Shown: one piece after another, positions 1 through 64,000 of the stretch
Numbering within the stretch: position 1 is the stretch's first letter
Layout: each line of letters opens with the position of its first letter
From: Runella sp. SP2
Lineage (GTDB): Bacteria; Bacteroidota; Bacteroidia; Cytophagales; Spirosomataceae
NCBI RefSeq assembly: GCF_003711225.1
Contig: NZ_CP031030.1
Span: forward strand, 4,154,001 to 4,218,000
Length of the DNA stretch: 64,000 nt
Direction of reading: 5' to 3'
The notes under the pieces: model-generated
The model's input: the letters and a program-made list of their open reading frames with translations, nothing else
Told to the model about the DNA's origin: nothing
Databases searched by the model: none
Translations under genes and position numbers: made by a program

Positions 1-629
1 ACTCCCCAAGGCGTCACGGCCATGTCAAGAGCCTGGGCCATCGGAAGTAAGTCACGTTCAGCACCGCGTTGTAAAAGTGAATACTCTACTTGAAGCGCCA
101 CAAATTGACTCCAGCCGCGCAACTCCGCCAGCATATTAGAACGCGAAATCACCCACGCAGGTGTGTCCGAAATCCCGACGTAATGTACCTTTCCACTCCG
201 AACCAAATCATCCAATCCGCGCATCACTTCGTCAACGGGCGTCGTAAACTCCCACATGTGTACCCAAAAAACGTCGATATAATCGGTATGGAGGCGTTTG
301 AGGCTTTCATTGACCGAACGAATCATGTTTTTGCGGTGGTTTCCTGCGTAGTTAGGGTCACCATTTCGGTCGTACAAGGTATATTTAGTCGAAACGACAA
401 AATGGTCACGGTCGGCTGAGATAAAATCCCCTAGGAAAGTCTCCGACGTTCCTTCGGTGTAGCGGTTGGCTGTATCAAGGAAATTACCGCCTGCGTTGGC
501 GTAGGCTTCAAAAATCTTTTTGCTTTCATGTTTGTCGGCTCCCCAGCCCCATTCGGTACCAAAAGTCATTGTACCGAGGCACAATTCTGATACGCGAAGG
601 CCAGATTTTCCCAATAATTTGAATTTCAT
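1..629 (-). CDS. Aldo/keto reductase, 3' part cut by window edge
   Basis: NAD(P)H-dependent oxidoreductase of the aldo/keto reductase superfamily, probably cytoplasmic. The first 209 codons are visible, starting at the ATG complementary to 627-629 with MKFKLLGKSGLRVSELCLGT. The expected AKR tetrad can be read: Asp and Tyr in FLDTANRY, Lys in VVSTKYT, and His in FWVHMWEF, followed by HYVGISD. The C-terminal cofactor-binding part lies outside the window. The substrate cannot be inferred. It is transcribed divergently from the SRAP gene, with about 90 bp between the starts. Confidence 0.9.
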   Translation of the reverse strand, partial: MKFKLLGKSGLRVSELCLGTMTFGTEWGWGADKHESKKIFEAYANAGGNFLDTANRYTEGTSETFLGDFISADRDHFVVSTKYTLYDRNGDPNYAGNHRKNMIRSVNESLKRLHTDYIDVFWVHMWEFTTPVDEVMRGLDDLVRSGKVHYVGISDTPAWVISRSNMLAELRGWSQFVALQVEYSLLQRGAERDLLPMAQALDMAVTPWG

Positions 630-720
630 AGAGTCATAGTTTGTTTAATGAGGGTGGGCAAAGAAAACAAATCTTTGCTCAAAACTACACAGAAAAAACC
701 ACTTATACCCTTAACAAGCC

Positions 721-1467
721 ATGTGTTTTCGCAATTCATTGACCGCTACTGTTGAAGAAATGGAGAAGCATTTTGAGGTACAAAAACAGGCCAAAACCGT
801 TGAATTTGAACCTATTTACCACGCTAATGGCTTCGACTATCCCATCTGGCCAATCATCACCGCCCAAGCTCCGCACTGTTTGCAATTTTTTCATTGGGGA
901 TTGGTTCCAAGGTGGGCGCGCAGCCCTCAAGAAGCCCTTGAACTACGCAGCAATACTTTGAATGCTAAAATCGAAACTCTCGACGAAAAGCCCTCGTTTA
1001 AGTACGCCCTCCAACACGCTCAACGCTGCCTCATTCCTTCTACTGGCTTTTTTGAATGGCAAACCGTCGGGAAGCAAAAATACCCCTATTTTATCCATCT
1101 GAACAACCAACCCCTTTTTGCCATGGCAGGAATATGGGAAACGTGGCATAATCCTGCCCAAACCAATGATGTTTGGCATACATTTAGCATTATTACGACC
1201 GATGCTAATCCGCTCATGGCACGCATTCACAACACAAAGCAGCGAATGCCCGTTATTATACCAAAAGAGCTAGAAGCGATTTGGCTTAATACCCAATCGG
1301 ATGCTTTTGACCTTGAATTGTTTAAAAGACCAATTGACGATGCCACGATGGAAGCGTTTACGATTGGCAAGTCGATAAGCGACCCAAAAAGCCAATCTAA
1401 CATACCCGAAGTATTGACACGCGTTTCGTACCCTGAACTATCGCATCAGCAATTGAGTTTGTTCTAA
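721..1467 (+). CDS. SOS response-associated peptidase (SRAP/HMCES/YedK family)
   Basis: A 248-residue protein of the SRAP family, which in characterised members forms a covalent thiazolidine link to abasic sites in single-stranded DNA and shields them. The catalytic Cys is residue 2 (MCFRNS), exposed after Met removal, which fixes the start. The family's asparagine (RSNTLNAKIETL), glutamate (CLIPSTGFFEW) and late RMPVII segment are present. Length is typical. It is followed by three palindromic repeats before the next gene. Confidence 0.93.
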   Translation: MCFRNSLTATVEEMEKHFEVQKQAKTVEFEPIYHANGFDYPIWPIITAQAPHCLQFFHWGLVPRWARSPQEALELRSNTLNAKIETLDEKPSFKYALQHAQRCLIPSTGFFEWQTVGKQKYPYFIHLNNQPLFAMAGIWETWHNPAQTNDVWHTFSIITTDANPLMARIHNTKQRMPVIIPKELEAIWLNTQSDAFDLELFKRPIDDATMEAFTIGKSISDPKSQSNIPEVLTRVSYPELSHQQLSLF

Positions 1468-1484
1468 TTACTTTTGCCTGTGAA

Positions 1485-1589
1485 GGAGGTTGCTCACAAC
1501 CTCCCTATTACGCAAAAGCTGACACATACTAAACAATACGCGGTTGTGAGCAACCGCTGACGCATATTAGTCGGTTGTAAGCAACCGAC
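1485..1589. repeat. Cluster of three palindromic hairpin repeats (TGAG/CTCA-loop family)
   Basis: Three small perfect palindromes lie in the gap: ggaggttg-ctca-caacctcc at 1485-1504, gcggttg-tgag-caaccgc at 1540-1557, and gtcggttg-taag-caaccgac at 1570-1589. The stems differ in sequence but always pair, and the loop is nearly constant. The same family recurs at 8084, 20921-21165, 30642-30684, 46100 and 49751-50030. It could act as a REP-like or transcription-end element for the SRAP gene. Confidence 0.8.
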
Positions 1590-1607
1590 TTCACAAATAC
1601 TTTAATT

Positions 1608-2525
1608 ATGCTAAGTCGTAAACTTCTTTTCTGGATGGGTTTGGTGCTTCTGACGGGAAGCCTTTCCTCATGTTTTCGGTCGTGGCGAAAAAACGACCGT
1701 GACATTCGCGAACACTACGCCAATCGCCCCGTCAAACCTACTTTTTACACCATTCAAAACGACAGTCTCAAGCTTTTTGCAGCTACTACGGGCGCCGACA
1801 CCCTTCCTCCGCTGTTGCTCATTCACGGAGCACCTGGGGCTTGGTACGGGTACATGAACATGGTCGATGATTCTTTGCTACAAAGTCGTTTTCACATTAT
1901 TGCCATCGACCGCCTGGGCTACAACCATTCGAGTTTACGTAAAAAGCGCTTTGTAACCTCCATCGAAACCCAAGCCAAAGCGGCGATGTTGACCCTTTCG
2001 CTCAACCATTCAAAGCAAAAAGCGGTTCTTTTAGGTCGTTCGTTTGGCGCACCCATTGCGGCGCAAATGGCGATTTTGAACCCCAAAGCGTTTAGTCAGC
2101 TGGTGATGCTTGCCCCTGCCATCGACCCCGCCAAAGAAAAATTCTGGTGGTTTTCCAAACCAGCCAAGTGGTGGATTGTCCGTGCATGGCTGCCTCGTCG
2201 CCTCAACGTAGCCACCTTTGAGAAATTTGCCCACGCCGCTGAATTGAAAAAACTGCAACCGCAATGGTCCCAACTACAAGTGCCCACGATTGTGGTGCAA
2301 GGTGGGAAAGACTGGATTGTGGATCCTAGCAACCTTGATTTTGCGCGTCAACAACTGGCCGATAAGCCCGCCCATTACATCTTTTTGCCCGAAGCTGGCC
2401 ACCTGATTTCCAATTCGCACCCCGACTTGGTTCGTAAATTGGTTTCAACGCCTTTTACCACAATAGCAGGAACAGCAGCTTCGTCCTCGAGCGCTCAAGG
2501 AAGCGGCCAAAGCGAGCATAAATGA
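1608..2525 (+). CDS. Alpha/beta hydrolase, predicted lipoprotein
   Basis: A 305-residue alpha/beta-fold hydrolase with an N-terminal lipoprotein signal (lipobox LTGSLSSC near residue 22), so it is probably membrane-anchored in the envelope. The oxyanion region HGAPG, the nucleophile elbow GRSFG (Ser), an Asp in GGKDWIVDP and the late GH of EAGHLIS give a complete catalytic set. The tail is Ser/Ala-rich. The substrate is unknown. It lies 56 bp upstream of the NamZ-like gene on the same strand and may be cotranscribed with it. Confidence 0.85.
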   Translation: MLSRKLLFWMGLVLLTGSLSSCFRSWRKNDRDIREHYANRPVKPTFYTIQNDSLKLFAATTGADTLPPLLLIHGAPGAWYGYMNMVDDSLLQSRFHIIAIDRLGYNHSSLRKKRFVTSIETQAKAAMLTLSLNHSKQKAVLLGRSFGAPIAAQMAILNPKAFSQLVMLAPAIDPAKEKFWWFSKPAKWWIVRAWLPRRLNVATFEKFAHAAELKKLQPQWSQLQVPTIVVQGGKDWIVDPSNLDFARQQLADKPAHYIFLPEAGHLISNSHPDLVRKLVSTPFTTIAGTAASSSSAQGSGQSEHK

Positions 2526-2581
2526 GTAAAGTCGTTATCTTTACCCACTTTTAGTCGCGTATTCTTCAAAAACAATCTAGC

Positions 2582-3787
2582 ATGAAACACCTTTTCAAGG
2601 CGGTTATCGCCTCATTTTTAGCCATTTTCCTAACCACCTCTTTCGTCGCGCCACCTGCCAAAACCATTATGACGGGTGCCGACCAAACCAGCACTTACCT
2701 TCCTTATTTAAAGGGTAAACGGGTAGGGATGTTGGTCAATCAAACTTCCATCATCGGAAAATCTCACTGCGTTGACAGCCTTGTCAAACTCGGCGTGACC
2801 ATCACTAAAATCTTCGGCCCTGAGCACGGTTTTCGCGGCAATGCCAGCAACGGCGCTAAGGTCAGCGACAGTACAGACCCCAAAACGGGGATTCCTGTCA
2901 TTTCGCTTTATGGCAAAAATCGTAAACCCTCTAAAGAACACTTGGCCGACGTTGACGTGATGATTTTTGACGTGCAAGACGTAGGAGCCCGCTTTTATAC
3001 CTACATCAATACCCTGTCGCACGTGATGGAAGCCTGCGCCGAAAATGGCAAAGAACTCGTCATCCTCGACCGCCCCAACCCGCACGGCTTTTGCGTGGAT
3101 GGCCCTATTTTAGAGCCTCATTTAAAGTCGGGCATTGGGATGTTTCCCATTCCGATTACCCACGGGATGACCATTGGCGAATTTGCCCAAATGATTAACG
3201 GCGAAGGCTGGTTGCCCAACAAAATGCAGTGTAAGTTAAAAATCATCAAGGTGGCCAACTACACGCACGCCATGCCGTATGTGTTGCCCGTGCCGCCTTC
3301 GCCCAACCTCAACACGCAGCAATCCATCATGCTGTACCCAAGCATCTGTTTGTTTGAGGGCACAATTTTGAGCCAAGGACGCGGCACTTACATGCCTTTT
3401 ACGGTGCTGGGCGCACCCGCGTTGAAGGGAAAATATAGCTTTACGTTTAAGCCCGTAAGCATCCAAGGCATGAGCGAAACCCCGCTGCACCAAGACCAAG
3501 AATGTTATGGACTCGACCTTCGTAAGTTTGACGCCAATACGTTTGTAAAATCTAAAAAACTGAACCTCAAGTGGTTGTTTGAAACCTATGCGGCTTATCC
3601 GTACAAAGACAAGTTTTTTGACATGAGCCAAAGCAAACAAATGGGTAACTTCGACAAATTGGCGGGAACGGAAAATCTTAAAAAGCAGATTATTGCAGGT
3701 ACGAACGAAGAAGAGATTCGTAAAAGCTGGGAGCCTGGCTTGTCGAACTACAAAAAAATGCGGGAGAAGTATTTGTTGTATCCTTAA
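2582..3787 (+). CDS. DUF1343 protein, exo-beta-N-acetylmuramidase NamZ-like
   Basis: A 401-residue exported protein with a signal peptide (about residues 1-24). It carries the DUF1343 core: GMLVNQTS, KIFGPEHGFRG, DVDVMIFDVQDVGARFYTYI, LVILDRPNP and ITHGMTIGEFA. The characterised family member NamZ removes terminal N-acetylmuramic acid from peptidoglycan fragments, so a role in cell-wall recycling is the best guess. The substrate here is inferred from family only. The stop codon directly precedes the triplicated fabI tail region, and the two genes converge. Confidence 0.88.
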   Translation: MKHLFKAVIASFLAIFLTTSFVAPPAKTIMTGADQTSTYLPYLKGKRVGMLVNQTSIIGKSHCVDSLVKLGVTITKIFGPEHGFRGNASNGAKVSDSTDPKTGIPVISLYGKNRKPSKEHLADVDVMIFDVQDVGARFYTYINTLSHVMEACAENGKELVILDRPNPHGFCVDGPILEPHLKSGIGMFPIPITHGMTIGEFAQMINGEGWLPNKMQCKLKIIKVANYTHAMPYVLPVPPSPNLNTQQSIMLYPSICLFEGTILSQGRGTYMPFTVLGAPALKGKYSFTFKPVSIQGMSETPLHQDQECYGLDLRKFDANTFVKSKKLNLKWLFETYAAYPYKDKFFDMSQSKQMGNFDKLAGTENLKKQIIAGTNEEEIRKSWEPGLSNYKKMREKYLLYP

Positions 3788-3832
3788 AAAAGAACTTCCC
3801 GAAAGCTTGGAGCTTTCGGGAAGTTTTAAAAA

Positions 3833-3910
3833 TTACCCTTCCAACACTTCGGCTGAAATCCCGACGTTTGAGAAACCACCGTCGTGGAATAGGTTTTGCA
3901 TCGTTACCAT
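3833..3910 (-). pseudogene. Detached copy 1 of the fabI 3' end (25 codons plus stop)
   Basis: This copy reads the same 25 residues as the fabI C-terminus and ends in TAA. Compared with the intact gene it differs at one position, AAC for AAT (Asn), which is synonymous. It starts with an in-frame ATG because the duplicated segment begins at an internal Met codon. It is unlikely to be expressed as a useful protein. Confidence 0.85.
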
Positions 3911-3954
3911 AAACAACTTCCCGAAAGCTTGAAGCTTTCGGGAAGTTTTAAAAA

Positions 3955-4032
3955 TTACCCTTCTAACACTTCGGCTGAAATCCCGACATTTGAGAAACCA
4001 CCGTCGTGGAAAAGATTTTGCATCGTTACCAT
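3955..4032 (-). pseudogene. Detached copy 2 of the fabI 3' end (25 codons plus stop)
   Basis: This is the second extra copy of the fabI tail, identical in protein sequence. It carries three differences from the intact gene (AAT for AAC, CTT for CTA, TTA for TTG), all synonymous. The adjacent hairpin differs only in its loop (g to a). The absence of amino-acid changes suggests descent from a functional allele rather than drift after duplication. Confidence 0.85.
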
Positions 4033-4076
4033 AAGGAACTTCCCGAAAGCTTGGAGCTTTCGGGAAGTTCTAAAAA

Positions 4077-4880
4077 TTACCCTTCCAACACTTCGGCTGA
4101 AATCCCGACATTTGAGAAACCACCGTCGTGGAATAGGTTTTGCATCGTTACCATCCGTGTGTAATCCGAGAACAAAACAGTGACAAAATCAGCGCATGAA
4201 TCAGCCGAGGCGTTTCCTAGCGGCGCCATTTTTTCGGCAAAATCATAGAATTTATCAAAACCACCGATACCGTTTCCAGCCGTAGTTTTGGTAGGCGACT
4301 GAGAAACTGTATTTACACGTACTTTTTTTAGTTTTCCGTAACGGTATCCGTAGCTACGCGCAATCGACTCCAACATCGCTTTGGCTTCGGCCATATCAGT
4401 GTAGAAAGGAAAAGTACGCTGAGCCGCCATGTACGTAAGAGCTACTACGCTTCCCCACTCGTTGATGGCGTCCATTTTTTCGGCTACTTGCAAAAATTTA
4501 TGAAACGACAACGCCGACACGTCCACACTTTTTAGGAACCACTCATAGTTCAAATCACCGTAAGCACGTCCTTTACGGATGTTGGGTGACATCCCAATGG
4601 AGTGAAGCACAAAATCCACTTTTCCACCCAATACGTCCATTGATTTGCCGTAGAGGTTTTCGATATCTTCGAGTGACGTCGCATCGGCTGGGATAATTTC
4701 GGCCTCACATGCCTCCGACAATTTTTTAATTTCGCCCATACGCATCGCGATTGGGGCGTTGGTCAACGTGAAAGAAGCACCTTCTGCCTTAGCTTTCAAG
4801 GCTACTTTCCACGCAATTGAGTTTTCGTCGAGGGCACCAGAAATGATGCCGCGTTTCCCTTGTAATATTCCGTTTGCCAT
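4077..4880 (-). CDS. fabI: Enoyl-[acyl-carrier-protein] reductase (NADH) FabI
   Basis: Catalyses the last reduction of each elongation cycle of type II fatty-acid synthesis. The 267-residue protein has the short-chain dehydrogenase fold with the FabI cofactor region (RGIISGALDENSIAW), a LHSIG segment near residue 93, and the catalytic pair Tyr160 and Lys167 in a Y-x6-K arrangement (FYTDMAEAKAM). Length and sequence match Bacteroidota FabI. It is monocistronic and convergent with the NamZ-like gene. Its last 26 codons are duplicated twice downstream. Confidence 0.96.
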   Translation of the reverse strand: MANGILQGKRGIISGALDENSIAWKVALKAKAEGASFTLTNAPIAMRMGEIKKLSEACEAEIIPADATSLEDIENLYGKSMDVLGGKVDFVLHSIGMSPNIRKGRAYGDLNYEWFLKSVDVSALSFHKFLQVAEKMDAINEWGSVVALTYMAAQRTFPFYTDMAEAKAMLESIARSYGYRYGKLKKVRVNTVSQSPTKTTAGNGIGGFDKFYDFAEKMAPLGNASADSCADFVTVLFSDYTRMVTMQNLFHDGGFSNVGISAEVLEG

Positions 4881-5050
4881 TTTTTTGAGTTTGCTATTTT
4901 CGGTTTAGAATTTACCGTTTAGAGTTTATAAAGTTTATAGTTAGTTGTTTACTGTTCAGGACATTACTTCCACCATAAACCAGAAATCTCCCCACCGTAA
5001 ACCATCATTAACGGGGCAAAGTAACAAATTTTTGGGCAAATAGTCGTTAT

Positions 5051-5710
5051 CTATCCTGGAAGATACCCCCTATCAACCAGCTCCTGACGGGGGTTCGTGA
5101 GCAAATACGTTGTTCCATTCTGAATCAAGTAATTCTGGTCGGCAATATCTAGCACCTCTCGGTACAAATGATCGGTGATTAAAACCCCTTTATTTTGTTT
5201 TTGCTCAACAATGTGCTGTTTGAGTACTTCTACATAAATAGGGGCTAAATTGGTAAATGGCTCATCGAGTAGCACAAACGGCACGGGCGAAAGCAACACC
5301 ATCAATGCTTCAATAAAGCGCCTTTCTCCGCCCGACAATTCCCCCATTCGCTGCGAAATTAGCGTCGGAAGTTTGTTGTACTTCGCTTCATTGAGGTTCA
5401 CACCATACCAAGCCAGAGCGTCTTTTACCTTCATCGACGACGGGGTGAGAGGATGCTGCGGCAGGTAGCGCGCCACGTTGCGTTGTCGGTAAAGCGATTC
5501 GACGTACCTTCCATTGACCCTGACCGACTTGTTCGTTGCCCTCATTGTTCCAAACACAATTTGCAACAAAGAAGATTTCCCACAACCATTGCGCCCCAAA
5601 ATAGACGTGATTTGGTACCTCGGAATTTTCAAATAAACACTTTGTAGAATTTTACGTTCATCAAACGACAGTTCCACGCTGTCTATCTCTAAAATAGTAA
5701 TAGGCTCCAT
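5051..5710 (-). CDS. ABC transporter ATP-binding protein
   Basis: A 219-residue stand-alone nucleotide-binding domain. It has Walker A GRNGCGKSS (about residues 39-47), Q-loop LPQHP, signature LSGGE, Walker B FVLLDEP and switch His in ITDH. It energises transport or another ABC process, but the substrate cannot be told. Its start overlaps the end of the small membrane-protein gene at 5689-6003 by about 22 bp, so the two are translationally linked and may work together. Confidence 0.9.
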   Translation of the reverse strand: MEPITILEIDSVELSFDERKILQSVYLKIPRYQITSILGRNGCGKSSLLQIVFGTMRATNKSVRVNGRYVESLYRQRNVARYLPQHPLTPSSMKVKDALAWYGVNLNEAKYNKLPTLISQRMGELSGGERRFIEALMVLLSPVPFVLLDEPFTNLAPIYVEVLKQHIVEQKQNKGVLITDHLYREVLDIADQNYLIQNGTTYLLTNPRQELVDRGYLPG

Positions 5711-6003
5711 CGAATGGCGGTCAATAAAGTAAAAAATAAAACCATGTCAAGTCCAAAAGCACCCACAAAAAGCGCCGTTGTCGAATACCCCAAGTTTTGA
5801 TAAAAGAGGTAGCCTTGGCGAGAAAATGTCTGCATAAAAAGCCAAACTACGCCGTAAGAGGCCAGTTTAAGCCAAAAAAGAGGCCCAATAATTCCCCACC
5901 ACTCCTCGTCGATGGGTGCGCCCACGGCCAACCAGCCGCTCCACGCCACCAAGTGCAGAATTATCCAGAAATTTTTGTAAAAGTGCAGCTCAACCGATAG
6001 CAT
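5689..6003 (-). CDS. Small integral membrane protein, unknown function
   Basis: A 104-residue hydrophobic protein with about three membrane segments (near residues 8-28, 40-58 and 72-100) and a conserved-looking acidic turn (PIDEEWW). I do not recognise a named family. It overlaps the downstream ABC ATPase gene, so it could be a membrane partner or simply cotranscribed. It is too small to be a typical ABC permease. Confidence 0.75.
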   Translation of the reverse strand: MLSVELHFYKNFWIILHLVAWSGWLAVGAPIDEEWWGIIGPLFWLKLASYGVVWLFMQTFSRQGYLFYQNLGYSTTALFVGAFGLDMVLFFTLLTAIRWSLLLF

Positions 6004-6195
6004 TTGTGTAAAGTTTTTGGCAAACTATCCAGATTATTTTTTAGGTGCGAAGCCCGTTAAGAAACTTTAAGACTTTTAACATTTTTTGTGCTACCACGAT
6101 GTCATTCAAAGCCATACACTCATATTCCCACTTGTACAACCAATCCACCTTTTAACATAAACCCTCCTCCTTCGCAAGTCCAAAACGTATTTTTG

Positions 6196-6226
6196 TTTGT
6201 TAGGTGAATTAAGAATCCTATTTTTG
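6196..6226 (+). promoter_or_regulatory. Bacteroidota promoter for sppA
   Basis: The -33 element TTTG is at 6196-6199 and the -7 element TATTTTTG at 6219-6226, separated by 19 bp. This matches the Bacteroidota sigma-A consensus and lies 28 bp before the sppA ATG. Confidence 0.75.
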
Positions 6227-6254
6227 ACCATTACATTTTTTCTCTTTTATACTC

Positions 6255-8012
6255 ATGTGGCAGTTTATTAAATACGTTTTCGCAACCATCGTCGGTCTAT
6301 TTCTTTTTTCCATCCTCGGCTTTTTCCTTTTTGTTGGAATCGTAGCCGCAATAGGTTCATCCGAAGAAAGTACACCGATTGAAACTAATTCAGTGTTAAA
6401 GCTCAATCTCAACAATCCTATTCAAGAAGTAGCCGTTGAGAACCCCTTCGCCGAATTTTCGGGCGGGCAAGGCAATGTCCTTGGCTTACTCGACATCCGC
6501 TCGGCCCTCACCAATGCCAAGCAAGACCCTAACATTAAAGGCGTCTATCTTGATGTACAATACCCAATGGTAGGCTGGGCTACCGCCGAGGAAATCCGCG
6601 ATGCGATTCTTGATTTCAAGAAATCGAACAAATTTGTGTATGCCTACGGCGAAGTAATGACCGAAAAAGCGTATTACTTGGCGTCGGTTGCCGACAAAAT
6701 TTACCTCAATCCCGCAGGTGGAATGGAGTGGAACGGCCTCAGTGCTGAATATGATTTCTACAAAGGCACGCTCGACAAACTCGAAGTGAAACCATTGGTG
6801 TTTCGCGTTGGGGAATATAAAAGTGCGGTAGAGCCTTTCTTCCGCGAAAACATGAGCGACGCTAGTCGTCTCCAAAACCAGGTGTTGATTAATAACATTT
6901 TCGACCACGCGGTGGATAAAATTTCGCAAGCACGCAAAATCACGCCTACTCAGTTGAAAAACTTGGCTGACTCACTCAGCATCGACTCTCCGCAAGATGC
7001 CCTCACGCACAAACTTATCACGCATGTGGGCTACTACGACGAGGTGGAAAGCGCACTTCGCAAAGAACTCAAGTTGGGCGAAGATGATAAAATCAAATTT
7101 GTAGGTCTTAGCAAGTATTCAAAAGCCGAAAAAAAGGTCAAAGAAGGTAGCAGCGATAACCGCATTGCGGTGATTATTGGCGAAGGGGCTATCATGTCGG
7201 GTAAAAGCAACGATGGCAACATTGGGTCGGAAACAATCGTGGATGAGCTTCGCAAGGCCCGCAAAGACAAAAAAGTGAAAGCCGTTGTGCTTCGTATCAA
7301 TTCTCCTGGTGGTAGCGCCTTGGCGTCGGATGTAATGTGGCGTGAAGTTCAGTTGACCCGTAAAGAAAAACCTGTGATTGCGTCTATGTCGGACGTGGCG
7401 GCTTCGGGTGGCTATTACATGGCAATGGGTTGCGACAAAATCGTCGCACATCCAAACACCATCACGGGTTCTATTGGGGTATTTAGCGTGTTATTTAACT
7501 TCCAAAATACCTTCCGCAACAAATTGGGGATTACTTTCGACCGTGTGAATACCAACGCTCACTCTGATTGGCCAAGTGTAACGCGTGAAATGACGCCTTT
7601 CGAGAACAACCGTATGCAGCGCAGCACCGAAAACATCTACGCTGTTTTCACTAAAAAAGCGGCTGAAGGTCGTAAAATGCCGTTGGAAAAGCTTAAATCA
7701 TTGGCATCGGGACGCGTATGGTCGGGTCGCGAGGCCAAAGGAAACGGTCTTATCGACGAGTTTGGTGGCCTAGACAAAGCGATTGAAATTGCGGCAAAAT
7801 CGGCCAAATTGAAAGAAGGTGACTACCGCGTTCGCTATCCAAAAGAAAAGAATGTGTTTGAGGATGTGATTACGAAGTTTTCTAACGACGCCGAAGAAGC
7901 GGTGTTACAACAAAAACTAGGCGACTTCGCTCCTTACCTCAAAACCCTGAAGAAACTTCAACAAATGGAAGGAACACAGGCTCGTTTGCCATTTGATATT
8001 ACTATTAAGTAG
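6255..8012 (+). CDS. sppA: Signal peptide peptidase SppA, 67-kDa type
   Basis: A 585-residue membrane-bound serine protease of family S49 that degrades leftover signal peptides. One N-terminal membrane segment (about residues 5-30) is followed by two tandem S49 domains, as in the E. coli 67K form. The general base Lys sits in RVGEYKSAVEPF (about residue 190) and the Ser nucleophile in SDVAASGGYYMAM (about residue 380), preceded by the RINSPGGS motif. The gene is preceded by a good promoter and followed by inverted repeats. Confidence 0.95.
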   Translation: MWQFIKYVFATIVGLFLFSILGFFLFVGIVAAIGSSEESTPIETNSVLKLNLNNPIQEVAVENPFAEFSGGQGNVLGLLDIRSALTNAKQDPNIKGVYLDVQYPMVGWATAEEIRDAILDFKKSNKFVYAYGEVMTEKAYYLASVADKIYLNPAGGMEWNGLSAEYDFYKGTLDKLEVKPLVFRVGEYKSAVEPFFRENMSDASRLQNQVLINNIFDHAVDKISQARKITPTQLKNLADSLSIDSPQDALTHKLITHVGYYDEVESALRKELKLGEDDKIKFVGLSKYSKAEKKVKEGSSDNRIAVIIGEGAIMSGKSNDGNIGSETIVDELRKARKDKKVKAVVLRINSPGGSALASDVMWREVQLTRKEKPVIASMSDVAASGGYYMAMGCDKIVAHPNTITGSIGVFSVLFNFQNTFRNKLGITFDRVNTNAHSDWPSVTREMTPFENNRMQRSTENIYAVFTKKAAEGRKMPLEKLKSLASGRVWSGREAKGNGLIDEFGGLDKAIEIAAKSAKLKEGDYRVRYPKEKNVFEDVITKFSNDAEEAVLQQKLGDFAPYLKTLKKLQQMEGTQARLPFDITIK

Positions 8013-8016
8013 GAAT

Positions 8017-8131
8017 GTCGAGTGCAGAGTGCCGAATGGATTAATTCACTATTTGACACTCTGCACTCGACATCAAAAAAATCGGGTTATGAGCAACCCT
8101 CAGCACAGTTATTCGACATTCTGCACTCGAC
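8017..8131. repeat. Inverted repeats between convergent sppA and GWxTD genes
   Basis: gtcgagtgcagagtg at 8017-8031 pairs perfectly with cactctgcactcgac at 8057-8071. A near-copy of the right arm, cattctgcactcgac, recurs at 8117-8131. Between them lies a TGAG-loop palindrome (gggtt-atgagc-aaccc, 8084-8099). This is probably a bidirectional transcription end region built from repeat elements. Confidence 0.7.
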
Positions 8132-8138
8132 ACTTTTT

Positions 8139-9428
8139 CTAATCTCTTACCGCGCCTGTTCGCCACGCTTCAACCATTGGATACCAAATAGGTTGATACT
8201 CAACGTAACGTTGAAGCTCATAATGGTCTTCTACGAATTGATTGGGGCGACGGTTGAACGTGAAGTTTATTTCGGAAAAATTAGCCCGCTGCGAATATAC
8301 CCACACCTCGCGGTCTTTGCTTCGTTGCACGCGGTCAGGTGAACCCATGATGATATAAATCATGCCTTTGTCTGTTTTCCAACCTTCTTTATAAGTCGTA
8401 AAAAGTCGGTTAGCCTCTTCGACGCGGCTATAAAAGGCGCTAATTGTTCGTTTTGCCAAGTCGCTGTTTCCATTCATTAGGTTCAACCAATAACGGTCGA
8501 GGGATTTTTTAGGGTCTTTGGGCGCCAACATTTCATTGATTTCGTTGGCCTGACTCATGTACATCACAGGACGAACAAGCTCGGCAGGGCGGGTCATTTT
8601 AGGAAAGCGCTTGTTGGTCACCACGATGCCCACGCCGTACGTATCTGTAGTGTCTTCTGTCATGTAATAAAGCCCTTCCTCCTTAAATATAAGCGGTGAG
8701 CTTGTCGAAATTTTAAAAGTTGTATCCACACCCAACGTTCGGGCGGCATTCCGTGGATTGGTATTCATCGGCGACTGGGCAGGTTCAAAATCGTGGCGAT
8801 AACGCATCACATACAGCTCTTTCACCGACTTATTGATGTCTTGAAGCTGAACCGTGTCGTTTAGGTTTACGTAGTTTTGAAGCAACGGCACGCGTCCTGT
8901 TCGTTCAAACAGAGCAAACCGTTCGCCAAGCTTCGTATCGCGAAACTTAATGGCTAAGTCATTCAGCACCTTTTTGGTGGTTCCAATTTCAGAAATTTCA
9001 CCCAACAACACGCCCGAGGCATGATTGGCAGGTCTTTTTACCTCAAATCGAATCATAAAACGGGTATGACTCAACTGCACCACATTTTGTTCGTTCAGCG
9101 GAATATTACCATACCCCAACCGTTCTCTTGAAGAAAAATCGGGATACACTACGTAGTTGAGGGTAAATTTTTCGGTAAATTCTCGCCAACGCACAGGAAC
9201 GTTGTTGGGTTTGGTCAAGTCCACCCGCATAAATACCGTGACACTGGTAGAATCTTTCGCTAAAAATTTGCTTTTGATTCCCAGTATTGTCACTTCATCC
9301 ATACTTTTATTGGCATCGGTAGCGGCTGCTTGCCGTTTTTTATTTTTATTGCCAAACTGAGCTTGCGCCATCAAGCCACTTCCTAGAAGAATCAACAGGA
9401 ATACAACGCTTCTCATACGCTTCATCAT
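8139..9428 (-). CDS. GWxTD domain-containing protein
   Basis: A 429-residue exported protein with a signal peptide ending near AQAQF. The GWxTD motif lies in EGWKTDKGMIYIIMGSPD at about residue 350, followed by VWVYS; this layout defines a domain common in Bacteroidota envelope proteins. The function of the family is not established. The N-terminal two thirds is beta-rich and lacks other recognised motifs. It lies about 100 bp downstream of nuoK on the same strand. Confidence 0.88.
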   Translation of the reverse strand: MMKRMRSVVFLLILLGSGLMAQAQFGNKNKKRQAAATDANKSMDEVTILGIKSKFLAKDSTSVTVFMRVDLTKPNNVPVRWREFTEKFTLNYVVYPDFSSRERLGYGNIPLNEQNVVQLSHTRFMIRFEVKRPANHASGVLLGEISEIGTTKKVLNDLAIKFRDTKLGERFALFERTGRVPLLQNYVNLNDTVQLQDINKSVKELYVMRYRHDFEPAQSPMNTNPRNAARTLGVDTTFKISTSSPLIFKEEGLYYMTEDTTDTYGVGIVVTNKRFPKMTRPAELVRPVMYMSQANEINEMLAPKDPKKSLDRYWLNLMNGNSDLAKRTISAFYSRVEEANRLFTTYKEGWKTDKGMIYIIMGSPDRVQRSKDREVWVYSQRANFSEINFTFNRRPNQFVEDHYELQRYVEYQPIWYPMVEAWRTGAVRD

Positions 9429-9530
9429 TTCTTTTTAGGATATTTTTAACAAAGCCCTACGACTACAAACTTTAGTCGATAACTTCTTACTGATTAAAAC
9501 GATTGTAATCACCAAATCGCGTACAGGACG

Positions 9531-9845
9531 TTATTTTTTCATCGAACTAATTTTGTCCAAATCAGCGGTTTGATAATACCGATATACCTTTAACAAAATA
9601 GCCAATGCCACCGCCGACTCCGCCGCTGCAATCACCATCACAAACAGCGTAAGCATTTGTCCAGAAAGACGCACGGGGTCGTATTGAGAAAAAGCGACCA
9701 AATTCAAGTTTACCGCATTGAGAATAAGCTCTATACCAATCAAAACCGCAATGGCGTTTCGTTTGGTAATAATGACTGCTACGCCGATACTAAACAAAGC
9801 GGCTGCAACGATAAGATAGTAATGGAGGGGTACGATGGCTTGCAT
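9531..9845 (-). CDS. nuoK: NADH-quinone oxidoreductase subunit K
   Basis: A 104-residue membrane subunit of respiratory complex I with three membrane segments. The family's two membrane glutamates are present in IGIELILNAVN (TM2) and AAAESAVALAI (TM3). Length is normal. No other nuo gene lies nearby: the neighbours are a GWxTD protein and a divergent GntR regulator. The gene is therefore split from the rest of the nuo set, or is an extra copy. Confidence 0.93.
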   Translation of the reverse strand: MQAIVPLHYYLIVAAALFSIGVAVIITKRNAIAVLIGIELILNAVNLNLVAFSQYDPVRLSGQMLTLFVMVIAAAESAVALAILLKVYRYYQTADLDKISSMKK

Positions 9846-9881
9846 GATGCAATGTTAAGAAAAATATTTAAAAAGAGGTGC

Positions 9882-9889
9882 TACCTTTG
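9882..9889 (+). promoter_or_regulatory. -7 element before the GntR gene
   Basis: TACCTTTG matches TAnnTTTG and ends 21 bp before the ATG at 9911. No clear -33 TTTG is seen. Its position argues for the ATG at 9911 rather than the upstream in-frame GTG at 9878. Confidence 0.5.
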
Positions 9890-9910
9890 TTGCCTCAATT
9901 CATCGTACTT

Positions 9911-10630
9911 ATGACAGAAGCCGCTCCCCGCCTCCCCCAATACCAATTTTTATACGAGACGCTCCGCCAACAGCTGCACAATGGTATATATGAAATTGGT
10001 AGCTTATTGCCCTCTGAAAAAGAGCTCCAACAAGCGTATAAGCTTACCCAGCCTACCATTCGACAGGCGTTGTCGATGCTGGCCGAAGAGGGATATATCA
10101 AAAAATACCAAGGGAAAGGGAGTGTGGTACTGCCATTGCCTGTGGGCTCAGGGATGTTGTCGATTGAGCCGCATAGCCACCACGATTTAAAAAATGCGCC
10201 TGAAATTCAGACCGAAATTCTAACCCGAGGTATGATGTCTAGTTTTCCGCCCGATTTTTTATTTCAACCTGAACAAACGGCCGCCTCTTTTTACTACGTC
10301 GAACGTCTCCGAACGGTCAACAAAGAAGTAGTTTTTTACGAAAGAATCGCACTTCCTGCCAGCGAACTCCCTAATTTTTACAGAATTACCCTAGAAAACA
10401 AGTCATTGTTTGATACTTTACGAAAACGTTATAACGTAATTGTAAAAGGCGGAGAAGAAAAGGTATGGGCCATGACCGCTCCCAATGAGATAGCCCACCT
10501 GATGCGCATCCCGACGGGCAAACCCATTTTGCGTCTCGAAAAGAAAATTGAAACCAACCGTCCGCACCTTACCTTTTTTTCGTCGTTGTTTGCCTGCACC
10601 AACAAATACTTATTAAAAGGTCGGTTTTAA
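9911..10630 (+). CDS. GntR-family transcriptional regulator (HutC/UTRA type)
   Basis: DNA-binding regulator. An N-terminal winged helix-turn-helix (about residues 10-75, with GSLLPSEKELQQAYKLTQPT and the wing GYIKKYQGKGSVV) is followed by a UTRA effector-binding domain (VERLRTVNKEVVFYERIALP onward). The start was set at ATG 9911 because of the promoter position. The effector is unknown. It lies just upstream of the PhyH-type dioxygenase gene, which has its own -7 element and may or may not be a target. Confidence 0.9.
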   Translation: MTEAAPRLPQYQFLYETLRQQLHNGIYEIGSLLPSEKELQQAYKLTQPTIRQALSMLAEEGYIKKYQGKGSVVLPLPVGSGMLSIEPHSHHDLKNAPEIQTEILTRGMMSSFPPDFLFQPEQTAASFYYVERLRTVNKEVVFYERIALPASELPNFYRITLENKSLFDTLRKRYNVIVKGGEEKVWAMTAPNEIAHLMRIPTGKPILRLEKKIETNRPHLTFFSSLFACTNKYLLKGRF

Positions 10631-10645
10631 TCGCTGCATCTTTTT

Positions 10646-10653
10646 TATATTTG
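10646..10653 (+). promoter_or_regulatory. -7 element before the dioxygenase gene
   Basis: TATATTTG matches TAnnTTTG, 28 bp before the ATG at 10682. The -33 region (about 10623) is only T-rich, so the promoter may be weak or regulated. Confidence 0.5.
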
Positions 10654-10681
10654 AGATATAAACCTCTATCCACTTTCTACC

Positions 10682-11704
10682 ATGGGTGTACTATCTCAAA
10701 TTAAGCAAAAAGCGCTTACTGTTAAAGAACAGTTATTTCCCCAAACAGAGTTTGATGCTGCCACGCTTCCTTGGATTGACCGCACGGATGCAAACATTGA
10801 TACCTTTATCAAGGATTATCAGCCTCCATTCGAGGTATCCTACGACTTAGCGGAAAAGCTAAAGTTTTGGCAGAAAAATGGTTATGTCGTTTTAGAGCAA
10901 GCCATTCAAGCAGAATTACTGAACGTTTTTTGGTCGGATGTGGAAGAGTTATTAGAAAATCCTACAAAGTATAAAATTTGGACGCGGATTGACCTTCCCC
11001 AATTCGACCCCGTCCGCGAACGCCAAATTGGGGAATTTCCCAAAGAAGCACTAAAAGGGAAGTATGTAAAACTCAACGATTTCCATAATCTATCGGTGGC
11101 AGGAAAGAAGTTGATGACTCACCCAGCCATTGTAACGTTTTTGGACGCCATTTTCCAGCAAAAAACCGTGGTGATGCAAAGCCTTACTTTTTTGTACGGA
11201 AGCCAGCAGCCTACGCACCAAGACTTCCCGTGGGTAACGGCCAAAATGCCGAGCCATTTGGCAGCAGCTTGGATTCCGCTCGAAGACATCAAAATTGATT
11301 CTGGCCCACTTTACTACTACATAGGTTCACACAAAATGCCTAAGTTCAATTTTGGAAACGGCATTGTTTATAACCAGCGCTCTACTCGAACGCCGCTTGA
11401 ATTTGCAGAATATTTAGACAAAACGTGCGCAGAACTAAACTACCCCAAAGATACGCTGCTCATTAAGCGAGGGGATGTCCTCATTTGGCACGCGGCGTTG
11501 GCCCACGGCGGCGATATTATCGGTAATCCTGAACAAACGCGTAAATCGTACGTTTGCCATTATTCAACCGAGGAAGCACTGCCTTTTCACCGCCATCGCC
11601 CCGCTCAAAAACCCATCACGGAGCACCATAACGGCGTAGCTATTTACCATAATCCTGATTTTGGAGATCAAGAGAACATCTTGAAAGCAGGCGAAAAACT
11701 GTAA
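10682..11704 (+). CDS. Phytanoyl-CoA dioxygenase (PhyH) family protein
   Basis: A 340-residue Fe(II)/2-oxoglutarate-dependent oxygenase of the PhyH family. The iron-binding facial triad appears as THQD (H-x-D, about residue 181) and a distal His in WHAALAHGGD, with an Arg in EQTRKSYVCHY for 2-oxoglutarate. Such enzymes hydroxylate small molecules or lipids; the substrate here is unknown. It stands alone, convergent with the subtilase gene only 2 bp away. Confidence 0.88.
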   Translation: MGVLSQIKQKALTVKEQLFPQTEFDAATLPWIDRTDANIDTFIKDYQPPFEVSYDLAEKLKFWQKNGYVVLEQAIQAELLNVFWSDVEELLENPTKYKIWTRIDLPQFDPVRERQIGEFPKEALKGKYVKLNDFHNLSVAGKKLMTHPAIVTFLDAIFQQKTVVMQSLTFLYGSQQPTHQDFPWVTAKMPSHLAAAWIPLEDIKIDSGPLYYYIGSHKMPKFNFGNGIVYNQRSTRTPLEFAEYLDKTCAELNYPKDTLLIKRGDVLIWHAALAHGGDIIGNPEQTRKSYVCHYSTEEALPFHRHRPAQKPITEHHNGVAIYHNPDFGDQENILKAGEKL

Positions 11705-11706
11705 CA

Positions 11707-13251
11707 TCACTCCCAAATCACCTCAATCACTTCATTTTTGAGGTCAACGGTGGTGCGTGTTTCGCCGTCGCGGCGTTTGAGTGTGAGCTGTCCGTCCCGC
11801 ACCCGTACAATCTCTTGCGAAAGTACGTGTGTGGGGCTTTTTTTATGGAACAAAGAAACCATATCGCCCGCTTCGGGAATTTTCAGAATATATGTCAAAC
11901 CCTCCGCTTTGACTTCTTTGGCATAAGTAGCACTGGCTTCGGCCGAGTTTTGAACAAGCCCTAATGCCCGAGATGCCAAAGGCACGCCATAACCCACAAA
12001 ATTGTTACCATAAGGGTACAAATGCGCCGATTTTTCGATGATTTGAATCAATTGTTTGTTGTTCAGCGCAGGATTAGCCTGCATCAAACAAGCCGCAAAA
12101 CCCGTAATGACAGGTGCCGCCAAGGAGGTACCGTACAGCGAAAAGCAGGAAACGTTGGGTTTGAGATAAGGTAGATATTCGGGACCAATGCTGCTGTATC
12201 CGATTCGGTTCCAAAAACGCTGATTGGTCGCTCCCACCGAAAGAACGCCCTGCGCGTCGGCGGGGGTAGAAATAATGCGCCAACTTGGGTCGTCGCCTTC
12301 ATTTCCTGCCGATACTACTACTAGCATCCCCTTCTTGTCGGCTGCGATTTGAGCCGCGCGGCTAATCACGCTCGTTTGGCCGTCCATTTGCGAAATCAAG
12401 TAATTCTCTTTGGGGTCGGTAAACCCTTGCGCGTACCCCAACGAGGTATTAATGAGGCGCACCCCCAAACTATCCATCCATTCCATCGCCGCCACCCAAT
12501 TGTCTTCTTCTCCGCGCCATTCGCGCGTTCCGTGGTCGGTGCGAGCGAGGTAAAACTGGGCGTCAATAGCCAAACCACTTTGGGTATTTTCGGTGCGACT
12601 TGTGCCCGTGATGGCACTCATTACTTCCGTTCCGTGAAAATCAGAAAATGTCTCTTGGGTTTTGTAAAACGCATCCGAGTGGGTCAAAGGTGGGTTTACA
12701 TAATCACGTTTGTCCAAAATCGCGTTGTTGTCAAATACATGTTTGAGGTAATGACTCTCTTTTGCTTCAAAAAAACCAGCATCAATCACCCCAATCGTAA
12801 TGCCTTTGCCCGTCAGGCCCACTTTTTTAAATTCATCTGCCTGAATTTGGGTCATCACAGGCGCCATCGTTGAGCGGCGACGTGCGTTGGTTTTCGCAAT
12901 GTAAAAACGCCCGTCCATGGGCTGAATTTTTTCTACAAACGAAAGCTGCTTTACGTCCTCCAATTGCTGCGAAGGAATGGAAACCGAAACGGCATTGAGC
13001 CAACGAGAAGCTATGACGGGCTGACACTGAAGGCTTTGGAGTTGTTTTAGGTATTCTTTATTAACGGGCAAATCGGTTTCGTCCGACACTGTAAGTCCTT
13101 GCAGACGGCGGTTTTCGAGCGTCTTAGCCGACACCGCAGGAGCGTCATGGGGGTTTTTATCTTTAAAAAAGACCCAGTACTTGGTTTGAGCAGATGCGGT
13201 AACGACTCCCCACATCCAAAGCAACAACAAACAACCGCCCTTTTGGTGCAT
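11707..13251 (-). CDS. S8 family serine peptidase (subtilase), exported
   Basis: A 514-residue secreted subtilisin-like protease with a signal peptide (about residues 1-21) and an N-terminal propeptide-like region to about residue 130. The catalytic triad is readable: Asp157 in GVIDAGF, His206 in DFHGTEV and Ser376 in GTSLAAP, with the oxyanion Asn317 in SAGNEGD. No recognisable T9SS sorting tail is present. It is transcribed divergently from the sensor kinase, about 215 bp apart. Confidence 0.93.
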   Translation of the reverse strand: MHQKGGCLLLLWMWGVVTASAQTKYWVFFKDKNPHDAPAVSAKTLENRRLQGLTVSDETDLPVNKEYLKQLQSLQCQPVIASRWLNAVSVSIPSQQLEDVKQLSFVEKIQPMDGRFYIAKTNARRRSTMAPVMTQIQADEFKKVGLTGKGITIGVIDAGFFEAKESHYLKHVFDNNAILDKRDYVNPPLTHSDAFYKTQETFSDFHGTEVMSAITGTSRTENTQSGLAIDAQFYLARTDHGTREWRGEEDNWVAAMEWMDSLGVRLINTSLGYAQGFTDPKENYLISQMDGQTSVISRAAQIAADKKGMLVVVSAGNEGDDPSWRIISTPADAQGVLSVGATNQRFWNRIGYSSIGPEYLPYLKPNVSCFSLYGTSLAAPVITGFAACLMQANPALNNKQLIQIIEKSAHLYPYGNNFVGYGVPLASRALGLVQNSAEASATYAKEVKAEGLTYILKIPEAGDMVSLFHKKSPTHVLSQEIVRVRDGQLTLKRRDGETRTTVDLKNEVIEVIWE

Positions 13252-13467
13252 AACGAAGATTTAGTCTATAAGTTAAGAAAAACTGCCAGCTCATACGTTG
13301 GCAATAATTCAACAAAATAAAGAAATAAGTCTAAATTTTTATACACTACTTCTTAAATTTCACCCAATCTGCGGCAGAAAGTACATTTTTTAGCGACCAC
13401 CGCGCCTTCTTTTTCGTTTTCACCCGTACATTAGTAGTGTTTTCTGAACCCTTTCTGCTACGCTCTC

Positions 13468-16400
13468 ATGCGCAAAATCCTTTTTTTTGTTTGGTATATT
13501 GGACTCAGTCTGCGCCTTTTTGGTCAAACCTATCAAATCGAACGAATAGGCACCGACAAAGGGCTTTCGCAAGGCTCTGTCTATGCCATGCTCAAAGATT
13601 CGCGCGGGTTTATGTGGTTTGGAACACAAGACGGCCTCAACCGCTACGACGGCCATCACTTTAAGGTGTATTATTCGGATACCGACCAGCCCAGCGCCCT
13701 ACACGGAGGCTTCGTCAACTCAATGATTGAAGCGCCCAACGGCGACCTGTGGATAGGCACCGATTACGGACTTAACCTCTACCAACGCCAAACCGATGAC
13801 TTTCGATTTTTCGCGAGCGCGCCCGAACGCAAAACGCCATCGGCTTGCAGCCCGTTTGCGGTACGGCCTCCTTTTGTATGGTATTGGTCGGAGTCGGAAG
13901 GCATCGTAAAGCTTAATTATGACACACAACAAAAAACCGTCCTCCTCGCCGACGTTTCGTACGATTTGGGGCTTCTCTCGGTGTCAAATGCCACCAAGTT
14001 TGGAAAAGACGGGCACTTGTGGGTAAGCCTTTCCGAAGGACTCATGCAGTACGATACGAGTAGTCGTCAGGCGCGCTATTTTTTTAGCAAACATCCCAAA
14101 AACATCACAGGCAATCCCATCAGTATTTTAAAAATATTGATGACCAAAGAAGGATTGATGTACCTCAGCCATTCCAACGGCGTGACGATTTTTGACCCAA
14201 AAACCACTGATTTCAAACACATTACTCAAATTAATGGCATAGAATTAAACGAAATTTACGATTTGGACGAATCGCCCGACGGGGATATTTGGCTTGCTAC
14301 CAGCTCAAGCGGCCTCTTTAAGTTATCGAAAGATGGCAAAGCCCAGCAGTTTATTCACCACAAAAATGACAATAACAGCCTCAGCAACAACACCATTTCT
14401 TCGGTTTATATCTCAAAAGATGGGCTCGTTTGGGCAAATCCCGACCCCCTTGGCATTAATTTGCTCATTGGAACGGGCAAAAAATTCCGAAGTATAAAAT
14501 ACGTGGCCGAAGCGCAAAACTCCCTCAGTGACCCCAACGTTCGGACGATGATTGAAGTGGACAAAAACCATTTGTGGGTAGGGACAGAACAAGGCGGAAT
14601 CAACATTTGGAACAAACAAACGGGCTTAGTCGAAAAATGCTTTAAATCCGACCCCTCCAATCCTCGTTCATTACCCAGTTCTTCGATTTACCATTTTTTT
14701 CGCGACTCCCAACAACAGCTTTGGATTGCTACCTACAACGGCCTAGCCAAATACCTCGGGGGCGGGGCTTTTGAAAGTTATTTTCTGACAAAAAAGGGAA
14801 ACATGGGCGACAATATCTTTCGGTGCTTGGCCGAATGGGATGCCGCGCACTTGCTCGTTGGTACCGAAAATGGGCTTTTCTTATTTGATAAATCAAAGAA
14901 AATTTTCATTCCCATCAAAGGGTTAGAAAACATCAGCATTCTTTGGATTGACCAACCTACCCCAGGCGAACTTTGGCTCACTCGCTTCAACGAAGGATGC
15001 TGGAAAGGCACCCTTCGGAACCATGAATGGCTACCACAAGCGACGGTTTTGGTGGGTGGCAATGCCCTCGCACTGCGCAAAGATGCTTATCGTAATTGTT
15101 GGTGGATAGCCACTAACAATGGGCTATTAAACTACCAAAACGGGCGCATCGTTCATAAATTTACGACCAAAGATGGCCTGGCCAATGCCTACATTTATGG
15201 GCTGTTGCTCGACTCTCAGCACAACCTTTGGCTCAGTACCAACCGTGGACTGAGTAGTTTTAATCCCGATACGCGTCAGTTTCGTAACTACCACGTCAGC
15301 GACGGACTGCAAGGTTATGAGTTCAACAACCGCTCGTACATGGCTGACGGCGAGGGAGTTTTCTACTTTGGCGGCACCAATGGATTTACCTATTTCCGCC
15401 CCAACGAAATACGAACGAATACCTTTCAACCGCAAATCCAACTCACTCATTTTGAGATAAATTACCAGCCCGCCCAGCTTCCACAGTACATTGGCGAAAC
15501 CAGCGAACTGATACTCAAGGCCAACCAAAACACGTTTTCGTTGGGTTTCATTGCGATTGATTACCTCAGTAGCGGAAAAAACAACTATCAATACCGACTG
15601 GTCAACTTAGAGGACAATTGGAACACCACCCCAGACAACCTAGTCAGATACGTGCAGGTACCTCCTGGGGAGTATATTTTTGAGGTAAAAGCATCAAACG
15701 GCGACGGTTTTTGGAGCGACGAAGTACGCCGTCTGAAAATCACCGTACTCCCTGCTTTTTGGCAAACGTGGTGGTTCCGATTACTCAATTTGTTGTTGCT
15801 GATTGGTGTTGGTATTGGCTTCTATCGCTGGCGCATCCAGCAACTCAAGCGCCAACAACGCGAACGTTTGGAGCTCATCATCAAAACCCAAGAAGCCGAG
15901 CGAAAACAATTGGCTACCGAACTACACGACGATTTGGGAATGCGCCTTTCGACCTTGCAGATGTATTTGTCCGAAATAGATATTTCCCAAAACAATCGGG
16001 CCTCCAAATTAACTCCCTTGCTCAACGAAGCCATTGCTGACATCCGTAATTTGTTGCGTGATTTGAACCCCAAACTTCTGTTTGAGGAAGGCTTGCGCGT
16101 GGCCGTGGAGGAAGTAAATTCAAAACTCAACGCGGTAGGTTTGATAAAATTTGAGCTTTTGTGGCTAGATTTTCCCGAAAAACTCCCCGAAGTCATCGAA
16201 ATCAACCTTTTTCGCATCATTCAGGAATTGATAAACAATACCCTAAAACACGCCGAAGCTACGCACATTACGCTGCAATTGCTCCAACGTGACGCGCATT
16301 GGGTTATCATTTATGAAGACAACGGACGCGGTTTTGAGCGACAACCGCTATCGTCGGGTTTTGGGTTGCAAAATATTGAAAATCGCGTCCAGTTGCTGAA

Positions 16401-16470
16401 AGGACAGCTTCATTTTGATACTGCCCCCCAGCGCGGCGTGCATGTTACGATTGAAATCCCCCACCACTAA
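13468..16470 (+). CDS. Two-component sensor histidine kinase with beta-propeller sensor
   Basis: A 1000-residue membrane kinase: signal peptide, then a long periplasmic double propeller built from two-component-regulator repeats (W-x-GT-x-x-GLN type, about residues 30-680), a Y_Y_Y domain (about 690-760, ending VKASNGDGFWS), one membrane helix (about 770-790) and a cytoplasmic HisKA_3 domain with phospho-acceptor His in TELHDDLGMR (about residue 820). It ends with an HATPase_c domain (QELINNTLKHAEA, EDNGRGF, GFGLQNIENRV). It pairs with the regulator 11 bp downstream. Confidence 0.95.
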   Translation: MRKILFFVWYIGLSLRLFGQTYQIERIGTDKGLSQGSVYAMLKDSRGFMWFGTQDGLNRYDGHHFKVYYSDTDQPSALHGGFVNSMIEAPNGDLWIGTDYGLNLYQRQTDDFRFFASAPERKTPSACSPFAVRPPFVWYWSESEGIVKLNYDTQQKTVLLADVSYDLGLLSVSNATKFGKDGHLWVSLSEGLMQYDTSSRQARYFFSKHPKNITGNPISILKILMTKEGLMYLSHSNGVTIFDPKTTDFKHITQINGIELNEIYDLDESPDGDIWLATSSSGLFKLSKDGKAQQFIHHKNDNNSLSNNTISSVYISKDGLVWANPDPLGINLLIGTGKKFRSIKYVAEAQNSLSDPNVRTMIEVDKNHLWVGTEQGGINIWNKQTGLVEKCFKSDPSNPRSLPSSSIYHFFRDSQQQLWIATYNGLAKYLGGGAFESYFLTKKGNMGDNIFRCLAEWDAAHLLVGTENGLFLFDKSKKIFIPIKGLENISILWIDQPTPGELWLTRFNEGCWKGTLRNHEWLPQATVLVGGNALALRKDAYRNCWWIATNNGLLNYQNGRIVHKFTTKDGLANAYIYGLLLDSQHNLWLSTNRGLSSFNPDTRQFRNYHVSDGLQGYEFNNRSYMADGEGVFYFGGTNGFTYFRPNEIRTNTFQPQIQLTHFEINYQPAQLPQYIGETSELILKANQNTFSLGFIAIDYLSSGKNNYQYRLVNLEDNWNTTPDNLVRYVQVPPGEYIFEVKASNGDGFWSDEVRRLKITVLPAFWQTWWFRLLNLLLLIGVGIGFYRWRIQQLKRQQRERLELIIKTQEAERKQLATELHDDLGMRLSTLQMYLSEIDISQNNRASKLTPLLNEAIADIRNLLRDLNPKLLFEEGLRVAVEEVNSKLNAVGLIKFELLWLDFPEKLPEVIEINLFRIIQELINNTLKHAEATHITLQLLQRDAHWVIIYEDNGRGFERQPLSSGFGLQNIENRVQLLKGQLHFDTAPQRGVHVTIEIPHH

Positions 16471-16481
16471 CTTTACGCATT

Positions 16482-17141
16482 ATGACCCGTAAAACGTTGA
16501 TTGTTGACGACCACAAATTGTTTTTGGAAGGACTGCGCTACGTGCTTTCGCAGATACCCAACGTCGAAATTGTGGGAGAAGCTTCCAACGGAGACACAGC
16601 CGTTGAGGTAGCCCAAAACACCCATGCTGATTGGGTATTGATGGACATCAACATGCCCCACTGCGACGGTGTAAAGGCAACGACCCAACTCAAAAAAATC
16701 AACCCAAACATCAAGGTAATTGCCGTTACGATGCACGACGATTACAGCAATATCCAACAGATGATTCGGGCAGGTGTGGATGGGTATGTGTTAAAAAACA
16801 CAGGTTCAAGCGAACTTGCCAATGCGTTTGAGACGATTGAAAAAGGGCAATTTTATTCGTCACCCGCGATTTTGGATACGTTACTAAGACGCAAAACTGC
16901 CGCAACAGCCCCTGCGCGTTCGGCCTATCACCTCAACCCCATCGAGTTGTTGACTTCGCGGGAAAAAGAGGTTTTACCTTTATTAGTGGAAGGGCTTACC
17001 AGCGCCGAAATTGCCGAGCGACTTTTTGTAAGCGAATCGACAGTCGTGAGCCATCGCAAGAATATTCTTCATAAACTCAACCTCAAAAATACGTCGGCGC
17101 TGGTCAAATACGCCCTCGAAAACGGACTGATTCAGCCCTGA
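16482..17141 (+). CDS. NarL/FixJ-type response regulator
   Basis: A 219-residue regulator. The receiver domain has the acidic pair in VDDHK, phospho-acceptor Asp in VLMDINMP (about residue 55) and conserved Lys in YVLKNTG. The C-terminal LuxR-type helix-turn-helix is clear (LTSREKEVLPLLVEGLTSAE ... STVVSHRKNI). It is the cognate partner of the propeller kinase and is closed off by a terminator. Its targets are unknown; the exported proteins encoded next door are plausible by position. Confidence 0.95.
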   Translation: MTRKTLIVDDHKLFLEGLRYVLSQIPNVEIVGEASNGDTAVEVAQNTHADWVLMDINMPHCDGVKATTQLKKINPNIKVIAVTMHDDYSNIQQMIRAGVDGYVLKNTGSSELANAFETIEKGQFYSSPAILDTLLRRKTAATAPARSAYHLNPIELLTSREKEVLPLLVEGLTSAEIAERLFVSESTVVSHRKNILHKLNLKNTSALVKYALENGLIQP

Positions 17142-17183
17142 GTGCTTACGATTAACTGTGCATACGTACTTTCCCCTATTTTC

Positions 17184-17205
17184 TCCCCCCCACGGGGGAT
17201 TTTTT
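17184..17205 (+). terminator. Intrinsic terminator after the two-component operon
   Basis: A G/C-only stem (tccccc pairing with ggggga around ccac) is followed directly by a run of T. It separates the kinase/regulator operon from the exported-protein genes, which therefore need their own promoters. Confidence 0.75.
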
Positions 17206-17287
17206 GTTTCTCCCCTTTAGGGATGTTTTTTGGCGCCCTTTCGTATAGCAATTTTGTGCTGTTGATTTACCCAAACAGCATAAAAGA

Positions 17288-17788
17288 ATGAAATGGCAAA
17301 TCCTGATGCTCACCTTTTTTCTCGTCTTCGACCAAGCTTGGAGCAACCCTCCGCGTAGCTTTCGGGTGACGCTTGAAAAGATTTCATTGGTAGAGTCAGG
17401 AAGCATCGGCGGGAGCGACAACCTGTACGGCTCGGTGTGGGTGGGGGCATTTTGTAATGCCAACGACAACCAGACGGGCGCTTCTTTTGACAGCCGCGAG
17501 CGCACCCTAAAACTGTTCGAGCGGACTGGTGACAACTACGTCAAAATCAAGGAAAACACCCCTATTATTTTGAACCAATCGTTGGTTTTTGACATGCCAA
17601 CCTGCGACCAAAAGCAAGCCAATTTTGCCGTTACTGTTTCGCTCAGTAGCCAAAGTTCAGGCCGAAAATACAACACCGAGCAGCACCGAATTTATTTATC
17701 CGAAATCAACAGTACGGTTCGCCGCACCATTCATTGCTACGACCGCACCTCTCACCTTCAACTGCATTTTATGATTGCACCTCTATAA
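17288..17788 (+). CDS. Exported protein of unknown function
   Basis: A 166-residue protein with a signal peptide (about residues 1-19, ending AWSNPP) and a beta-rich mature part containing three cysteines (FCNAND, PTCDQK, IHCYDR). I recognise no family. It is the first of six same-strand exported-protein genes downstream of the propeller kinase operon, 41 bp before the Cys-rich precursor-like gene, and could be cotranscribed with it. Confidence 0.7.
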   Translation: MKWQILMLTFFLVFDQAWSNPPRSFRVTLEKISLVESGSIGGSDNLYGSVWVGAFCNANDNQTGASFDSRERTLKLFERTGDNYVKIKENTPIILNQSLVFDMPTCDQKQANFAVTVSLSSQSSGRKYNTEQHRIYLSEINSTVRRTIHCYDRTSHLQLHFMIAPL

Positions 17789-17829
17789 CCCAGTTTTTCT
17801 AATCATTTTAACACTTAAACACTATTCAC

Positions 17830-18561
17830 ATGAAAAGTTCATTCAAATTTGTCGGGTTATTTTTCGTTTTGGTATGTTTTGTTTCCAGTGTTTTTGCCCA
17901 AAAGCAAATCAATAATTACTATCAGTTTTCTCCCAAAGAAATGGAAGGAATGATGGCTACATTTTCCAAAGATGCAGGCTGGAAAAACCTCTCTGCCACC
18001 ATGAGTAGCCGAAGTTTTGAGCGCATCAAGCACGAAAAAGCCGCTTGGGGTTTTAAGGGGCAAGCAAAAACATCTGATGGAAAATTACAAGACGTACTGT
18101 TTTGTGCGTTCGATTTCTACAATCCAAAAAGCAAAAAAGGCCAAGGCGGCACCATGATTTGGCGCAAAGTAGGCGACGAAGTTTACAAAGCCTATTTGAT
18201 TTATCCTGAGGGAGTTGAAGATTTAGACAAAGCCTTAGAGCTATCAGAAGAGTTTTATGCCGATGCTTCAGGCAAACTCCAAAAAGCACAAAGCTGGGGC
18301 CGTTGTTTTAGAAAATGTGTACGTGGCACTTCAAGAACAGTTGTTGATGCGAAAGGCATACGTTTTGACGTACCCTCAGACTGCGGAACAGGCTGCTTGG
18401 CATCCATTGCTGTATGTGGAGGCGCAACGGCTATCTTGGCAGCAGCTACTGCTGCGCCTACAGGAGGACTTTCTTTTCCTGTATTAGCGATTACGTTTGG
18501 GGTTTGTGCGGGAGTAAGTTGCGGTGTTTGCATTGGTATATGCGCACTTGGCTGCATATAA
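17830..18561 (+). CDS. Exported protein with ten-Cys hydrophobic C-terminus; halocin C8-like precursor candidate
   Basis: A 243-residue protein: signal peptide (1-23), a soluble region (24-155) containing a compact beta-rich stretch (AAWGFKGQAKTSDGKLQDVL), then a C-terminus with ten cysteines at 159, 163, 185, 189, 196, 226, 231, 234, 238 and 242 in a Gly/Ala/Ile-rich hydrophobic sequence. The C-x3-C-x6-C core (CGTGCLASIAVC) and the order leader, neutral domain, Cys-rich hydrophobic tail recall halocin C8-type bacteriocin precursors. That link is my inference from pattern and could be wrong. A membrane or lipid-interacting tail is the main alternative. It has its own terminator. Confidence 0.7.
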   Translation: MKSSFKFVGLFFVLVCFVSSVFAQKQINNYYQFSPKEMEGMMATFSKDAGWKNLSATMSSRSFERIKHEKAAWGFKGQAKTSDGKLQDVLFCAFDFYNPKSKKGQGGTMIWRKVGDEVYKAYLIYPEGVEDLDKALELSEEFYADASGKLQKAQSWGRCFRKCVRGTSRTVVDAKGIRFDVPSDCGTGCLASIAVCGGATAILAAATAAPTGGLSFPVLAITFGVCAGVSCGVCIGICALGCI

Positions 18562-18582
18562 TCCATTTGTAATCAACCCATT

Positions 18583-18616
18583 GTAGAGCTTACCAATACA
18601 CGTAAGCTCTACTTTC
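18583..18616 (+). terminator. Hairpin after the Cys-rich precursor gene
   Basis: A perfect 11-bp stem (gtagagcttac at 18583-18593, gtaagctctac at 18602-18612) with an 8-nt loop is followed by a pyrimidine-rich tract. It probably ends or attenuates the transcript covering the two preceding genes. Confidence 0.65.
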
Positions 18617-18641
18617 TCTTTCGTTCATAGCCCTTATTCAC

Positions 18642-19259
18642 ATGAAAACTATCAGCCTCGGCCTCCTCCTAACGACAATGATTAGCTATTTGGCTCCTCC
18701 TGCCGAAAACTATACCATTGAACAAGTTACTGTTTGTAAAAATACCAATTCGTGCTTGACCACTTCCCAAAAGAATCGAATCAAAGAAAGCGACAAATAC
18801 ACGGTAGAAGTTGTGTTAAAATCGAACTCTGCCAATTTTTTGGCACAACAGATTCAAGCTGTACAACTCGAAGTGTCTGAAATCTCTTTTACCTGTGCTC
18901 GCTCAGCCACAGACATGGACAATTGTCCTTCGGGAAGTTCGCAGGAGTGGTACACCATGTACCAAAATCCCAATCCGCCTTTGAGCAGTGCCGTGACGGT
19001 CATCAATGCTACCAAACTTACCAAACAGCTATCAGCTCAGCATCTAACCCTGCGAAACAGCATCAAAAAAATACCCGTAGAGGATGTCTTTGGGCCAAAA
19101 TTTGACAAACCTATAGCTCCTACCAAGCCCACATCGTACCAAGTTCGGCTTCGAGCTGAGAACATACAATTTCCTGACTGGGTTTGGGGGATTCGCGTCA
19201 GTGTTTATGAGCGAGACGGCGGGAGAAATACAAGTACCGAATTTAAAACGAGGTTTTAG
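18642..19259 (+). CDS. Exported protein of unknown function
   Basis: A 205-residue protein with an N-terminal signal (about residues 1-20) and four cysteines in two close pairs (VCKNTNSCL and SFTCARSATDMDNCP), suggesting disulphides outside the cytoplasm. The rest looks beta-rich. No family is recognised. It lies between the Cys-rich precursor gene and an outer-membrane-like gene on the same strand. Confidence 0.65.
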   Translation: MKTISLGLLLTTMISYLAPPAENYTIEQVTVCKNTNSCLTTSQKNRIKESDKYTVEVVLKSNSANFLAQQIQAVQLEVSEISFTCARSATDMDNCPSGSSQEWYTMYQNPNPPLSSAVTVINATKLTKQLSAQHLTLRNSIKKIPVEDVFGPKFDKPIAPTKPTSYQVRLRAENIQFPDWVWGIRVSVYERDGGRNTSTEFKTRF

Positions 19260-19304
19260 GACTTTTTGGCAAACCAACTTTTTCACATTTGAACTTCTAC
19301 AATC

Positions 19305-20408
19305 ATGCGTTTTTGGTACTTTTTTATCGTAATTTGGGGATACGCTATTTCTGCTTTGGCCCAAAGCGACGAAAGCCCAATTCCGAGCCTCAATGCCTCC
19401 AAACCGTTGGAATTTTCTATCCCGACCTCGGCCGCGTTTGACTTACTGGGAGTCACACCCGCTCAAGTTATCAAACCTGGCAATATTCGCGATTTTAAGG
19501 TGGACTGGTCGTTCCAAAGCTGGCGACTTAAACCCAATATTGCGATTCAGGCACAGCCGATTTGGGAGATTTTTTACAACCGCCCCAACTTGTTGAAATA
19601 CCAATCGGCCTCGAAACTGGCCAAAATGCTCTCGACCATTGACATTTCGGCAGGAACGGTGGAAGATGATGACCTCAATCGCCGACTAGCGGGGGCGGTA
19701 AAAGTGACACTTTTTCGGAGCCACGACCCCCTCGACGTGCCCGCTCTCTACCGCGGCCCGACGGAGGAGTTTTACGAGCAACAAAGTCAGCTGAAGGGAC
19801 TCGTTACGCAATTAGAAGACAGCCTAAAGCGCCTTCCCGCAACCAACGAATACCTCGAAACAAAAATGCTGGTGTTGAAGGAATTAGACCTGCTTCAAAC
19901 CAAAATTCAAACTTTAGAGAAACTTCAAAAAGACCGAATTACGCAATTGACAACGCTCTACCTGAAAGAACATTGGAACGCGTCGTTTGTCGATGTAGCC
20001 ATCGGCAAATCCTACCTGTATGACAACCTAAAACTGGATAGTTTGAATTTGGTACAAGATGGGCTTTCGGCTTGGATCAACGGCTGTGTAGGCATTGGGC
20101 GTAAGTGGCTTCTGACAGGGATGGTTCGTTATACGAGTTTTAGCGGCGTAAAAGCAACAATTAAACAGGAGTATTTTCTGGGAGCGAGTTTGCGCTACGG
20201 CAGCCCTAAGTTTAACTTTTTTGCCGAAGTCCTCACCCGCGACGCCCACAATCCATTTTCTTTCAAAAGTATTACCTTGGCCTACGGTGGTGACTGGCGT
20301 TTTAGCCGCAACGTCATGTTAAGTTACGGTGTAAGAACCCTCTACGGGCAAAATTTCAGTTTCAAATCACTGGTTCCTGTCGCAAGCATTGCTTGCATGA
20401 TGCGATAA
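19305..20408 (+). CDS. Exported, probably outer-membrane-associated protein
   Basis: A 367-residue protein with a signal peptide ending ALAQSDE. The middle (about residues 150-215) is Leu/Lys/Gln-rich and looks like a coiled coil. The last 130 residues alternate polar and aromatic residues in strands (WLLTGMVRYTSFSG, FLGASLRYG, ITLAYGGDWRFS), as in outer-membrane beta-barrels. I do not recognise a named family. It may provide the surface component of the neighbouring secreted set, but this is positional inference. Confidence 0.65.
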   Translation: MRFWYFFIVIWGYAISALAQSDESPIPSLNASKPLEFSIPTSAAFDLLGVTPAQVIKPGNIRDFKVDWSFQSWRLKPNIAIQAQPIWEIFYNRPNLLKYQSASKLAKMLSTIDISAGTVEDDDLNRRLAGAVKVTLFRSHDPLDVPALYRGPTEEFYEQQSQLKGLVTQLEDSLKRLPATNEYLETKMLVLKELDLLQTKIQTLEKLQKDRITQLTTLYLKEHWNASFVDVAIGKSYLYDNLKLDSLNLVQDGLSAWINGCVGIGRKWLLTGMVRYTSFSGVKATIKQEYFLGASLRYGSPKFNFFAEVLTRDAHNPFSFKSITLAYGGDWRFSRNVMLSYGVRTLYGQNFSFKSLVPVASIACMMR

Positions 20409-20430
20409 CCAACTTACCCTTTTTTCTCCC

Positions 20431-20919
20431 ATGAAATCTCTTGTTTTGCTTCTTTTATCCGCCATTACTTTTTCGGTATTTGGACAAAAAACGGTCAACA
20501 GCACCCTAAAGCTTGAAAATGTAATTTTTGGTAGCTGCTCAATCGCTTCGATACCTTTCAAATATTCCATTAAAAACCTTGGCCCCGAAACCTTCGTTTT
20601 TCACGCCTCGCCTTCAACACCCATTGACGACTTGACCTTCAACGTGTATCTATCCCAAAATGAAACCATTGAGACTGGGATACTCGGCGGAGAAAATGAT
20701 TTACGGGTGGGCTCGGCCGTTCCAGCCCAATATACCCTGAATAATGGCCAGCTCGCCGTAAATAAAATTGCTGTACCCGTCAGAAATCCTCCCTACAGCT
20801 CATACCGATTCATGATTGTAGAAGTGGTTTATAGCAGTGGTCCTTCGATGACGGGCAGTACGTTTGTTAGTAAAAAATACCGTGTATCGTCGGGACAGGT
20901 TGTTTTTGAGAATCCCTAG
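20431..20919 (+). CDS. Exported CARDB-like protein
   Basis: A 162-residue exported protein (signal peptide to about residue 20, ending FGQKT) with an immunoglobulin-like pattern typical of CARDB-type adhesion domains (FKYSIKNLGPE, TFNVYLSQNE, IVEVVYSSG). The function is unknown. It follows the outer-membrane-like gene by 22 bp and is probably cotranscribed. Its stop codon sits within a sequence shared with the repeats downstream (aatccytarcgcggcgg). Confidence 0.6.
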   Translation: MKSLVLLLLSAITFSVFGQKTVNSTLKLENVIFGSCSIASIPFKYSIKNLGPETFVFHASPSTPIDDLTFNVYLSQNETIETGILGGENDLRVGSAVPAQYTLNNGQLAVNKIAVPVRNPPYSSYRFMIVEVVYSSGPSMTGSTFVSKKYRVSSGQVVFENP

Positions 20920-21165
20920 CGCGGCGGTTTTGAGAAACGCACAACCCGTGCTAAGCGATGCTCACATCGCGCCACGGGTTTCTCAAAACCCAGTTTCGCA
21001 AGCTTGTAAAAATCCTTAACGCGGCGGTTTTGAGAAACCGCCACCACCAATAAGAAACCGCCAACACAACGGCGTGCCAAGCGATGCTCACATCGCGCCA
21101 CGGGTTTCTCAAAACCCAGTTTCGCAAGCTTGTAAAAATCCTTAACGCGGCGGTTTTGAGAAACC
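20911..21165. repeat. Tandem 126-bp repeat with TGAG/CTCA palindromes
   Basis: An 86-bp segment (aagcgatgctcacatcgcgc onward, with cgggtttctcaaaaccc and cgcggcggttttgagaaac inside) occurs at 20953-21038 and again at 21079-21164, a 126-bp period. The last part also overlaps the stop of the CARDB-like gene at 20911-20938. This fills the 317-bp gap before the next gene. No gene is seen within it. Confidence 0.85.
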
Positions 21166-21236
21166 ACCAGCACGGACAAGAAACCCCAGCACAATGTGCT
21201 ATATTCGTCATTAAAAGCCCGTAACTCCTAATTTAC

Positions 21237-22406
21237 ATGAACTTCCGCCTTTTCACTTCTTTATTTTTGTTTCACCTCTTATCTTTTATTGCCATGTCAC
21301 AAACTGCTGCCGATTTTGTGGGCGTTTTTGCCAGTAGCCAAACAGGCATTCAACTTACTATTGCTCAACAAAACGGCACGTTCAAAGGTGAATTTACGGT
21401 TCAAAATCAGCGTTATGGCTGTGAAGCTACCTTCGTAAAAGGAGGACTTTCGGGCGTCTATTTTGATACGGGACGAAAAATCGGATTTACCCTTGTGAAG
21501 AACTCAGGTGAATACATTCTTACTACCGAAGGGGTTAACATCCCGATGCAACGAACCTCTGCCGCCTCTAAAACAACTCAACCTTCTAGCGCTTCTGCCG
21601 CACCTACATCGGGAACTAAAAGCAGCGGTCAACGCGTCAGCAACGCCTTTTTGGGCTTTTCATTCAATGCTCCATCGGGTTGGCAAATGCAGGAAAACAA
21701 CGGCGGTTATGCCTTCGGACGAGGCGATCAGCAAGTAGCAATTACCGTATCTCCTCACAATTATAGCAGCATTTCAGAACTGAAAAACGATACCCAAAAC
21801 GTCCAAGATGCGAATTCAAATACGTACCTCAATGCCCGCGTTGACCCTTACAGTGAGACTGGTGCGTGGGTATTTTTTAACGGTACTATCAAAGGACAGC
21901 CGTTTACCATTGCTACCATTTCCTTGATTTCACCCAACGGCGGGGGGATAAATATCTCATCTCTTTCACCTGCCTCAATGTACAACGACGCCCTTGCCAA
22001 TACCCTGAGAAGCATCGCCAACACTGTCACATTTTCGAAACCCCAAACCTCCGCCTTGGCCGAGCAATGGAAAGCCAAACTCAAAGGAAAACAACTACTT
22101 TACCTAAAAACTGCCAATGGAATGTCTGACAAGTTTTCGATTGATTTGTGCAGCAATGGGCAGTTTGTCAAAAAAGACAACACAAGTTATTTGTCACAGA
22201 CCTACAGCGATAATTTCACCTACGCAGGTCGTTCGGGTGATGAAGGCCGCTGGGATATTATGACCCAAGGCGCAACTCCTGTATTAGTTCTGCGAGCCAA
22301 CGATGGCAAAGTATTTCAATACCCCATCACTTTACGTCAAGCCAGCAACGAACTAGGGCTCAACGGTATGCGCTATTTTGTACGTGCAAGCGAAATTTGT
22401 CGTTGA
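21237..22406 (+). CDS. Exported protein of unknown function
   Basis: A 389-residue protein with a signal peptide (about residues 1-23, ending AMSQTA), an N-terminal beta domain (GVFASSQTGIQLTIAQQNG), a Ser/Thr/Ala-rich linker (about 105-130), a middle domain beginning FLGFSFNAPSGWQMQ that resembles the PsbP/DcrB-like fold of exported stress proteins, and a C-terminal domain. The family assignment is tentative. It is the last of the exported-protein genes downstream of the propeller kinase. Confidence 0.65.
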   Translation: MNFRLFTSLFLFHLLSFIAMSQTAADFVGVFASSQTGIQLTIAQQNGTFKGEFTVQNQRYGCEATFVKGGLSGVYFDTGRKIGFTLVKNSGEYILTTEGVNIPMQRTSAASKTTQPSSASAAPTSGTKSSGQRVSNAFLGFSFNAPSGWQMQENNGGYAFGRGDQQVAITVSPHNYSSISELKNDTQNVQDANSNTYLNARVDPYSETGAWVFFNGTIKGQPFTIATISLISPNGGGINISSLSPASMYNDALANTLRSIANTVTFSKPQTSALAEQWKAKLKGKQLLYLKTANGMSDKFSIDLCSNGQFVKKDNTSYLSQTYSDNFTYAGRSGDEGRWDIMTQGATPVLVLRANDGKVFQYPITLRQASNELGLNGMRYFVRASEICR

Positions 22407-22485
22407 GTATCATTTTTGGGGTAAAAGATAGCGATTCGCCAATGGATTGGTTAATATTGCGCGCCAACAAAACCCCAATTACTTT

Positions 22486-23871
22486 ATGTTTTCCAAAGAT
22501 ACTTACGTCGGACGGCGTCAACAGTTAAAAAAAACAGTCAGCAGCGGAATCTTGCTCTTTTTGGGCAATGAAGAAGCAGGCATGAACTATGCCGATAACA
22601 CCTATCATTTTCGCCAAGACAGTACTTTTCTATATTATTTTGGGTTAAACAAAGCCAGCCTTGCCGCCCTCATCGACGTAGAATCAGGTGAGGAATGGAT
22701 AGTGGGCGACGAAATCACCATCGACGACGTCATCTGGGCAGGGCCACAACCTACGCTTCAAGAACAAGCTGAACGTGTAGGGGTGGCGAAAGTTCTTCCC
22801 AAGTCACAACTTGAAAGCCTGCTCAAAAGCCACTTAGCCGCAGGTCGAACCGTTCATTATTTACCAACCTATCGCCCTGAGCATACCTTCAAACTTCACG
22901 AGTGGACGGGGCAATCCCTCCAAGAAATTGCCCAAGGAGCTTCTACCGAATTTATCAAAGCCATTGTAAATCAACGTTCTTACAAAACCGCCGAAGAGGT
23001 TATTGAGCTTAACAAGGCCGTTAACATTACGGCTCAAATGCACCTCAATGCCATTCGCGCCACGAAGTCGGGCAAGTACGAATACGAAATTGCAGGTATC
23101 GTCCACGGCGCAGCGCTGCAGGGTGGAGGCGACTTGGCCTACCCTATTATTTTGTCGGTAGATGGACAAACACTGCACAATCATTACCACGGCAATCGTC
23201 TTTCGAGCGGTCGCCTTGTGTTAGGAGATTTCGGCGCAGAAACCGCTACGCACTATGCAGGCGACATTACCCGCACCTGGCCTGTTGACAAACAATTTAG
23301 CGAGCGTCAAAAAGAAATTTATCAAATAGTCCTCGATGCCAACCTCAACGCCATCGCCGCCCTACAACCAGGCACACCATACCTCGATTGCCACCTAATC
23401 GCTTGGAAAACCATCGCTGAAGGACTCAAAGCGCTAGGTTTATTGCAAGGCGACGTTGACGAAATGGTCGCACTGGGCGTACCAGGTTTGTTTATGCCCC
23501 ACGGGGTTGGCCACATGATGGGCATGGACGTTCATGACATGGAAAACCTTGGCGAACAACACATTGGCTATCGCGATGGCCTCAGTCGCAGTACTTTGCT
23601 GGGTCTAAAATCACTTCGTTTGGCCAAAGAACTTGAAGCAGGTTTTGTTTTGACCGTTGAGCCTGGCTTGTACTTTATTCCCGAATTAATCGACTTGTGG
23701 GAAAGCCAAGGAAAATTCCGCGATTTTGTTAATTATGACGCCCTTAAAGATTATTACGATTTTGGCGGAGTACGTATCGAAGACAATTACCTTATTACTG
23801 CTGATGGAGCTCAGTTGCTGGGTAATCCTATTCCAAAAACAATTTCCGAAATCGAAGCGTTGAGACTCTAG
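22486..23871 (+). CDS. M24 metallopeptidase, Xaa-Pro aminopeptidase (PepP-like), copy 1
   Basis: Removes N-terminal residues preceding proline from peptides. The aminopeptidase-P N-terminal domain is followed by the M24 pita-bread domain with metal ligands in GDFGAETATHYAGDITRTW (two Asp), MPHGVGHMMG (His), TVEPGLYF (Glu) and GGVRIEDNYL (Glu). The start is placed at ATG 22486 (MFSKDTYVGRR); an upstream in-frame TTG at 22447 would add 13 unconserved residues. A paralogue follows directly. Confidence 0.93.
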   Translation: MFSKDTYVGRRQQLKKTVSSGILLFLGNEEAGMNYADNTYHFRQDSTFLYYFGLNKASLAALIDVESGEEWIVGDEITIDDVIWAGPQPTLQEQAERVGVAKVLPKSQLESLLKSHLAAGRTVHYLPTYRPEHTFKLHEWTGQSLQEIAQGASTEFIKAIVNQRSYKTAEEVIELNKAVNITAQMHLNAIRATKSGKYEYEIAGIVHGAALQGGGDLAYPIILSVDGQTLHNHYHGNRLSSGRLVLGDFGAETATHYAGDITRTWPVDKQFSERQKEIYQIVLDANLNAIAALQPGTPYLDCHLIAWKTIAEGLKALGLLQGDVDEMVALGVPGLFMPHGVGHMMGMDVHDMENLGEQHIGYRDGLSRSTLLGLKSLRLAKELEAGFVLTVEPGLYFIPELIDLWESQGKFRDFVNYDALKDYYDFGGVRIEDNYLITADGAQLLGNPIPKTISEIEALRL

Positions 23872-23878
23872 GTTTGGA

Positions 23879-23936
23879 CCTTCCAAGTTTTGGAAATCCT
23901 CAGTTTAGCCCTTCCAAGTTCTGAAAACTTGGAAGG
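23879..23936. repeat. AACTTGGAAGG palindrome between the two M24 genes
   Basis: ccttccaagtt (23910-23920) pairs with aacttggaagg (23926-23936), and an extra half site lies at 23879-23891. A related hairpin with one more G-C pair is at 30587-30630. It may end transcription of the first peptidase gene or be a mobile palindrome. Confidence 0.65.
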
Positions 23937-23967
23937 TCTGCCTACCAGCAATTTACTTCCAACACCC

Positions 23968-25257
23968 ATGCGCTACACACCCATTGACCCTCAATTATTT
24001 ATCCAAAATCGGCAACGATTATATCAACTTCTCAAGCCCAAAAGCTTGGTCATTTTGCAGTCCAACGACGTTATGCCTACCAACGCCGACGGCACGATGG
24101 GTTTTAAGCAAAACTCCGACTTGTTTTATTTGTCGGGTATCGACCAAGAAGAAACTACTTTATTGCTCTTTCCCGACCATCCCGACCCGAAGTTTCGTGA
24201 GATTTTATTTGTGCGGGAAACCAACGAAAATATTGCCATTTGGGAAGGCGAAAAACTGACCATTCCCCAGGCATTTGAGCGCTCAGGTATATCCCGAATT
24301 TATTGGACGCACCAATGGGAAAGCGTGCTTCCTCACGTCATTTTTGAAGCAGAAAATGTCTATTTGAATACCAATGAGCACGCCCGCAGCGACTCGCGAG
24401 TGCAAACCCGCGACGCTCGCTACATTCAGGAGTTCAAAGAAAAATACCCGCTTCATCACCTTGAACGCTTGGCGCCGTTGATGGCTTTTTTGCGCGCCAC
24501 AAAATTACCGCAAGAAATCGAATTGCTTCAAAAAGCGATTGACATCACCCGCGATGGCTTTATGAGGGTGTTGAAATTCACCAAACCCGACGTCTGGGAA
24601 TACGAAATTGAGGCCGAATTTGCCCATGAGTTTCTCCGTCAACGTTCGCGCGGTTTTGCTTATACGCCCATTATTGCTTCGGGCAAAGATTCTTGTGTCT
24701 TACATTACGTAGCCAATAACAAACAATGCAAAGACGGTGACGTTTTATTGCTAGACGTCGCTGCCGAGTATGCCAACTACAACGCCGACCTTACCCGAAC
24801 CATCCCCGTCAATGGCCGTTTTACAGCGCGTCAACGACAGGTGTATGAAGCGGTTTTGCGGGTATTAAAAGCCGCCCGTTCGATGCTCATGGTGGGCAAT
24901 GTACTGGATGAATATCAAGCTGAAGTGGCTAAAGTAATGGAAAGTGAATTGATTGGTTTAGGACTATTAACGGCCCAAGACATTGCCAATCAGCATCCCG
25001 ACTGGCCTGCGTATCGGCGCTATTTTATGCACGGTACTTCGCACGCCCTCGGCCTCGACGTGCATGATGTTGGGAATCGTTATCGGCGTTTTGAATCTGG
25101 CATGATTTTCACCTGTGAACCAGGTATTTACATCCGTGAAGAAGGCTTGGGTATTCGATTGGAAAACAACATTCTTATTACCGAAAACGGCAACCTCGAC
25201 CTCATGGCTCACATTCCCATTGAGGCCGACGAAATTGAAGCTTTGATGAATTCTTAA
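23968..25257 (+). CDS. pepP: M24 metallopeptidase, Xaa-Pro aminopeptidase (PepP-like), copy 2
   Basis: An aminopeptidase P with the classic N-terminal domain (FKQNSDLFYLSGIDQEE) and M24 domain. Metal ligands appear in LLDVAAEYANYNADLTRTIP (two Asp), FMHGTSHALGLDVHDV (His), FTCEPGIYI (Glu) and GIRLENNIL (Glu). The start was set at ATG 23968 (MRYTPIDP), since upstream in-frame sequence runs through the palindromic repeat. It is closer to E. coli PepP in layout than its upstream neighbour. Confidence 0.92.
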   Translation: MRYTPIDPQLFIQNRQRLYQLLKPKSLVILQSNDVMPTNADGTMGFKQNSDLFYLSGIDQEETTLLLFPDHPDPKFREILFVRETNENIAIWEGEKLTIPQAFERSGISRIYWTHQWESVLPHVIFEAENVYLNTNEHARSDSRVQTRDARYIQEFKEKYPLHHLERLAPLMAFLRATKLPQEIELLQKAIDITRDGFMRVLKFTKPDVWEYEIEAEFAHEFLRQRSRGFAYTPIIASGKDSCVLHYVANNKQCKDGDVLLLDVAAEYANYNADLTRTIPVNGRFTARQRQVYEAVLRVLKAARSMLMVGNVLDEYQAEVAKVMESELIGLGLLTAQDIANQHPDWPAYRRYFMHGTSHALGLDVHDVGNRYRRFESGMIFTCEPGIYIREEGLGIRLENNILITENGNLDLMAHIPIEADEIEALMNS

Positions 25258-25359
25258 TTTGGTTTACAGTTGCGGGTTTCCCGTTAAGGGCTCATTACTA
25301 AAAAAATGATTGCCCCCAAAACAAGAAACCGTAAACTCAAAACAGAAAACAGCAAATCC

Positions 25360-25992
25360 ATGGAAACATTTTTGACCGAAGAAGTGCTGAAGCTATTCAT
25401 TGCCGCAGGCTTGGGGTCAATCATAGGTATAGAGCGTGAGTACCACAGCAAATCGGCGGGGCTTCGTACCATGATTTTAATTGCCGTTGGTTCTACCCTG
25501 TTTACCCTCATTTCGATTCGAGTGGGCGGAGACGCGGGGCGCATTGCGGCCAACATCGTAACAGGAATTGGGTTTATTGGTGGGGGAATTATTTTCCGAG
25601 AAAACAATCGTGTAGTCGGGATTACAACCGCCGCGACAGTCTGGGCTACGGCAGCACTAGGGATGTGTGTCGGCAGTGGCTACTACGAGTTTGCTACCGT
25701 AGCCTCCCTGATTGTGTTGGTGGTGTTGTATGGCTTTGTTCCCATCCAAAACCTTATCAAACGAAGAAACCAGCTTCGTAACTACCGTATTGTGTGCAAG
25801 TTCCAACAAAAGACCTTAAAGCATTACGAAGCCCTGTTTCGTGAACTGCAATTGGATGCCAAACGCGGCACTCAAAGCAAAGTTGGAAGCACCATTAGCG
25901 GAACTTGGATTGTACAAGGAAGTGAGCGCAACCACGAACGACTCACCAAGCGTCTCCTCAACGATCCTGATGTTATTGAATTTGACTTCTAG
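25360..25992 (+). CDS. MgtC/SapB family membrane protein
   Basis: A 210-residue protein. Four to five membrane segments form the MgtC core (LFIAAGLGSIIGIEREY, GLRTMILIAVGSTLF, GIGFIGGGIIF, GITTAATVWATAALGM), followed by a cytoplasmic C-terminal domain. Family members are linked to magnesium limitation or virulence in some bacteria; the role here is unknown. The start METFLTEEV at 25360 fits the family better than an upstream ATG at 25306 that adds a charged 18-residue leader. Confidence 0.9.
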   Translation: METFLTEEVLKLFIAAGLGSIIGIEREYHSKSAGLRTMILIAVGSTLFTLISIRVGGDAGRIAANIVTGIGFIGGGIIFRENNRVVGITTAATVWATAALGMCVGSGYYEFATVASLIVLVVLYGFVPIQNLIKRRNQLRNYRIVCKFQQKTLKHYEALFRELQLDAKRGTQSKVGSTISGTWIVQGSERNHERLTKRLLNDPDVIEFDF

Positions 25993-26116
25993 CTAAATTA
26001 CCGTTTAATAAATTCTTTTGGGATATTTTCTTTAGGCAAGCGTTTTTTTTCTTAATTTACCAATGACATACAGACCTATGTAAAAATGCAAAAGGCACTA
26101 GCCACTCCCAATAAAC

Positions 26117-26764
26117 ATGACATCCGATAAAAGAACCGCCCTAGTGGTAGGAGGAAGTGGACTAGTAGGGAAAGAAGTTATTTCTGAATTGATTGCTTCT
26201 GAAAAATATGCTGAAGTAGTCACACTCACTAGGAAACCGTTGGATTTCACCCATCCAAAACTATCATCTATTATTTTTAACTTCGACCACCCCGATGCCT
26301 CCGTTGTTTGCGGCGACGATATTTTCTGTTGTTTGGGCACAACCATGAAAAAAGCTGGTTCTAAGGAAGCATTTTACCGCGTTGATTATACCTATCCCAT
26401 CGAAATAGCCCAGTTGGGGTACCAAAACGGAGCCAAACGTTTTGCTATCGTCACTGCCATGGGCGCTGATAGTAGGTCGATGTTTTACTACAATCGGGTT
26501 AAAGGAGATGTAGAAGCAACGCTCAAAAAAATAGGTTTTGACGCATTACTCATTTTTAGACCCTCGTTGCTTGTAGGGAATCGTGGCGAAACGCGCATAG
26601 GTGAGCAAATCGGCGAGGGTTTGTCCAAAATTCTCAGGCCGCTCATACCTATCAAATACCGCTCCATCGAAGCCCGTAAAGTAGCCAAAGCCATGGTTAC
26701 CATCACTGCCAGCAACGTCAAAGGCACACTGGTGTACGAATCGGATGTAATGCAAGAGTTTTAG
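26117..26764 (+). CDS. NAD(P)-binding oxidoreductase (atypical SDR, HTATIP2/YwnB-like)
   Basis: A 215-residue Rossmann-fold protein with the glycine-rich motif GGSGLVGKEV near the N-terminus, DIFCCLGTTMKKAGSKEAF in the middle and FYNRVKGD/FRPSLLVG segments typical of NAD(P)H-binding atypical SDRs related to nucleoside-diphosphate-sugar epimerases. The substrate is unknown. Its stop codon lies at the left edge of a short direct repeat that frames the PIN-domain module. Confidence 0.85.
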   Translation: MTSDKRTALVVGGSGLVGKEVISELIASEKYAEVVTLTRKPLDFTHPKLSSIIFNFDHPDASVVCGDDIFCCLGTTMKKAGSKEAFYRVDYTYPIEIAQLGYQNGAKRFAIVTAMGADSRSMFYYNRVKGDVEATLKKIGFDALLIFRPSLLVGNRGETRIGEQIGEGLSKILRPLIPIKYRSIEARKVAKAMVTITASNVKGTLVYESDVMQEF

Positions 26765-26772
26765 CGCAATTT
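26759..26772. repeat. Left copy of a 14-bp imperfect direct repeat framing the PIN module
   Basis: TTTTAGCGCAATTT here and TTTTAACGCAACTT at 28038-28051 match at 12 of 14 positions and enclose exactly the two A/T-rich genes. Each copy includes a stop codon. It may be an insertion footprint or a chance match. Confidence 0.35.
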
Positions 26773-26811
26773 TCATCACGGAGGAACCGTTTTGCCTGTA
26801 AACATGATTAA

Positions 26812-27576
26812 GTGAATATGACTAACCTAGGATACATAGAAGTTAAAATACACGATATTCATCCAAGCGATTTTGATATTTCCCATGTAGTGGAATTACT
26901 CAAAAACGTTGAGAGTTTGTTGTATCCTAATGAAAGAAAAAAGCGCCCAATTATATCTTATGAAATCAAAGAAGGAAGCGTCCGAAATATTTTTAAAACT
27001 GACTTATCACAAGTTATTTTGGTAAATACAACCATTAAGAATATCAATGATACTAAATCTATTGACAATATTGACTTAATACAAGCCAAAGCAATAGAAA
27101 ATATTCAAGAGTGGGCATCAAAAAACAACCTAGATGTAGAAATTAAATCGTCCATAAAAAATACCAATAAGTTGGAAATAAACAGAAATACAAATTTCCA
27201 AAGAAGTGAAAATATATGGATTGATTCAGACCTCTATTTATATGGAAAAATAATAAGTATGGGTGGAAAAACTAACCCTAATCTACATATTTCAACAGAA
27301 GAACATGGTACAGTCATTATTCAAACAACAGAAGAAGTCTTAGCCAATCAAGCCGACAATAGACTTTATAAATATTCTGGTGTCCATGTACATGCAAAAC
27401 AAAATATTAAAAATGGTCAACTTGACAAATCCGACATTAAATTATTAGGCTTTATTGAATACGAACAAAGTCTCGATGATAACTATTTAGACAATCTGAT
27501 TAATGAAGCAAGCAAGTCGTGGACTGATATAAAAGATACAGACCAGTGGCTCGCTGAAATTCGGGGTTTACGATGA
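26812..27576 (+). CDS. Unknown protein cotranscribed with a PIN-domain gene
   Basis: A 254-residue soluble protein, visibly A/T-rich with Lys/Asn/Ile codons unlike its neighbours. No family is recognised. There is no signal peptide or membrane segment. The C-terminal tail (SWTDIKDTDQWLAEIRGLR) is Trp-rich and charged, as toxin-binding antitoxin tails can be. The start is GTG 26812 or ATG 26818. Its stop overlaps the start of the PIN-domain gene by 4 bp (ATGA), so the two are translationally coupled. A toxin-neutralising or guiding role is inferred from position only. Confidence 0.75.
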   Translation: MNMTNLGYIEVKIHDIHPSDFDISHVVELLKNVESLLYPNERKKRPIISYEIKEGSVRNIFKTDLSQVILVNTTIKNINDTKSIDNIDLIQAKAIENIQEWASKNNLDVEIKSSIKNTNKLEINRNTNFQRSENIWIDSDLYLYGKIISMGGKTNPNLHISTEEHGTVIIQTTEEVLANQADNRLYKYSGVHVHAKQNIKNGQLDKSDIKLLGFIEYEQSLDDNYLDNLINEASKSWTDIKDTDQWLAEIRGLR

Positions 27577-28043
27577 AAAAAGCATTTATTGACACAAATT
27601 TTCTTATAAAACTACTTAATATTCAAGACCCTGCACACAAAAATGCGGTAGCTTATTTCAAGTATTTTGTAGAAAATCAAATCATAATTATTGTCTCCTC
27701 CATAGCAGTAGGAGAATACTGTGTACAAGGTGAAATCACCCACCTTCCTCTCAAAAATCTTCAAACATTAAACTACAATATTCTACATGCCATTAAGGCT
27801 GGAAAGTGTGGATTTATCGCTTTCAATGCACGTAAGAACAAAGAAATTACGGTTGAACGTATAGTGATTACGAATGACGTAAAACTCTTTGCGCAAGCAG
27901 AGATTGAAAAAGTAACCTTTTATGTAACAGGTGACACAAAAAGCAAGTCTATTTTTGATTTACTTCGTAAAGAAGCTGGCCTATCTTACCAGTTTATTGA
28001 CATAAATAAGCCGCTCCAAGAAAGCTTTGGGGTTTTATTTTAA
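27573..28043 (+). CDS. PIN-domain-like protein, putative RNase
   Basis: A 156-residue protein with a PIN-like core: Asp7 in FIDTNFL, Glu48 in AVGEY, Asp102 in ITNDVKLF and Asp121 in VTGDTKS. These are the usual acidic metal-binding positions of PIN ribonucleases such as VapC. It is longer than most VapC toxins (about 130 residues), with a divergent middle. It is coupled to the upstream gene by a 4-bp overlap and shares its A/T-rich composition, which suggests joint transfer. Confidence 0.8.
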   Translation: MKKAFIDTNFLIKLLNIQDPAHKNAVAYFKYFVENQIIIIVSSIAVGEYCVQGEITHLPLKNLQTLNYNILHAIKAGKCGFIAFNARKNKEITVERIVITNDVKLFAQAEIEKVTFYVTGDTKSKSIFDLLRKEAGLSYQFIDINKPLQESFGVLF

Positions 28044-28054
28044 CGCAACTTCCC

Positions 28055-28492
28055 ATGTCTTCCATTTCACTTCGTCGAGCCACGCCCCCCGATGTTACGT
28101 TTATTTATTCATTTCTCTGCGAATTGGAGGAAGAAACGTTTGATTTTGAACAATTTAACGCCATCTACAATCGTAACCTTCTCAACCCCGACTGCCATTA
28201 TTTTTTAGCGTTCGACCACGACCGCTGCGTTGGCTACGCAAGTGTTCACGCTCAGTGGCTTCTTCATCATTGCGGCAAAGTGGGCGAAATCCAAGAAATG
28301 TTTGTCATCCCAGACTACCGAAGTAAGGGCATTGGACAACTGCTCATTCAGCAACTTTTTGCCGTGGCTCAGCAAGAAAATTTTGAAATTTTGGAAGTGA
28401 CCGCCAACAAAAAACGCCTTGATACTCACCGCTTTTACGAACGACAAGGGCTTGAGCGCACGCACTTTAAATTTGTCAAAAAAATGAAGTAG
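28055..28492 (+). CDS. GNAT-family N-acetyltransferase
   Basis: A 145-residue acetyl-CoA-dependent acyltransferase. The acetyl-CoA-binding motif A is clear (IQEMFVIPDYRSKGIGQLLI), followed by EVTANKKRLDTHRFYERQG, the typical GNAT C-terminal segment. The acceptor is unknown. Codon use returns to the local norm, unlike the PIN module just upstream. Confidence 0.9.
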   Translation: MSSISLRRATPPDVTFIYSFLCELEEETFDFEQFNAIYNRNLLNPDCHYFLAFDHDRCVGYASVHAQWLLHHCGKVGEIQEMFVIPDYRSKGIGQLLIQQLFAVAQQENFEILEVTANKKRLDTHRFYERQGLERTHFKFVKKMK

Positions 28493-28501
28493 GCGTACTC
28501 C

Positions 28502-28906
28502 TCACTTATTCCGCTTCATTTCCTCCCTTCGCATGGGCATGGAGTCGATGAGGCCGAAGATTTGTTCGGGTTTGACGGGCTTGGAACTGATAAGTTTTAC
28601 TTCCCCATCTTTGCCAATCAACCAAAAACAAAAGTGATTGGGAGTATAACGAAAACGTTCTTTCAAATGTGCCGCATCTTCAGGAGACAGCTCGGCCTCT
28701 ACGCAATCCACGACGCATAAATCACGCTCCAAAATACCCGCCCCGACCTCGCTCAACCATTTTTTTTGCGCCTTAAAATCCGCATCCGACGATTTTGGGC
28801 AATATACCATCACGACTCGGCTTTTCCCCACCATTTTCGACAAACGACTTTCAAGCGGGTCTTGCCCCCAGAAAAGCATACTTAACATTAAAGCGAACAC
28901 ATTCAT
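28502..28906 (-). CDS. DUF4174 domain protein, exported
   Basis: A 134-residue protein with a short hydrophobic N-terminus and a thioredoxin-like DUF4174 domain (RVVMVYCPKSSDADFKAQKK, then FCFWLIGKDGEVKL). Family function is unknown. No CxxC is present, so redox activity is unlikely. It converges on the GNAT gene with 9 bp between and lies downstream of the GDPD gene on the same strand, possibly in one transcript. Confidence 0.82.
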   Translation of the reverse strand: MNVFALMLSMLFWGQDPLESRLSKMVGKSRVVMVYCPKSSDADFKAQKKWLSEVGAGILERDLCVVDCVEAELSPEDAAHLKERFRYTPNHFCFWLIGKDGEVKLISSKPVKPEQIFGLIDSMPMRREEMKRNK

Positions 28907-28930
28907 ACCTCTTTCTTTTTTAGAATTACC

Positions 28931-29794
28931 TTACAAAGAACGTACCACTTTCCAAGCTTCAAGCGGGCGATCCGACGAAAGTATATCGCCACCTTGTTTC
29001 ACAAACTCTCCGTACAATTGGTCGCCACGCGCTGCCGCCATTTTGTCGAGGTTACCGAGCGTTCCCAAAATACACCGAATCCCTTTTTGGTGTAAAAATT
29101 GGCACAATTCACTGTTAGGTTCTCGTGTTCCCACAAACGCAATCATCCGATTATCAGGAATACCCGCTTCTTGGTGACGTTGGTACTCCTCTCGATTACG
29201 AATCGTGACTGAAATCATCACTTCGGGGTCCAGACGGTGGACTTTGGCGGCGTCTTGGGCGTTGTAAGTAATGATGGCTGCGTAGGAGTGCGCACGGTAT
29301 TTTTTCACCAAAGCAGCTACTTTTTCAAAGGGCACACTCCGCTTTACGTCAAGCGTAAACATTACTTTGTCTTTGCCCCACGTCAGTACCGTTTCTAAGG
29401 TTGGAATTTTGTAAGGTGTTAATGTTCCTTTGTTGTCTTCCAATTGCAGCGTTTTACAATACTCCCAATTCACCTCCCGCACCTTGCCTGAGCCCGTAGT
29501 GGTTCGCTCAAGGGCATCGTCGTGCATCATCATCAGCACACTGTCTTTGGTCATCGAAATATCGCACTCAATAATCACGGGCATTTGTTTGGCCAGCCAT
29601 TCAAACGACTCAATACAGTTTTCGGGATAGCCCGCGTAATCGCCACCGCCACGGTGGGCACTAATAAGGGGTTTGCTTTGAGCGCTGTATTGAAAACTTT
29701 CGCGCTTGACGCTCTTCAAATAAGTCGCAGGAGTGCAGCTGCTTGCCCATACCACTCCCACAAAAAATGCAATAAAACTTCCTTTTTTAAACAT
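28931..29794 (-). CDS. Glycerophosphodiester phosphodiesterase, lipoprotein
   Basis: A 287-residue lipoprotein (signal with VVWASSC lipobox) that hydrolyses glycerophosphodiesters to glycerol-3-phosphate and an alcohol. GDPD catalytic residues are visible: ISAHRGGG (His, Arg), PENCIES (Glu), IECDISMTKD (Glu, Asp) and MMHDDALERTT (His). The start at the ATG complementary to 29792-29794 is preferred because an upstream ATG at 29857 would overlap the divergent NIPSNAP gene and put 21 charged residues before the signal peptide. Confidence 0.92.
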   Translation of the reverse strand: MFKKGSFIAFFVGVVWASSCTPATYLKSVKRESFQYSAQSKPLISAHRGGGDYAGYPENCIESFEWLAKQMPVIIECDISMTKDSVLMMMHDDALERTTTGSGKVREVNWEYCKTLQLEDNKGTLTPYKIPTLETVLTWGKDKVMFTLDVKRSVPFEKVAALVKKYRAHSYAAIITYNAQDAAKVHRLDPEVMISVTIRNREEYQRHQEAGIPDNRMIAFVGTREPNSELCQFLHQKGIRCILGTLGNLDKMAAARGDQLYGEFVKQGGDILSSDRPLEAWKVVRSL

Positions 29795-29845
29795 AGAACT
29801 ACGCTTGATGTGTCTTTTGAAGGTACAAATTAACCAATAAACAAA

Positions 29846-30577
29846 ATGTTTAAACAATTTCTAACCATTATGCTTTTATTTGCTGCGGTGCTCACAGCAT
29901 CGGCACAAGATACGCGCTTGTTCGAAACCCGAATTTATTACACCGAACCTGGCCGTTTAGAAGCCCTTTTAGCCCGTTTTCGGAACCACACTACCAAAAT
30001 CTTTGAAAAACACGGCATGACCAACATCGGCTATTGGGTTCCGTTGCACGAAGAAAACAAGCTCATTTATGTCCTCGCCTACCCCGACCGTGCCGCGCGC
30101 GATGCCGCTTGGAAAGCATTTGGTGCCGACCCTGAGTGGGTGAAAGTGCGGACAGAATCGGAAGTAAGTGGAAAAATTGTGTCGAAAGTGGAAAGCATTT
30201 TTATGGATGCCACCGATTTTTCACCCAAAATTAAGTCTTCAAAAAGCAAAAAAGACCGCGTTTTCGAGCTTCGTACGTACACTACCAACCCTGGCAAATT
30301 GCCTGATTTGTTGGCACGTTTCCGCAATCATACGCTTAAATTGTTCAAAAAACACGGCATGACTAACGTCGCCTACTGGACGGTCAATGGCAAAGATGAT
30401 ACGCTTATCTACATCTTAGCACATCCAAGTGAGGAAGCTGGCAAAAAAGCATTTGATGCCTTCCGCGCTGACCCTGATTGGGTAAAAGCACGTGATGCCT
30501 CGGAGGTCAACGGAAAACTTGCGAACAAAGTTGAGTCGGTTTACATGAAAGCTACAGACTTTTCAACGATTAAGTAA
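29846..30577 (+). CDS. NIPSNAP family protein with two repeats, exported
   Basis: A 243-residue protein with a signal peptide (about residues 1-20, ending TASAQD) and two tandem NIPSNAP (dimeric alpha-beta barrel) domains at about residues 23-125 and 137-238. Each holds the pattern ...R-x-Y-(Y/T)-T-x-PG-x-L-x-x-LLARFRNHT and K-HGMTN. The function of exported NIPSNAPs is unknown. It is divergent from the GDPD gene, with 51 bp between starts. Confidence 0.88.
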   Translation: MFKQFLTIMLLFAAVLTASAQDTRLFETRIYYTEPGRLEALLARFRNHTTKIFEKHGMTNIGYWVPLHEENKLIYVLAYPDRAARDAAWKAFGADPEWVKVRTESEVSGKIVSKVESIFMDATDFSPKIKSSKSKKDRVFELRTYTTNPGKLPDLLARFRNHTLKLFKKHGMTNVAYWTVNGKDDTLIYILAHPSEEAGKKAFDAFRADPDWVKARDASEVNGKLANKVESVYMKATDFSTIK

Positions 30578-30586
30578 GACTCGCAA

Positions 30587-30684
30587 CCTTTCCAAGTTTC
30601 GTTAATCAACAAATCCAAAACTTGGAAAGGATTAAACGTGCCTTCGGTTTCTCAAAACCGAAGACGAGGTTTCTCAAAACCTCG
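30587..30684. repeat. Three palindromes between NIPSNAP and cytochrome genes
   Basis: cctttccaagttt (30587-30599) pairs with aaacttggaaagg (30618-30630). It is followed by cttcggttt-ctca-aaaccgaag (30642-30663) and cgaggttt-ctca-aaacctcg (30665-30684). The last two belong to the CTCA-loop family. Confidence 0.75.
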
Positions 30685-30718
30685 CGACAAAAATGCGTAC
30701 ATCAACCCCTCTTCTGCT

Positions 30719-31567
30719 ATGAAAATTTGGCTCTCTTTTACTTTCATTGCTCTTTCATTTGCGGCTTGCAACAGTTCACAACAATCAGACAATCAAGCCA
30801 AAAGCGACACTACAAACACCGATACCGCTGCGGTAGCAAAGGTGGATTCGATGGGCATCTATTTATCGGACTTAAAAGCTAAATTCCCTACTCCCGAGAC
30901 TATTGTTGTGGCTGACGACCCCGTTTTTCACCAAAAGAAAACCTACAAAGCCATTCCGTTACAGACGATTTTGGACACATTTTTACCCGCCTACAAGAAC
31001 CTCAACCGCAGCGAAACGCAGATTGTGTTTGAGTGCGAAGATGGCTATAATCCTTCGATGGCTTTGGAAAAAGTACTGAGTATAAAGGCATTTTTGGCCG
31101 TGGCTGATGTGGACGCCCCCCAAGGACAAGATTGGATAAACCCGACCAAAGAAGGTCGAGAAATGAAGATTGCGCCTTTTTATATCGTTTATACTGACGT
31201 GCCAGGCAGTGATGTCAGCTACAAATGGCCTTATAATTTGGTAAAAATTAGCCTTTCGGCCGCCTCAAAAGAATTAGCCGTATTGTTTCCCAAAGACGAC
31301 GATACCCAAGTAAAGGGTTTTGAGCTCTTTAAAGTCAATTGCCTCACTTGCCATTCGCTCAACAAAGTAGGCGGTAAAATGGGACCTGAGCTGAATTACC
31401 CCAAAAGTGTAACGGAGTATTGGAAAGTCGAACACATCAAGCAGTTTGTAAAAGCACCTTCGTCGTACCGCAACGAATGCAAAATGCCAGCCGTCACTCA
31501 TTTGAACGACAAAGAGTTAGACGCCATTGTGAATTATTTACAATACATGGCAAAACATAAAATATAA
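30719..31567 (+). CDS. c-type cytochrome lipoprotein
   Basis: A 282-residue lipoprotein (signal with FAAC lipobox near residue 15). The N-terminal domain (about 45-185) resembles molybdopterin-oxidoreductase-like fold regions (FECEDGYNPSMAL). The C-terminal domain is cytochrome c-like, with heme attachment CLTCHS and a distal Met ligand likely in CKMPAVTHL. It probably carries electrons in the periplasm. ATG 30719 was chosen because the upstream extension reads through palindromic repeats. Confidence 0.87.
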   Translation: MKIWLSFTFIALSFAACNSSQQSDNQAKSDTTNTDTAAVAKVDSMGIYLSDLKAKFPTPETIVVADDPVFHQKKTYKAIPLQTILDTFLPAYKNLNRSETQIVFECEDGYNPSMALEKVLSIKAFLAVADVDAPQGQDWINPTKEGREMKIAPFYIVYTDVPGSDVSYKWPYNLVKISLSAASKELAVLFPKDDDTQVKGFELFKVNCLTCHSLNKVGGKMGPELNYPKSVTEYWKVEHIKQFVKAPSSYRNECKMPAVTHLNDKELDAIVNYLQYMAKHKI

Positions 31568-31568
31568 C

Positions 31569-32420
31569 CTACACTCGTTCCCAATCATCGGGAAGTAAGT
31601 CTTTGGTATTGAATCGCTCCGTCGCAAACCATTGCTGCGGGGCGATTATTTTTTTGTCAGGAAAAGCCGCCAACCACGCCCCCCACCAACTGAACGTGCT
31701 ATTCGCAATGATGTGATGTTGGCACTGTGAGATAAGCACCAAGTCTTCTGCGGCCGAGTTTCCTTCCACAAAATGGGTCGGAACAGGAAAATGTAGATGA
31801 GTTTTGGCCCAAACAAGGTCATCCGAAAAAACAAAAAAAGTGGGTTGTTGAAGTTGGGGCAAAAGAACAGAGGTGGCTTTTTGGTAATAATTTAATCCAC
31901 AAGGCCGTAAAAAACGGTTGGCCATTGAGAGCAGCGTATAATCACCACGACGAACATGTACGCTCACCGCTTCACTGGTTTGAATCAAGTTTTGCCACAT
32001 TTGAAAACGCGTAAGAACAGGGATTTGTAGCTTTAATTCCTGTTTTACGAGAGAAGCAATGGGCTTAAAATAGCGCTCAGATTGCCAATAACCATCAAAA
32101 TATAAGTCACCGCGCAAACGAAGCATGAGCGGGGAAAAATGAAAATGAGGTTCCCGCTGGTAAAAGGGAGAAATAGCTCCCAAGCGCCCCAACATTGAAA
32201 AAGAAGCCCCCGCAAGCTCACTGATTTCGCGGTTAGTAGCCACTGATGCGTTGATTGAAAAAGCGTCTAACGCATACGTACGGGCTGTCCAAAACCGTGA
32301 AGCCTGTAACTGCGATATATCTAGCTTGAGTTCGGTTTGGTTTAAAAAAGCCAAATGCCGTCCCAATGCGTATTGAAACAACTGATTACCCAAACCACCG
32401 CTTAATTTTACGATAATCAT
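31569..32420 (-). CDS. Alpha-1,2-fucosyltransferase (GT11)
   Basis: A 283-residue GT11 enzyme that transfers fucose from GDP-fucose to surface glycans. Family hallmarks are MIIVKLSGGLGNQLFQYALG at the N-terminus, VHVRRGDY (about residue 136) for GDP-fucose binding, and NSTFSWWGAWL near the C-terminus. It is followed on the same strand by a second glycosyltransferase, consistent with a short glycan-assembly unit, though no polysaccharide cluster surrounds it. Confidence 0.93.
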   Translation of the reverse strand: MIIVKLSGGLGNQLFQYALGRHLAFLNQTELKLDISQLQASRFWTARTYALDAFSINASVATNREISELAGASFSMLGRLGAISPFYQREPHFHFSPLMLRLRGDLYFDGYWQSERYFKPIASLVKQELKLQIPVLTRFQMWQNLIQTSEAVSVHVRRGDYTLLSMANRFLRPCGLNYYQKATSVLLPQLQQPTFFVFSDDLVWAKTHLHFPVPTHFVEGNSAAEDLVLISQCQHHIIANSTFSWWGAWLAAFPDKKIIAPQQWFATERFNTKDLLPDDWERV

Positions 32421-32463
32421 AGCCGTACTTATTTTAGGCTTTGACTAGCTCAATGACATTTCG

Positions 32464-33597
32464 TCACACTTGATTATCAAGCAAACTGCATACTAATTGA
32501 TGATATTTTAGCGCAATTATATCCCAATGGTGCGTGTTTTTTATCACGTCTTTGCCCTCTTTCCCTAAACGTTTTCTCAACGCATCATCCTCTAAAAGTA
32601 GTCGTAGTTGGGATTGAAACGTTGTTTTGTCTTGAAAGCACATTCCACCCGCAAGCGACGAAACGACACCCACCTCTCGGCTCAAAAACGGCAGCCCCAC
32701 GGCCATCGCATCGAGTAGCATAAGCGGCTGGACTTCGGTATGAGTAGCCGTAACAAACACGTCGGCAGTACAGTAGGCAGCATGGATTTGGGCTTCGGTT
32801 TGTTGGTCAAACAAAAAAATGGTTTGGTTTAACTCCTTACCCGCAAGCCGTTTGAGGCGATTTGAAAATTCATTAAAATTACTTCCAATCAGAACCAAAA
32901 CTGCATCGGGCAGCTGCATTTCTCGGAACCATTTCACCAGTTCCCGCTGCCCTTTGGTGGATGTGTAATTAGAAACACATAACAGCATTTGCGCCATTGG
33001 AAGCCCATTTTCGAGTCGAAAATCTCGCGTGGAAGGCGTTCCAAAAGCAGGTCGAGCACCGTTAGGAATCACCGAATACGAAGAAATTTTATTCTTTTTT
33101 ACCCAAACCACGTCCGACATCCGCTGGGATTCGGGGACATCAGACAGGAATACGTAATGGTCGAAACTCCGCATTTTTTTGTCAAAATGCCAAGCTTGAC
33201 TTCGTTGGCGAAGCCACCAAACCAACCCTCGAATCCCACCCAAACGAACGTTGAAATTAGTACCATGACTTACCAAAACAACTTTTGCGGGTAAAGGAAA
33301 CAGTTCTATCACCCAGTCAGAAGCCCAATTATTCCAGCCGTGAACAAAAATCACGCCTGCCCCCAGCAACTTTAAAAGTAACTGATAATCAGCTTTTTGC
33401 TCAACATACACAACCTCAAACGGGAAATTCTCCCCCTTTTTTCCACGAGTGATTACCGTCACTTGATGTCCCCATTGGTGCAGCCCTAGGGCATGACGAT
33501 AGGCCACTTCGGCTACTCCGTGCGTTTCGGGGTAAAAGCCAAAAGCAACAATGAGAATTTTGTAGGGTTGCGCTAGGTGGTTTGCTGGTTTTTCCAA
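32464..33597 (-). CDS. Glycosyltransferase family 4 protein (GT-B fold)
   Basis: A 377-residue GT-B glycosyltransferase. The N-terminal Rossmann domain starts YKILIVAFGFYPETHGVAEV. The C-terminal domain includes LLCVSNYTSTKGQRELV and the nucleotide-sugar region CTADVFVTATHTEVQPLMLLDAMAVGLPFL, where the usual GT4 E-x7-E is recognisable though diverged. Donor and acceptor are unknown. Its start overlaps the chorismate mutase gene by 25 bp. Confidence 0.88.
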   Translation of the reverse strand: MEKPANHLAQPYKILIVAFGFYPETHGVAEVAYRHALGLHQWGHQVTVITRGKKGENFPFEVVYVEQKADYQLLLKLLGAGVIFVHGWNNWASDWVIELFPLPAKVVLVSHGTNFNVRLGGIRGLVWWLRQRSQAWHFDKKMRSFDHYVFLSDVPESQRMSDVVWVKKNKISSYSVIPNGARPAFGTPSTRDFRLENGLPMAQMLLCVSNYTSTKGQRELVKWFREMQLPDAVLVLIGSNFNEFSNRLKRLAGKELNQTIFLFDQQTEAQIHAAYCTADVFVTATHTEVQPLMLLDAMAVGLPFLSREVGVVSSLAGGMCFQDKTTFQSQLRLLLEDDALRKRLGKEGKDVIKNTHHWDIIALKYHQLVCSLLDNQV

Positions 33598-33875
33598 TGG
33601 TTCATTTCCTCTTGAATGAAATAGTTCACCAAATCGGTGTACATTTTTTCGATGGCATCTGGGTCAATACCCTCTTCTTCCGCCCACGTTCTTCGCTGAA
33701 CAAGCATGGCCTTGAAACGTTCGGGTGCCTTCACACTCGTCTCAGAAGTTTTAAATTTTGAGGCTGCTTTAACATACCCAAACCGTTGGCCAATCAATCG
33801 AATAATTTCACGGTCTAAAGCATCAATTTCGGTGCGAATTTCGACCATATTTTCACATTCAGCAGGTAGTTTCAT
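33573..33875 (-). CDS. Chorismate mutase-like protein (AroQ fold, PchB-like)
   Basis: A 100-residue all-helical AroQ-class protein. The N-terminal helix EIRTEIDALDREIIRLIGQR carries the conserved Arg and Asp residues, followed by YVKAASKFK (catalytic Lys) and the loop ERFKAMLVQR. It either converts chorismate to prephenate or has isochorismate-pyruvate lyase activity; sequence alone does not decide. Its tail overlaps a glycosyltransferase gene by 25 bp, an unexpected partner. The start is ATG (complement 33873-33875), with a GTG one codon upstream. Confidence 0.85.
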   Translation of the reverse strand: MKLPAECENMVEIRTEIDALDREIIRLIGQRFGYVKAASKFKTSETSVKAPERFKAMLVQRRTWAEEEGIDPDAIEKMYTDLVNYFIQEEMNHWKNQQTT

Positions 33876-34001
33876 CACAAATACAAGGTATTGATTTAAG
33901 CCACAAAGAAGCGCAAAAGCATTGAAAAGGCAAACAACTCCTACCTAAAGCAAGTTATTTTTATGAATCCTATTGAATCACCTCTTTAATCCCAACTCCC
34001 C

Positions 34002-34922
34002 TTGAAAATAATCATCTTAGGCGCAGGCATGACGGGCCTCTCAGCCGCCCGAGTTTTGACTCAAAATGGCCACGAAGTAACGCTACTCGACAAAGGGCGC
34101 GGCGTAGGCGGTCGGATGTCAACCCGTAAAATTGAACTTGCCAAAGCTGACCACGGCGCGCAGTATTTTTCGGCTAAATCGCCCGAATTTCGTCTTTTTA
34201 TTGATGAACTTATTACCGAAAAAATCATTTCGGAATGGCAAGTTCCTCAGCGCGAAAATGTGCGTTATATCGGGACAGCAGGGATGAACACCATTCCAAA
34301 ATTCATGGCTGCTTCGTTGAATATTCAACTAAACGAAAAAGCCATCCATCTTCATTCTCAATCGGTTGAAACTGAATCGGGCAACCAATACCCTTTCGAT
34401 GCGCTTATCTCAACGATCCCCATTCCACAAGCTACTGAGCTTTTTCAACGTTCACAAACAGTACTTTCGGAGGCTGACCAACGCGTTTTGGCTTCCATCG
34501 AATATGACCCTTGCATTGCCGTTTTGGCTACGTTGAACACGCCTACCACGATTGAAGGCGGTGGATTACTTTTGGAAAACCAACCCGTCGCGTGGACAGC
34601 CGATAACTTCCAAAAAGGCATTTCTTCCGTTCCTTCGGTCACATTACACGCCTCTGTCAACTACAGTCAGGCACACTTTGAAGATAATTTGCAAGAAGTA
34701 GGTAAAGATTTACTGGCCTCCGTCAGCGACTGGATTGCGCCTGAATCCATCGAACAAGTTCAAGTACATCGCTGGCGCTACAGCCTCGCCCGTCAGCGCC
34801 ACCCCCATTCTTTTTACAAACTCGAACACGCTCCCGTTTACTTGGCGGGCGACGCGTTTGGGATTGGCAACGTCGAAGGAGCGTTTTTGTCGGGGCTTGA
34901 AGTGGGAAAGCAGTTTGACTAG
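34002..34922 (+). CDS. Renalase-like FAD-dependent oxidoreductase
   Basis: A 306-residue flavoprotein. The FAD-binding GxGxxG (IILGAGMTGLSAARVL) opens the protein, followed by the renalase-type segment KGRGVGGRMSTRK and DHGAQYFSAKSPEF, and the C-terminal FAD motif VYLAGDAFGIGNVEGAFLSG. The start appears to be TTG at 34002, because no ATG lies close enough to keep the first beta strand. The substrate is unknown. Confidence 0.88.
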   Translation: MKIIILGAGMTGLSAARVLTQNGHEVTLLDKGRGVGGRMSTRKIELAKADHGAQYFSAKSPEFRLFIDELITEKIISEWQVPQRENVRYIGTAGMNTIPKFMAASLNIQLNEKAIHLHSQSVETESGNQYPFDALISTIPIPQATELFQRSQTVLSEADQRVLASIEYDPCIAVLATLNTPTTIEGGGLLLENQPVAWTADNFQKGISSVPSVTLHASVNYSQAHFEDNLQEVGKDLLASVSDWIAPESIEQVQVHRWRYSLARQRHPHSFYKLEHAPVYLAGDAFGIGNVEGAFLSGLEVGKQFD

Positions 34923-34940
34923 GGAAATCGCAAAAGCCGC

Positions 34941-34948
34941 TATCTTTG
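34941..34948 (+). promoter_or_regulatory. -7 element before the HD-domain gene
   Basis: TATCTTTG matches TAnnTTTG, 25 bp before the ATG at 34974. A TTTG at 34914-34917 could serve as the -33 element, at a somewhat long 23-bp spacing. Confidence 0.5.
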
Positions 34949-34973
34949 TATTCCATCCATTCCCACTCACTAA

Positions 34974-35567
34974 ATGATTTCTGACCAGTTATTACAGCAA
35001 ATTGAGTTCATCAAGGAGATTGACAAACTCAAATACATCCAACGCAAAACGAAGCTACTCAACAGCGACCGAAACGAAAACGATACCGAACACAGTTGGC
35101 ATTTGGCCCTGATGGCCATCGTTTTAGCCGAACACGCCAACGAACCTGTTGATGTGCTGAAGGTGGTTAAAATGGTGCTAATTCACGACATTGTTGAGAT
35201 TGACGCAGGCGATACCTTTATCTATGACACCCAGAAAAATCACTCAAATACCGACGAAGAAAGGCTCGCTGCTCAACGGATTTTTGGGCTACTTCCCCAA
35301 GCGCAAGCCAACGAATTGATTGCGATTTGGGAAGAATTTGAGGCAGGCGAAACCAAAGAAGCCAAATTTGCCCGTTCCATGGATCGTTTAGAGCCTCTCC
35401 TCCAAAATACCTCCAACAACGGAGGAACTTGGGCAGAATTTGGCGTTCCTTATGAAAAAGTCTATCAAAAGAAATCGGTCATTAAAGAGGGTTCTACCAC
35501 CATCTGGAACTACGCCGAAAACGTACTCAATGAAAACGTTGAGAAAGGAATTTTGAAGAAAGCGTGA
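34974..35567 (+). CDS. HD-domain phosphohydrolase (YfbR/HDDC2-like)
   Basis: A 197-residue metal-dependent phosphohydrolase. The HD-domain residues are visible in NDTEHSWHLALMAIVL (His), MVLIHDIVEIDAGD (His-Asp) and SMDRLEPLLQN (Asp). Related proteins are 5'-deoxynucleotidases. It is followed directly by an intrinsic terminator shared with the convergent pseudouridine synthase gene. Confidence 0.9.
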   Translation: MISDQLLQQIEFIKEIDKLKYIQRKTKLLNSDRNENDTEHSWHLALMAIVLAEHANEPVDVLKVVKMVLIHDIVEIDAGDTFIYDTQKNHSNTDEERLAAQRIFGLLPQAQANELIAIWEEFEAGETKEAKFARSMDRLEPLLQNTSNNGGTWAEFGVPYEKVYQKKSVIKEGSTTIWNYAENVLNENVEKGILKKA

Positions 35568-35580
35568 CCTACTTCATCAA

Positions 35581-35611
35581 AAAAGGGCTGCGTTTCCGCA
35601 GCCCTTTTTTG
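35581..35611. terminator. Bidirectional intrinsic terminator
   Basis: Stem gggctgcg (35585-35592) and cgcagccc (35597-35604) with loop tttc, flanked by A on the left and T on the right, so it can end transcription from both convergent genes. Confidence 0.9.
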
Positions 35612-35629
35612 TTAGTTTTTATTCTCGTC

Positions 35630-37207
35630 TTACACTAAGTATTTCAAACGCACTACTTCTTTTTCGTTCAAGAAGCGCCATTTGCCACGTGGGAGGTCTT
35701 TTTTGTTTAGCCCTGCATAGACTGTCCTATCAAGCTTAATCACCTCATAACCAAGACTTTCAAACACACGACGAACAATACGATTGCGGCCACTGTGAAT
35801 CTCAATGCCTACGACCATCGCATCGGGCGTAACAAGTGCTAAATCGTCGGGTTTGATGAATCCATCTTCTAACTCCAAACCTTCTTTGATTTTTTCAAAA
35901 TCTTCGGTCGTGATGGGTTTGTCTAACTCAACTTGGTAAATCTTATTGATTTCGTTCGAAGGGTGCATCAGTTTTTCAGCCAATTCTCCGTCGTTTGTCA
36001 ACAACAACAAGCCCGTTGTGTTACGGTCCAAACGGCCCACAGGATACACACGCTCCTGGCACGCTCCCGAAATCAGTTCCATCACCGTATGGCGACCTTC
36101 TGGATCGTCAGTCGTTGTAATGTAGTCTTTTGGTTTATTCACCAAAATATAGACCATTTTCTCAGGATTCAAGATACGGTTACCGTACTTTACAATATCG
36201 CCAGGGTTTACTTTGTGCCCTAGCTCATTGATTACCTTGCCGTTGACCGTAATTTGCCCTGTTTCAATCAATCCATCCGCTTCACGACGAGAACACAATC
36301 CCGCATTTGCGATGTATTTGTTAAGGCGAATCAAGTCATCTTTTGGCGCTGGCGCGTCTTTCTTTATGTATTTTTCTTCTGCTTTGCGAAGGTCATAACG
36401 AGGTGCTTCGGTGTACTCCCCTACCCGACGGCGCAACCCATCTTCGGCACGGCTACGTTTTTCAGGCTTATCACCTTCTTCTGAAGCCCGCCCACGTTTC
36501 TCGAATGGCTTGTCAAAACTACGTTCGCCGCGTTTCTCAAACGGTTTGTCAAAACTACGTTCACCACGCTTCTCAAATGGCTTATCAAAACTGCGTTCGC
36601 CGCGTTTTTCAAATGGCTTGTCAAAACTGCGTTCGCCACGTTCTTCTCGCTTTTCAAATGGTTTTTTGAAGGCTGGTTTGTCACCGCGTTTTTCAAATGG
36701 TTTATCAAAACTACGTTCACCACGTTTCTCAAATGGCTTGTCAAAGCTACGTTCGCCGCGCTCTTCTCGCTTTTCAAATGGTTTTTTGAAGGCTGGTTTG
36801 TCGAAGCTACGTTCACCGCGTTTCTCAAACGGTTTGTCAAAACTACGTTCAGCACGTTTCTCAAATGGCTTGTCAAAGCTACGTTCGCCGCGCTTCTCAA
36901 ACGGTTTATCAAAATTACGTTCACCGCGTTTCTCAAATGGCTTATCAAAACTACGTTCGCCGCGTTTTTCAAATGGCTTATCAAACGGCTTTTTGAAGGC
37001 TGGTTTGTCGCCGCGCTTTTCAAACGGTTTGTCAAAGCTGCGTTCGCGACGAGGGATTTCACTAGACTTTTTGTCGGAAGATTTTTCTAAACGAGGTCTT
37101 GCGCGTCTAGGTTCTGAAGCGTTGTCAAAATTATCTGACGATTGATTCGACTTTACGAATTTACTGTAAAACGGCGTTTTCCCAGCGCCTTTATTGTCTT
37201 TTTTCAT
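35630..37207 (-). CDS. RluB-type 23S rRNA pseudouridine synthase with long repetitive N-terminus
   Basis: A 525-residue protein. The C-terminal 240 residues are a complete RsuA/RluB-family synthase: S4 domain (RLNKYIANAGLCSRREADGL) and catalytic Asp in GRLDRNTTGLLL. The N-terminal part (about residues 35-255) is about 16 imperfect copies of a 12-residue unit, mostly RSFDKPFEKRGE or DKPAFKKPFEKR. It is highly charged and probably disordered, as in RNA-binding tails. Bacterial RluB proteins are normally 240-300 residues. A possible -7 element (TACCTTTG) is complementary to 37301-37308. Confidence 0.92.
   Translation of the reverse strand: MKKDNKGAGKTPFYSKFVKSNQSSDNFDNASEPRRARPRLEKSSDKKSSEIPRRERSFDKPFEKRGDKPAFKKPFDKPFEKRGERSFDKPFEKRGERNFDKPFEKRGERSFDKPFEKRAERSFDKPFEKRGERSFDKPAFKKPFEKREERGERSFDKPFEKRGERSFDKPFEKRGDKPAFKKPFEKREERGERSFDKPFEKRGERSFDKPFEKRGERSFDKPFEKRGERSFDKPFEKRGRASEEGDKPEKRSRAEDGLRRRVGEYTEAPRYDLRKAEEKYIKKDAPAPKDDLIRLNKYIANAGLCSRREADGLIETGQITVNGKVINELGHKVNPGDIVKYGNRILNPEKMVYILVNKPKDYITTTDDPEGRHTVMELISGACQERVYPVGRLDRNTTGLLLLTNDGELAEKLMHPSNEINKIYQVELDKPITTEDFEKIKEGLELEDGFIKPDDLALVTPDAMVVGIEIHSGRNRIVRRVFESLGYEVIKLDRTVYAGLNKKDLPRGKWRFLNEKEVVRLKYLV
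36490..37060. repeat. Coding tandem repeats in the pseudouridine synthase gene
   Basis: About 570 bp of near-identical 36-bp units, with occasional 24-48 bp variants, encode the charged repeats. Units differ mostly at third positions. The repeats keep other frames open by chance, giving long spurious reading frames on both strands. Confidence 0.9.
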
Positions 37208-37409
37208 TGGATTTGCAGTATCACTACTGTAAAAAGTGAATTATGTAACTAAAAATTTGGCGGCGAACAACCGCCCCAAATACCCTGATAATCAGGCGAA
37301 CAAAGGTACAAAAAATAAAGCCATGATGTTTTTTTTAAGAAACATATCTCAAAAAAATGATTTTGGTCGTTTAAACATCTAGCCATCCAACCTATTAACT
37401 TTTTGTGCC

Positions 37410-38786
37410 GTGATACTAGATCGTGTACCACTCAAACCCCTTTGGGCTCCTTCGCGCTCGGTTGTGGAGCAGTCCAACCTGAAAAAATTTCAGAACTGGT
37501 TATTTGTTAAGAAAGGACTGTATTTCCGTGATTACCACGACCTTTGGGATTGGTCAGTGACCGACATCGAGGATTTTTGGGAATCTATCTGGTCATTCTG
37601 TGATGTCAAAACCCATAGTTTGTATTGGGACGTTGTAGTGCCTGACAAAAAAAACTGGGCCAGAACCAAGTGGTTTACAGGCGCAACCATCAACTATGCC
37701 GAGCACATTTTTCGCCACAAAAACGCTAATAAACCCGCGTTTTTATACCAAAATGAAGGCGAACCATTGCGGGAATTTTCGTGGAAAGAACTCGAAAAAC
37801 ACGTTGCTACCGTTGCTACCTCCCTCCGACATATGGGCGTATCCGAGGGCGACAACGTCATGGGAATTTTGCCCAATATCCCTCAAGCGGTCATTGCTTT
37901 TTTAGCCGTTCATGCGATTGGAGCCGTTTGGTCGATTTCATCTCCTAGCACCGATGTAAAAACACTCAGCGAACGGGCCAAGGTTCTTGCGCCCAAAGTA
38001 GTGTTCGTGCATCATTCCGTGCGGCAATTACCCTCGCTCAAACACGGTACCATTACCGTTGCCGTACCCAGTAACGACGAAGCATCACCTTGGCACACAA
38101 CTGACACGTGGAGTAGTTTACTAAAAATGCCTTCGCCTCCGCTCGAATTTACGTACGTTTCTTTCGAGCATCCGCTTTGGGCTTCGTTTTCAACCAACGT
38201 GCCCGTCTTTCATACTACTGGCGGAATACTTTTGGAACACCTCAAGCTGTTGACCATCCATCAAAATTTCAAAGGAAGTGATCGTATTTTGTGGCATACG
38301 CCTTCAGATACAACCACATGGCAGTTGTCGGTCAGTACGTTATTAACAGGCGCGACTCCCGTTTTTTACCAAGGAGATGGACTTCAAAAAGGGCATTTGT
38401 GGGAAAGCATCGACCGAAATAAAATCAACCACTTTGGCTGTTCTACGGCTTTTTTAGCAACACTCAAAACGTCATTACCCAACTTTAAATTTAACAGCCT
38501 ACAGAGTATCACTACGTACGACGCGCCTCTATTGGCCGAAGAATTTGAATGGGTATATCAGCACGTGAAGAAAGATGTGTGGTTGGTAGGGTTGAGTACC
38601 CATCCTTACCTTGGTAGTAGTTTGGTAGGCGGTTCACCTACCTTGCCTGTGTTTGCTGGCGAAACACAATGTATACTTTTAGGCTGTAAATCAGCCACTT
38701 TTCCAGACAAAAGCCAGTTAGTTAGACAACCTTGGAGCAACGACCTACTGGCACAGCCGCTTCCATCAATTCCGTTTGCCAAGTAA
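37410..38786 (+). CDS. Truncated, degenerate acetoacetyl-CoA synthetase-like protein
   Basis: A 458-residue protein that aligns by eye with the first two thirds of acetoacetyl-CoA synthetase (ANL superfamily): SLYWDVVVPDKKNWARTKWF, TINYAEHIF, ATSLRHMGVSEGDNVMGILP, GGILLEHLKLLTIHQNFKG and HVKKDVWLVGLSTHPYLGSS. The phosphate-binding loop (S-S-G-T-T-G-L-P-K in family members) is replaced by STNVPVFHTTG, and the protein stops at PLPSIPFAK, before the ATP-binding hinge and C-terminal domain. It is therefore probably inactive as a ligase. The start is GTG. Confidence 0.82.
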   Translation: MILDRVPLKPLWAPSRSVVEQSNLKKFQNWLFVKKGLYFRDYHDLWDWSVTDIEDFWESIWSFCDVKTHSLYWDVVVPDKKNWARTKWFTGATINYAEHIFRHKNANKPAFLYQNEGEPLREFSWKELEKHVATVATSLRHMGVSEGDNVMGILPNIPQAVIAFLAVHAIGAVWSISSPSTDVKTLSERAKVLAPKVVFVHHSVRQLPSLKHGTITVAVPSNDEASPWHTTDTWSSLLKMPSPPLEFTYVSFEHPLWASFSTNVPVFHTTGGILLEHLKLLTIHQNFKGSDRILWHTPSDTTTWQLSVSTLLTGATPVFYQGDGLQKGHLWESIDRNKINHFGCSTAFLATLKTSLPNFKFNSLQSITTYDAPLLAEEFEWVYQHVKKDVWLVGLSTHPYLGSSLVGGSPTLPVFAGETQCILLGCKSATFPDKSQLVRQPWSNDLLAQPLPSIPFAK

Positions 38787-38842
38787 GTTTTTTTACGCAA
38801 AGGCGCAGAGTCTAATACGCTACGCCTTTGCGTGCATTTGTT

Positions 38843-39895
38843 TTAATCTACCCAGTCGGCGATGTACAAATTGGTATCGCGAGAGCCTGGGGCATTATTA
38901 CGGTTAGAACTAAAAATCAACTTCTTCCCATCGTACGAAAACATCGGGAAAGCGTTAAAAATACTGTTGTTGGTCACCCGTTCCAAGCCCGTTCCGTCGA
39001 GGTTGATAAGGTATAATTGGAAGTCGTAGCCCCGTTGAGAATGGTGGTTCGACGAGAAAATAATTTTATCACCCTTCGGCGTAAAGTAAGGTGCCCAATT
39101 GGCTTTGCCAAGTTTTGTGATTTGGCGCAAGTCCGAACCGTCCACGTTGCACGTATAAATTTCCATGTCGGTCGGTGCTACCAACCCCATCGAAAGCAGT
39201 TTTTTGTATTCAGCGATTTCTTCGTCTGTTTTTGGGCGCGACGAGCGGAAAACGAGTTTTTTACCATCGGGTGAGAAAAATGCTCCACCATCGTACCCAA
39301 GCTGATTTGTGATTTGTTTCACGTTCTTTCCGTCGATGTCCATGATGTACAAATCAAGGTCGCCGTTGCGGGTCGAAGTAAAAACAATTTTATCACCTTT
39401 GGGCGAAATCGTTGCTTCGGCATCATAACCTTTTTCGGTAGTCAATTGCTTCACCACTTTCCCTTTCAAATCCGACACAAAAATATCGTAGGTGTCATAC
39501 ACCGCCCAAAGGTATTTGTTGAGATACGGTTTGATGGGAGGCGGGCAAGAATCGTTGGCCAAGTGCGTACTTCCAAACAAAATGTGTTTGCCATCGGGCA
39601 TGAAGTACGAACAAGTCGTGCGGCCTTTTCCCGTGCTTATAAACTGCGGACGCTCATCAGGATTTTTCAACCCTTTGGTCACATCCAAGTAAAAAATCTG
39701 GTCGCACTGCAAGCCCCATTTAGGGTTATTTGACTGAAAACTAACGTATTTACTATCAAAACTAAAATACGCTTCGGCGTTATCGCCTCCGAAAGTGAGC
39801 TGTTTTACGTTGGTGAGGTGCTTTTCGTCGCCCGTTTGTGCCAGTGCAGCCGTAGCGATAAGAAGTAGCGATGTTAGCAAGTAGTTGATTCTCAT
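38843..39895 (-). CDS. TolB-like WD40/PD40 beta-propeller protein, exported
   Basis: A 350-residue protein with a signal peptide (about residues 1-19, ending AALAQTG) and six PD40 blades with repeated F/Y-S-x-DG/PKG-K-x-I/L-x-F-S/T-S motifs (ISPKGDKIVFTSTRNGD, FSPDGKKLVFRSSRP, FTPKGDKIIFSSNHH, FSYDGKKLIFSSNRN). It resembles TolB-type propellers, probably a periplasmic binding or scaffold protein. No Tol-Pal genes are nearby. Confidence 0.88.
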   Translation of the reverse strand: MRINYLLTSLLLIATAALAQTGDEKHLTNVKQLTFGGDNAEAYFSFDSKYVSFQSNNPKWGLQCDQIFYLDVTKGLKNPDERPQFISTGKGRTTCSYFMPDGKHILFGSTHLANDSCPPPIKPYLNKYLWAVYDTYDIFVSDLKGKVVKQLTTEKGYDAEATISPKGDKIVFTSTRNGDLDLYIMDIDGKNVKQITNQLGYDGGAFFSPDGKKLVFRSSRPKTDEEIAEYKKLLSMGLVAPTDMEIYTCNVDGSDLRQITKLGKANWAPYFTPKGDKIIFSSNHHSQRGYDFQLYLINLDGTGLERVTNNSIFNAFPMFSYDGKKLIFSSNRNNAPGSRDTNLYIADWVD

Positions 39896-40024
39896 ATTAC
39901 TTTCTGTTGATTTAGTAACCGCAAAGAACGGAATAGATGCCCCATGTTCGCAATCTTTTTTACGGCTTTTTGGGGACAGAAAGGCATTTTTTGGCAGAAG
40001 AGTGAAAATAATCGGGAAAATTTG

Positions 40025-40054
40025 TTTGTAATTAATCTAAATAAACTACTTTTG
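40025..40054 (+). promoter_or_regulatory. Bacteroidota promoter for the small Cys/Lys-rich gene
   Basis: TTTG at 40025-40028 and TACTTTTG at 40047-40054, 18 bp apart, lie 31 bp before the ATG of the 55-residue gene and support its expression. Confidence 0.7.
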
Positions 40055-40085
40055 CGTAAGTATTTGAAACCTTAGAACATTTCCA

Positions 40086-40253
40086 ATGACCATCGTTGAA
40101 GTTTCGACTTGCGCACTTTCAAGCACTGAAGAAAAGTTTTTCCAGCCCAACGCCTTCATGGGTTGTGCTTTTGCCTGCGACCTAAAGAAATGCTGCAAAG
40201 CGTATAAGAAGAAGGGCAAACACTGCAAAAAATGCCCCAAACGCGACGATTAG
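40086..40253 (+). CDS. Small Cys/Lys-rich protein, 55 residues
   Basis: The reading frame starts ATG ACC ATC GTT and ends TAG at 40251-40253. The product has seven cysteines, five of them clustered with lysines in the C-terminal half (CDLKKCCKAYKKKGKHCKKC). It is basic and probably soluble, and could bind metal or nucleic acid. I recall similar short proteins in Bacteroidota but cannot name a family. A strong promoter precedes it, and a terminator follows after an inverted-repeat element. Confidence 0.65.
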   Translation: MTIVEVSTCALSSTEEKFFQPNAFMGCAFACDLKKCCKAYKKKGKHCKKCPKRDD

Positions 40254-40286
40254 TGAAGTAATACTGATTAATCATTATACTAATAA

Positions 40287-40496
40287 AACGCGAACTTTTC
40301 AAGAAATGTGCCTTTTGGCACTACCTATTTGTAGTTATAGGAACCTATTTTCTTATTTTAGTGTGCCGTAGGTACACAACATCGCTTACAAGTGGTGTAC
40401 CTATGGCACACTAGATCGGATAAACACTCATTGTTCTACAAATGTTAAGCCTCTATGAGGCACAAAACCAAGTACTTATCTTGAAAAGTTCGCGTT
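40287..40496. repeat. 210-bp nested inverted-repeat element (MITE-like)
   Basis: Perfect 17-bp outer arms (aacgcgaacttttcaag at 40287-40303, its complement at 40480-40496) enclose an inner imperfect palindrome (tagtgtgccgtaggtacac at 40359-40377 with gtgtacctatggcacacta at 40395-40413). Near the right end is a unit (40436-40463) related to the ctacaaacgtt repeats at 42920 and 42995. No coding capacity is seen. No clear target duplication was identified. Confidence 0.7.
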
Positions 40497-40546
40497 AAAA
40501 AAGAGTGCTTCTTTGGAATTTTCTTACCAAAGAAGCACTCTTTTTT
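40497..40546. terminator. Bidirectional terminator
   Basis: A perfect 20-bp stem (aaaaaagagtgcttctttgg at 40497-40516, its complement at 40527-40546) with a 10-nt loop lies between convergent genes and ends at the stop codon of the HTH gene. Confidence 0.9.
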
Positions 40547-40748
40547 ATGGTACGTACTCTAATATATCTCCAGGCTGACAATCAAGGGCTTTGCAGATAG
40601 CTGCCAGCGTGTCAAACCGAACACCTTTTGCCTTCCCTGTTTTCAAAATTGACAAGTTGACGTTCGTCACCCCTACCTGTTGGGCCAATTCATTGAGTGA
40701 CATTTTTCGTTTGGCCATCATCACATCCAGATTTACTACAATCGTCAT
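40545..40748 (-). CDS. Cro/C1-type helix-turn-helix regulator (YozG-like)
   Basis: A 67-residue protein made almost entirely of one HTH_3 domain (MAKRKMSLNELAQQVGVTNV, then LAAICKALDCQPGDIL). The start MTIVVNLD at the ATG complementary to 40746-40748 is preferred; a longer form would overlap the DUF2975 gene. It directly follows a DUF2975 membrane gene. This pairing is common and suggests the regulator controls, or responds to, the membrane protein. Confidence 0.9.
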   Translation of the reverse strand: MTIVVNLDVMMAKRKMSLNELAQQVGVTNVNLSILKTGKAKGVRFDTLAAICKALDCQPGDILEYVP

Positions 40749-40749
40749 T

Positions 40750-41244
40750 TTAGATAAATGATTCGTTTTCTGATTTGACAACAATGGCTTTTTGGACAAA
40801 ATCAGTCACTAACAACATACACAATCCCAAGAAAATCGGAATAGGCTCGTGTACTAGAAAGTGGGCAAAAAAAGCCCGCACTGCTACTGGCCAAGCTACC
40901 GACGAAGGAATCCTCCCTGTATATAAACCTTCGATGGATTGTAGCTGCCTGAAAGCATATTCAAATGAGCCAACAATGGCGATTCCAATGACCAAATAAG
41001 CGACCCAACGTAGGAAAAGCGTGGCTTTTTCCGTAAAAAACTGATGCTGTAAATACAATTGTCGAAGGCGGAAAATACACCAACCTACGGTGAAAGAACA
41101 GGCTATTTTTCCCATTTTGAAGAGCCATACCCCTGCTCCATTCCCTCCCGCGTTCACTCCTTTGAGTGCTGGCATAAAATAAGATGCAAAGTCAATCACC
41201 ACAAACGCCATGATTAACCAAAGAAGAATTTTTTGTGTTTTCAT
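40750..41244 (-). CDS. DUF2975 membrane protein
   Basis: A 164-residue integral membrane protein with four membrane helices (about residues 6-26, 48-70, 84-108 and 125-150) and the typical Phe-rich segment RLRQLYLQHQFFTEKATLFL. The function is unknown. It is coupled to the adjacent HTH regulator gene. A promoter fits upstream: -7 TACATTTG complementary to 41269-41276, with TTG complementary to 41295-41297, 18 bp apart. Confidence 0.88.
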   Translation of the reverse strand: MKTQKILLWLIMAFVVIDFASYFMPALKGVNAGGNGAGVWLFKMGKIACSFTVGWCIFRLRQLYLQHQFFTEKATLFLRWVAYLVIGIAIVGSFEYAFRQLQSIEGLYTGRIPSSVAWPVAVRAFFAHFLVHEPIPIFLGLCMLLVTDFVQKAIVVKSENESFI

Positions 41245-41268
41245 TTTTCTGTATCGTTAAAGTTTAAG

Positions 41269-41297
41269 CAAATGTAGAGTAAATTTAAAATAAAACA
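41269..41297 (-). promoter_or_regulatory. Promoter for the DUF2975-HTH operon
   Basis: On the minus strand, TTG (41297-41295), 18 bp, then TACATTTG (41276-41269), 24 bp before the DUF2975 start codon. Confidence 0.6.
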
Positions 41298-41378
41298 ATA
41301 AATATTTATTATTTTATTTTAAAAAAACTTAACACTAACTAACTTCTATATACTATTTCTTCTCTCGAAAAACACATT

Positions 41379-42806
41379 TTACTTCTTATACAAAGCCTCT
41401 TCCAATATTTTTATCAAATCCTTTCCTTCGTTTTTGCTCGGTGCTGGCGGCTGAATGGCGTGGAAGGTGTGATTTCTGCCAATAACAAAAGACGACGGAA
41501 TGGCACCTGGATCATAGGTATTTGCTACGCTTTCTTCAGCTGTGATGTCATCCCGCAAGTGAGTACCTTCAATTTGGTATTTAGTAATGGCTTTGTGCCA
41601 GTCACTCTCTTTCTTATCCAACGAAATGTACAGAAACACCAAATCAGGTTGGTCTTTGAAGTGCTTTTTTATCTTTTTTGCTGGTGTCATTTCGGCAATA
41701 CACGGCCCGCACCAACTCGCCCAAAAGTCGAGATAAATCACTTTCCCCTTAAAATCAGCCAGCTGCACCGTACGACCTGCAGTATCTCGAAGTGAAAAGG
41801 ACAAAGCAGGTTTGCCAATGGCAAAGATTTCTTTCTCAATCAACCTTTGATTGATTTCGGTTCGAAATACGCTATTGGGATACCTATTTTCAAAACTCTT
41901 CACCTTCTTATTTATTTCGTCGTTCATCCCTTTGTATCCAATTTCTTGCAAGAGAAAATCGGCCGTCAACATTTCCACAAAAGCGGGAGTAAACTTTGCT
42001 TGGTTTACCTCAAAATAGGCTTCCGTTTCCCCGTAAGGAATATTGGCGGTTGGGTACTTGAGCATAAATAAATAGAGCAAGTGATGCCCATAATTGGAAG
42101 CCTTCAACGAAAAATTGTCCTGAGAAGGCGAAACCTCAGTAAAATGAGCCCGATACGCCTTAGGAATGAGTGCGTCTGTAGTTTCAATCTTTTTAGCCTG
42201 TGCTTCTTGGTAAAGTGCTCGAACAACGGTACCAAATATATCTGATTTAATACCCGCTTGAGCCATTGTAAAAAAAGCGGTCGATACTTGTTCTTTGTAC
42301 GAGTCAAGGATCTTGAGTTTTTGTTTTTCAATCTCCAACAAATAACGGAAAAACGCTTCTTTCGACTTAGCTAATCTAGCCTTGGCAGTGGTTTCCCACT
42401 GGAGCTTTTTTGTTGTTTCAATATAGTCCTCTTTATGGTAGTTAAATTTGGGGGCAGCACTTCCCGAATAACGGACTGTTTGCCAAAAATCCAACGCATC
42501 AAACTCCATAAAAATAGCGTCATTGGGCTCTATAATGCACCATGCCAATCTACCCTCGTCATCGTTTGACGCACCAGTATTGAAAATCAGTTTAAAATAA
42601 GCGACATCTGTCAGAGTAGTGGTAAATTCAAACTCATTACTTTCATTTAAAACCAACTGTTTTTGAATACCTTGCTGGGCAAAAGGATAGAGTTGAAGCT
42701 CTAAAAAACGCGACACAGGATTCTTGATTTTGCCTCGAATTGAGACATTTTGCGAAAAAGTCGCGAGGCTACTAGCCAGAAAAAAGCAGAAGAGGAAAGT
42801 TCGCAT
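41379..42806 (-). CDS. TlpA-family thioredoxin-like protein, exported
   Basis: A 475-residue exported protein (signal peptide ending TFSQNV). The N-terminal DUF4369-like beta region is followed by a helical linker and a C-terminal TlpA/ResA thioredoxin domain with active-site WASWCGPC (about residue 367) and the cis-Pro segment GAIPSSF. It probably reduces or exchanges disulphides in the periplasm. Such long Bacteroidota TlpA proteins are common. A -7 element (TATATTTG) is complementary to 42838-42845, 31 bp upstream. Confidence 0.9.
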   Translation of the reverse strand: MRTFLFCFFLASSLATFSQNVSIRGKIKNPVSRFLELQLYPFAQQGIQKQLVLNESNEFEFTTTLTDVAYFKLIFNTGASNDDEGRLAWCIIEPNDAIFMEFDALDFWQTVRYSGSAAPKFNYHKEDYIETTKKLQWETTAKARLAKSKEAFFRYLLEIEKQKLKILDSYKEQVSTAFFTMAQAGIKSDIFGTVVRALYQEAQAKKIETTDALIPKAYRAHFTEVSPSQDNFSLKASNYGHHLLYLFMLKYPTANIPYGETEAYFEVNQAKFTPAFVEMLTADFLLQEIGYKGMNDEINKKVKSFENRYPNSVFRTEINQRLIEKEIFAIGKPALSFSLRDTAGRTVQLADFKGKVIYLDFWASWCGPCIAEMTPAKKIKKHFKDQPDLVFLYISLDKKESDWHKAITKYQIEGTHLRDDITAEESVANTYDPGAIPSSFVIGRNHTFHAIQPPAPSKNEGKDLIKILEEALYKK

Positions 42807-42870
42807 AGCTGTTGTTTAGGAAGGGTTTGTAACTCAACAAATATAAAGAAAAACTATATATCAACTTTAT

Positions 42871-43024
42871 AATGTTGGGCTTCTCCGAAGCCAAATTTTT
42901 CATTGAATGGCTCTTTTTGCTACAAACGTTATGTCTCTCCGAGACTTTTTCATGGAATCATCCATTTTCGTACAATTCTACAAACGTCATGTCTCTACAA
43001 ACGTTATGTCTCTCCGAGACTTTT
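42871..43024. repeat. Copies of a ctacaaacgtt-type palindromic repeat
   Basis: The unit ctacaaacgttatgtctctc with the following cgagac hairpin occurs at 42920-42948 and 42995-43024. A truncated copy lies at 42978-42994, and a diverged copy with ggcttctccgaagcc is at 42871-42892. A related unit is at 40436-40463. These fill most of the 350-bp gap between the thioredoxin gene and pgi. No gene is seen in the gap. Confidence 0.75.
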
Positions 43025-43107
43025 ATCCCTTGATTCGTAGGCTGCCTTTATAAATTCCCACAACTTGTCCCAAATTCTGCCTTTTTACGCCCTAAAACCC
43101 TCATTTC

Positions 43108-44807
<1,700 letters not shown>

Positions 44808-44817
44808 ACTAGCAAGA

Positions 44818-44889
44818 AGCAAATAGGCAAGAGGCAAAAGGCAACTTTTAAAGTACCGTTTTTGCCTTTTGCTTCTTGCCTATTTGCCT
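44818..44889. terminator. Long imperfect palindrome after pgi
   Basis: A 27-28-nt left arm (44818-44844: agcaaataggcaagaggcaa onward) pairs with a right arm at 44862-44889 with two mismatches and a 17-nt loop. It probably ends pgi transcription; its size suggests a repeat element. Confidence 0.6.
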
Positions 44890-44911
44890 TTCAAAATACT
44901 GTTTTTCAACA

Positions 44912-46069
44912 ATGCCCCTCCGCATCGACTTTTTTGCGATTGTTATTCTCCTTGGTGTCGTTCAGGGCATTTTGCTGGGGGGACTTTTTCTGACAGGTCT
45001 GCGGGCTAAGTCAGTGGCTAATCGCATGATGGGATGGGTGATGTTGGCTTTTTCTGCGGCTATTTTAGAAGTCTTTTTGTGCTATTCCAACTACCAATTT
45101 CAAACCCTTTGGGCCGATAATTTTGCCGAACCTACCAATTTTTTATTAGCCCTCTTACCCTTCTTCTTTGTGTATGCTCGGCTTCACGGGCGGCTTCCTC
45201 GTCACTACGGCTGGCACCTTCTACCGTTTGCCTTTTGGTGTCTCTACTCCTTTTTTTGGCAACACCAACCGCTTGATTATAAGTACAATTCGTACCTTGA
45301 TGCTTGGCATCCCGAATTACCATTTCGAGCCGTTACACTGTGGCATTCCGAAGACCCGCTACACATTCGCGAATACGTCAACGATTTTACGTTGGTCAGT
45401 ATATTGTCGTATTTGGGGCTTAGTTTCAGAGAAATCGTGCTGGCTTTCCGCCAACATCAGCTGCCTTTTTTCACCTTGAAAAGCGTAGCTCCTTTTACCC
45501 AACTTCGGAACCTTACGCTGCTGTCTTGCCTTTTTCCAATGTTATTTATTGGGGTTAAACTGACATTTGAAGAAGATTTGGGCGATTATTTGCTGGGAAG
45601 CTTGGTCACGTTTTATGTTTATGTAACCAGCTACCTTGTGATGAGTCATTCGGTATTGTTTCAAGTTGAAAACCTCGAAAATGAACCAAAGAAAAAGTAC
45701 GAAAAATCATCGCTTTCGGAAGACCACGGGGAGTTGATTTTGCAAAAACTACAACAGCTACTCGAAACCGAAAAACCTTATCTTGACAACGATTTTACTT
45801 TACCCAAACTAGCACAGCGTCTGTCGGTTTCACCACATCATTTATCCCAAGTCCTCAACGACCGACTCCAGCAAAGTTTTTTTGATTGGCTCGCCTACCA
45901 CCGCGTCCAAGAAGCCAAACGTTTGCTTTCTAATCCTGCCTTTTCCCACCTCAAAATCGACGAAATTGCTGAGCGCGTGGGCTATAATTCCACTTCTGCT
46001 TTTCACACGGCTTTCAAGCGTTTTGCGGGCAAAACCCCTGCTCAGTTTCGGAATCAAGAGAAATTATAA
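44912..46069 (+). CDS. AraC-family regulator with membrane-embedded N-terminus
   Basis: A 385-residue protein: an N-terminal region of about seven membrane helices (residues 5-240) and a C-terminal AraC/XylS DNA-binding domain with two HTH motifs (LPKLAQRLSVSPHHLSQVLN, then IDEIAERVGYNSTSAFHTAF). This is a membrane-bound regulator type common in Bacteroidota. The signal and targets are unknown. The start MPLRIDFF at 44912 is chosen over an upstream ATG inside the palindrome. A second regulator of the same type is at 50829. Confidence 0.9.
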   Translation: MPLRIDFFAIVILLGVVQGILLGGLFLTGLRAKSVANRMMGWVMLAFSAAILEVFLCYSNYQFQTLWADNFAEPTNFLLALLPFFFVYARLHGRLPRHYGWHLLPFAFWCLYSFFWQHQPLDYKYNSYLDAWHPELPFRAVTLWHSEDPLHIREYVNDFTLVSILSYLGLSFREIVLAFRQHQLPFFTLKSVAPFTQLRNLTLLSCLFPMLFIGVKLTFEEDLGDYLLGSLVTFYVYVTSYLVMSHSVLFQVENLENEPKKKYEKSSLSEDHGELILQKLQQLLETEKPYLDNDFTLPKLAQRLSVSPHHLSQVLNDRLQQSFFDWLAYHRVQEAKRLLSNPAFSHLKIDEIAERVGYNSTSAFHTAFKRFAGKTPAQFRNQEKL

Positions 46070-46099
46070 CCAGAAAATGAAGGTTTTGATTCGTGCAGA

Positions 46100-46115
46100 G
46101 GGTTGCTCACAACCC
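46100..46115. repeat. CTCA-loop palindrome
   Basis: gggttg-ctca-caaccc, a member of the palindrome family, lies between two convergent genes. Confidence 0.7.
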
Positions 46116-46127
46116 GAATTTTTTGAA

Positions 46128-47231
46128 TCACACCGTAAACGACTCCATTTTTTGCAGATACGCCGCATCCACATCGGCGCCGTGACCAGGTGCGTCAGGA
46201 ATCATCACTTGGTAATGATTTTGGTAAACAATGCCACCCAACACAGGGTCTTGGGCGTGTTCAAAAGGAGAGTCTAAATCATAAAAAACGACATTATGCA
46301 GCGCCGATGCAAAATGGGCATTGGCCGAAATCCCCAAACGCGACTCCGACATGCACCCAATCATGCAACGTATGCCTGCCCCTTCGGCGATGGCATTGAT
46401 TTTGACGGCATTACGCAAACCTCCACTTTTAGACAGCTTGATATTAAAATAATCAACCGCCTCTTGCGCCACCAATTTGACCGCATCTTGGGGAGAAAAC
46501 AACGATTCATCGGCACAAATAGGTACCCGAGCATGCTGACGAAGACGCGCCATGTGCGCATAATCCCAATGTTTTACGGGCTGTTCACAATACTCTACGT
46601 TCCAGTCGGCAATGGTATTCAGCACTTTGAGCGCACTCACATAATCCCAGCCTTGATTGGCATCGGTACGAATGGGAATTTCGTCGCCAATCGCCGTACG
46701 AATCGCCGCAATGCGTTTAATATCATCGGTTGCGTTTGTGCCCAATTTCACTTTGATGGCATCAGCACCACGTTCTTTGATTTTCACGGCATCGGCTGCC
46801 ATGGCCTCGGGCGAAGAGATATAAATCGTTTCATCGGTTGCAATTGGACGATTACTTCCTCCCAAAAATTGATACAAAGGCATATTGGCATACTTTGCGG
46901 CAAGGTCGTACAGCGCCATGTCGAAGGCACTTTTTGCCGTAGGGTTGGCGGCCAAATAGCGTTCCATTGCTCCGATACAGCCTTCTAAATCAAGGGGGTT
47001 TTTACCAATTAATAGTTTTGCCAAATCATAAGCTGCCGCGTAAACGGTGGCCTGCGTTTCTCCCACAATCATCCAAAACGGAGCGCCTTCACCCGTTCCA
47101 TATACCCCATCCGACGTGTGAATTTTGACCAAAATATTGCGAGCTTCCTCAATCGTTCCAATCGCAATTGTAACAGGAGCTTGAAGGGGAATATTAAACT
47201 TAAAAACCTCGATGTGGGTAATGATGGGCAT
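46128..47231 (-). CDS. Dipeptide epimerase, enolase superfamily (L-Ala-D/L-Glu type)
   Basis: A 367-residue enolase-superfamily enzyme of the muconate lactonizing subgroup. The catalytic lysines are in DAIKVKLG (Lys160, Lys162) and IKLSKSGG (Lys265/268), and metal ligands are Asp190 (RTDANQGW), Glu216 (CEQPVK) and Asp241 (CADESLF). This set fits dipeptide epimerases that act on murein peptides, but substrate prediction within the family is uncertain. Confidence 0.88.
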   Translation of the reverse strand: MPIITHIEVFKFNIPLQAPVTIAIGTIEEARNILVKIHTSDGVYGTGEGAPFWMIVGETQATVYAAAYDLAKLLIGKNPLDLEGCIGAMERYLAANPTAKSAFDMALYDLAAKYANMPLYQFLGGSNRPIATDETIYISSPEAMAADAVKIKERGADAIKVKLGTNATDDIKRIAAIRTAIGDEIPIRTDANQGWDYVSALKVLNTIADWNVEYCEQPVKHWDYAHMARLRQHARVPICADESLFSPQDAVKLVAQEAVDYFNIKLSKSGGLRNAVKINAIAEGAGIRCMIGCMSESRLGISANAHFASALHNVVFYDLDSPFEHAQDPVLGGIVYQNHYQVMIPDAPGHGADVDAAYLQKMESFTV

Positions 47232-47248
47232 GTCTGTAAAGGAAGAAA

Positions 47249-47872
47249 TTAGCTTAGGGTTACGCCTTTTTTTGTCAAATAAGCTCCTACGTTAAACGAT
47301 TGCTGGTGCATCAATTCAATATCACGGTTCCAGTCAAAGGTTTCAATGCGTTCAGCCGTTGCAACCATGACTACCTGAGCTTCCGTCAATATCCAAAAGA
47401 CTTTTTGAACCCCAAATGCGAGCAATTTTTGGGTCTTTTTGTAAATGTATCCCGTCTCTGTCATGTCTTCAACATCCGCATCAATGTCTATCTCAAAAAC
47501 AATGGTCGGCGGCACGTTGGCATATTTTCTGGAGATTTTATCTGGTGTCAACACCGATTGTTCAAAAATGGCAATATCGTTGGCTAAATTGTTTTTATGG
47601 TCAATGTGCAATCCAGCTTCACTTGTTAACACCGTGTAGCTATCTTCATCAATAAACTTTCCAATGAAAACCGTCAAATAGAACACAATCAATGCCTGCA
47701 AGCTACTCGAACCCATAATTTCAGCAATGGTTTTGTTTCCCGATAACACTTCCCGATACTCCTTATAATACACAGGCTTACCGTCCATGATTTCGTAAAT
47801 CAGGGCTTCAGGAACATTCCTTGGGGTTTTTCGCACTTTCCGTGGCGTGTCTAAAGCGGTCATGGTAAACAT
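47249..47872 (-). CDS. Uma2-family protein (DUF820, PD-(D/E)XK nuclease-like fold)
   Basis: A 207-residue protein of the Uma2/DUF820 family, which has a restriction-endonuclease-like fold and no firmly known role. Recognisable segments are PRNVPEALIYEIMDGKPVYY, the NNLANDIAIFE segment with its conserved Asp, PPTIVFEIDID and YIYKKTQKLLAFGVQKVFWI (conserved Lys). It lies 17 bp upstream of the dipeptide epimerase gene and is probably cotranscribed. Confidence 0.88.
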   Translation of the reverse strand: MFTMTALDTPRKVRKTPRNVPEALIYEIMDGKPVYYKEYREVLSGNKTIAEIMGSSSLQALIVFYLTVFIGKFIDEDSYTVLTSEAGLHIDHKNNLANDIAIFEQSVLTPDKISRKYANVPPTIVFEIDIDADVEDMTETGYIYKKTQKLLAFGVQKVFWILTEAQVVMVATAERIETFDWNRDIELMHQQSFNVGAYLTKKGVTLS

Positions 47873-47926
47873 TTATTTTCTCAAAAGTAACAACAATAAA
47901 CAGTAAACTCAAAACTCGGAACACCA

Positions 47927-48589
47927 TTAATCCCAGCATTCCATAATCAACAAATCGCCCGATTGGGCCGAGATTTTCACAAACCCATCCACTGCCGACT
48001 CATTGCTATTTCCATTGCGATATCCCAGCACAAGCGACTCATTTTCAAGATTATACTTCAAACCTTCCGTGGTAATTCCCGACACCGTTCCAACGGGAAT
48101 GAGCGAAATAGGCGTTTCGGCGGCGTACCATTTTTCAAATGTGCCTACCAACGGAAAAATTTTGGAATAATCGTCCAGCATCACGCATTTGATTTGGTTT
48201 TTGTACCGAACAATATTCGTCATGTTGGTCAAGCTATGGTCGGCGCGGCGACCCGTTGCCCACACGATGTTCACGGCGGGGAAACCGCGTTCTATCAAAA
48301 ACTCAATGCCTTTTTCGAGGTCTGTTTTGTCTTGATCGGGCGTATGAATAATCTCAAGCGGGTACTGACGGGCGTGTATTTCTTCAAAATCAACGTTTTG
48401 GTCAAAATCTCCCAAAAGCACATCCACTTTTATCCCTAAATCAAGCACTCGATGAATGGCGTGGTCGAGTACCACCACAAACGGCGACCATTCGAGCAGT
48501 TGCCCCATTAATTCAAAGCTACAACCTTCACCGTTGGCAATGAGCAGAGCAGGTTCTTGTTTTTCTCGGACAACGTGGTGCGAAGACAT
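47927..48589 (-). CDS. Thiamine diphosphokinase
   Basis: A 220-residue thiamine pyrophosphokinase that transfers diphosphate from ATP to thiamine. Family motifs are LLGDFDQN (Asp-rich, metal/ATP site), HTPDQDKTDLEKGIEFL and VWATGRRADHSLTNM. The start MSSHHVVRE (ATG complementary to 48587-48589) is preferred; an upstream ATG would overlap the membrane-protein gene by more than 100 bp. Confidence 0.92.
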   Translation of the reverse strand: MSSHHVVREKQEPALLIANGEGCSFELMGQLLEWSPFVVVLDHAIHRVLDLGIKVDVLLGDFDQNVDFEEIHARQYPLEIIHTPDQDKTDLEKGIEFLIERGFPAVNIVWATGRRADHSLTNMTNIVRYKNQIKCVMLDDYSKIFPLVGTFEKWYAAETPISLIPVGTVSGITTEGLKYNLENESLVLGYRNGNSNESAVDGFVKISAQSGDLLIMECWD

Positions 48590-48623
48590 GTTTAGTACGC
48601 AGCGGGTAGCAGACAGCGATCCG

Positions 48624-49724
48624 CTATTTTGGGATTGAATGAATAATTGACAACACAAAGAAAAGCACAAAATACCATTTGGTGCGTTCAAACAACACTT
48701 TTTGTAACGAAACCCATTCCAAAACCGCAACTGTAAACAACAACGAAGCAGGCGCCAACCGACGAAAATACAGACTTTCGATAGAGGTATCAGTTAGGTA
48801 AATAGCAATGGTGAAAAGTAAATAACCCACGCCTACCTGAAAAAATGAGCTTTTTGTCATGCCGTAGGCATCGATTCCATGCCCTTTCACCCACTTCCAA
48901 AACTCTCTCATCATCAGACTAACCACTATCACTTGTCCCAAAGCCACTCCATAAATCAGCCACTTCACTGAATCGACCAAAGCGGTATTTTTCAATCCCC
49001 AATCCCGTACCGCAAAAAATAAAAGCTCCTCTCCTAGCCCGCGTATGCCTCGCCCTACTCGGCTCAGCCACGGTTCATCGGGCCAAAAACCGTGCCCGCC
49101 CGTAAAAGTTTTAGTTTGATAAAAGTTGAAAAGCAGATACCCAGCAACAAAAAGTAGGTAATACAAAGCAGCCCTAAACTTGCGCTGAATCAATAAAACA
49201 AACGCCAAAAAAACGGCAGCGTATCTACTCAAAAACGCGCCGATTGCCCAAAAAGCCCCTCCTACTTTTGTTGGCATCGCCTCAATGCTTTGCGCCGCAA
49301 AACCCACCACAAAAAACAAAAACAGGGTTTCAGACCATGTATTAGCATATACTTGCACCAACGACGAAGCCGAAAAAGCCAAAGAAACAAACCACGCTTT
49401 CTCCCGAAAATGACTGTATATTAACCAAAAACAACCTGCAAGAGCCAATAAATTGACAATTTTTGAAGATATTTCTACCGAAAAACCCGTCAGCCACGCA
49501 AGTCCCGCAATCGACGCTGAATAGCCCACGGGCCAAATCGCACAAAAGGTATCTCGCCCTTCAAAGACGATGTAGTAGCCTTTTCCATCGTGTAAGCTTT
49601 GGGCAGCGTGCAAGTAATGGTACGAATCGGGAGTGAGGAAATAGGTAGTGTCCGCACGGAGTTTGAGGATTACCACCGTTGTAATCAACAACCATTGACC
49701 CACTACTGCTATTTTATTCCCCAT
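48624..49724 (-). CDS. GT39-like polytopic membrane glycosyltransferase
   Basis: A 366-residue membrane protein with about nine helices. The first external loop holds an acidic pair (FLTPDSYHYLHAAQ) at the position where GT-C (PMT/ArnT-like) enzymes keep catalytic acids, and a second loop contains WPVGYSASIAG. It probably transfers a sugar from a lipid carrier. No substrate can be named. It lies 34 bp upstream of the thiamine kinase gene on the same strand. Confidence 0.75.
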   Translation of the reverse strand: MGNKIAVVGQWLLITTVVILKLRADTTYFLTPDSYHYLHAAQSLHDGKGYYIVFEGRDTFCAIWPVGYSASIAGLAWLTGFSVEISSKIVNLLALAGCFWLIYSHFREKAWFVSLAFSASSLVQVYANTWSETLFLFFVVGFAAQSIEAMPTKVGGAFWAIGAFLSRYAAVFLAFVLLIQRKFRAALYYLLFVAGYLLFNFYQTKTFTGGHGFWPDEPWLSRVGRGIRGLGEELLFFAVRDWGLKNTALVDSVKWLIYGVALGQVIVVSLMMREFWKWVKGHGIDAYGMTKSSFFQVGVGYLLFTIAIYLTDTSIESLYFRRLAPASLLFTVAVLEWVSLQKVLFERTKWYFVLFFVLSIIHSIPK

Positions 49725-49743
49725 TTAGTCGATTTTTAACTTT

Positions 49744-50040
49744 TTTTCTCGCGGTTGGGAGCAACCGCGCATGTCGGTTTTGAGAAACCGACAGCACACA
49801 AGCAAACGACAGCACGCTCCCGTGTCGGAGGTTGCTCACAACCGACGCACAAGGTTTCTCAAAACCTTGTTAAATGCAAGTAACAAAGTCTCTTTCTCGC
49901 GGTTGTAAGCAATCGCACCTGTCGGTTTTGAGAAACCGACAGCACACAAGCAACCGACAGCACGCTCCCGTGTCGGAGGTTGCTCACAACCGACGCACAA
50001 AGTTTCTCAAAACCTTGTTAAATGCAAGTAACAAAGTCTA
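49744..50040. repeat. Tandem 148-bp repeat full of TGAG/CTCA palindromes
   Basis: Two near-identical 148-bp units (about 49744-49891 and 49892-50039). Each contains hairpins gcggttg..caaccgc, gtcggtttTGAGaaaccgac, ggttgCTCAcaacc and ggtttCTCAaaacc. The right unit ends within the stop codon of the desaturase gene (complement 50038-50040). Differences between units sit partly in stems. No gene is seen in this 313-bp gap. Confidence 0.9.
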
Positions 50041-50778
50041 ATTCTCAGGGTTTCTCCCCTCCCCCGCTACTCGCTCACGCGCTTCTGGCAAACGCCACCA
50101 CGGTAAGTACGGATAGGCGTGGTGTTCTAAGTGATAGCCAAAAAAATAGCAACTCAAAAACGCCCAAACGTGATTCAACTTCTGACTACGGGCATTGTAA
50201 GGCGCATTTTCGTGCTCGCCACGGTGGGGCAAATACGTCCCAAAATAAAACAACTGGAACGTACTCAACACCGCAGGAATCATCCAAAACACCACCAAGT
50301 TTTCCCACGGAAACCACAGCTTCAACACATTGTACGTCACCGCCATGAGGATGATTTGAACCACCGAAATATACTCTTTGGCAAAGGCCAAAAACCACAA
50401 AAAGAAGTTGGGATGACCGTCGTGGTAATCGGGGTCGTCGTGGGTAGCCGCGTGGCGATGATGTAGGTGGTGCTTCGACGAAAGTGTTTTGTAATTATTA
50501 AACGCAAAAAGTGACGCGCAAACAAACCCTATCCAATAATTAAGCCGCTTATTTTCAGGCACAACAACCCCGTGAATAGAGTCGTGCGCTGTGATGAATA
50601 AACCCGTGTAAAGGTGCATTTGGAGCAATACAAAAACATACACCAATGGGTCTGTAGGGTGAAATGGGTAGTGTAACAAAAACGCTAAACTAACAAACCA
50701 CATTCCCAGTACTACGAAGGCAATCCAAAGTCCTCTGGTACCGATGGGGCTGGGTTTGATGGCGGGAAGTGATGACAT
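50038..50778 (-). CDS. crtW: Membrane fatty-acid desaturase family, probable beta-carotene ketolase (CrtW-like)
   Basis: A 246-residue di-iron membrane enzyme with three His boxes: HDSIHG, HHLHHRH, and HLEHHAYPYLPWW, plus a FGTYLPHR segment. These, the length and the four membrane helices resemble CrtW beta-carotene 4-ketolases, which place keto groups on carotenoid rings; an ordinary acyl desaturase is the alternative. No other carotenoid gene is in the window. An AraC-type regulator gene lies just upstream on the same strand. Confidence 0.75.
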   Translation of the reverse strand: MSSLPAIKPSPIGTRGLWIAFVVLGMWFVSLAFLLHYPFHPTDPLVYVFVLLQMHLYTGLFITAHDSIHGVVVPENKRLNYWIGFVCASLFAFNNYKTLSSKHHLHHRHAATHDDPDYHDGHPNFFLWFLAFAKEYISVVQIILMAVTYNVLKLWFPWENLVVFWMIPAVLSTFQLFYFGTYLPHRGEHENAPYNARSQKLNHVWAFLSCYFFGYHLEHHAYPYLPWWRLPEARERVAGEGRNPEN

Positions 50779-50828
50779 ACGCTTCTAATGGTATTTTTGG
50801 TACAACACCGTGCTCAGCGCTTTTGTTT

Positions 50829-51950
50829 CTACTCAAACTCCTTCGGTGACTTTCCCGTAAATTTCTTGAAGGCACGATTAAAGGTGGATTTTGAATTAAA
50901 ACCACACTCCAACGCTATTCCCAATAGCGACAAGTGGCTGTTTTCGGGGTTTTTAAGTTGGCGTTTTACCTCTTCTACGCGGTAGTAATTGACAAAATCG
51001 TTGAAGTTTTTTTCAAAATTCTGATTGATAGCCGCCGAAAGCACCGACGTATTGGTTTTAAGCCGTTGGGCTACGTCACTTAGCGATAGGTCGGGTTGAA
51101 GATAAAGACGCTGTTCATCAAATACTTGCTCAATTTTAGGCTTCCATTCTGAATAATTTGGTGCAGATATATCCGAGTTTTTGACAATTTCGCTCTCTTC
51201 TGGCTCAGAAACTACCTCGGCTTTGGTGTACGACAAGCGCGCGGGCTGATGTTGTGAATACCCCATGATGCCTACGTAGCAAATAATCGCTACCGTAAAC
51301 AGATGCCACCACCAATCTTGTTCAAAAGGCAAATTCCCCAAGGCACGGTCGGCAATAGACCAACCAAATTTGAACACCTCCCCCGCAATGATGAGGTAAA
51401 TAAAATTGCGGAGCCATACAAAGCTAACCGTCTCGGTATCAGAAAACTGCGTTTCAACCCAGCGACGATACTCTTTATAAAGACGTAGCGATTGATAAAA
51501 ATAGTAAATGTAAGACCCCCAAATAGCAATGCTTTCTAACCAACCCAGCCAGTACGACAACTCCGAACTGCGGAAAGCGCTCACCACTTTTGGCCCCTGA
51601 ACAAAGACGACAATATTGACCAAAAAGTAAATGGCATACAACAAATAATGCCACAAATGGGCGGCTTTGAAGCGAAAATCACGGTTGATTTGGGATTTTA
51701 AGTAAAAGTAAATCGTAGGGGCAAACGCAAGATGAAAATAGCGCGGAAAGCCGTCGTATTTTTCCCAAAAAATATTGATTCCCGAAAATCCAAAGGTGTA
51801 ATCCTGAATTTCCATGGCCAAAAAAAACATCACTAAGCCCAAAAGTTTATCCGAAAGCCGTTCTTCTTTCCAACCTCGAATGAGTAGCAAAACCGCAAAA
51901 AGCAAGGCCAAAAAATAGCCAAATTGGAGGGGTGTTTGATAAATAGACAT
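50829..51950 (-). CDS. AraC-family regulator with membrane-embedded N-terminus
   Basis: A 373-residue regulator with about seven membrane helices (residues 8-250) and a C-terminal AraC domain (LSDVAQRLKTNTSVLSAAIN; LGIALECGFNSKSTFNRAFK; FTGKSPKEF). It has the same layout as the protein at 44912. It lies 50 bp upstream of the CrtW-like gene and 11 bp downstream of the serine hydrolase gene, all on one strand, so it may control these neighbours. Confidence 0.9.
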   Translation of the reverse strand: MSIYQTPLQFGYFLALLFAVLLLIRGWKEERLSDKLLGLVMFFLAMEIQDYTFGFSGINIFWEKYDGFPRYFHLAFAPTIYFYLKSQINRDFRFKAAHLWHYLLYAIYFLVNIVVFVQGPKVVSAFRSSELSYWLGWLESIAIWGSYIYYFYQSLRLYKEYRRWVETQFSDTETVSFVWLRNFIYLIIAGEVFKFGWSIADRALGNLPFEQDWWWHLFTVAIICYVGIMGYSQHQPARLSYTKAEVVSEPEESEIVKNSDISAPNYSEWKPKIEQVFDEQRLYLQPDLSLSDVAQRLKTNTSVLSAAINQNFEKNFNDFVNYYRVEEVKRQLKNPENSHLSLLGIALECGFNSKSTFNRAFKKFTGKSPKEFE

Positions 51951-51961
51951 CGTTCCAACGG

Positions 51962-52996
51962 TTATTTTGCCAGAGAAGTTTCTACTAGTTCGGCCCTCAG
52001 GTCATTGAGTTTGGTAGCATCGGTGTTACTAAAGACAATGAACGTTCGGTTTTCGTTTATGAGGTGCAACCACGACATATTGCTACCCGAAATACTCCCC
52101 TGACGGTCGGCACACTGGATTTTTTTGCCCGCAAACGTATTTTCACTTACCCAAAACCCGTACGCTACGTACCACAGTTCGGGGTACGATTTTAGCATCA
52201 ACTCGACCGTTGGCTTGGTCAAAATTTGGTGTTTGAAAATAGCTTGGTCAAATGTTAGTAAATCTTCCACCGTCGAAAACATCGCTCCCGAGGCGTAGAA
52301 GTTTTCAATCCAGTAAGGGTCATCGTTGGCGTATTCGCGGCGTAAAGTGTCGTATAAATAACTGTTGGCCAGTCCTTTCACAATTTTAGCGTTGGACAAC
52401 AACCCGCTATTTTGTACGCCTATTTTGTCCAAAATTTTCTCTTGCAATACTTGTTCAAAAGGCTTTTTGGTAACAGCCTCAATGATTTTTCCCAACAAAA
52501 TATAATCCGCATTTTTATAGCTAAACTGCGTGCCAGGTTCGCTGACGAGCTTCCCCGAGCAGTACTTCCGCACAATGCTATCCAACGGGTACTTGAGCGC
52601 ATACATGGCTTCGTTGTTTTGGTCGAGGTTTTCCATCCCCGAACTATAGGTAAGCAACTGATGAATCGTGACTTTTTCTTTGGCTTCTCCCTGGTAATCA
52701 GGCAAAAACTTCGATAGCTTATCGGTAAGTTTCAATTTCCCTTCTTCCATTAATTGCAATACGAGTACAGCCGTGAAAGTCTTGGTAATCGAACAAATCC
52801 GAAATTTCGTTTGGGGCGTCATCCGAATGCCTTCTTGTCGATTGGCTAGACCCGCTCCTTTCAAGTACTCTATTTTACCTTGATTGGCGACCAATACTAC
52901 GCCATTGAACGTATCGTACTTTTTTAGGACTGCATCATAATTTTGCGCAAAGACCGAGAAAGAAAGAAAAAATAGGCTGTTAAGTAGGTATTTCAT
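51962..52996 (-). CDS. Exported serine hydrolase, beta-lactamase/class C-like
   Basis: A 344-residue exported protein (signal peptide ending SVFAQN). The S-x-x-K motif is Ser69-Ile-Thr-Lys72 (RICSITKTF), the Tyr motif is YSSGMEN (about residue 115), and a late ADRQGSISG segment occupies the KTG position region. Such proteins act as D-aminopeptidases, esterases or penicillin-binding relatives; substrate unknown. The gene ends next to the AraC regulator gene. Confidence 0.9.
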   Translation of the reverse strand: MKYLLNSLFFLSFSVFAQNYDAVLKKYDTFNGVVLVANQGKIEYLKGAGLANRQEGIRMTPQTKFRICSITKTFTAVLVLQLMEEGKLKLTDKLSKFLPDYQGEAKEKVTIHQLLTYSSGMENLDQNNEAMYALKYPLDSIVRKYCSGKLVSEPGTQFSYKNADYILLGKIIEAVTKKPFEQVLQEKILDKIGVQNSGLLSNAKIVKGLANSYLYDTLRREYANDDPYWIENFYASGAMFSTVEDLLTFDQAIFKHQILTKPTVELMLKSYPELWYVAYGFWVSENTFAGKKIQCADRQGSISGSNMSWLHLINENRTFIVFSNTDATKLNDLRAELVETSLAK

Positions 52997-53066
52997 GAGG
53001 GTTAATTCCGTTAAAATGGCTCTATATACGTTTTAACTATTCACCGTCAATTAAGTTTTGAAATGG

Positions 53067-53091
53067 TGCTGTACGTCTTAAAGTTAAGTAT
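53067..53091 (+). repeat. Left terminal inverted repeat of the insertion sequence
   Basis: 25 bp matching the complement of 54381-54405 at 20 positions, directly preceded by the ATGG target duplication. Confidence 0.85.
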
Positions 53092-53153
53092 TTATAGCGG
53101 CAAGAAGTTAAGTACTTTTGTTTTTTGATATACGCTCATACAAGCAACAACCG

Positions 53154-54366
53154 ATGGGACAAGCGACCAATACAGCGATACGGCAGTCATTACTGGAGTT
53201 AAAAGCCTCAGGTAAAACACTAAAATATATTAGTGAACACTTAGGTGTTCCCTATGCTACCCTGCGAAACTTATGGCATAAACACCAAAAAACTCCCCAA
53301 TCAAATTTACGAACAGCATATGAGAACTGTGGCAAAAAGCCGCCCAGTAGATCCGATGTGATTTATCGAGGAGCTCTTTGGCTAAAACGTTTACATCCAA
53401 ATTGGGGAAGCCCCTTGATTCATATGCACCTGGTCAATCGCTATGGTTGCTCTCAGGTGGTTCATGTACGCACGATTCAACGTTGGTTTTTGTCAGCTCA
53501 TATGAGCAAACCACGTTCCCAAAAATTAGAACCCAAAATTGGGCAATCAACACAGGTTCATAACATCTGGCAGGTAGATGCCAAAGAACGATTAAGCTTA
53601 GAAAATGGTCAATCAGCTTGTTATTTGACCATTGTGGATGAAAAAAGTGGAGCTTGTCTGGAAGCACCCGTTTTCCCCCTATGCCCGAATCAATCAAGTG
53701 CCCATTGACCAAATACGGCAAAAACTTATTGAGGTTTTCAACAAATGGGGAAAAGCAGGTTGTTTTAGAGTAGATAATGGCGAGCCATTCGGAAGTCCTG
53801 CTGGGGCACCTACTCCGCCTTTAGCGCTGTGGCTTATCGCTCACGATATTGATTTGACTTGGAATAAACCTTATTGTCCACAGATGAATAATCGCGTTGA
53901 GAAAATGCAAGATACCACTCAACGCTGGGCAGAAGTGCAAGCTTGCCGTTGTTTACAAGAATTACAAGCCAAGCTAGATGCCCAAATTCATATTCAACGA
54001 CAGCTGTATCCAGTAACTCGGCTGGAGGGAAAAACCAGGGCGATGGCTTTCCCTGAGTTAATTACTAAACAACGCGTATTTTCAAGTAAAGACTTTGATT
54101 CAAAGAGAGTTCATGAATTTATTGCAAAAAAAATCTACACTCGAAAAGTATCATCAGTAGGACAAATTACGCATTTCGGACAAACGATTAGGGTAGGAAA
54201 AGAATTTGCTCACCAATTTGTCCAACTTAAATTCAAGCCAGATACCTTGAAGTGGCAAATCTCGAACTCCACTCAAATTATCAAAAATATTGCCGATAAC
54301 TGTCTTACTGATGATAGAATCAAAAATATGACCGTATTTTCAAAACAAAAAAACCAATCAAACTAA
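53154..54366 (+). pseudogene. DDE transposase with a +1 frame break
   Basis: The first reading frame (53154-53708) encodes an N-terminal helix-turn-helix (LKYISEHLGVPYATLRNLWH), a linker and the first catalytic Asp (NIWQVDAKERL). The second, ending at 54366, holds the second Asp (CFRVDNGEPFG) and the Glu (NNRVEKMQD). Skipping one C in the run at about 53676-53680 (ttccccctat) joins them smoothly as EAPVFPYARINQVP. The full protein would be about 400 residues. Either it is a frameshifted, inactive copy or a sequencing error in the C run, or +1 slippage is used. A TTG at 53118 is a possible alternative start. Confidence 0.85.
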
Positions 54367-54380
54367 ATGTCTGTTTGAGC

Positions 54381-54405
54381 GTACCTAACTTTAAAGCGTA
54401 CAACA
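54381..54405 (-). repeat. Right terminal inverted repeat of the insertion sequence
   Basis: Partner of the repeat at 53067-53091, followed by the second ATGG copy. Confidence 0.85.
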
Positions 54406-54409
54406 ATGG

Positions 54410-55087
54410 CTACATTTTCTTGACTTCGCCGTTGCCCATAATCCCCGACATAGGGTCAATTTTGCCTGGCCCAAACTGCATCACACTGTTGTTGCCCGAA
54501 CCGTGCGCCGTAAGCGATATTTGGGTATTGACGCGCACATTACCGTTACCATAGCTTTTTACTTTGGCGGTTTTGGCCACGAGTCCTTGGGCTTTTACTT
54601 CCCCGTTACCGTTCTTTTTAACGTCGAGTTCATCAATCGTTCCTTGGAGCGTGGCGTTGCCATTGCCGTAATTCTCTATCCTAAAATACCGCCCTACAAT
54701 GCCCGTAACCTGCAAACTACTGTTGCCACGGTGCTGAATCACCGACGCTTCGGGCATGGTCACCTTCACTTTGATACGGGTATCTTCGATGTACATTTTA
54801 TTGTTGTAGTTGCCTTTGAGGCCAATGCTTAACACGCCCTCTTGGCTTTCTTTTTTAACCTCTAAAAGTGGCTCCAAATTTTCGTCAATTTCGATTTTTA
54901 CCGAAAAAGATTTGCCAATTTCAACCTCTATTTTTCCGTCCAAATCATCAAAAGAGAGTTTATCAAAATCGCGAAAATCTAACGTTTTGGTGATGAGTTT
55001 TCCCGTGCCGCGTAGTGGCCCGCGTTGGGCTTGGGCATAAAAACAGACCGTCGTCAAAAAGGCAATAATCATTGTTAACTTTTTCAT
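54410..55087 (-). CDS. DUF2807 (GIN-domain) protein, exported
   Basis: A 225-residue exported protein (signal peptide ending FYAQAQRG) with the head GIN-domain pattern of right-handed beta-helix repeats (NYGNGNATLQG, NGNGEVKAQG, SYGNGNVRVN). Family function is unknown; it is often associated with envelope stress or adhesion in Bacteroidota. The start MKKLTMIIAF (complement 55085-55087) gives a signal peptide at the N-terminus. The insertion sequence abuts its stop codon. Confidence 0.87.
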   Translation of the reverse strand: MKKLTMIIAFLTTVCFYAQAQRGPLRGTGKLITKTLDFRDFDKLSFDDLDGKIEVEIGKSFSVKIEIDENLEPLLEVKKESQEGVLSIGLKGNYNNKMYIEDTRIKVKVTMPEASVIQHRGNSSLQVTGIVGRYFRIENYGNGNATLQGTIDELDVKKNGNGEVKAQGLVAKTAKVKSYGNGNVRVNTQISLTAHGSGNNSVMQFGPGKIDPMSGIMGNGEVKKM

Positions 55088-55122
55088 GGCAATTATTGGT
55101 TTAAATATTGATAATGAAGATG

Positions 55123-55644
55123 TTATTTTTTTAATTTTTGAGCAATAAAATGATCCAACCCTATTCTTCCAGAACCCATCACGATGGCGTACAACGAAAT
55201 CCAAAGAAAACCCATCGCAGGTAACATTCCCCACACTTCGCCACCCCATTTTTGGAAGAAAATAGCCACCAACATCGTACAGGCTACCATAAAACCTGCC
55301 AACCGAGTCCCCAAGCCAAGCACCAACAACGCCCCACCAAAGGTTTCTGCCAATACCGCCGCCCACGCAAAAAATGCGGGGAATAATGCAAAAATCCCAC
55401 CAAATTTGGACACGTCTTCCACAAACCAAGCAGGCGTAGGAAACTTACTGCCGCCAAAATTGACCATTAAAAAATAGCAACCCACAATGCGTGGAATGGC
55501 CAATACTAAATCTGAGTACCAAGTAGAGGTATAAACGGGCGTGATGATGTTAACAAATAATGTTTTCATGGCTGTAAATGAGTTTTGAGTAAGCGAATGA
55601 TTAGAAAAATTGGTTAATGCGATGGTTGACAATTGCTTTTTCAT
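55123..55644 (-). CDS. DoxX-family membrane protein
   Basis: A 173-residue protein with four membrane helices and DoxX family features (FAWAAVLAETFGGALLVLGL, GTRLAGFMVACTMLVAI). The function in this branch is unknown. It may start at the ATG complementary to 55642-55644 or at MKTLFVNII 25 codons later, which fits the family length better. It lies between the DUF2807 and lipoprotein genes on the same strand, as a probable operon. Confidence 0.85.
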   Translation of the reverse strand: MKKQLSTIALTNFSNHSLTQNSFTAMKTLFVNIITPVYTSTWYSDLVLAIPRIVGCYFLMVNFGGSKFPTPAWFVEDVSKFGGIFALFPAFFAWAAVLAETFGGALLVLGLGTRLAGFMVACTMLVAIFFQKWGGEVWGMLPAMGFLWISLYAIVMGSGRIGLDHFIAQKLKK

Positions 55645-55659
55645 GTGCGTAAGTGGTAA

Positions 55660-56013
55660 TTAGTTTTTATAGCCCATTGATAATCCCGTGTCGCCTTTGA
55701 CGTGAAGTTCGACGGCTGCTTGTTCGTCATTTGACTTATTTTGGATGCGTAACGCCGTATTTTTATCTACCTTTACTTTCACCGTTTCATTAGGTTTGAC
55801 AATGACTTGCGAGTGTCTCCCGCCATTAATGGGGGCTTCCCAAACTTCTACATTTGAGGTAGAGGCGTTTTTAAGTTTGACCGAAAACTGTCCGTGTTCG
55901 TTATTTCCCAAAATAAAGCTGTCTTGTGCTTTGATGTAGGTCGTTGAACGGAGCGATGTACACGAAGTACCGATAACGGCGAAGATGATAAATGAGGCTA
56001 AGACCTTTTTCAT
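55660..56013 (-). CDS. Small lipoprotein of unknown function
   Basis: A 117-residue protein with a lipoprotein signal (VIGTSC lipobox at about residue 17) and a beta-sandwich-like mature part (FSVKLKNASTSNVEVWEAPI, ETVKVKVDKNTALRIQNKS). No family is recognised. The start at the ATG complementary to 56011-56013 places the signal at the N-terminus. It is followed by the DoxX gene after 15 bp. Confidence 0.75.
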   Translation of the reverse strand: MKKVLASFIIFAVIGTSCTSLRSTTYIKAQDSFILGNNEHGQFSVKLKNASTSNVEVWEAPINGGRHSQVIVKPNETVKVKVDKNTALRIQNKSNDEQAAVELHVKGDTGLSMGYKN

Positions 56014-56188
56014 GGTTGTAAGAAAGTTTGGACAACCGCTTCGTTGCGATTGATGATGCAAAGGTGCAGTCCAGCAACGTCCCCCACGCCCCAAAACATG
56101 ATTTGGCACGTCTCAAATGATGATTTGAACCATAATCCTTGAAAAAACGCCCAAAAAGCTGCTATTTCGGGGCAAAAAGAAGAAAATC

Positions 56189-56521
56189 ATGGCAAAAAAT
56201 AACCGCAGCGGCATTGTCTATTCTACCGACCCCAGCTTTCAATTCGACGATTCGGACGAAGAACAGGAGACTCCCACTCCTCAGCAACAAGACCTGAAGG
56301 TATGGCTCGAACGCAAAGGAGGCGGAAAAGTAGTGACGGCCATCAAAGGATGGACGGGTAAAACGGGCGACATGGAAGCCTTGGCCAAACAACTCAAAAA
56401 CCTCTGCGGCACGGGTGGCACCGCCAAAGACCGTGAAATCTTGATTCAGGGCGATTTTCGCGACAAAATCTTGACGTGGCTGTTGGCCAAAGGTTATAAA
56501 GCTAAAAAAGCGGGTGGGTAG
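56189..56521 (+). CDS. SUI1/YciH-family translation initiation factor
   Basis: A 110-residue protein with the eIF1/SUI1 fold: an acidic N-terminal extension (about residues 1-45), then DLKVWLERKGGGKVVTAIKG, LKNLCGTGGTAKDREI and QGDFRDKILTWLLAKGYKAK. Bacterial YciH affects the fidelity of initiation. The 43 bp at its 3' end (56479-56521) recur at 57810-57852, beyond the next gene, with two synonymous differences. Confidence 0.93.
   Translation: MAKNNRSGIVYSTDPSFQFDDSDEEQETPTPQQQDLKVWLERKGGGKVVTAIKGWTGKTGDMEALAKQLKNLCGTGGTAKDREILIQGDFRDKILTWLLAKGYKAKKAGG
56479..56521 (+). repeat. Left copy of the SUI1 3'-end direct repeat (candidate att site)
   Basis: 43 bp, gctgttggccaaaggttata onward to the stop TAG, matches 57810-57852 except for AAA/AAG (Lys) and GCG/GCA (Ala). 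The two copies enclose a 1288-bp segment carrying one ATPase gene. Confidence 0.9.
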
Positions 56522-56541
56522 AGCGAAAACGTTAAGGTGCT

Positions 56542-57738
56542 TTAATACAATAACCCAAAAATCCACAGAGGAATTTTATTCCCAAAACCTATTTCAATAT
56601 CATCGGCGGCTATGTAGGCATCCGCGACGTTGGCGATTTGGCGCTGGGTTTTGTTTGCTCCCCCTACCTCAATGGTATAGCGTCTATCCAACCGAAAATT
56701 GCCTTGCTCGGTATATTCAACACGGTGTTTAGGCAGCGTTTGACTCAGTAAAAAACTTTCCCGTAGTGTCCCTTTGTCAGGGCGAGTTTCTGTGAGCGCA
56801 TATTGTAAATTGGGATGGCTCAAATAGACTTTTTCTGGTTTTTGGAGGCGCGTAATCCCAAAACTATCGCGGTGTAATAAGGACAATATCCCTAACTCCT
56901 CCAAATAATGTAGGTAGTCAACGACGGAGCTACGGGTAGCTTGGAGCATATCGCCGAGCTTAGAAATATTGGGTTTGAAAGGAACACTCTCGGCCAATAC
57001 AACCAACAATTGCTTGAGTTTATCTACGGTAGCATAACTAATGCCGTAAGCCGCAGGGAGGTCAAGCTCAAGACTAAGGCGGATTGTCTCAGAAAGTTTT
57101 TGGCTGTATATATCTTCATTTTCAAGGAAATAAGGATAGTACCCGTACTCTAAGTACTTAGACCAATATACAAATGGTTTAAAATTCTCAGTCAATTCTA
57201 CCGCTATTGTAGTGTGGCTTTTTAGTAAGTCTTCTAAGGATATAGGAGTAAAATTAGCCACTTTTTGGATTTGGAGAAACTCTCGAAAAGATAGTCCATG
57301 CAAGGTGTACATTACTGCTCGGCGGCTGAGGTCGCCTCGGCTACGTTCGAGGTGAATGATAGAAGAACCCGTAAAAACAATCCTTAATTCGGCAAAATCG
57401 TCGTATAAATTTTTGATTTCCTGCGACCAGTTGGGGTAACGGTGTACTTCATCAAGCATAAGCAATTGCCCACCTTTTCGGACAAAATCAACGCCTAAAT
57501 CATATAAGCGGTGATTACTGAAATACAAATCATCCAAACTGACGTACAACGACTTAGTTAAGTCGAGTTTCGCTTCCTTGAGGTATTGTAGTAAGAGGGT
57601 GGTTTTTCCTACTCCCCTTGCTCCTTTAATCCCAATAAGGCGATTGCGCGCCCAATCAATTTCGTGAATGGCATCTCGTACGAAATCAGTACGAGTACGC
57701 TGAAGCTTGGGGAGGTATTTCGCAAATAACTGTTCCAT
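56542..57738 (-). CDS. AAA ATPase with DUF4143 domain
   Basis: A 398-residue protein of the AAA_14/DUF4143 family. Walker A is GARGVGKTTLL (about residues 38-48), Walker B LLMLDEVHRYPNW (about 92-104), and sensor-like IVFTGSSIIHLERSRGDLSRR follows. The C-terminal DUF4143 region carries a winged-helix-like part (VDYLHYLEELGILSLLHRD). Role unknown; such ATPases are accessory genes spread by transfer. It sits between SUI1 3'-end repeats. Confidence 0.9.
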   Translation of the reverse strand: MEQLFAKYLPKLQRTRTDFVRDAIHEIDWARNRLIGIKGARGVGKTTLLLQYLKEAKLDLTKSLYVSLDDLYFSNHRLYDLGVDFVRKGGQLLMLDEVHRYPNWSQEIKNLYDDFAELRIVFTGSSIIHLERSRGDLSRRAVMYTLHGLSFREFLQIQKVANFTPISLEDLLKSHTTIAVELTENFKPFVYWSKYLEYGYYPYFLENEDIYSQKLSETIRLSLELDLPAAYGISYATVDKLKQLLVVLAESVPFKPNISKLGDMLQATRSSVVDYLHYLEELGILSLLHRDSFGITRLQKPEKVYLSHPNLQYALTETRPDKGTLRESFLLSQTLPKHRVEYTEQGNFRLDRRYTIEVGGANKTQRQIANVADAYIAADDIEIGFGNKIPLWIFGLLY

Positions 57739-57797
57739 TTTTGTATTTTCTAAAATACAAAAATAGCAAAAAAGTGTATTTTATAAAATACACTTTT
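57739..57797. promoter_or_regulatory. Two A/T-rich palindromes upstream of the ATPase gene
   Basis: An imperfect palindrome (arms ttttgtatttt 57739-57749 and aaaatacaaaa 57752-57762) directly touches the start codon. A perfect 28-bp palindrome is at 57770-57797 (core gtgtattttataaaatacac). Both share GTATTTT/AAAATAC half sites and look like operator pairs, possibly for autoregulation. The regulator is unknown. Confidence 0.6.
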
Positions 57798-57809
57798 GAG
57801 GGATACATA

Positions 57810-57852
57810 GCTGTTGGCCAAAGGTTATAAGGCTAAAAAAGCAGGTGGGTAG
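57810..57852 (+). repeat. Right copy of the SUI1 3'-end direct repeat (candidate att site)
   Basis: Second copy of the SUI1 tail with its stop codon, not preceded by the rest of the gene. It directly adjoins the stop codon of the convergent DUF5723 gene (57853-57855), which suggests the original arrangement was SUI1 next to DUF5723. Confidence 0.9.
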
Positions 57853-59277
57853 TTAGTCTTTCTTGTCATTGAGTCCCCAAAGTTGGATGCCAAAATAAGC
57901 CAACGAACCACGGGGCTGTACGGCTTTGCTCGCCAACCCTCCAAAGTTGCTGAATCCGATGTAGGCAGGGCCAAAGCGCACCGAAAAACCAATGGTAGGC
58001 TTGTCGTTTCCTTCCCACCAAGTAACAGGGAGCGTAAACTCAACATCCTCCCCTTCAAAACGAGGTGTGAGTGAAAATACCTGCGGCTGGGCTAAATGAG
58101 AAGGTAAAGAACCCACGTTGGTTGGTTTTATCCAAGTAGCATTCACAAAAAACGACTTGGCCAATTGCACGTCAGCATCCACGTTGAGCGTACGCGGCAG
58201 GGCCGTCGATGAAGAATAATTTTGGGCGTTAGCCGTCCCTAGTATTGTTTCTAATCCCTTTACCGAGTTGTTTCCAATATCAATCAATTGGTTTTGATTA
58301 ATGGTCAATTTGCTCAGCGTACCACTGTATTGTTTGCCCGTTGAAGGGTACGAAATCTGTCCTGCATCCGTCAATGCCACCCCGATTCTGGCAATGTAGT
58401 TGGCTTGATTTTCGGCGTGCTGACGAATCCGACCGATTTCGACCGTTGCTCCAAGGTCAATGGCGGTTCCTGAGCCATAGTCCGACGAAAACAAACTTCC
58501 CAAACCAAACGACTGAACGGGTTGGGTATAGCCATATTCATAACTTACATTTCCCAACTCCATCACGTATTCGTCGGCATTGAGGGGTTTAACTTGGTAA
58601 TTGGCATTTTTGATGGTCAAAAAAACGTTCCGCGCCCCCGACAACCGCTTGATTGTTGCCCCTACTTTCACCCGAATCAGGCCATCCAACCGCAAAGGCA
58701 TGGCCGCTACTGTCAGACCCGTTTCAAAAAACGAGTGTTGACTCATGGTAAAATTGGTAAAACTCCCCGTCGAAGCCGTGGTAAGGCCGTCGTCGAGACG
58801 GTATTTGTAGGCATCAAAAATGGCCGAAGGTACGCCCGAGCCTTGCACAAACCCGCGCAAGCGCGTCTGAAAGCCCACCACAAGCCAGTTGTTTTTCCCC
58901 ACCCCCACGTAGCCCGATGGCGTCCTCAGTTCGGCCAATACATTTACGTTGTTCCCTTGCGTAAGTGTCCCCGTCAGCTTCGATTTGCCGTACATATCCG
59001 ATTCCGCGTAGGCATTCCGAAAGGGATGAAACAAGGCGTCGCTCCGAAAATACTTGAAATATCGGTTGTTGACAGTGGTATTGAAGGATAATAAATTGAT
59101 GTGATAACGGTAGCGCGTTCCCGCAATCGCCGACGGATTGAACGTGGCACGATTGATACCCGCATAATTGCTACTGTGCTGACCTATAAACTCTTGGGCA
59201 ACTACGGTCGAGAGGGTTCCAATCCAGAGTAAGGCAAATAGATAAACGACCGAAAAAAAAGAGCGGAGTTGTTTCAT
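57853..59277 (-). CDS. DUF5723 family exported protein
   Basis: A 474-residue protein with a signal peptide (about residues 1-28, ending VVAQEF) and the conserved start of the DUF5723 family (NYAGINRATFNPSAIAGTRY), followed by beta-barrel-like strands with Gly/aromatic alternation to the C-terminus (FGPAYIGFSNFGG ... SLAYFGIQLWGL). Probably an outer-membrane barrel; function unknown. Its stop codon adjoins the right SUI1 repeat. Confidence 0.87.
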   Translation of the reverse strand: MKQLRSFFSVVYLFALLWIGTLSTVVAQEFIGQHSSNYAGINRATFNPSAIAGTRYRYHINLLSFNTTVNNRYFKYFRSDALFHPFRNAYAESDMYGKSKLTGTLTQGNNVNVLAELRTPSGYVGVGKNNWLVVGFQTRLRGFVQGSGVPSAIFDAYKYRLDDGLTTASTGSFTNFTMSQHSFFETGLTVAAMPLRLDGLIRVKVGATIKRLSGARNVFLTIKNANYQVKPLNADEYVMELGNVSYEYGYTQPVQSFGLGSLFSSDYGSGTAIDLGATVEIGRIRQHAENQANYIARIGVALTDAGQISYPSTGKQYSGTLSKLTINQNQLIDIGNNSVKGLETILGTANAQNYSSSTALPRTLNVDADVQLAKSFFVNATWIKPTNVGSLPSHLAQPQVFSLTPRFEGEDVEFTLPVTWWEGNDKPTIGFSVRFGPAYIGFSNFGGLASKAVQPRGSLAYFGIQLWGLNDKKD

Positions 59278-59414
59278 AAATAAAGATTGCTTTAAAGCCG
59301 TATATCGTCAAAACTTCGCCAAAATTCGTCAAAATTCAGTAAATTGCCTTCCTATTTTTACAAGACTTTTCAATGACAAATTGAAACCCTTCCATTTTAT
59401 AAAAACGATTTCCA

Positions 59415-59996
59415 ATGAGTGAAAAGCACTTTTTAAAAGAAATATTCAAAGAGCAGAATTTCAAAAAAGAAGAGTTAGAAGAAATAATACAGCAATACCA
59501 GCGTGTTGAATTTTCAAAAAACGAATACCTCATCACAGAAGGAAGCACGGCTAACTTTTATTACTTTATCGAAAGTGGATATGCAAGATCGTATGTTATT
59601 GATTTAGAAGGAAATGACATCAGCACCAACTTTTTCAGCACTACCGATATCGTCATTGATTGGCATTCTTACTTTCTAAAAGCCAAGTGTCGCGAAAACA
59701 TTCAGGCTGTTTCTGCCTGTGTCGCCTGGAAAATCACGTTTGAGAATTTTATGAAATTATTTCACATAGAAGCCTTCCGCGAAATTGGTCGCACTCGGCT
59801 GGTAAACAATTATTTTGAGCTCAAAAGTCATTCTATTTCCATCATTGCTGACCCTGCCAAAGAGCGGTACCTCCACCTTATCAAAACCAAGCCTGGAATT
59901 GTTCAAAATATTCCGTTGAAACAAATTGCTACTTATTTGGGGATTACCGATACTTCATTGAGCCGAATCAGAAAAGAAATTGCTGATAACAAATGA
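59415..59996 (+). CDS. Crp/Fnr-family transcriptional regulator
   Basis: A 193-residue regulator with an N-terminal cyclic-nucleotide-binding-like beta-roll (YQRVEFSKNEYLITEGSTAN, YFIESGYARSYV) and a C-terminal winged helix (VQNIPLKQIATYLGITDTSL). Ligand unknown. Its stop overlaps the next gene's start by 4 bp (ATGA), so it is coupled to the membrane protein that follows. Confidence 0.9.
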   Translation: MSEKHFLKEIFKEQNFKKEELEEIIQQYQRVEFSKNEYLITEGSTANFYYFIESGYARSYVIDLEGNDISTNFFSTTDIVIDWHSYFLKAKCRENIQAVSACVAWKITFENFMKLFHIEAFREIGRTRLVNNYFELKSHSISIIADPAKERYLHLIKTKPGIVQNIPLKQIATYLGITDTSLSRIRKEIADNK

Positions 59997-60691
59997 ACGA
60001 ACTAACACCGTATTTTGTCCCGCAATGGGTTTCTGTCTTGTTTCTCCTCCTCATTCCAACCCCTTTTGTTCTTATTAGTACTTTTGTTTTCAAAAAATCG
60101 GAGAAACGCATCCATTTTTTCATAACCCTCACTTTTTTTGTTTTTTACCTGCTGTACATCTCAATCGCCAGTTACGTTGGGTGGTTCAACGTCGTGTCGT
60201 TTCCGCCTCGGGTACTTTTATACACGACGTTTCCGTACGCTTTTTTGCTTTTTGGAGTGATATTAAAAACTCCAGTTTGTCAAAAAATTATCACAGACAC
60301 CCCCGTTACTGCCTTCATTAAACTTCATATCTTTAGGCTCATTGGCGTGTTCTTCCTCTTATTGGCACATTACGAAGCCCTTCCCACGGCATTTGCCTGG
60401 ATTGCTGGCGTAGGCGACATTCTGGCTGCTATTGGTAGTATTTTTGTTGTACATGCCTTCAATAGCAAAACAAGTTATTCCAAAAAATTAGCGTACATCT
60501 GGAACGTATTTGGTACGATAGATATACTTTTTACGGCAATTGGAGCCAATGTCCTCACCAAAATAGCCATAGAGACAGGCTCGATGGGCGTAGATACCCT
60601 AGCTATGTTTCCGTTTTGTATCATTCCTGCCTTTGCTCCCCCCACCATTTTATTTCTTCATTGGGTTATTTTTCTAAAACTCAAAAAATAA
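59993..60691 (+). CDS. Integral membrane protein of unknown function
   Basis: A 232-residue protein with about seven membrane helices and few charged residues. I recognise no named family. It is translationally coupled to the Crp/Fnr-type regulator upstream, so its expression may be tied to that regulator. The short loop KKSEKR after the first helix suggests a cytoplasmic positive loop. Confidence 0.75.
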   Translation: MNELTPYFVPQWVSVLFLLLIPTPFVLISTFVFKKSEKRIHFFITLTFFVFYLLYISIASYVGWFNVVSFPPRVLLYTTFPYAFLLFGVILKTPVCQKIITDTPVTAFIKLHIFRLIGVFFLLLAHYEALPTAFAWIAGVGDILAAIGSIFVVHAFNSKTSYSKKLAYIWNVFGTIDILFTAIGANVLTKIAIETGSMGVDTLAMFPFCIIPAFAPPTILFLHWVIFLKLKK

Positions 60692-60744
60692 TCCTCTCTC
60701 CTCATTTCTTGTCCTATGGCAAGAATCCCTCGTCGGCGGTGCTC

Positions 60745-60752
60745 TACCTTTG
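60745..60752 (+). promoter_or_regulatory. -7 element before the SRPBCC gene
   Basis: TACCTTTG, 31 bp before the ATG at 60784. No good -33 TTTG is seen at the right distance. Confidence 0.45.
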
Positions 60753-60783
60753 TTCCATCATTAAAAGTTAAACACTCCTAAAA

Positions 60784-61320
60784 ATGAAAAAGAACATGTT
60801 TTTAGCTATCGCCGCCGCTCTAATTGTAGTCATTGGTTTTGGTTTATTTAAAGCTAGCCAACTTACAACTATTCAAATTGTCAAATCCGTAAAAATTAAC
60901 CGTCCAGAAAAAGAGGTGTTTGACATGGTAAGGTACTTGGGTAATTTCCCAAAATGGTCGCCCTTTGTGGCCCAAGACCCTACCCTAAAATACGAAGTTA
61001 AAGGCACGGATGGGACGGTTGGAGCACAGTATCATTGGAATGGGAACAAAGGGAATGATTTGGGTTATCAAGAAATTATGGAGGTTGACACCTTTCGTTT
61101 AGTACGCATGAAATGCACTATTCAAAAACCATTTGTAGCCTACCCTACATTTGATTATAAATTCACGAAAACGTCCGAAGGAATCGAAGTAACTCAGGAC
61201 TTCAAACTTCAATCTAGCTTAGTAGATGCGTTCTTCCTTTGGGTTTTTGGGGCAAAATCAGAAATGGAAAAAACGAATCAGCAGGGCTTAGACTTACTCA
61301 AAACAGCAACCGAAAAATAA
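60784..61320 (+). CDS. SRPBCC (START/Bet v1-like) domain protein
   Basis: A 178-residue protein with one N-terminal membrane segment or signal (about residues 4-24), then a polyketide-cyclase/SRPBCC fold (IVKSVKINRPEKEVFDMVRY; FPKWSPFVAQDP; QYHWNGNKGNDLGYQEI). The fold binds hydrophobic small molecules; ligand unknown. It is preceded by a -7 element and followed by an intrinsic terminator. Confidence 0.88.
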   Translation: MKKNMFLAIAAALIVVIGFGLFKASQLTTIQIVKSVKINRPEKEVFDMVRYLGNFPKWSPFVAQDPTLKYEVKGTDGTVGAQYHWNGNKGNDLGYQEIMEVDTFRLVRMKCTIQKPFVAYPTFDYKFTKTSEGIEVTQDFKLQSSLVDAFFLWVFGAKSEMEKTNQQGLDLLKTATEK

Positions 61321-61338
61321 CGATTATTACTTCTTGTG

Positions 61339-61376
61339 ATTCTGTTGGGGACAATCGTCTCCAACAGAATTTTTTA
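61339..61376 (+). terminator. Intrinsic terminator after the SRPBCC gene
   Basis: Stem attctgttgg pairing with ccaacagaat, extended across the loop by further pairs, followed by a T run. Confidence 0.85.
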
Positions 61377-61414
61377 CGATTTTTGTAGCTCATATCGTTT
61401 TATTATCCCTCTCT

Positions 61415-62380
61415 ATGCACTTCCGAACCGAGCTGATTGTTCCCGAAAGCCCCTATAAAATCACCCTGCAAACCCCCGTACTAACGCTGGGTTCTTGCTT
61501 TGCGGAAGTGATTGGTACAAAGCTCGTTGAAAACAAAATCCCAACCCTTTCCAATCCGTTCGGAACGCTGTTCCACCCGTTGTCTATCGTCAAACTCTTG
61601 CATCATGCCTTAGAAGGAACTCGACCCGACGAGCGTTTATACGTTGAACACCAAGGCATTTGGTTTCATTACGATTTTCATTCGTCGATGTGGGCGGCTT
61701 CACGTGAAGAACTGCGGGAACGGCTTGTAGCAACATTGACCGCCGTTCAGCAATGGCTTTCTCGCACCGAAGTGCTCATTATCACCTTGGGTACAGCCTT
61801 TGTGTATCGTCACCTCGAAAGTGGTCAGTGGGTCGCCAATTGCCATAAAACGCCGAATTCGGCCTTTCAACGGGAATTGCTACAAACTGAGCAAATTGTG
61901 ACCGCTTTTGAAAGGCTTTTTGCCAAACTTCCTGCCTCCCTTAAAGTCATTTTTACGGTCAGCCCTGTACGACATACCCGCGATACGCTGCCACTCAACG
62001 CCGTCAGTAAGTCGCTGCTGCGCGTGGCTTGTCACGAGTTATCGGAGCGAGGGTATGCGTACTTTCCTGCCTACGAACTATTGCTCGACGACCTCCGCGA
62101 TTATCGTTTTTACAAATCAGACCTCATTCACCCCAGCGAACAGGCCGAAGACTACATTTTTGAGCAGTTTTCTAACGCCCATTTTACCAAAGAGTTACAA
62201 AAATTTATCCAAGAATGGCAAAAGATTCGACAAGCGATCGGGCATCGTCCGCTATACCCCAATACCGCTAGTCATCGTCAATTTTTAGAAAATTTGCTTC
62301 AAAAACTGCAAAAAATCGCTATTTTCGTTGATGTCAATTCCGAAATAGCTACGGTATCCGAACAACTTTCTGTATTTTAA
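61415..62380 (+). CDS. GSCFA domain-containing protein
   Basis: A 321-residue protein of the GSCFA family, an SGNH-hydrolase-like group common in Bacteroidota. The naming motif is in LTLGSCFAEVIG near residue 26. Other conserved parts are LIITLGTAFVYR, FTVSPVRHTRDTL (second block) and SDLIHPSEQAEDYIFEQF with the likely Asp/His pair. The substrate is unknown, with esterase or acylhydrolase activity suggested by the fold. Confidence 0.92.
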   Translation: MHFRTELIVPESPYKITLQTPVLTLGSCFAEVIGTKLVENKIPTLSNPFGTLFHPLSIVKLLHHALEGTRPDERLYVEHQGIWFHYDFHSSMWAASREELRERLVATLTAVQQWLSRTEVLIITLGTAFVYRHLESGQWVANCHKTPNSAFQRELLQTEQIVTAFERLFAKLPASLKVIFTVSPVRHTRDTLPLNAVSKSLLRVACHELSERGYAYFPAYELLLDDLRDYRFYKSDLIHPSEQAEDYIFEQFSNAHFTKELQKFIQEWQKIRQAIGHRPLYPNTASHRQFLENLLQKLQKIAIFVDVNSEIATVSEQLSVF

Positions 62381-62477
62381 AAAAAGGTATTCTGCTCGAC
62401 AAATCCACCCCAAACGCCGTTTTTTAACAAACATACTATGGACAAAATGGGTTTTAGTGGTATATTTGCCTTAAAGC

Positions 62478-62885
62478 ATGAAATCAGCAAGTGTTACATA
62501 CATCCTAAAACAAATCGTTTGTTGGACTTTGCTCCTACAAATGATTCATGTGTGTATTGCCCCTGTGCCACCAATAATTTTAGAAAAAACGGCCACGCTT
62601 TACCGCGATAACACCTGCCATCAGCGCCCGAAAAACTTTCTCACCTTGCTTACTTTTTCGCTGGCTAATTCCATTACAAGTAACACAGATGCCCCTGTCA
62701 GTGAAAAAGGAAGTGAAAGCTCCTTTCTTGAAGATTTCAGCATTGGCCTTATTTGGCCGCCGTTTAATGTAGAGTTTTTATCCATCCAACTCACGGAAGA
62801 GTTGGACGCCAATTTTGACCATTATTTAGGACTTCTTGAAACGCGAGAAATAGAACCCATTTCTCCGCCTCCAAACTTCAGCTAG
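62478..62885 (+). CDS. Small exported protein upstream of an RND efflux gene
   Basis: A 135-residue protein with an N-terminal hydrophobic signal (about residues 8-28) and a short acidic mature part ending EPISPPPNFS. No family is recognised. A TATATTTG -7 element at 62461-62468 is only about 9 bp upstream of this ATG, so the transcript may be nearly leaderless. It lies 107 bp before the RND adaptor gene, and similar small proteins often precede RND operons in Bacteroidota (recollection, not checked). Confidence 0.65.
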   Translation: MKSASVTYILKQIVCWTLLLQMIHVCIAPVPPIILEKTATLYRDNTCHQRPKNFLTLLTFSLANSITSNTDAPVSEKGSESSFLEDFSIGLIWPPFNVEFLSIQLTEELDANFDHYLGLLETREIEPISPPPNFS

Positions 62886-62992
62886 CTTCTCTTATCAGGG
62901 CCTTATGTTAAGTGCTCTGATGACTTGGGTTTCCAGGTTTTTTGCCCTGCGTTTTCCACCTACTGTATAATTCAACACAACCATTATTTCTT

Positions 62993-64000
62993 ATGAGAGT
63001 AACCCTAATTTTCACTTCGGTGATTGGGCTGTGCATTTCTAGCTGCTCGACCGCTGATTCTAACCAAACCACTACCCAAGAAAAGTACCCTGTTATTCAA
63101 CCCATTACGATTGACACCGTCTATCATACGGATTATGTTTCGGACATCAACTCCGTTAAAAACGTTGAAATTCGTGCTCGGGTCAAGGGCTACATTGAAA
63201 GCATTCATGTCGATGAAGGAAAGACAGTACGAAAAGGTCAAGTGCTTTTCCGTATCAGTAATCAAGAATATAAAGGCGATTTATTACGCGCTACGGCCGT
63301 GCTAAAAAGCGCCATTGCTGAGGCCAAAACTGCTGAACTTGACCTACTAAACGTCAAGAAATTGGTGGATAAGAACGTTGTATCCAAAACTGAATACGAC
63401 ATGGCCAAAGCCAAACTCGATGCCCTCAATGCCCGCATCGAAGAGGCTGAATCGCAAGAGCAAAGCGCCAAACTCAAGCTGTCTTTTTCGGAAATAAAAG
63501 CACCTTTCGACGGCATCATCAACCGTATTCCCAACAAAATCGGAAGTTTGATTGACGAAGGAACGCTTCTAACGACCATCTCCGACAACCAAGAAGTATA
63601 TGCTTATTTTAATGTTTCAGAAAAAGAATACCTCGAATTTGCGGCAAGTAACAAACAACCTGACAACCGTAATCAAGTATCGTTGATTCTGGCCAACAGC
63701 GAAGAGCATCCGCACAAAGGCTTCGTCGAAACCATTGAGGGTGAGTTTGATAACGCCACGGGAAGCATTGCGTTTCGGGCGCGTTTTCCTAACCCTGAAC
63801 GTATTCTCAAACACGGTTCGAGCGGAAAAGTACGCATATTACGCAAAGTCAAAAATGCGCTTGTAGTTCCGCAAAAGTCAACGTTTGAGGTGCAAGATAA
63901 AATGTACGTTTATGTAGTGGACAACCAAAACAAAGTCCAGATGCGAAATATCGTGCCTAAACTCCGAATGCCGCACTTGTACGTGCTCGAATCGGGGATT
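62993..64000 (+). CDS. RND efflux periplasmic adaptor (membrane fusion protein), cut by window edge
   Basis: The first 336 codons of an RND-type membrane fusion protein that links an inner-membrane pump to an outer-membrane channel. It is a lipoprotein (LCISSCS lipobox near residue 18). A biotinyl-lipoyl-like half (VEIRARVKGYIESIHVDEGK), a coiled-coil hairpin (about 95-165), the second lipoyl half (IKAPFDGIINRI) and the beta-barrel domain follow. The pump gene is expected just beyond the window. Confidence 0.93.
   Translation, partial: MRVTLIFTSVIGLCISSCSTADSNQTTTQEKYPVIQPITIDTVYHTDYVSDINSVKNVEIRARVKGYIESIHVDEGKTVRKGQVLFRISNQEYKGDLLRATAVLKSAIAEAKTAELDLLNVKKLVDKNVVSKTEYDMAKAKLDALNARIEEAESQEQSAKLKLSFSEIKAPFDGIINRIPNKIGSLIDEGTLLTTISDNQEVYAYFNVSEKEYLEFAASNKQPDNRNQVSLILANSEEHPHKGFVETIEGEFDNATGSIAFRARFPNPERILKHGSSGKVRILRKVKNALVVPQKSTFEVQDKMYVYVVDNQNKVQMRNIVPKLRMPHLYVLESGI

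Follow-up and report, generated by a model that had tools for sequence, protein, structure and literature searches.

The SUI1 locus of Runella sp. SP2

The locus raises the question of how a segment with a single ATPase gene came to lie between two copies of the end of a neighbouring gene. The window, i.e. the whole stretch of 64,000 nt of Runella sp. SP2 that was analysed (genome code G000), contains a SUI1-family gene on the forward strand (56189..56521, 110 aa; PF01253, E 1.5e-19), which is intact and has matches in 12 of the 13 genomes of the genus. The last 43 bp of this target gene (56479..56521, forward strand), ending exactly with its stop codon, constitute the first copy of a direct repeat. 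The second copy, a spare SUI1 end (57810..57852, forward strand), is found at a spacing of 1288 bp and adjoins the stop codon of a DUF5723 gene that is convergent with SUI1 (57853..59277, reverse strand; PF18990, E 1.5e-24). The copies are identical at 41 of 43 positions and both mismatches, AAA/AAG and GCG/GCA in the SUI1 frame, are synonymous; a longer and looser match of 48 bp at 92% identity starts at 56474 and 57805. This is the arrangement given in the initial annotation, a 43-bp SUI1 end flanking a 1288-bp segment with one ATPase gene, and its coordinates, its identity and the two synonymous differences hold. Other direct-repeat families in the surrounding 5-kb stretch are 14–29 nt long. 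The window ATPase has a flanking-repeat score of 38 (threshold 18), and a chance repeat is ruled out by the 169 neighbouring control ORFs, none of which reaches 18.

Following copy 1 there is a 20-bp linker (56522..56541), missing from the empty site, which ends at the stop codon of the ATPase gene (56542..57738, reverse strand, 398 aa). The product is an AAA_14/DUF4143 ATPase that is PDC-S01-like according to PADLOC; the Pfam AAA_14 match has an E value of 2.7e-29, and the DUF4143 match is under the Pfam cut-off (24.8 vs 28.1 bits). This gene is the main ORF of the insert, and no recombinase was seen there in the ORF list or with Pfam, in agreement with the earlier description of the unit. 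The insert does not have the layout of an insertion sequence, as its main ORF is an AAA_14 gene and its inverted repeats are located in the upstream region only and not at both ends. The upstream region of the ATPase (57739..57797), previously noted as palindromic, does contain two near-identical 18-bp palindromes (57742-57759 and 57775-57792) and two perfect inverted repeats, and is a probable promoter/operator; about 58 bp of it is conserved with Dyadobacter copies. A 12-bp linker (57798..57809) is located between the palindromes and copy 2.

Elsewhere in the window, two overlapping ORFs at 53118-54366 (forward strand) look by eye like a frame-broken integrase-type transposase; in Pfam the first gives sub-threshold HTH-type matches and the second none.

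Empty and occupied sites in the genus

A comparison of the SUI1-DUF5723 junction in related genomes, proposed in the initial annotation as a way to find an empty site, gave such a site. The ATPase insert is present at two of the 12 SUI1 loci, in G000 and G002 (L019), and the other ten have no match to the ATPase; DUF5723 is detected downstream of SUI1 at nine of the 12. G002 has the same insert with the same junctions, and its two 43-bp copies are identical. SUI1 directly abuts DUF5723 in G007, with one copy of the 43-bp stretch and no ATPase, and G003 has a near-empty site with a few bases between the two genes, also with the ATPase absent. The single copy without ATPase in G007 and the two copies in G000 and G002 indicate an insertion with a 43-bp target duplication. 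Two findings that had been named as speaking against an insertion were not made: relatives do not all carry the ATPase at this place without the repeat, as G007 and G003 lack the gene, and copy 2 is not part of a conserved 3' region of DUF5723. Native DUF5723 sequence is ruled out for copy 2 because G007 shows the SUI1 end there, abutting DUF5723 in the empty arrangement.

Between G000 and G002 the ATPase is 95.3% and SUI1 96.4% identical, and the similarity of the two values is as for one insertion inherited by both genomes. At position 31 of the repeat there is a G in both G002 copies and an A in both G000 copies and in G007, which suggests a later exchange between the copies or a parallel change.

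The same relation, two copies at the occupied and one at the empty site, is found for locus L237, whose 71-bp repeat is single in G000 and G003. Both flanks extend beyond the repeat in G000 and mainly the right flank in G003, making this a clean empty counterpart. The 55 bp repeated at L212 are single in five aligned genomes (G001, G004, G005, G006 and G007), and the homology of the upstream flank ends exactly at the repeat end in G001, G004 and G006; nothing in the relatives corresponds to the sequence that follows the second copy, and the site is a partial empty site. Another partial one is the L200 site in G000, where 88 bp of different sequence stand before one copy of an AraC gene end. 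The relatives' alignments gave no informative empty site for L190 and L242. The L212 site in G000 (L325) and G002 (L323) contains a palindrome remnant with no ATPase match, and at the L200 site in G007 (L299) 85 bp of the ATPase are left, indicating that the genes are lost as well as gained.

Repeats around other ATPase genes

A direct-repeat scan of 113 homologue entries, from which apparent 400-bp repeats at L051 and L097 were excluded as indexing artefacts, gave long direct repeats around homologues that are unrelated in sequence to the SUI1 repeat, e.g. a 143-bp repeat in Dyadobacter luteus (L022) made from the end of a Na/H-exchanger gene as judged by Pfam, and a 71-bp repeat in Pedobacter sp. 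V48 (L025) over the end of a 40-codon lipoprotein-like ORF. Within Bacteroidota, flanking repeats with a score of at least 30 are present at 12 of 68 ATPase genes, as against 3 of 177 ORFs of these loci that served as controls (5/177 at score 20), with p between 2e-5 and 2e-4; by eye, five of the 12 (L063, L054, L046, L095 and L028) resemble dispersed or simple repeats, as L031 and L052 perhaps do too, and all were kept in the count. Plasmid-borne ATPase copies outside Bacteroidota gave 0/10 at a score of at least 18, the best being 17.5 in Collinsella.

The 13 genomes of the Runella genus have AAA_14 genes at 112 places, 1 to 16 per genome. For the genus-wide count 103 of these were used and 101 scored (L240 has no downstream flank, the window copy was added separately, and nine were either not retrieved or not given a score of their own). 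Repeats with a score of at least 18 flank 12/101 AAA_14 genes and 0/169 other ORFs in the same loci (p 4.9e-6), leaving 89 of the 101 with no repeat at this threshold; with a looser score of at least 16 the numbers are 13/101 and 2/169. Included in the 12 are the shared-flank pairs L198/L200 and L219/L220, and L219/L220, L242, L244 and L223 are doubtful, since they may be dispersed repeats or terminators. Duplication lengths vary between insertions, being 23, 43, 54, 55, 59 and 71 bp in Runella and 143 bp in D. luteus. When the window is added to the 12, the downstream repeat starts at most 21 bp from the ATPase stop in 10 of the 13, and between the end of the upstream repeat and the ATG there are 60 to 174 bp.

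The repeats are derived from different kinds of sequence. At L200 the repeat covers the end of the AraC gene and stops 1 bp past it, the 23-bp repeat at L232 reaches to the stop codon that closes an open stretch of 96 codons, and at L237 a gene start with its leader is duplicated. Intergenic sequence or terminators are the source at L212, L190 and L241, the last of these (15 bp) being under the threshold.

Near-identical ATPases at different sites have only the upstream region and the ORF in common. The pair L226/L229 shows 97.3% identity from -132 to +3, L023/L106 87% from -57 to +5, L101/L104 91% from -56 to +1, and L028/L031 91% from -107 to +1, and the linkers between this unit and the duplications vary in length. 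L237 and L243 are 97%-identical ATPases at different sites with an identity that stops a few codons before the stop; their last codons differ as if the C-terminal tail came from the landing site. Occupancy is patchy. If one shared flank is enough, the 103 AAA_14 genes represent 75 sites, of which 55 are found in a single genome and none in more than four, and if both flanks must match they represent 89 sites, 79 of them in a single genome; both site counts may be inflated by contig ends in draft genomes.

Comparison with other accessory families

Two other accessory families were scored in the same genomes. PDDEXK_2 genes (57 scored of 62 places) have repeats in two cases, L345 (39 bp, identical) and L374 (67 bp), both in G002, and insertion of the same kind is possible for this nuclease family. 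AAA_21 genes (30 scored of 63 places) gave 0/30. The pooled controls, 2/87, differ from the 12/101 AAA_14 genes with p 0.013. AAA_14 was counted both as genes and as sites and the two control families as genes only; with sites, 10/75 against 2/87 control genes again gives p 0.013, and the six sites judged cleanest (the window, L237, L212, L200, L190 and L232), 6/75 against 2/87, give p 0.15. The enrichment over other accessory genes is modest, and with a pooled p of 0.013 but a cleanest-site p of 0.15 a mobility specific to the ATPase family is likely but not proven.

The ATPase protein

The window protein matches the PADLOC model PDC-S01 with E 7.4e-29, and all six other repeat-flanked proteins that were tested match it with E values from 3.5e-62 to 2.5e-171. 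A 2026 survey (PMC12988326) ranks PDC-S01, in its available text, fourth in frequency among prokaryotic defences and describes its architecture as an ATPase fused to a domain of the PD-(D/E)XK superfamily; most candidates of this kind, the survey says, still await validation. From these matches a defence function of the window ATPase is predicted. The structure model (pLDDT 89.7) contains an AAA+ domain, for which Foldseek places ORC, DnaA and RuvB-like proteins at the top of its list and TnsC at rank 45; whole-chain TM-scores are 0.24-0.40. The Walker motifs and the motif E357-x-G-G-x-x-K363 are invariant in 44 homologues, and D347 is conserved in 42/44 and replaced by N in the window protein. 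The C-terminal domain alone gave no PDB match at E ≤0.001.

Origin of the insertion

The reading that we favour, with a probability of roughly 0.7, is that the locus represents one event of a recurrent process, in which a single-gene ATPase unit was inserted between SUI1 and DUF5723 with a 43-bp target duplication. A stretch of some 1.29 kb, carrying a single gene for a PDC-S01-type AAA+ ATPase and the palindromic promoter region upstream of it, should then have entered between the two convergent genes, most likely before G000 and G002 split. The cuts in the two strands would have been offset by 43 nt, and filling in of the overhangs would have produced a duplication as long as the offset. SUI1 and DUF5723 are both intact because the duplicated stretch reaches exactly the SUI1 stop. 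At the empty site the stop codons of the two genes adjoin each other, so the right-hand cut presumably had to fall between them, and the placement at a gene end probably reflects the survival of harmless insertions and not recognition of a site. The palindromes upstream of the ATPase may act as operators. More generally, the ATPase family appears to move as a single-gene unit that leaves target duplications of variable length.

The initial annotation had called the locus a gene-end integration, and of this a discrete insertion, the empty site in G007 and a SUI1 gene kept intact by its duplicated end stand. The part that fails is an att-type event with a donor-supplied end, where the SUI1 3' end would be the att site, the element would bring a replacement end and the recombinase would act in trans or have been lost. 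A repeat that ends exactly at the SUI1 stop with synonymous differences only is what such an event should leave, and the repeats at the AraC gene end (L200) and at the stop of the open stretch (L232) are in line with it. However, an att site predicts a common core at the other ATPase copies, and the repeats there are unrelated in sequence and of different lengths, one of them from a gene start (L237). Neither a constant att core nor a recombinase was found, the insert having the ATPase as its main ORF, and ten of the 12 SUI1 loci are without a match to it, while the identical copies in G002 are as a target duplication predicts. Integration at a SUI1 att site is therefore rejected as very improbable. 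A single homologous crossover with a circle that carries the ATPase and a stretch of homology, whose length would set that of the repeat, has been proposed for Arabidopsis genes with flanking repeats in the available text of PMC2869330, and exchange between copies would fit repeat position 31, where the two copies in G002 have another base than the two in G000. Against it, every circle would need a piece of its future target, and no such piece is common to near-identical units at different sites beyond their operator and ORF, making this explanation quite improbable too.

The remaining explanations concern what performs the insertion. The ATPase may itself be a minimal self-mobilising element, one gene being both a defence factor and its own insertion enzyme, with an AAA+ motor and a C-terminal PD-(D/E)XK-type domain that nicks the target strands at two points, separated by tens to hundreds of nucleotides, and integrates the gene that encodes it. 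The unit contains no gene besides the ATPase, near-identical units are present at different sites, its Walker and E357-K363 motifs are invariant, and the description of PDC-S01 in the available text of PMC12988326 includes a domain of this superfamily. We consider this unlikely, since the aspartate conserved in 42/44 homologues is N in the window protein, the C-terminal domain alone has no significant PDB match, PDDEXK_2 genes leave the same footprint, the linkers between unit and repeat vary, and no fixed terminal sequence was recognized by eye. If true, the ATPase would represent a class of transposons in which an AAA+/nuclease chain takes the place of the DDE, HUH, serine or tyrosine recombinase, and this would explain why the family is both abundant and patchy in Bacteria and Archaea. 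A real possibility, although at somewhat less than even odds, is that host repair takes up stray DNA at staggered breaks, with frequent transfer and retention as the sole reason why the ATPase is over-represented. The 39- and 67-bp repeats at 2/57 PDDEXK_2 genes and the variable linkers are consistent with such capture, as are the transposed Arabidopsis genes with flanking repeats of at least 15 bp (PMC2869330, available text). Unexpected under it are the 0/30 for AAA_21 (pooled p 0.013) and the recurrence of the same gene family as sole cargo. The ATPase is the only gene present, but the second family with the same footprint makes a host or trans-acting insertion machinery at least as likely as the ATPase itself.

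Relation to known long target duplications

Restriction-modification systems are reportedly also inserted with long target duplication (Nobusato and co-workers, in 2000). The duplications are of the order of 100 bp in the available texts of PMC1643837, PMC3031569 and PMC3874152, and these insertions resemble that of the window ATPase in having no recognised transposase, a long and variable duplication and an accessory, defence-type cargo, and in being brought to light by comparison of related genomes. The Runella case differs from them in its cargo, a single ATPase gene, in its occurrence in Bacteroidota and in its recurrence within a single gene family and genus. By this analogy the AAA_14/PDC-S01 ATPase would be a new cargo family of a known type of insertion. 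IS1549 and IS1634 likewise insert with direct repeats that are long and vary in length (8-514 bp), and by 2008 no model of the mechanism existed according to the available text of PMC2266710; they encode transposases of the IS1634 family, whereas the Runella insert encodes an AAA_14 ATPase. The transposed Arabidopsis genes (PMC2869330, available text) resemble the ATPase as ordinary genes at new places between direct repeats found at the orthologous empty site, and differ in being eukaryotic and in the circle-and-homology model discussed for them. PDC-S01 has the ATPase architecture in common with the window protein and the six repeat-flanked proteins that match its models, but it is defined as a defence candidate, and its movement is not discussed in the available text of PMC12988326, in which the terms 'direct repeat' and 'target site' do not occur. 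Among the papers found on the ATPase family (DUF4143, COG1373, PDC-S01) and on long target duplication, none links the two in its available text.

Movement of a lone gene with long target duplications would tie PDC-S01 to the selfish behaviour described for restriction-modification systems, and suggests how single-gene defence candidates scatter over genomes. The duplication is also a countable footprint with empty-site controls, by which insertions can be dated and the machinery behind them sought.

Variants among the ATPase loci

At L244 in G009 the ATPase is located between repeats of about 200 bp, with motifs that by eye resemble integron attC sites, and for this copy an integron-like cassette is a possible alternative to a long-duplication insertion. 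L223, L232, L241 and L244 have iteron-like repeats in 2-3 copies (units e.g. TTTGTTACAAA or TTTTGTGACAAA) just upstream of ATPases of 449-454 aa, and the shorter AAA_14 genes have palindromes at this place.
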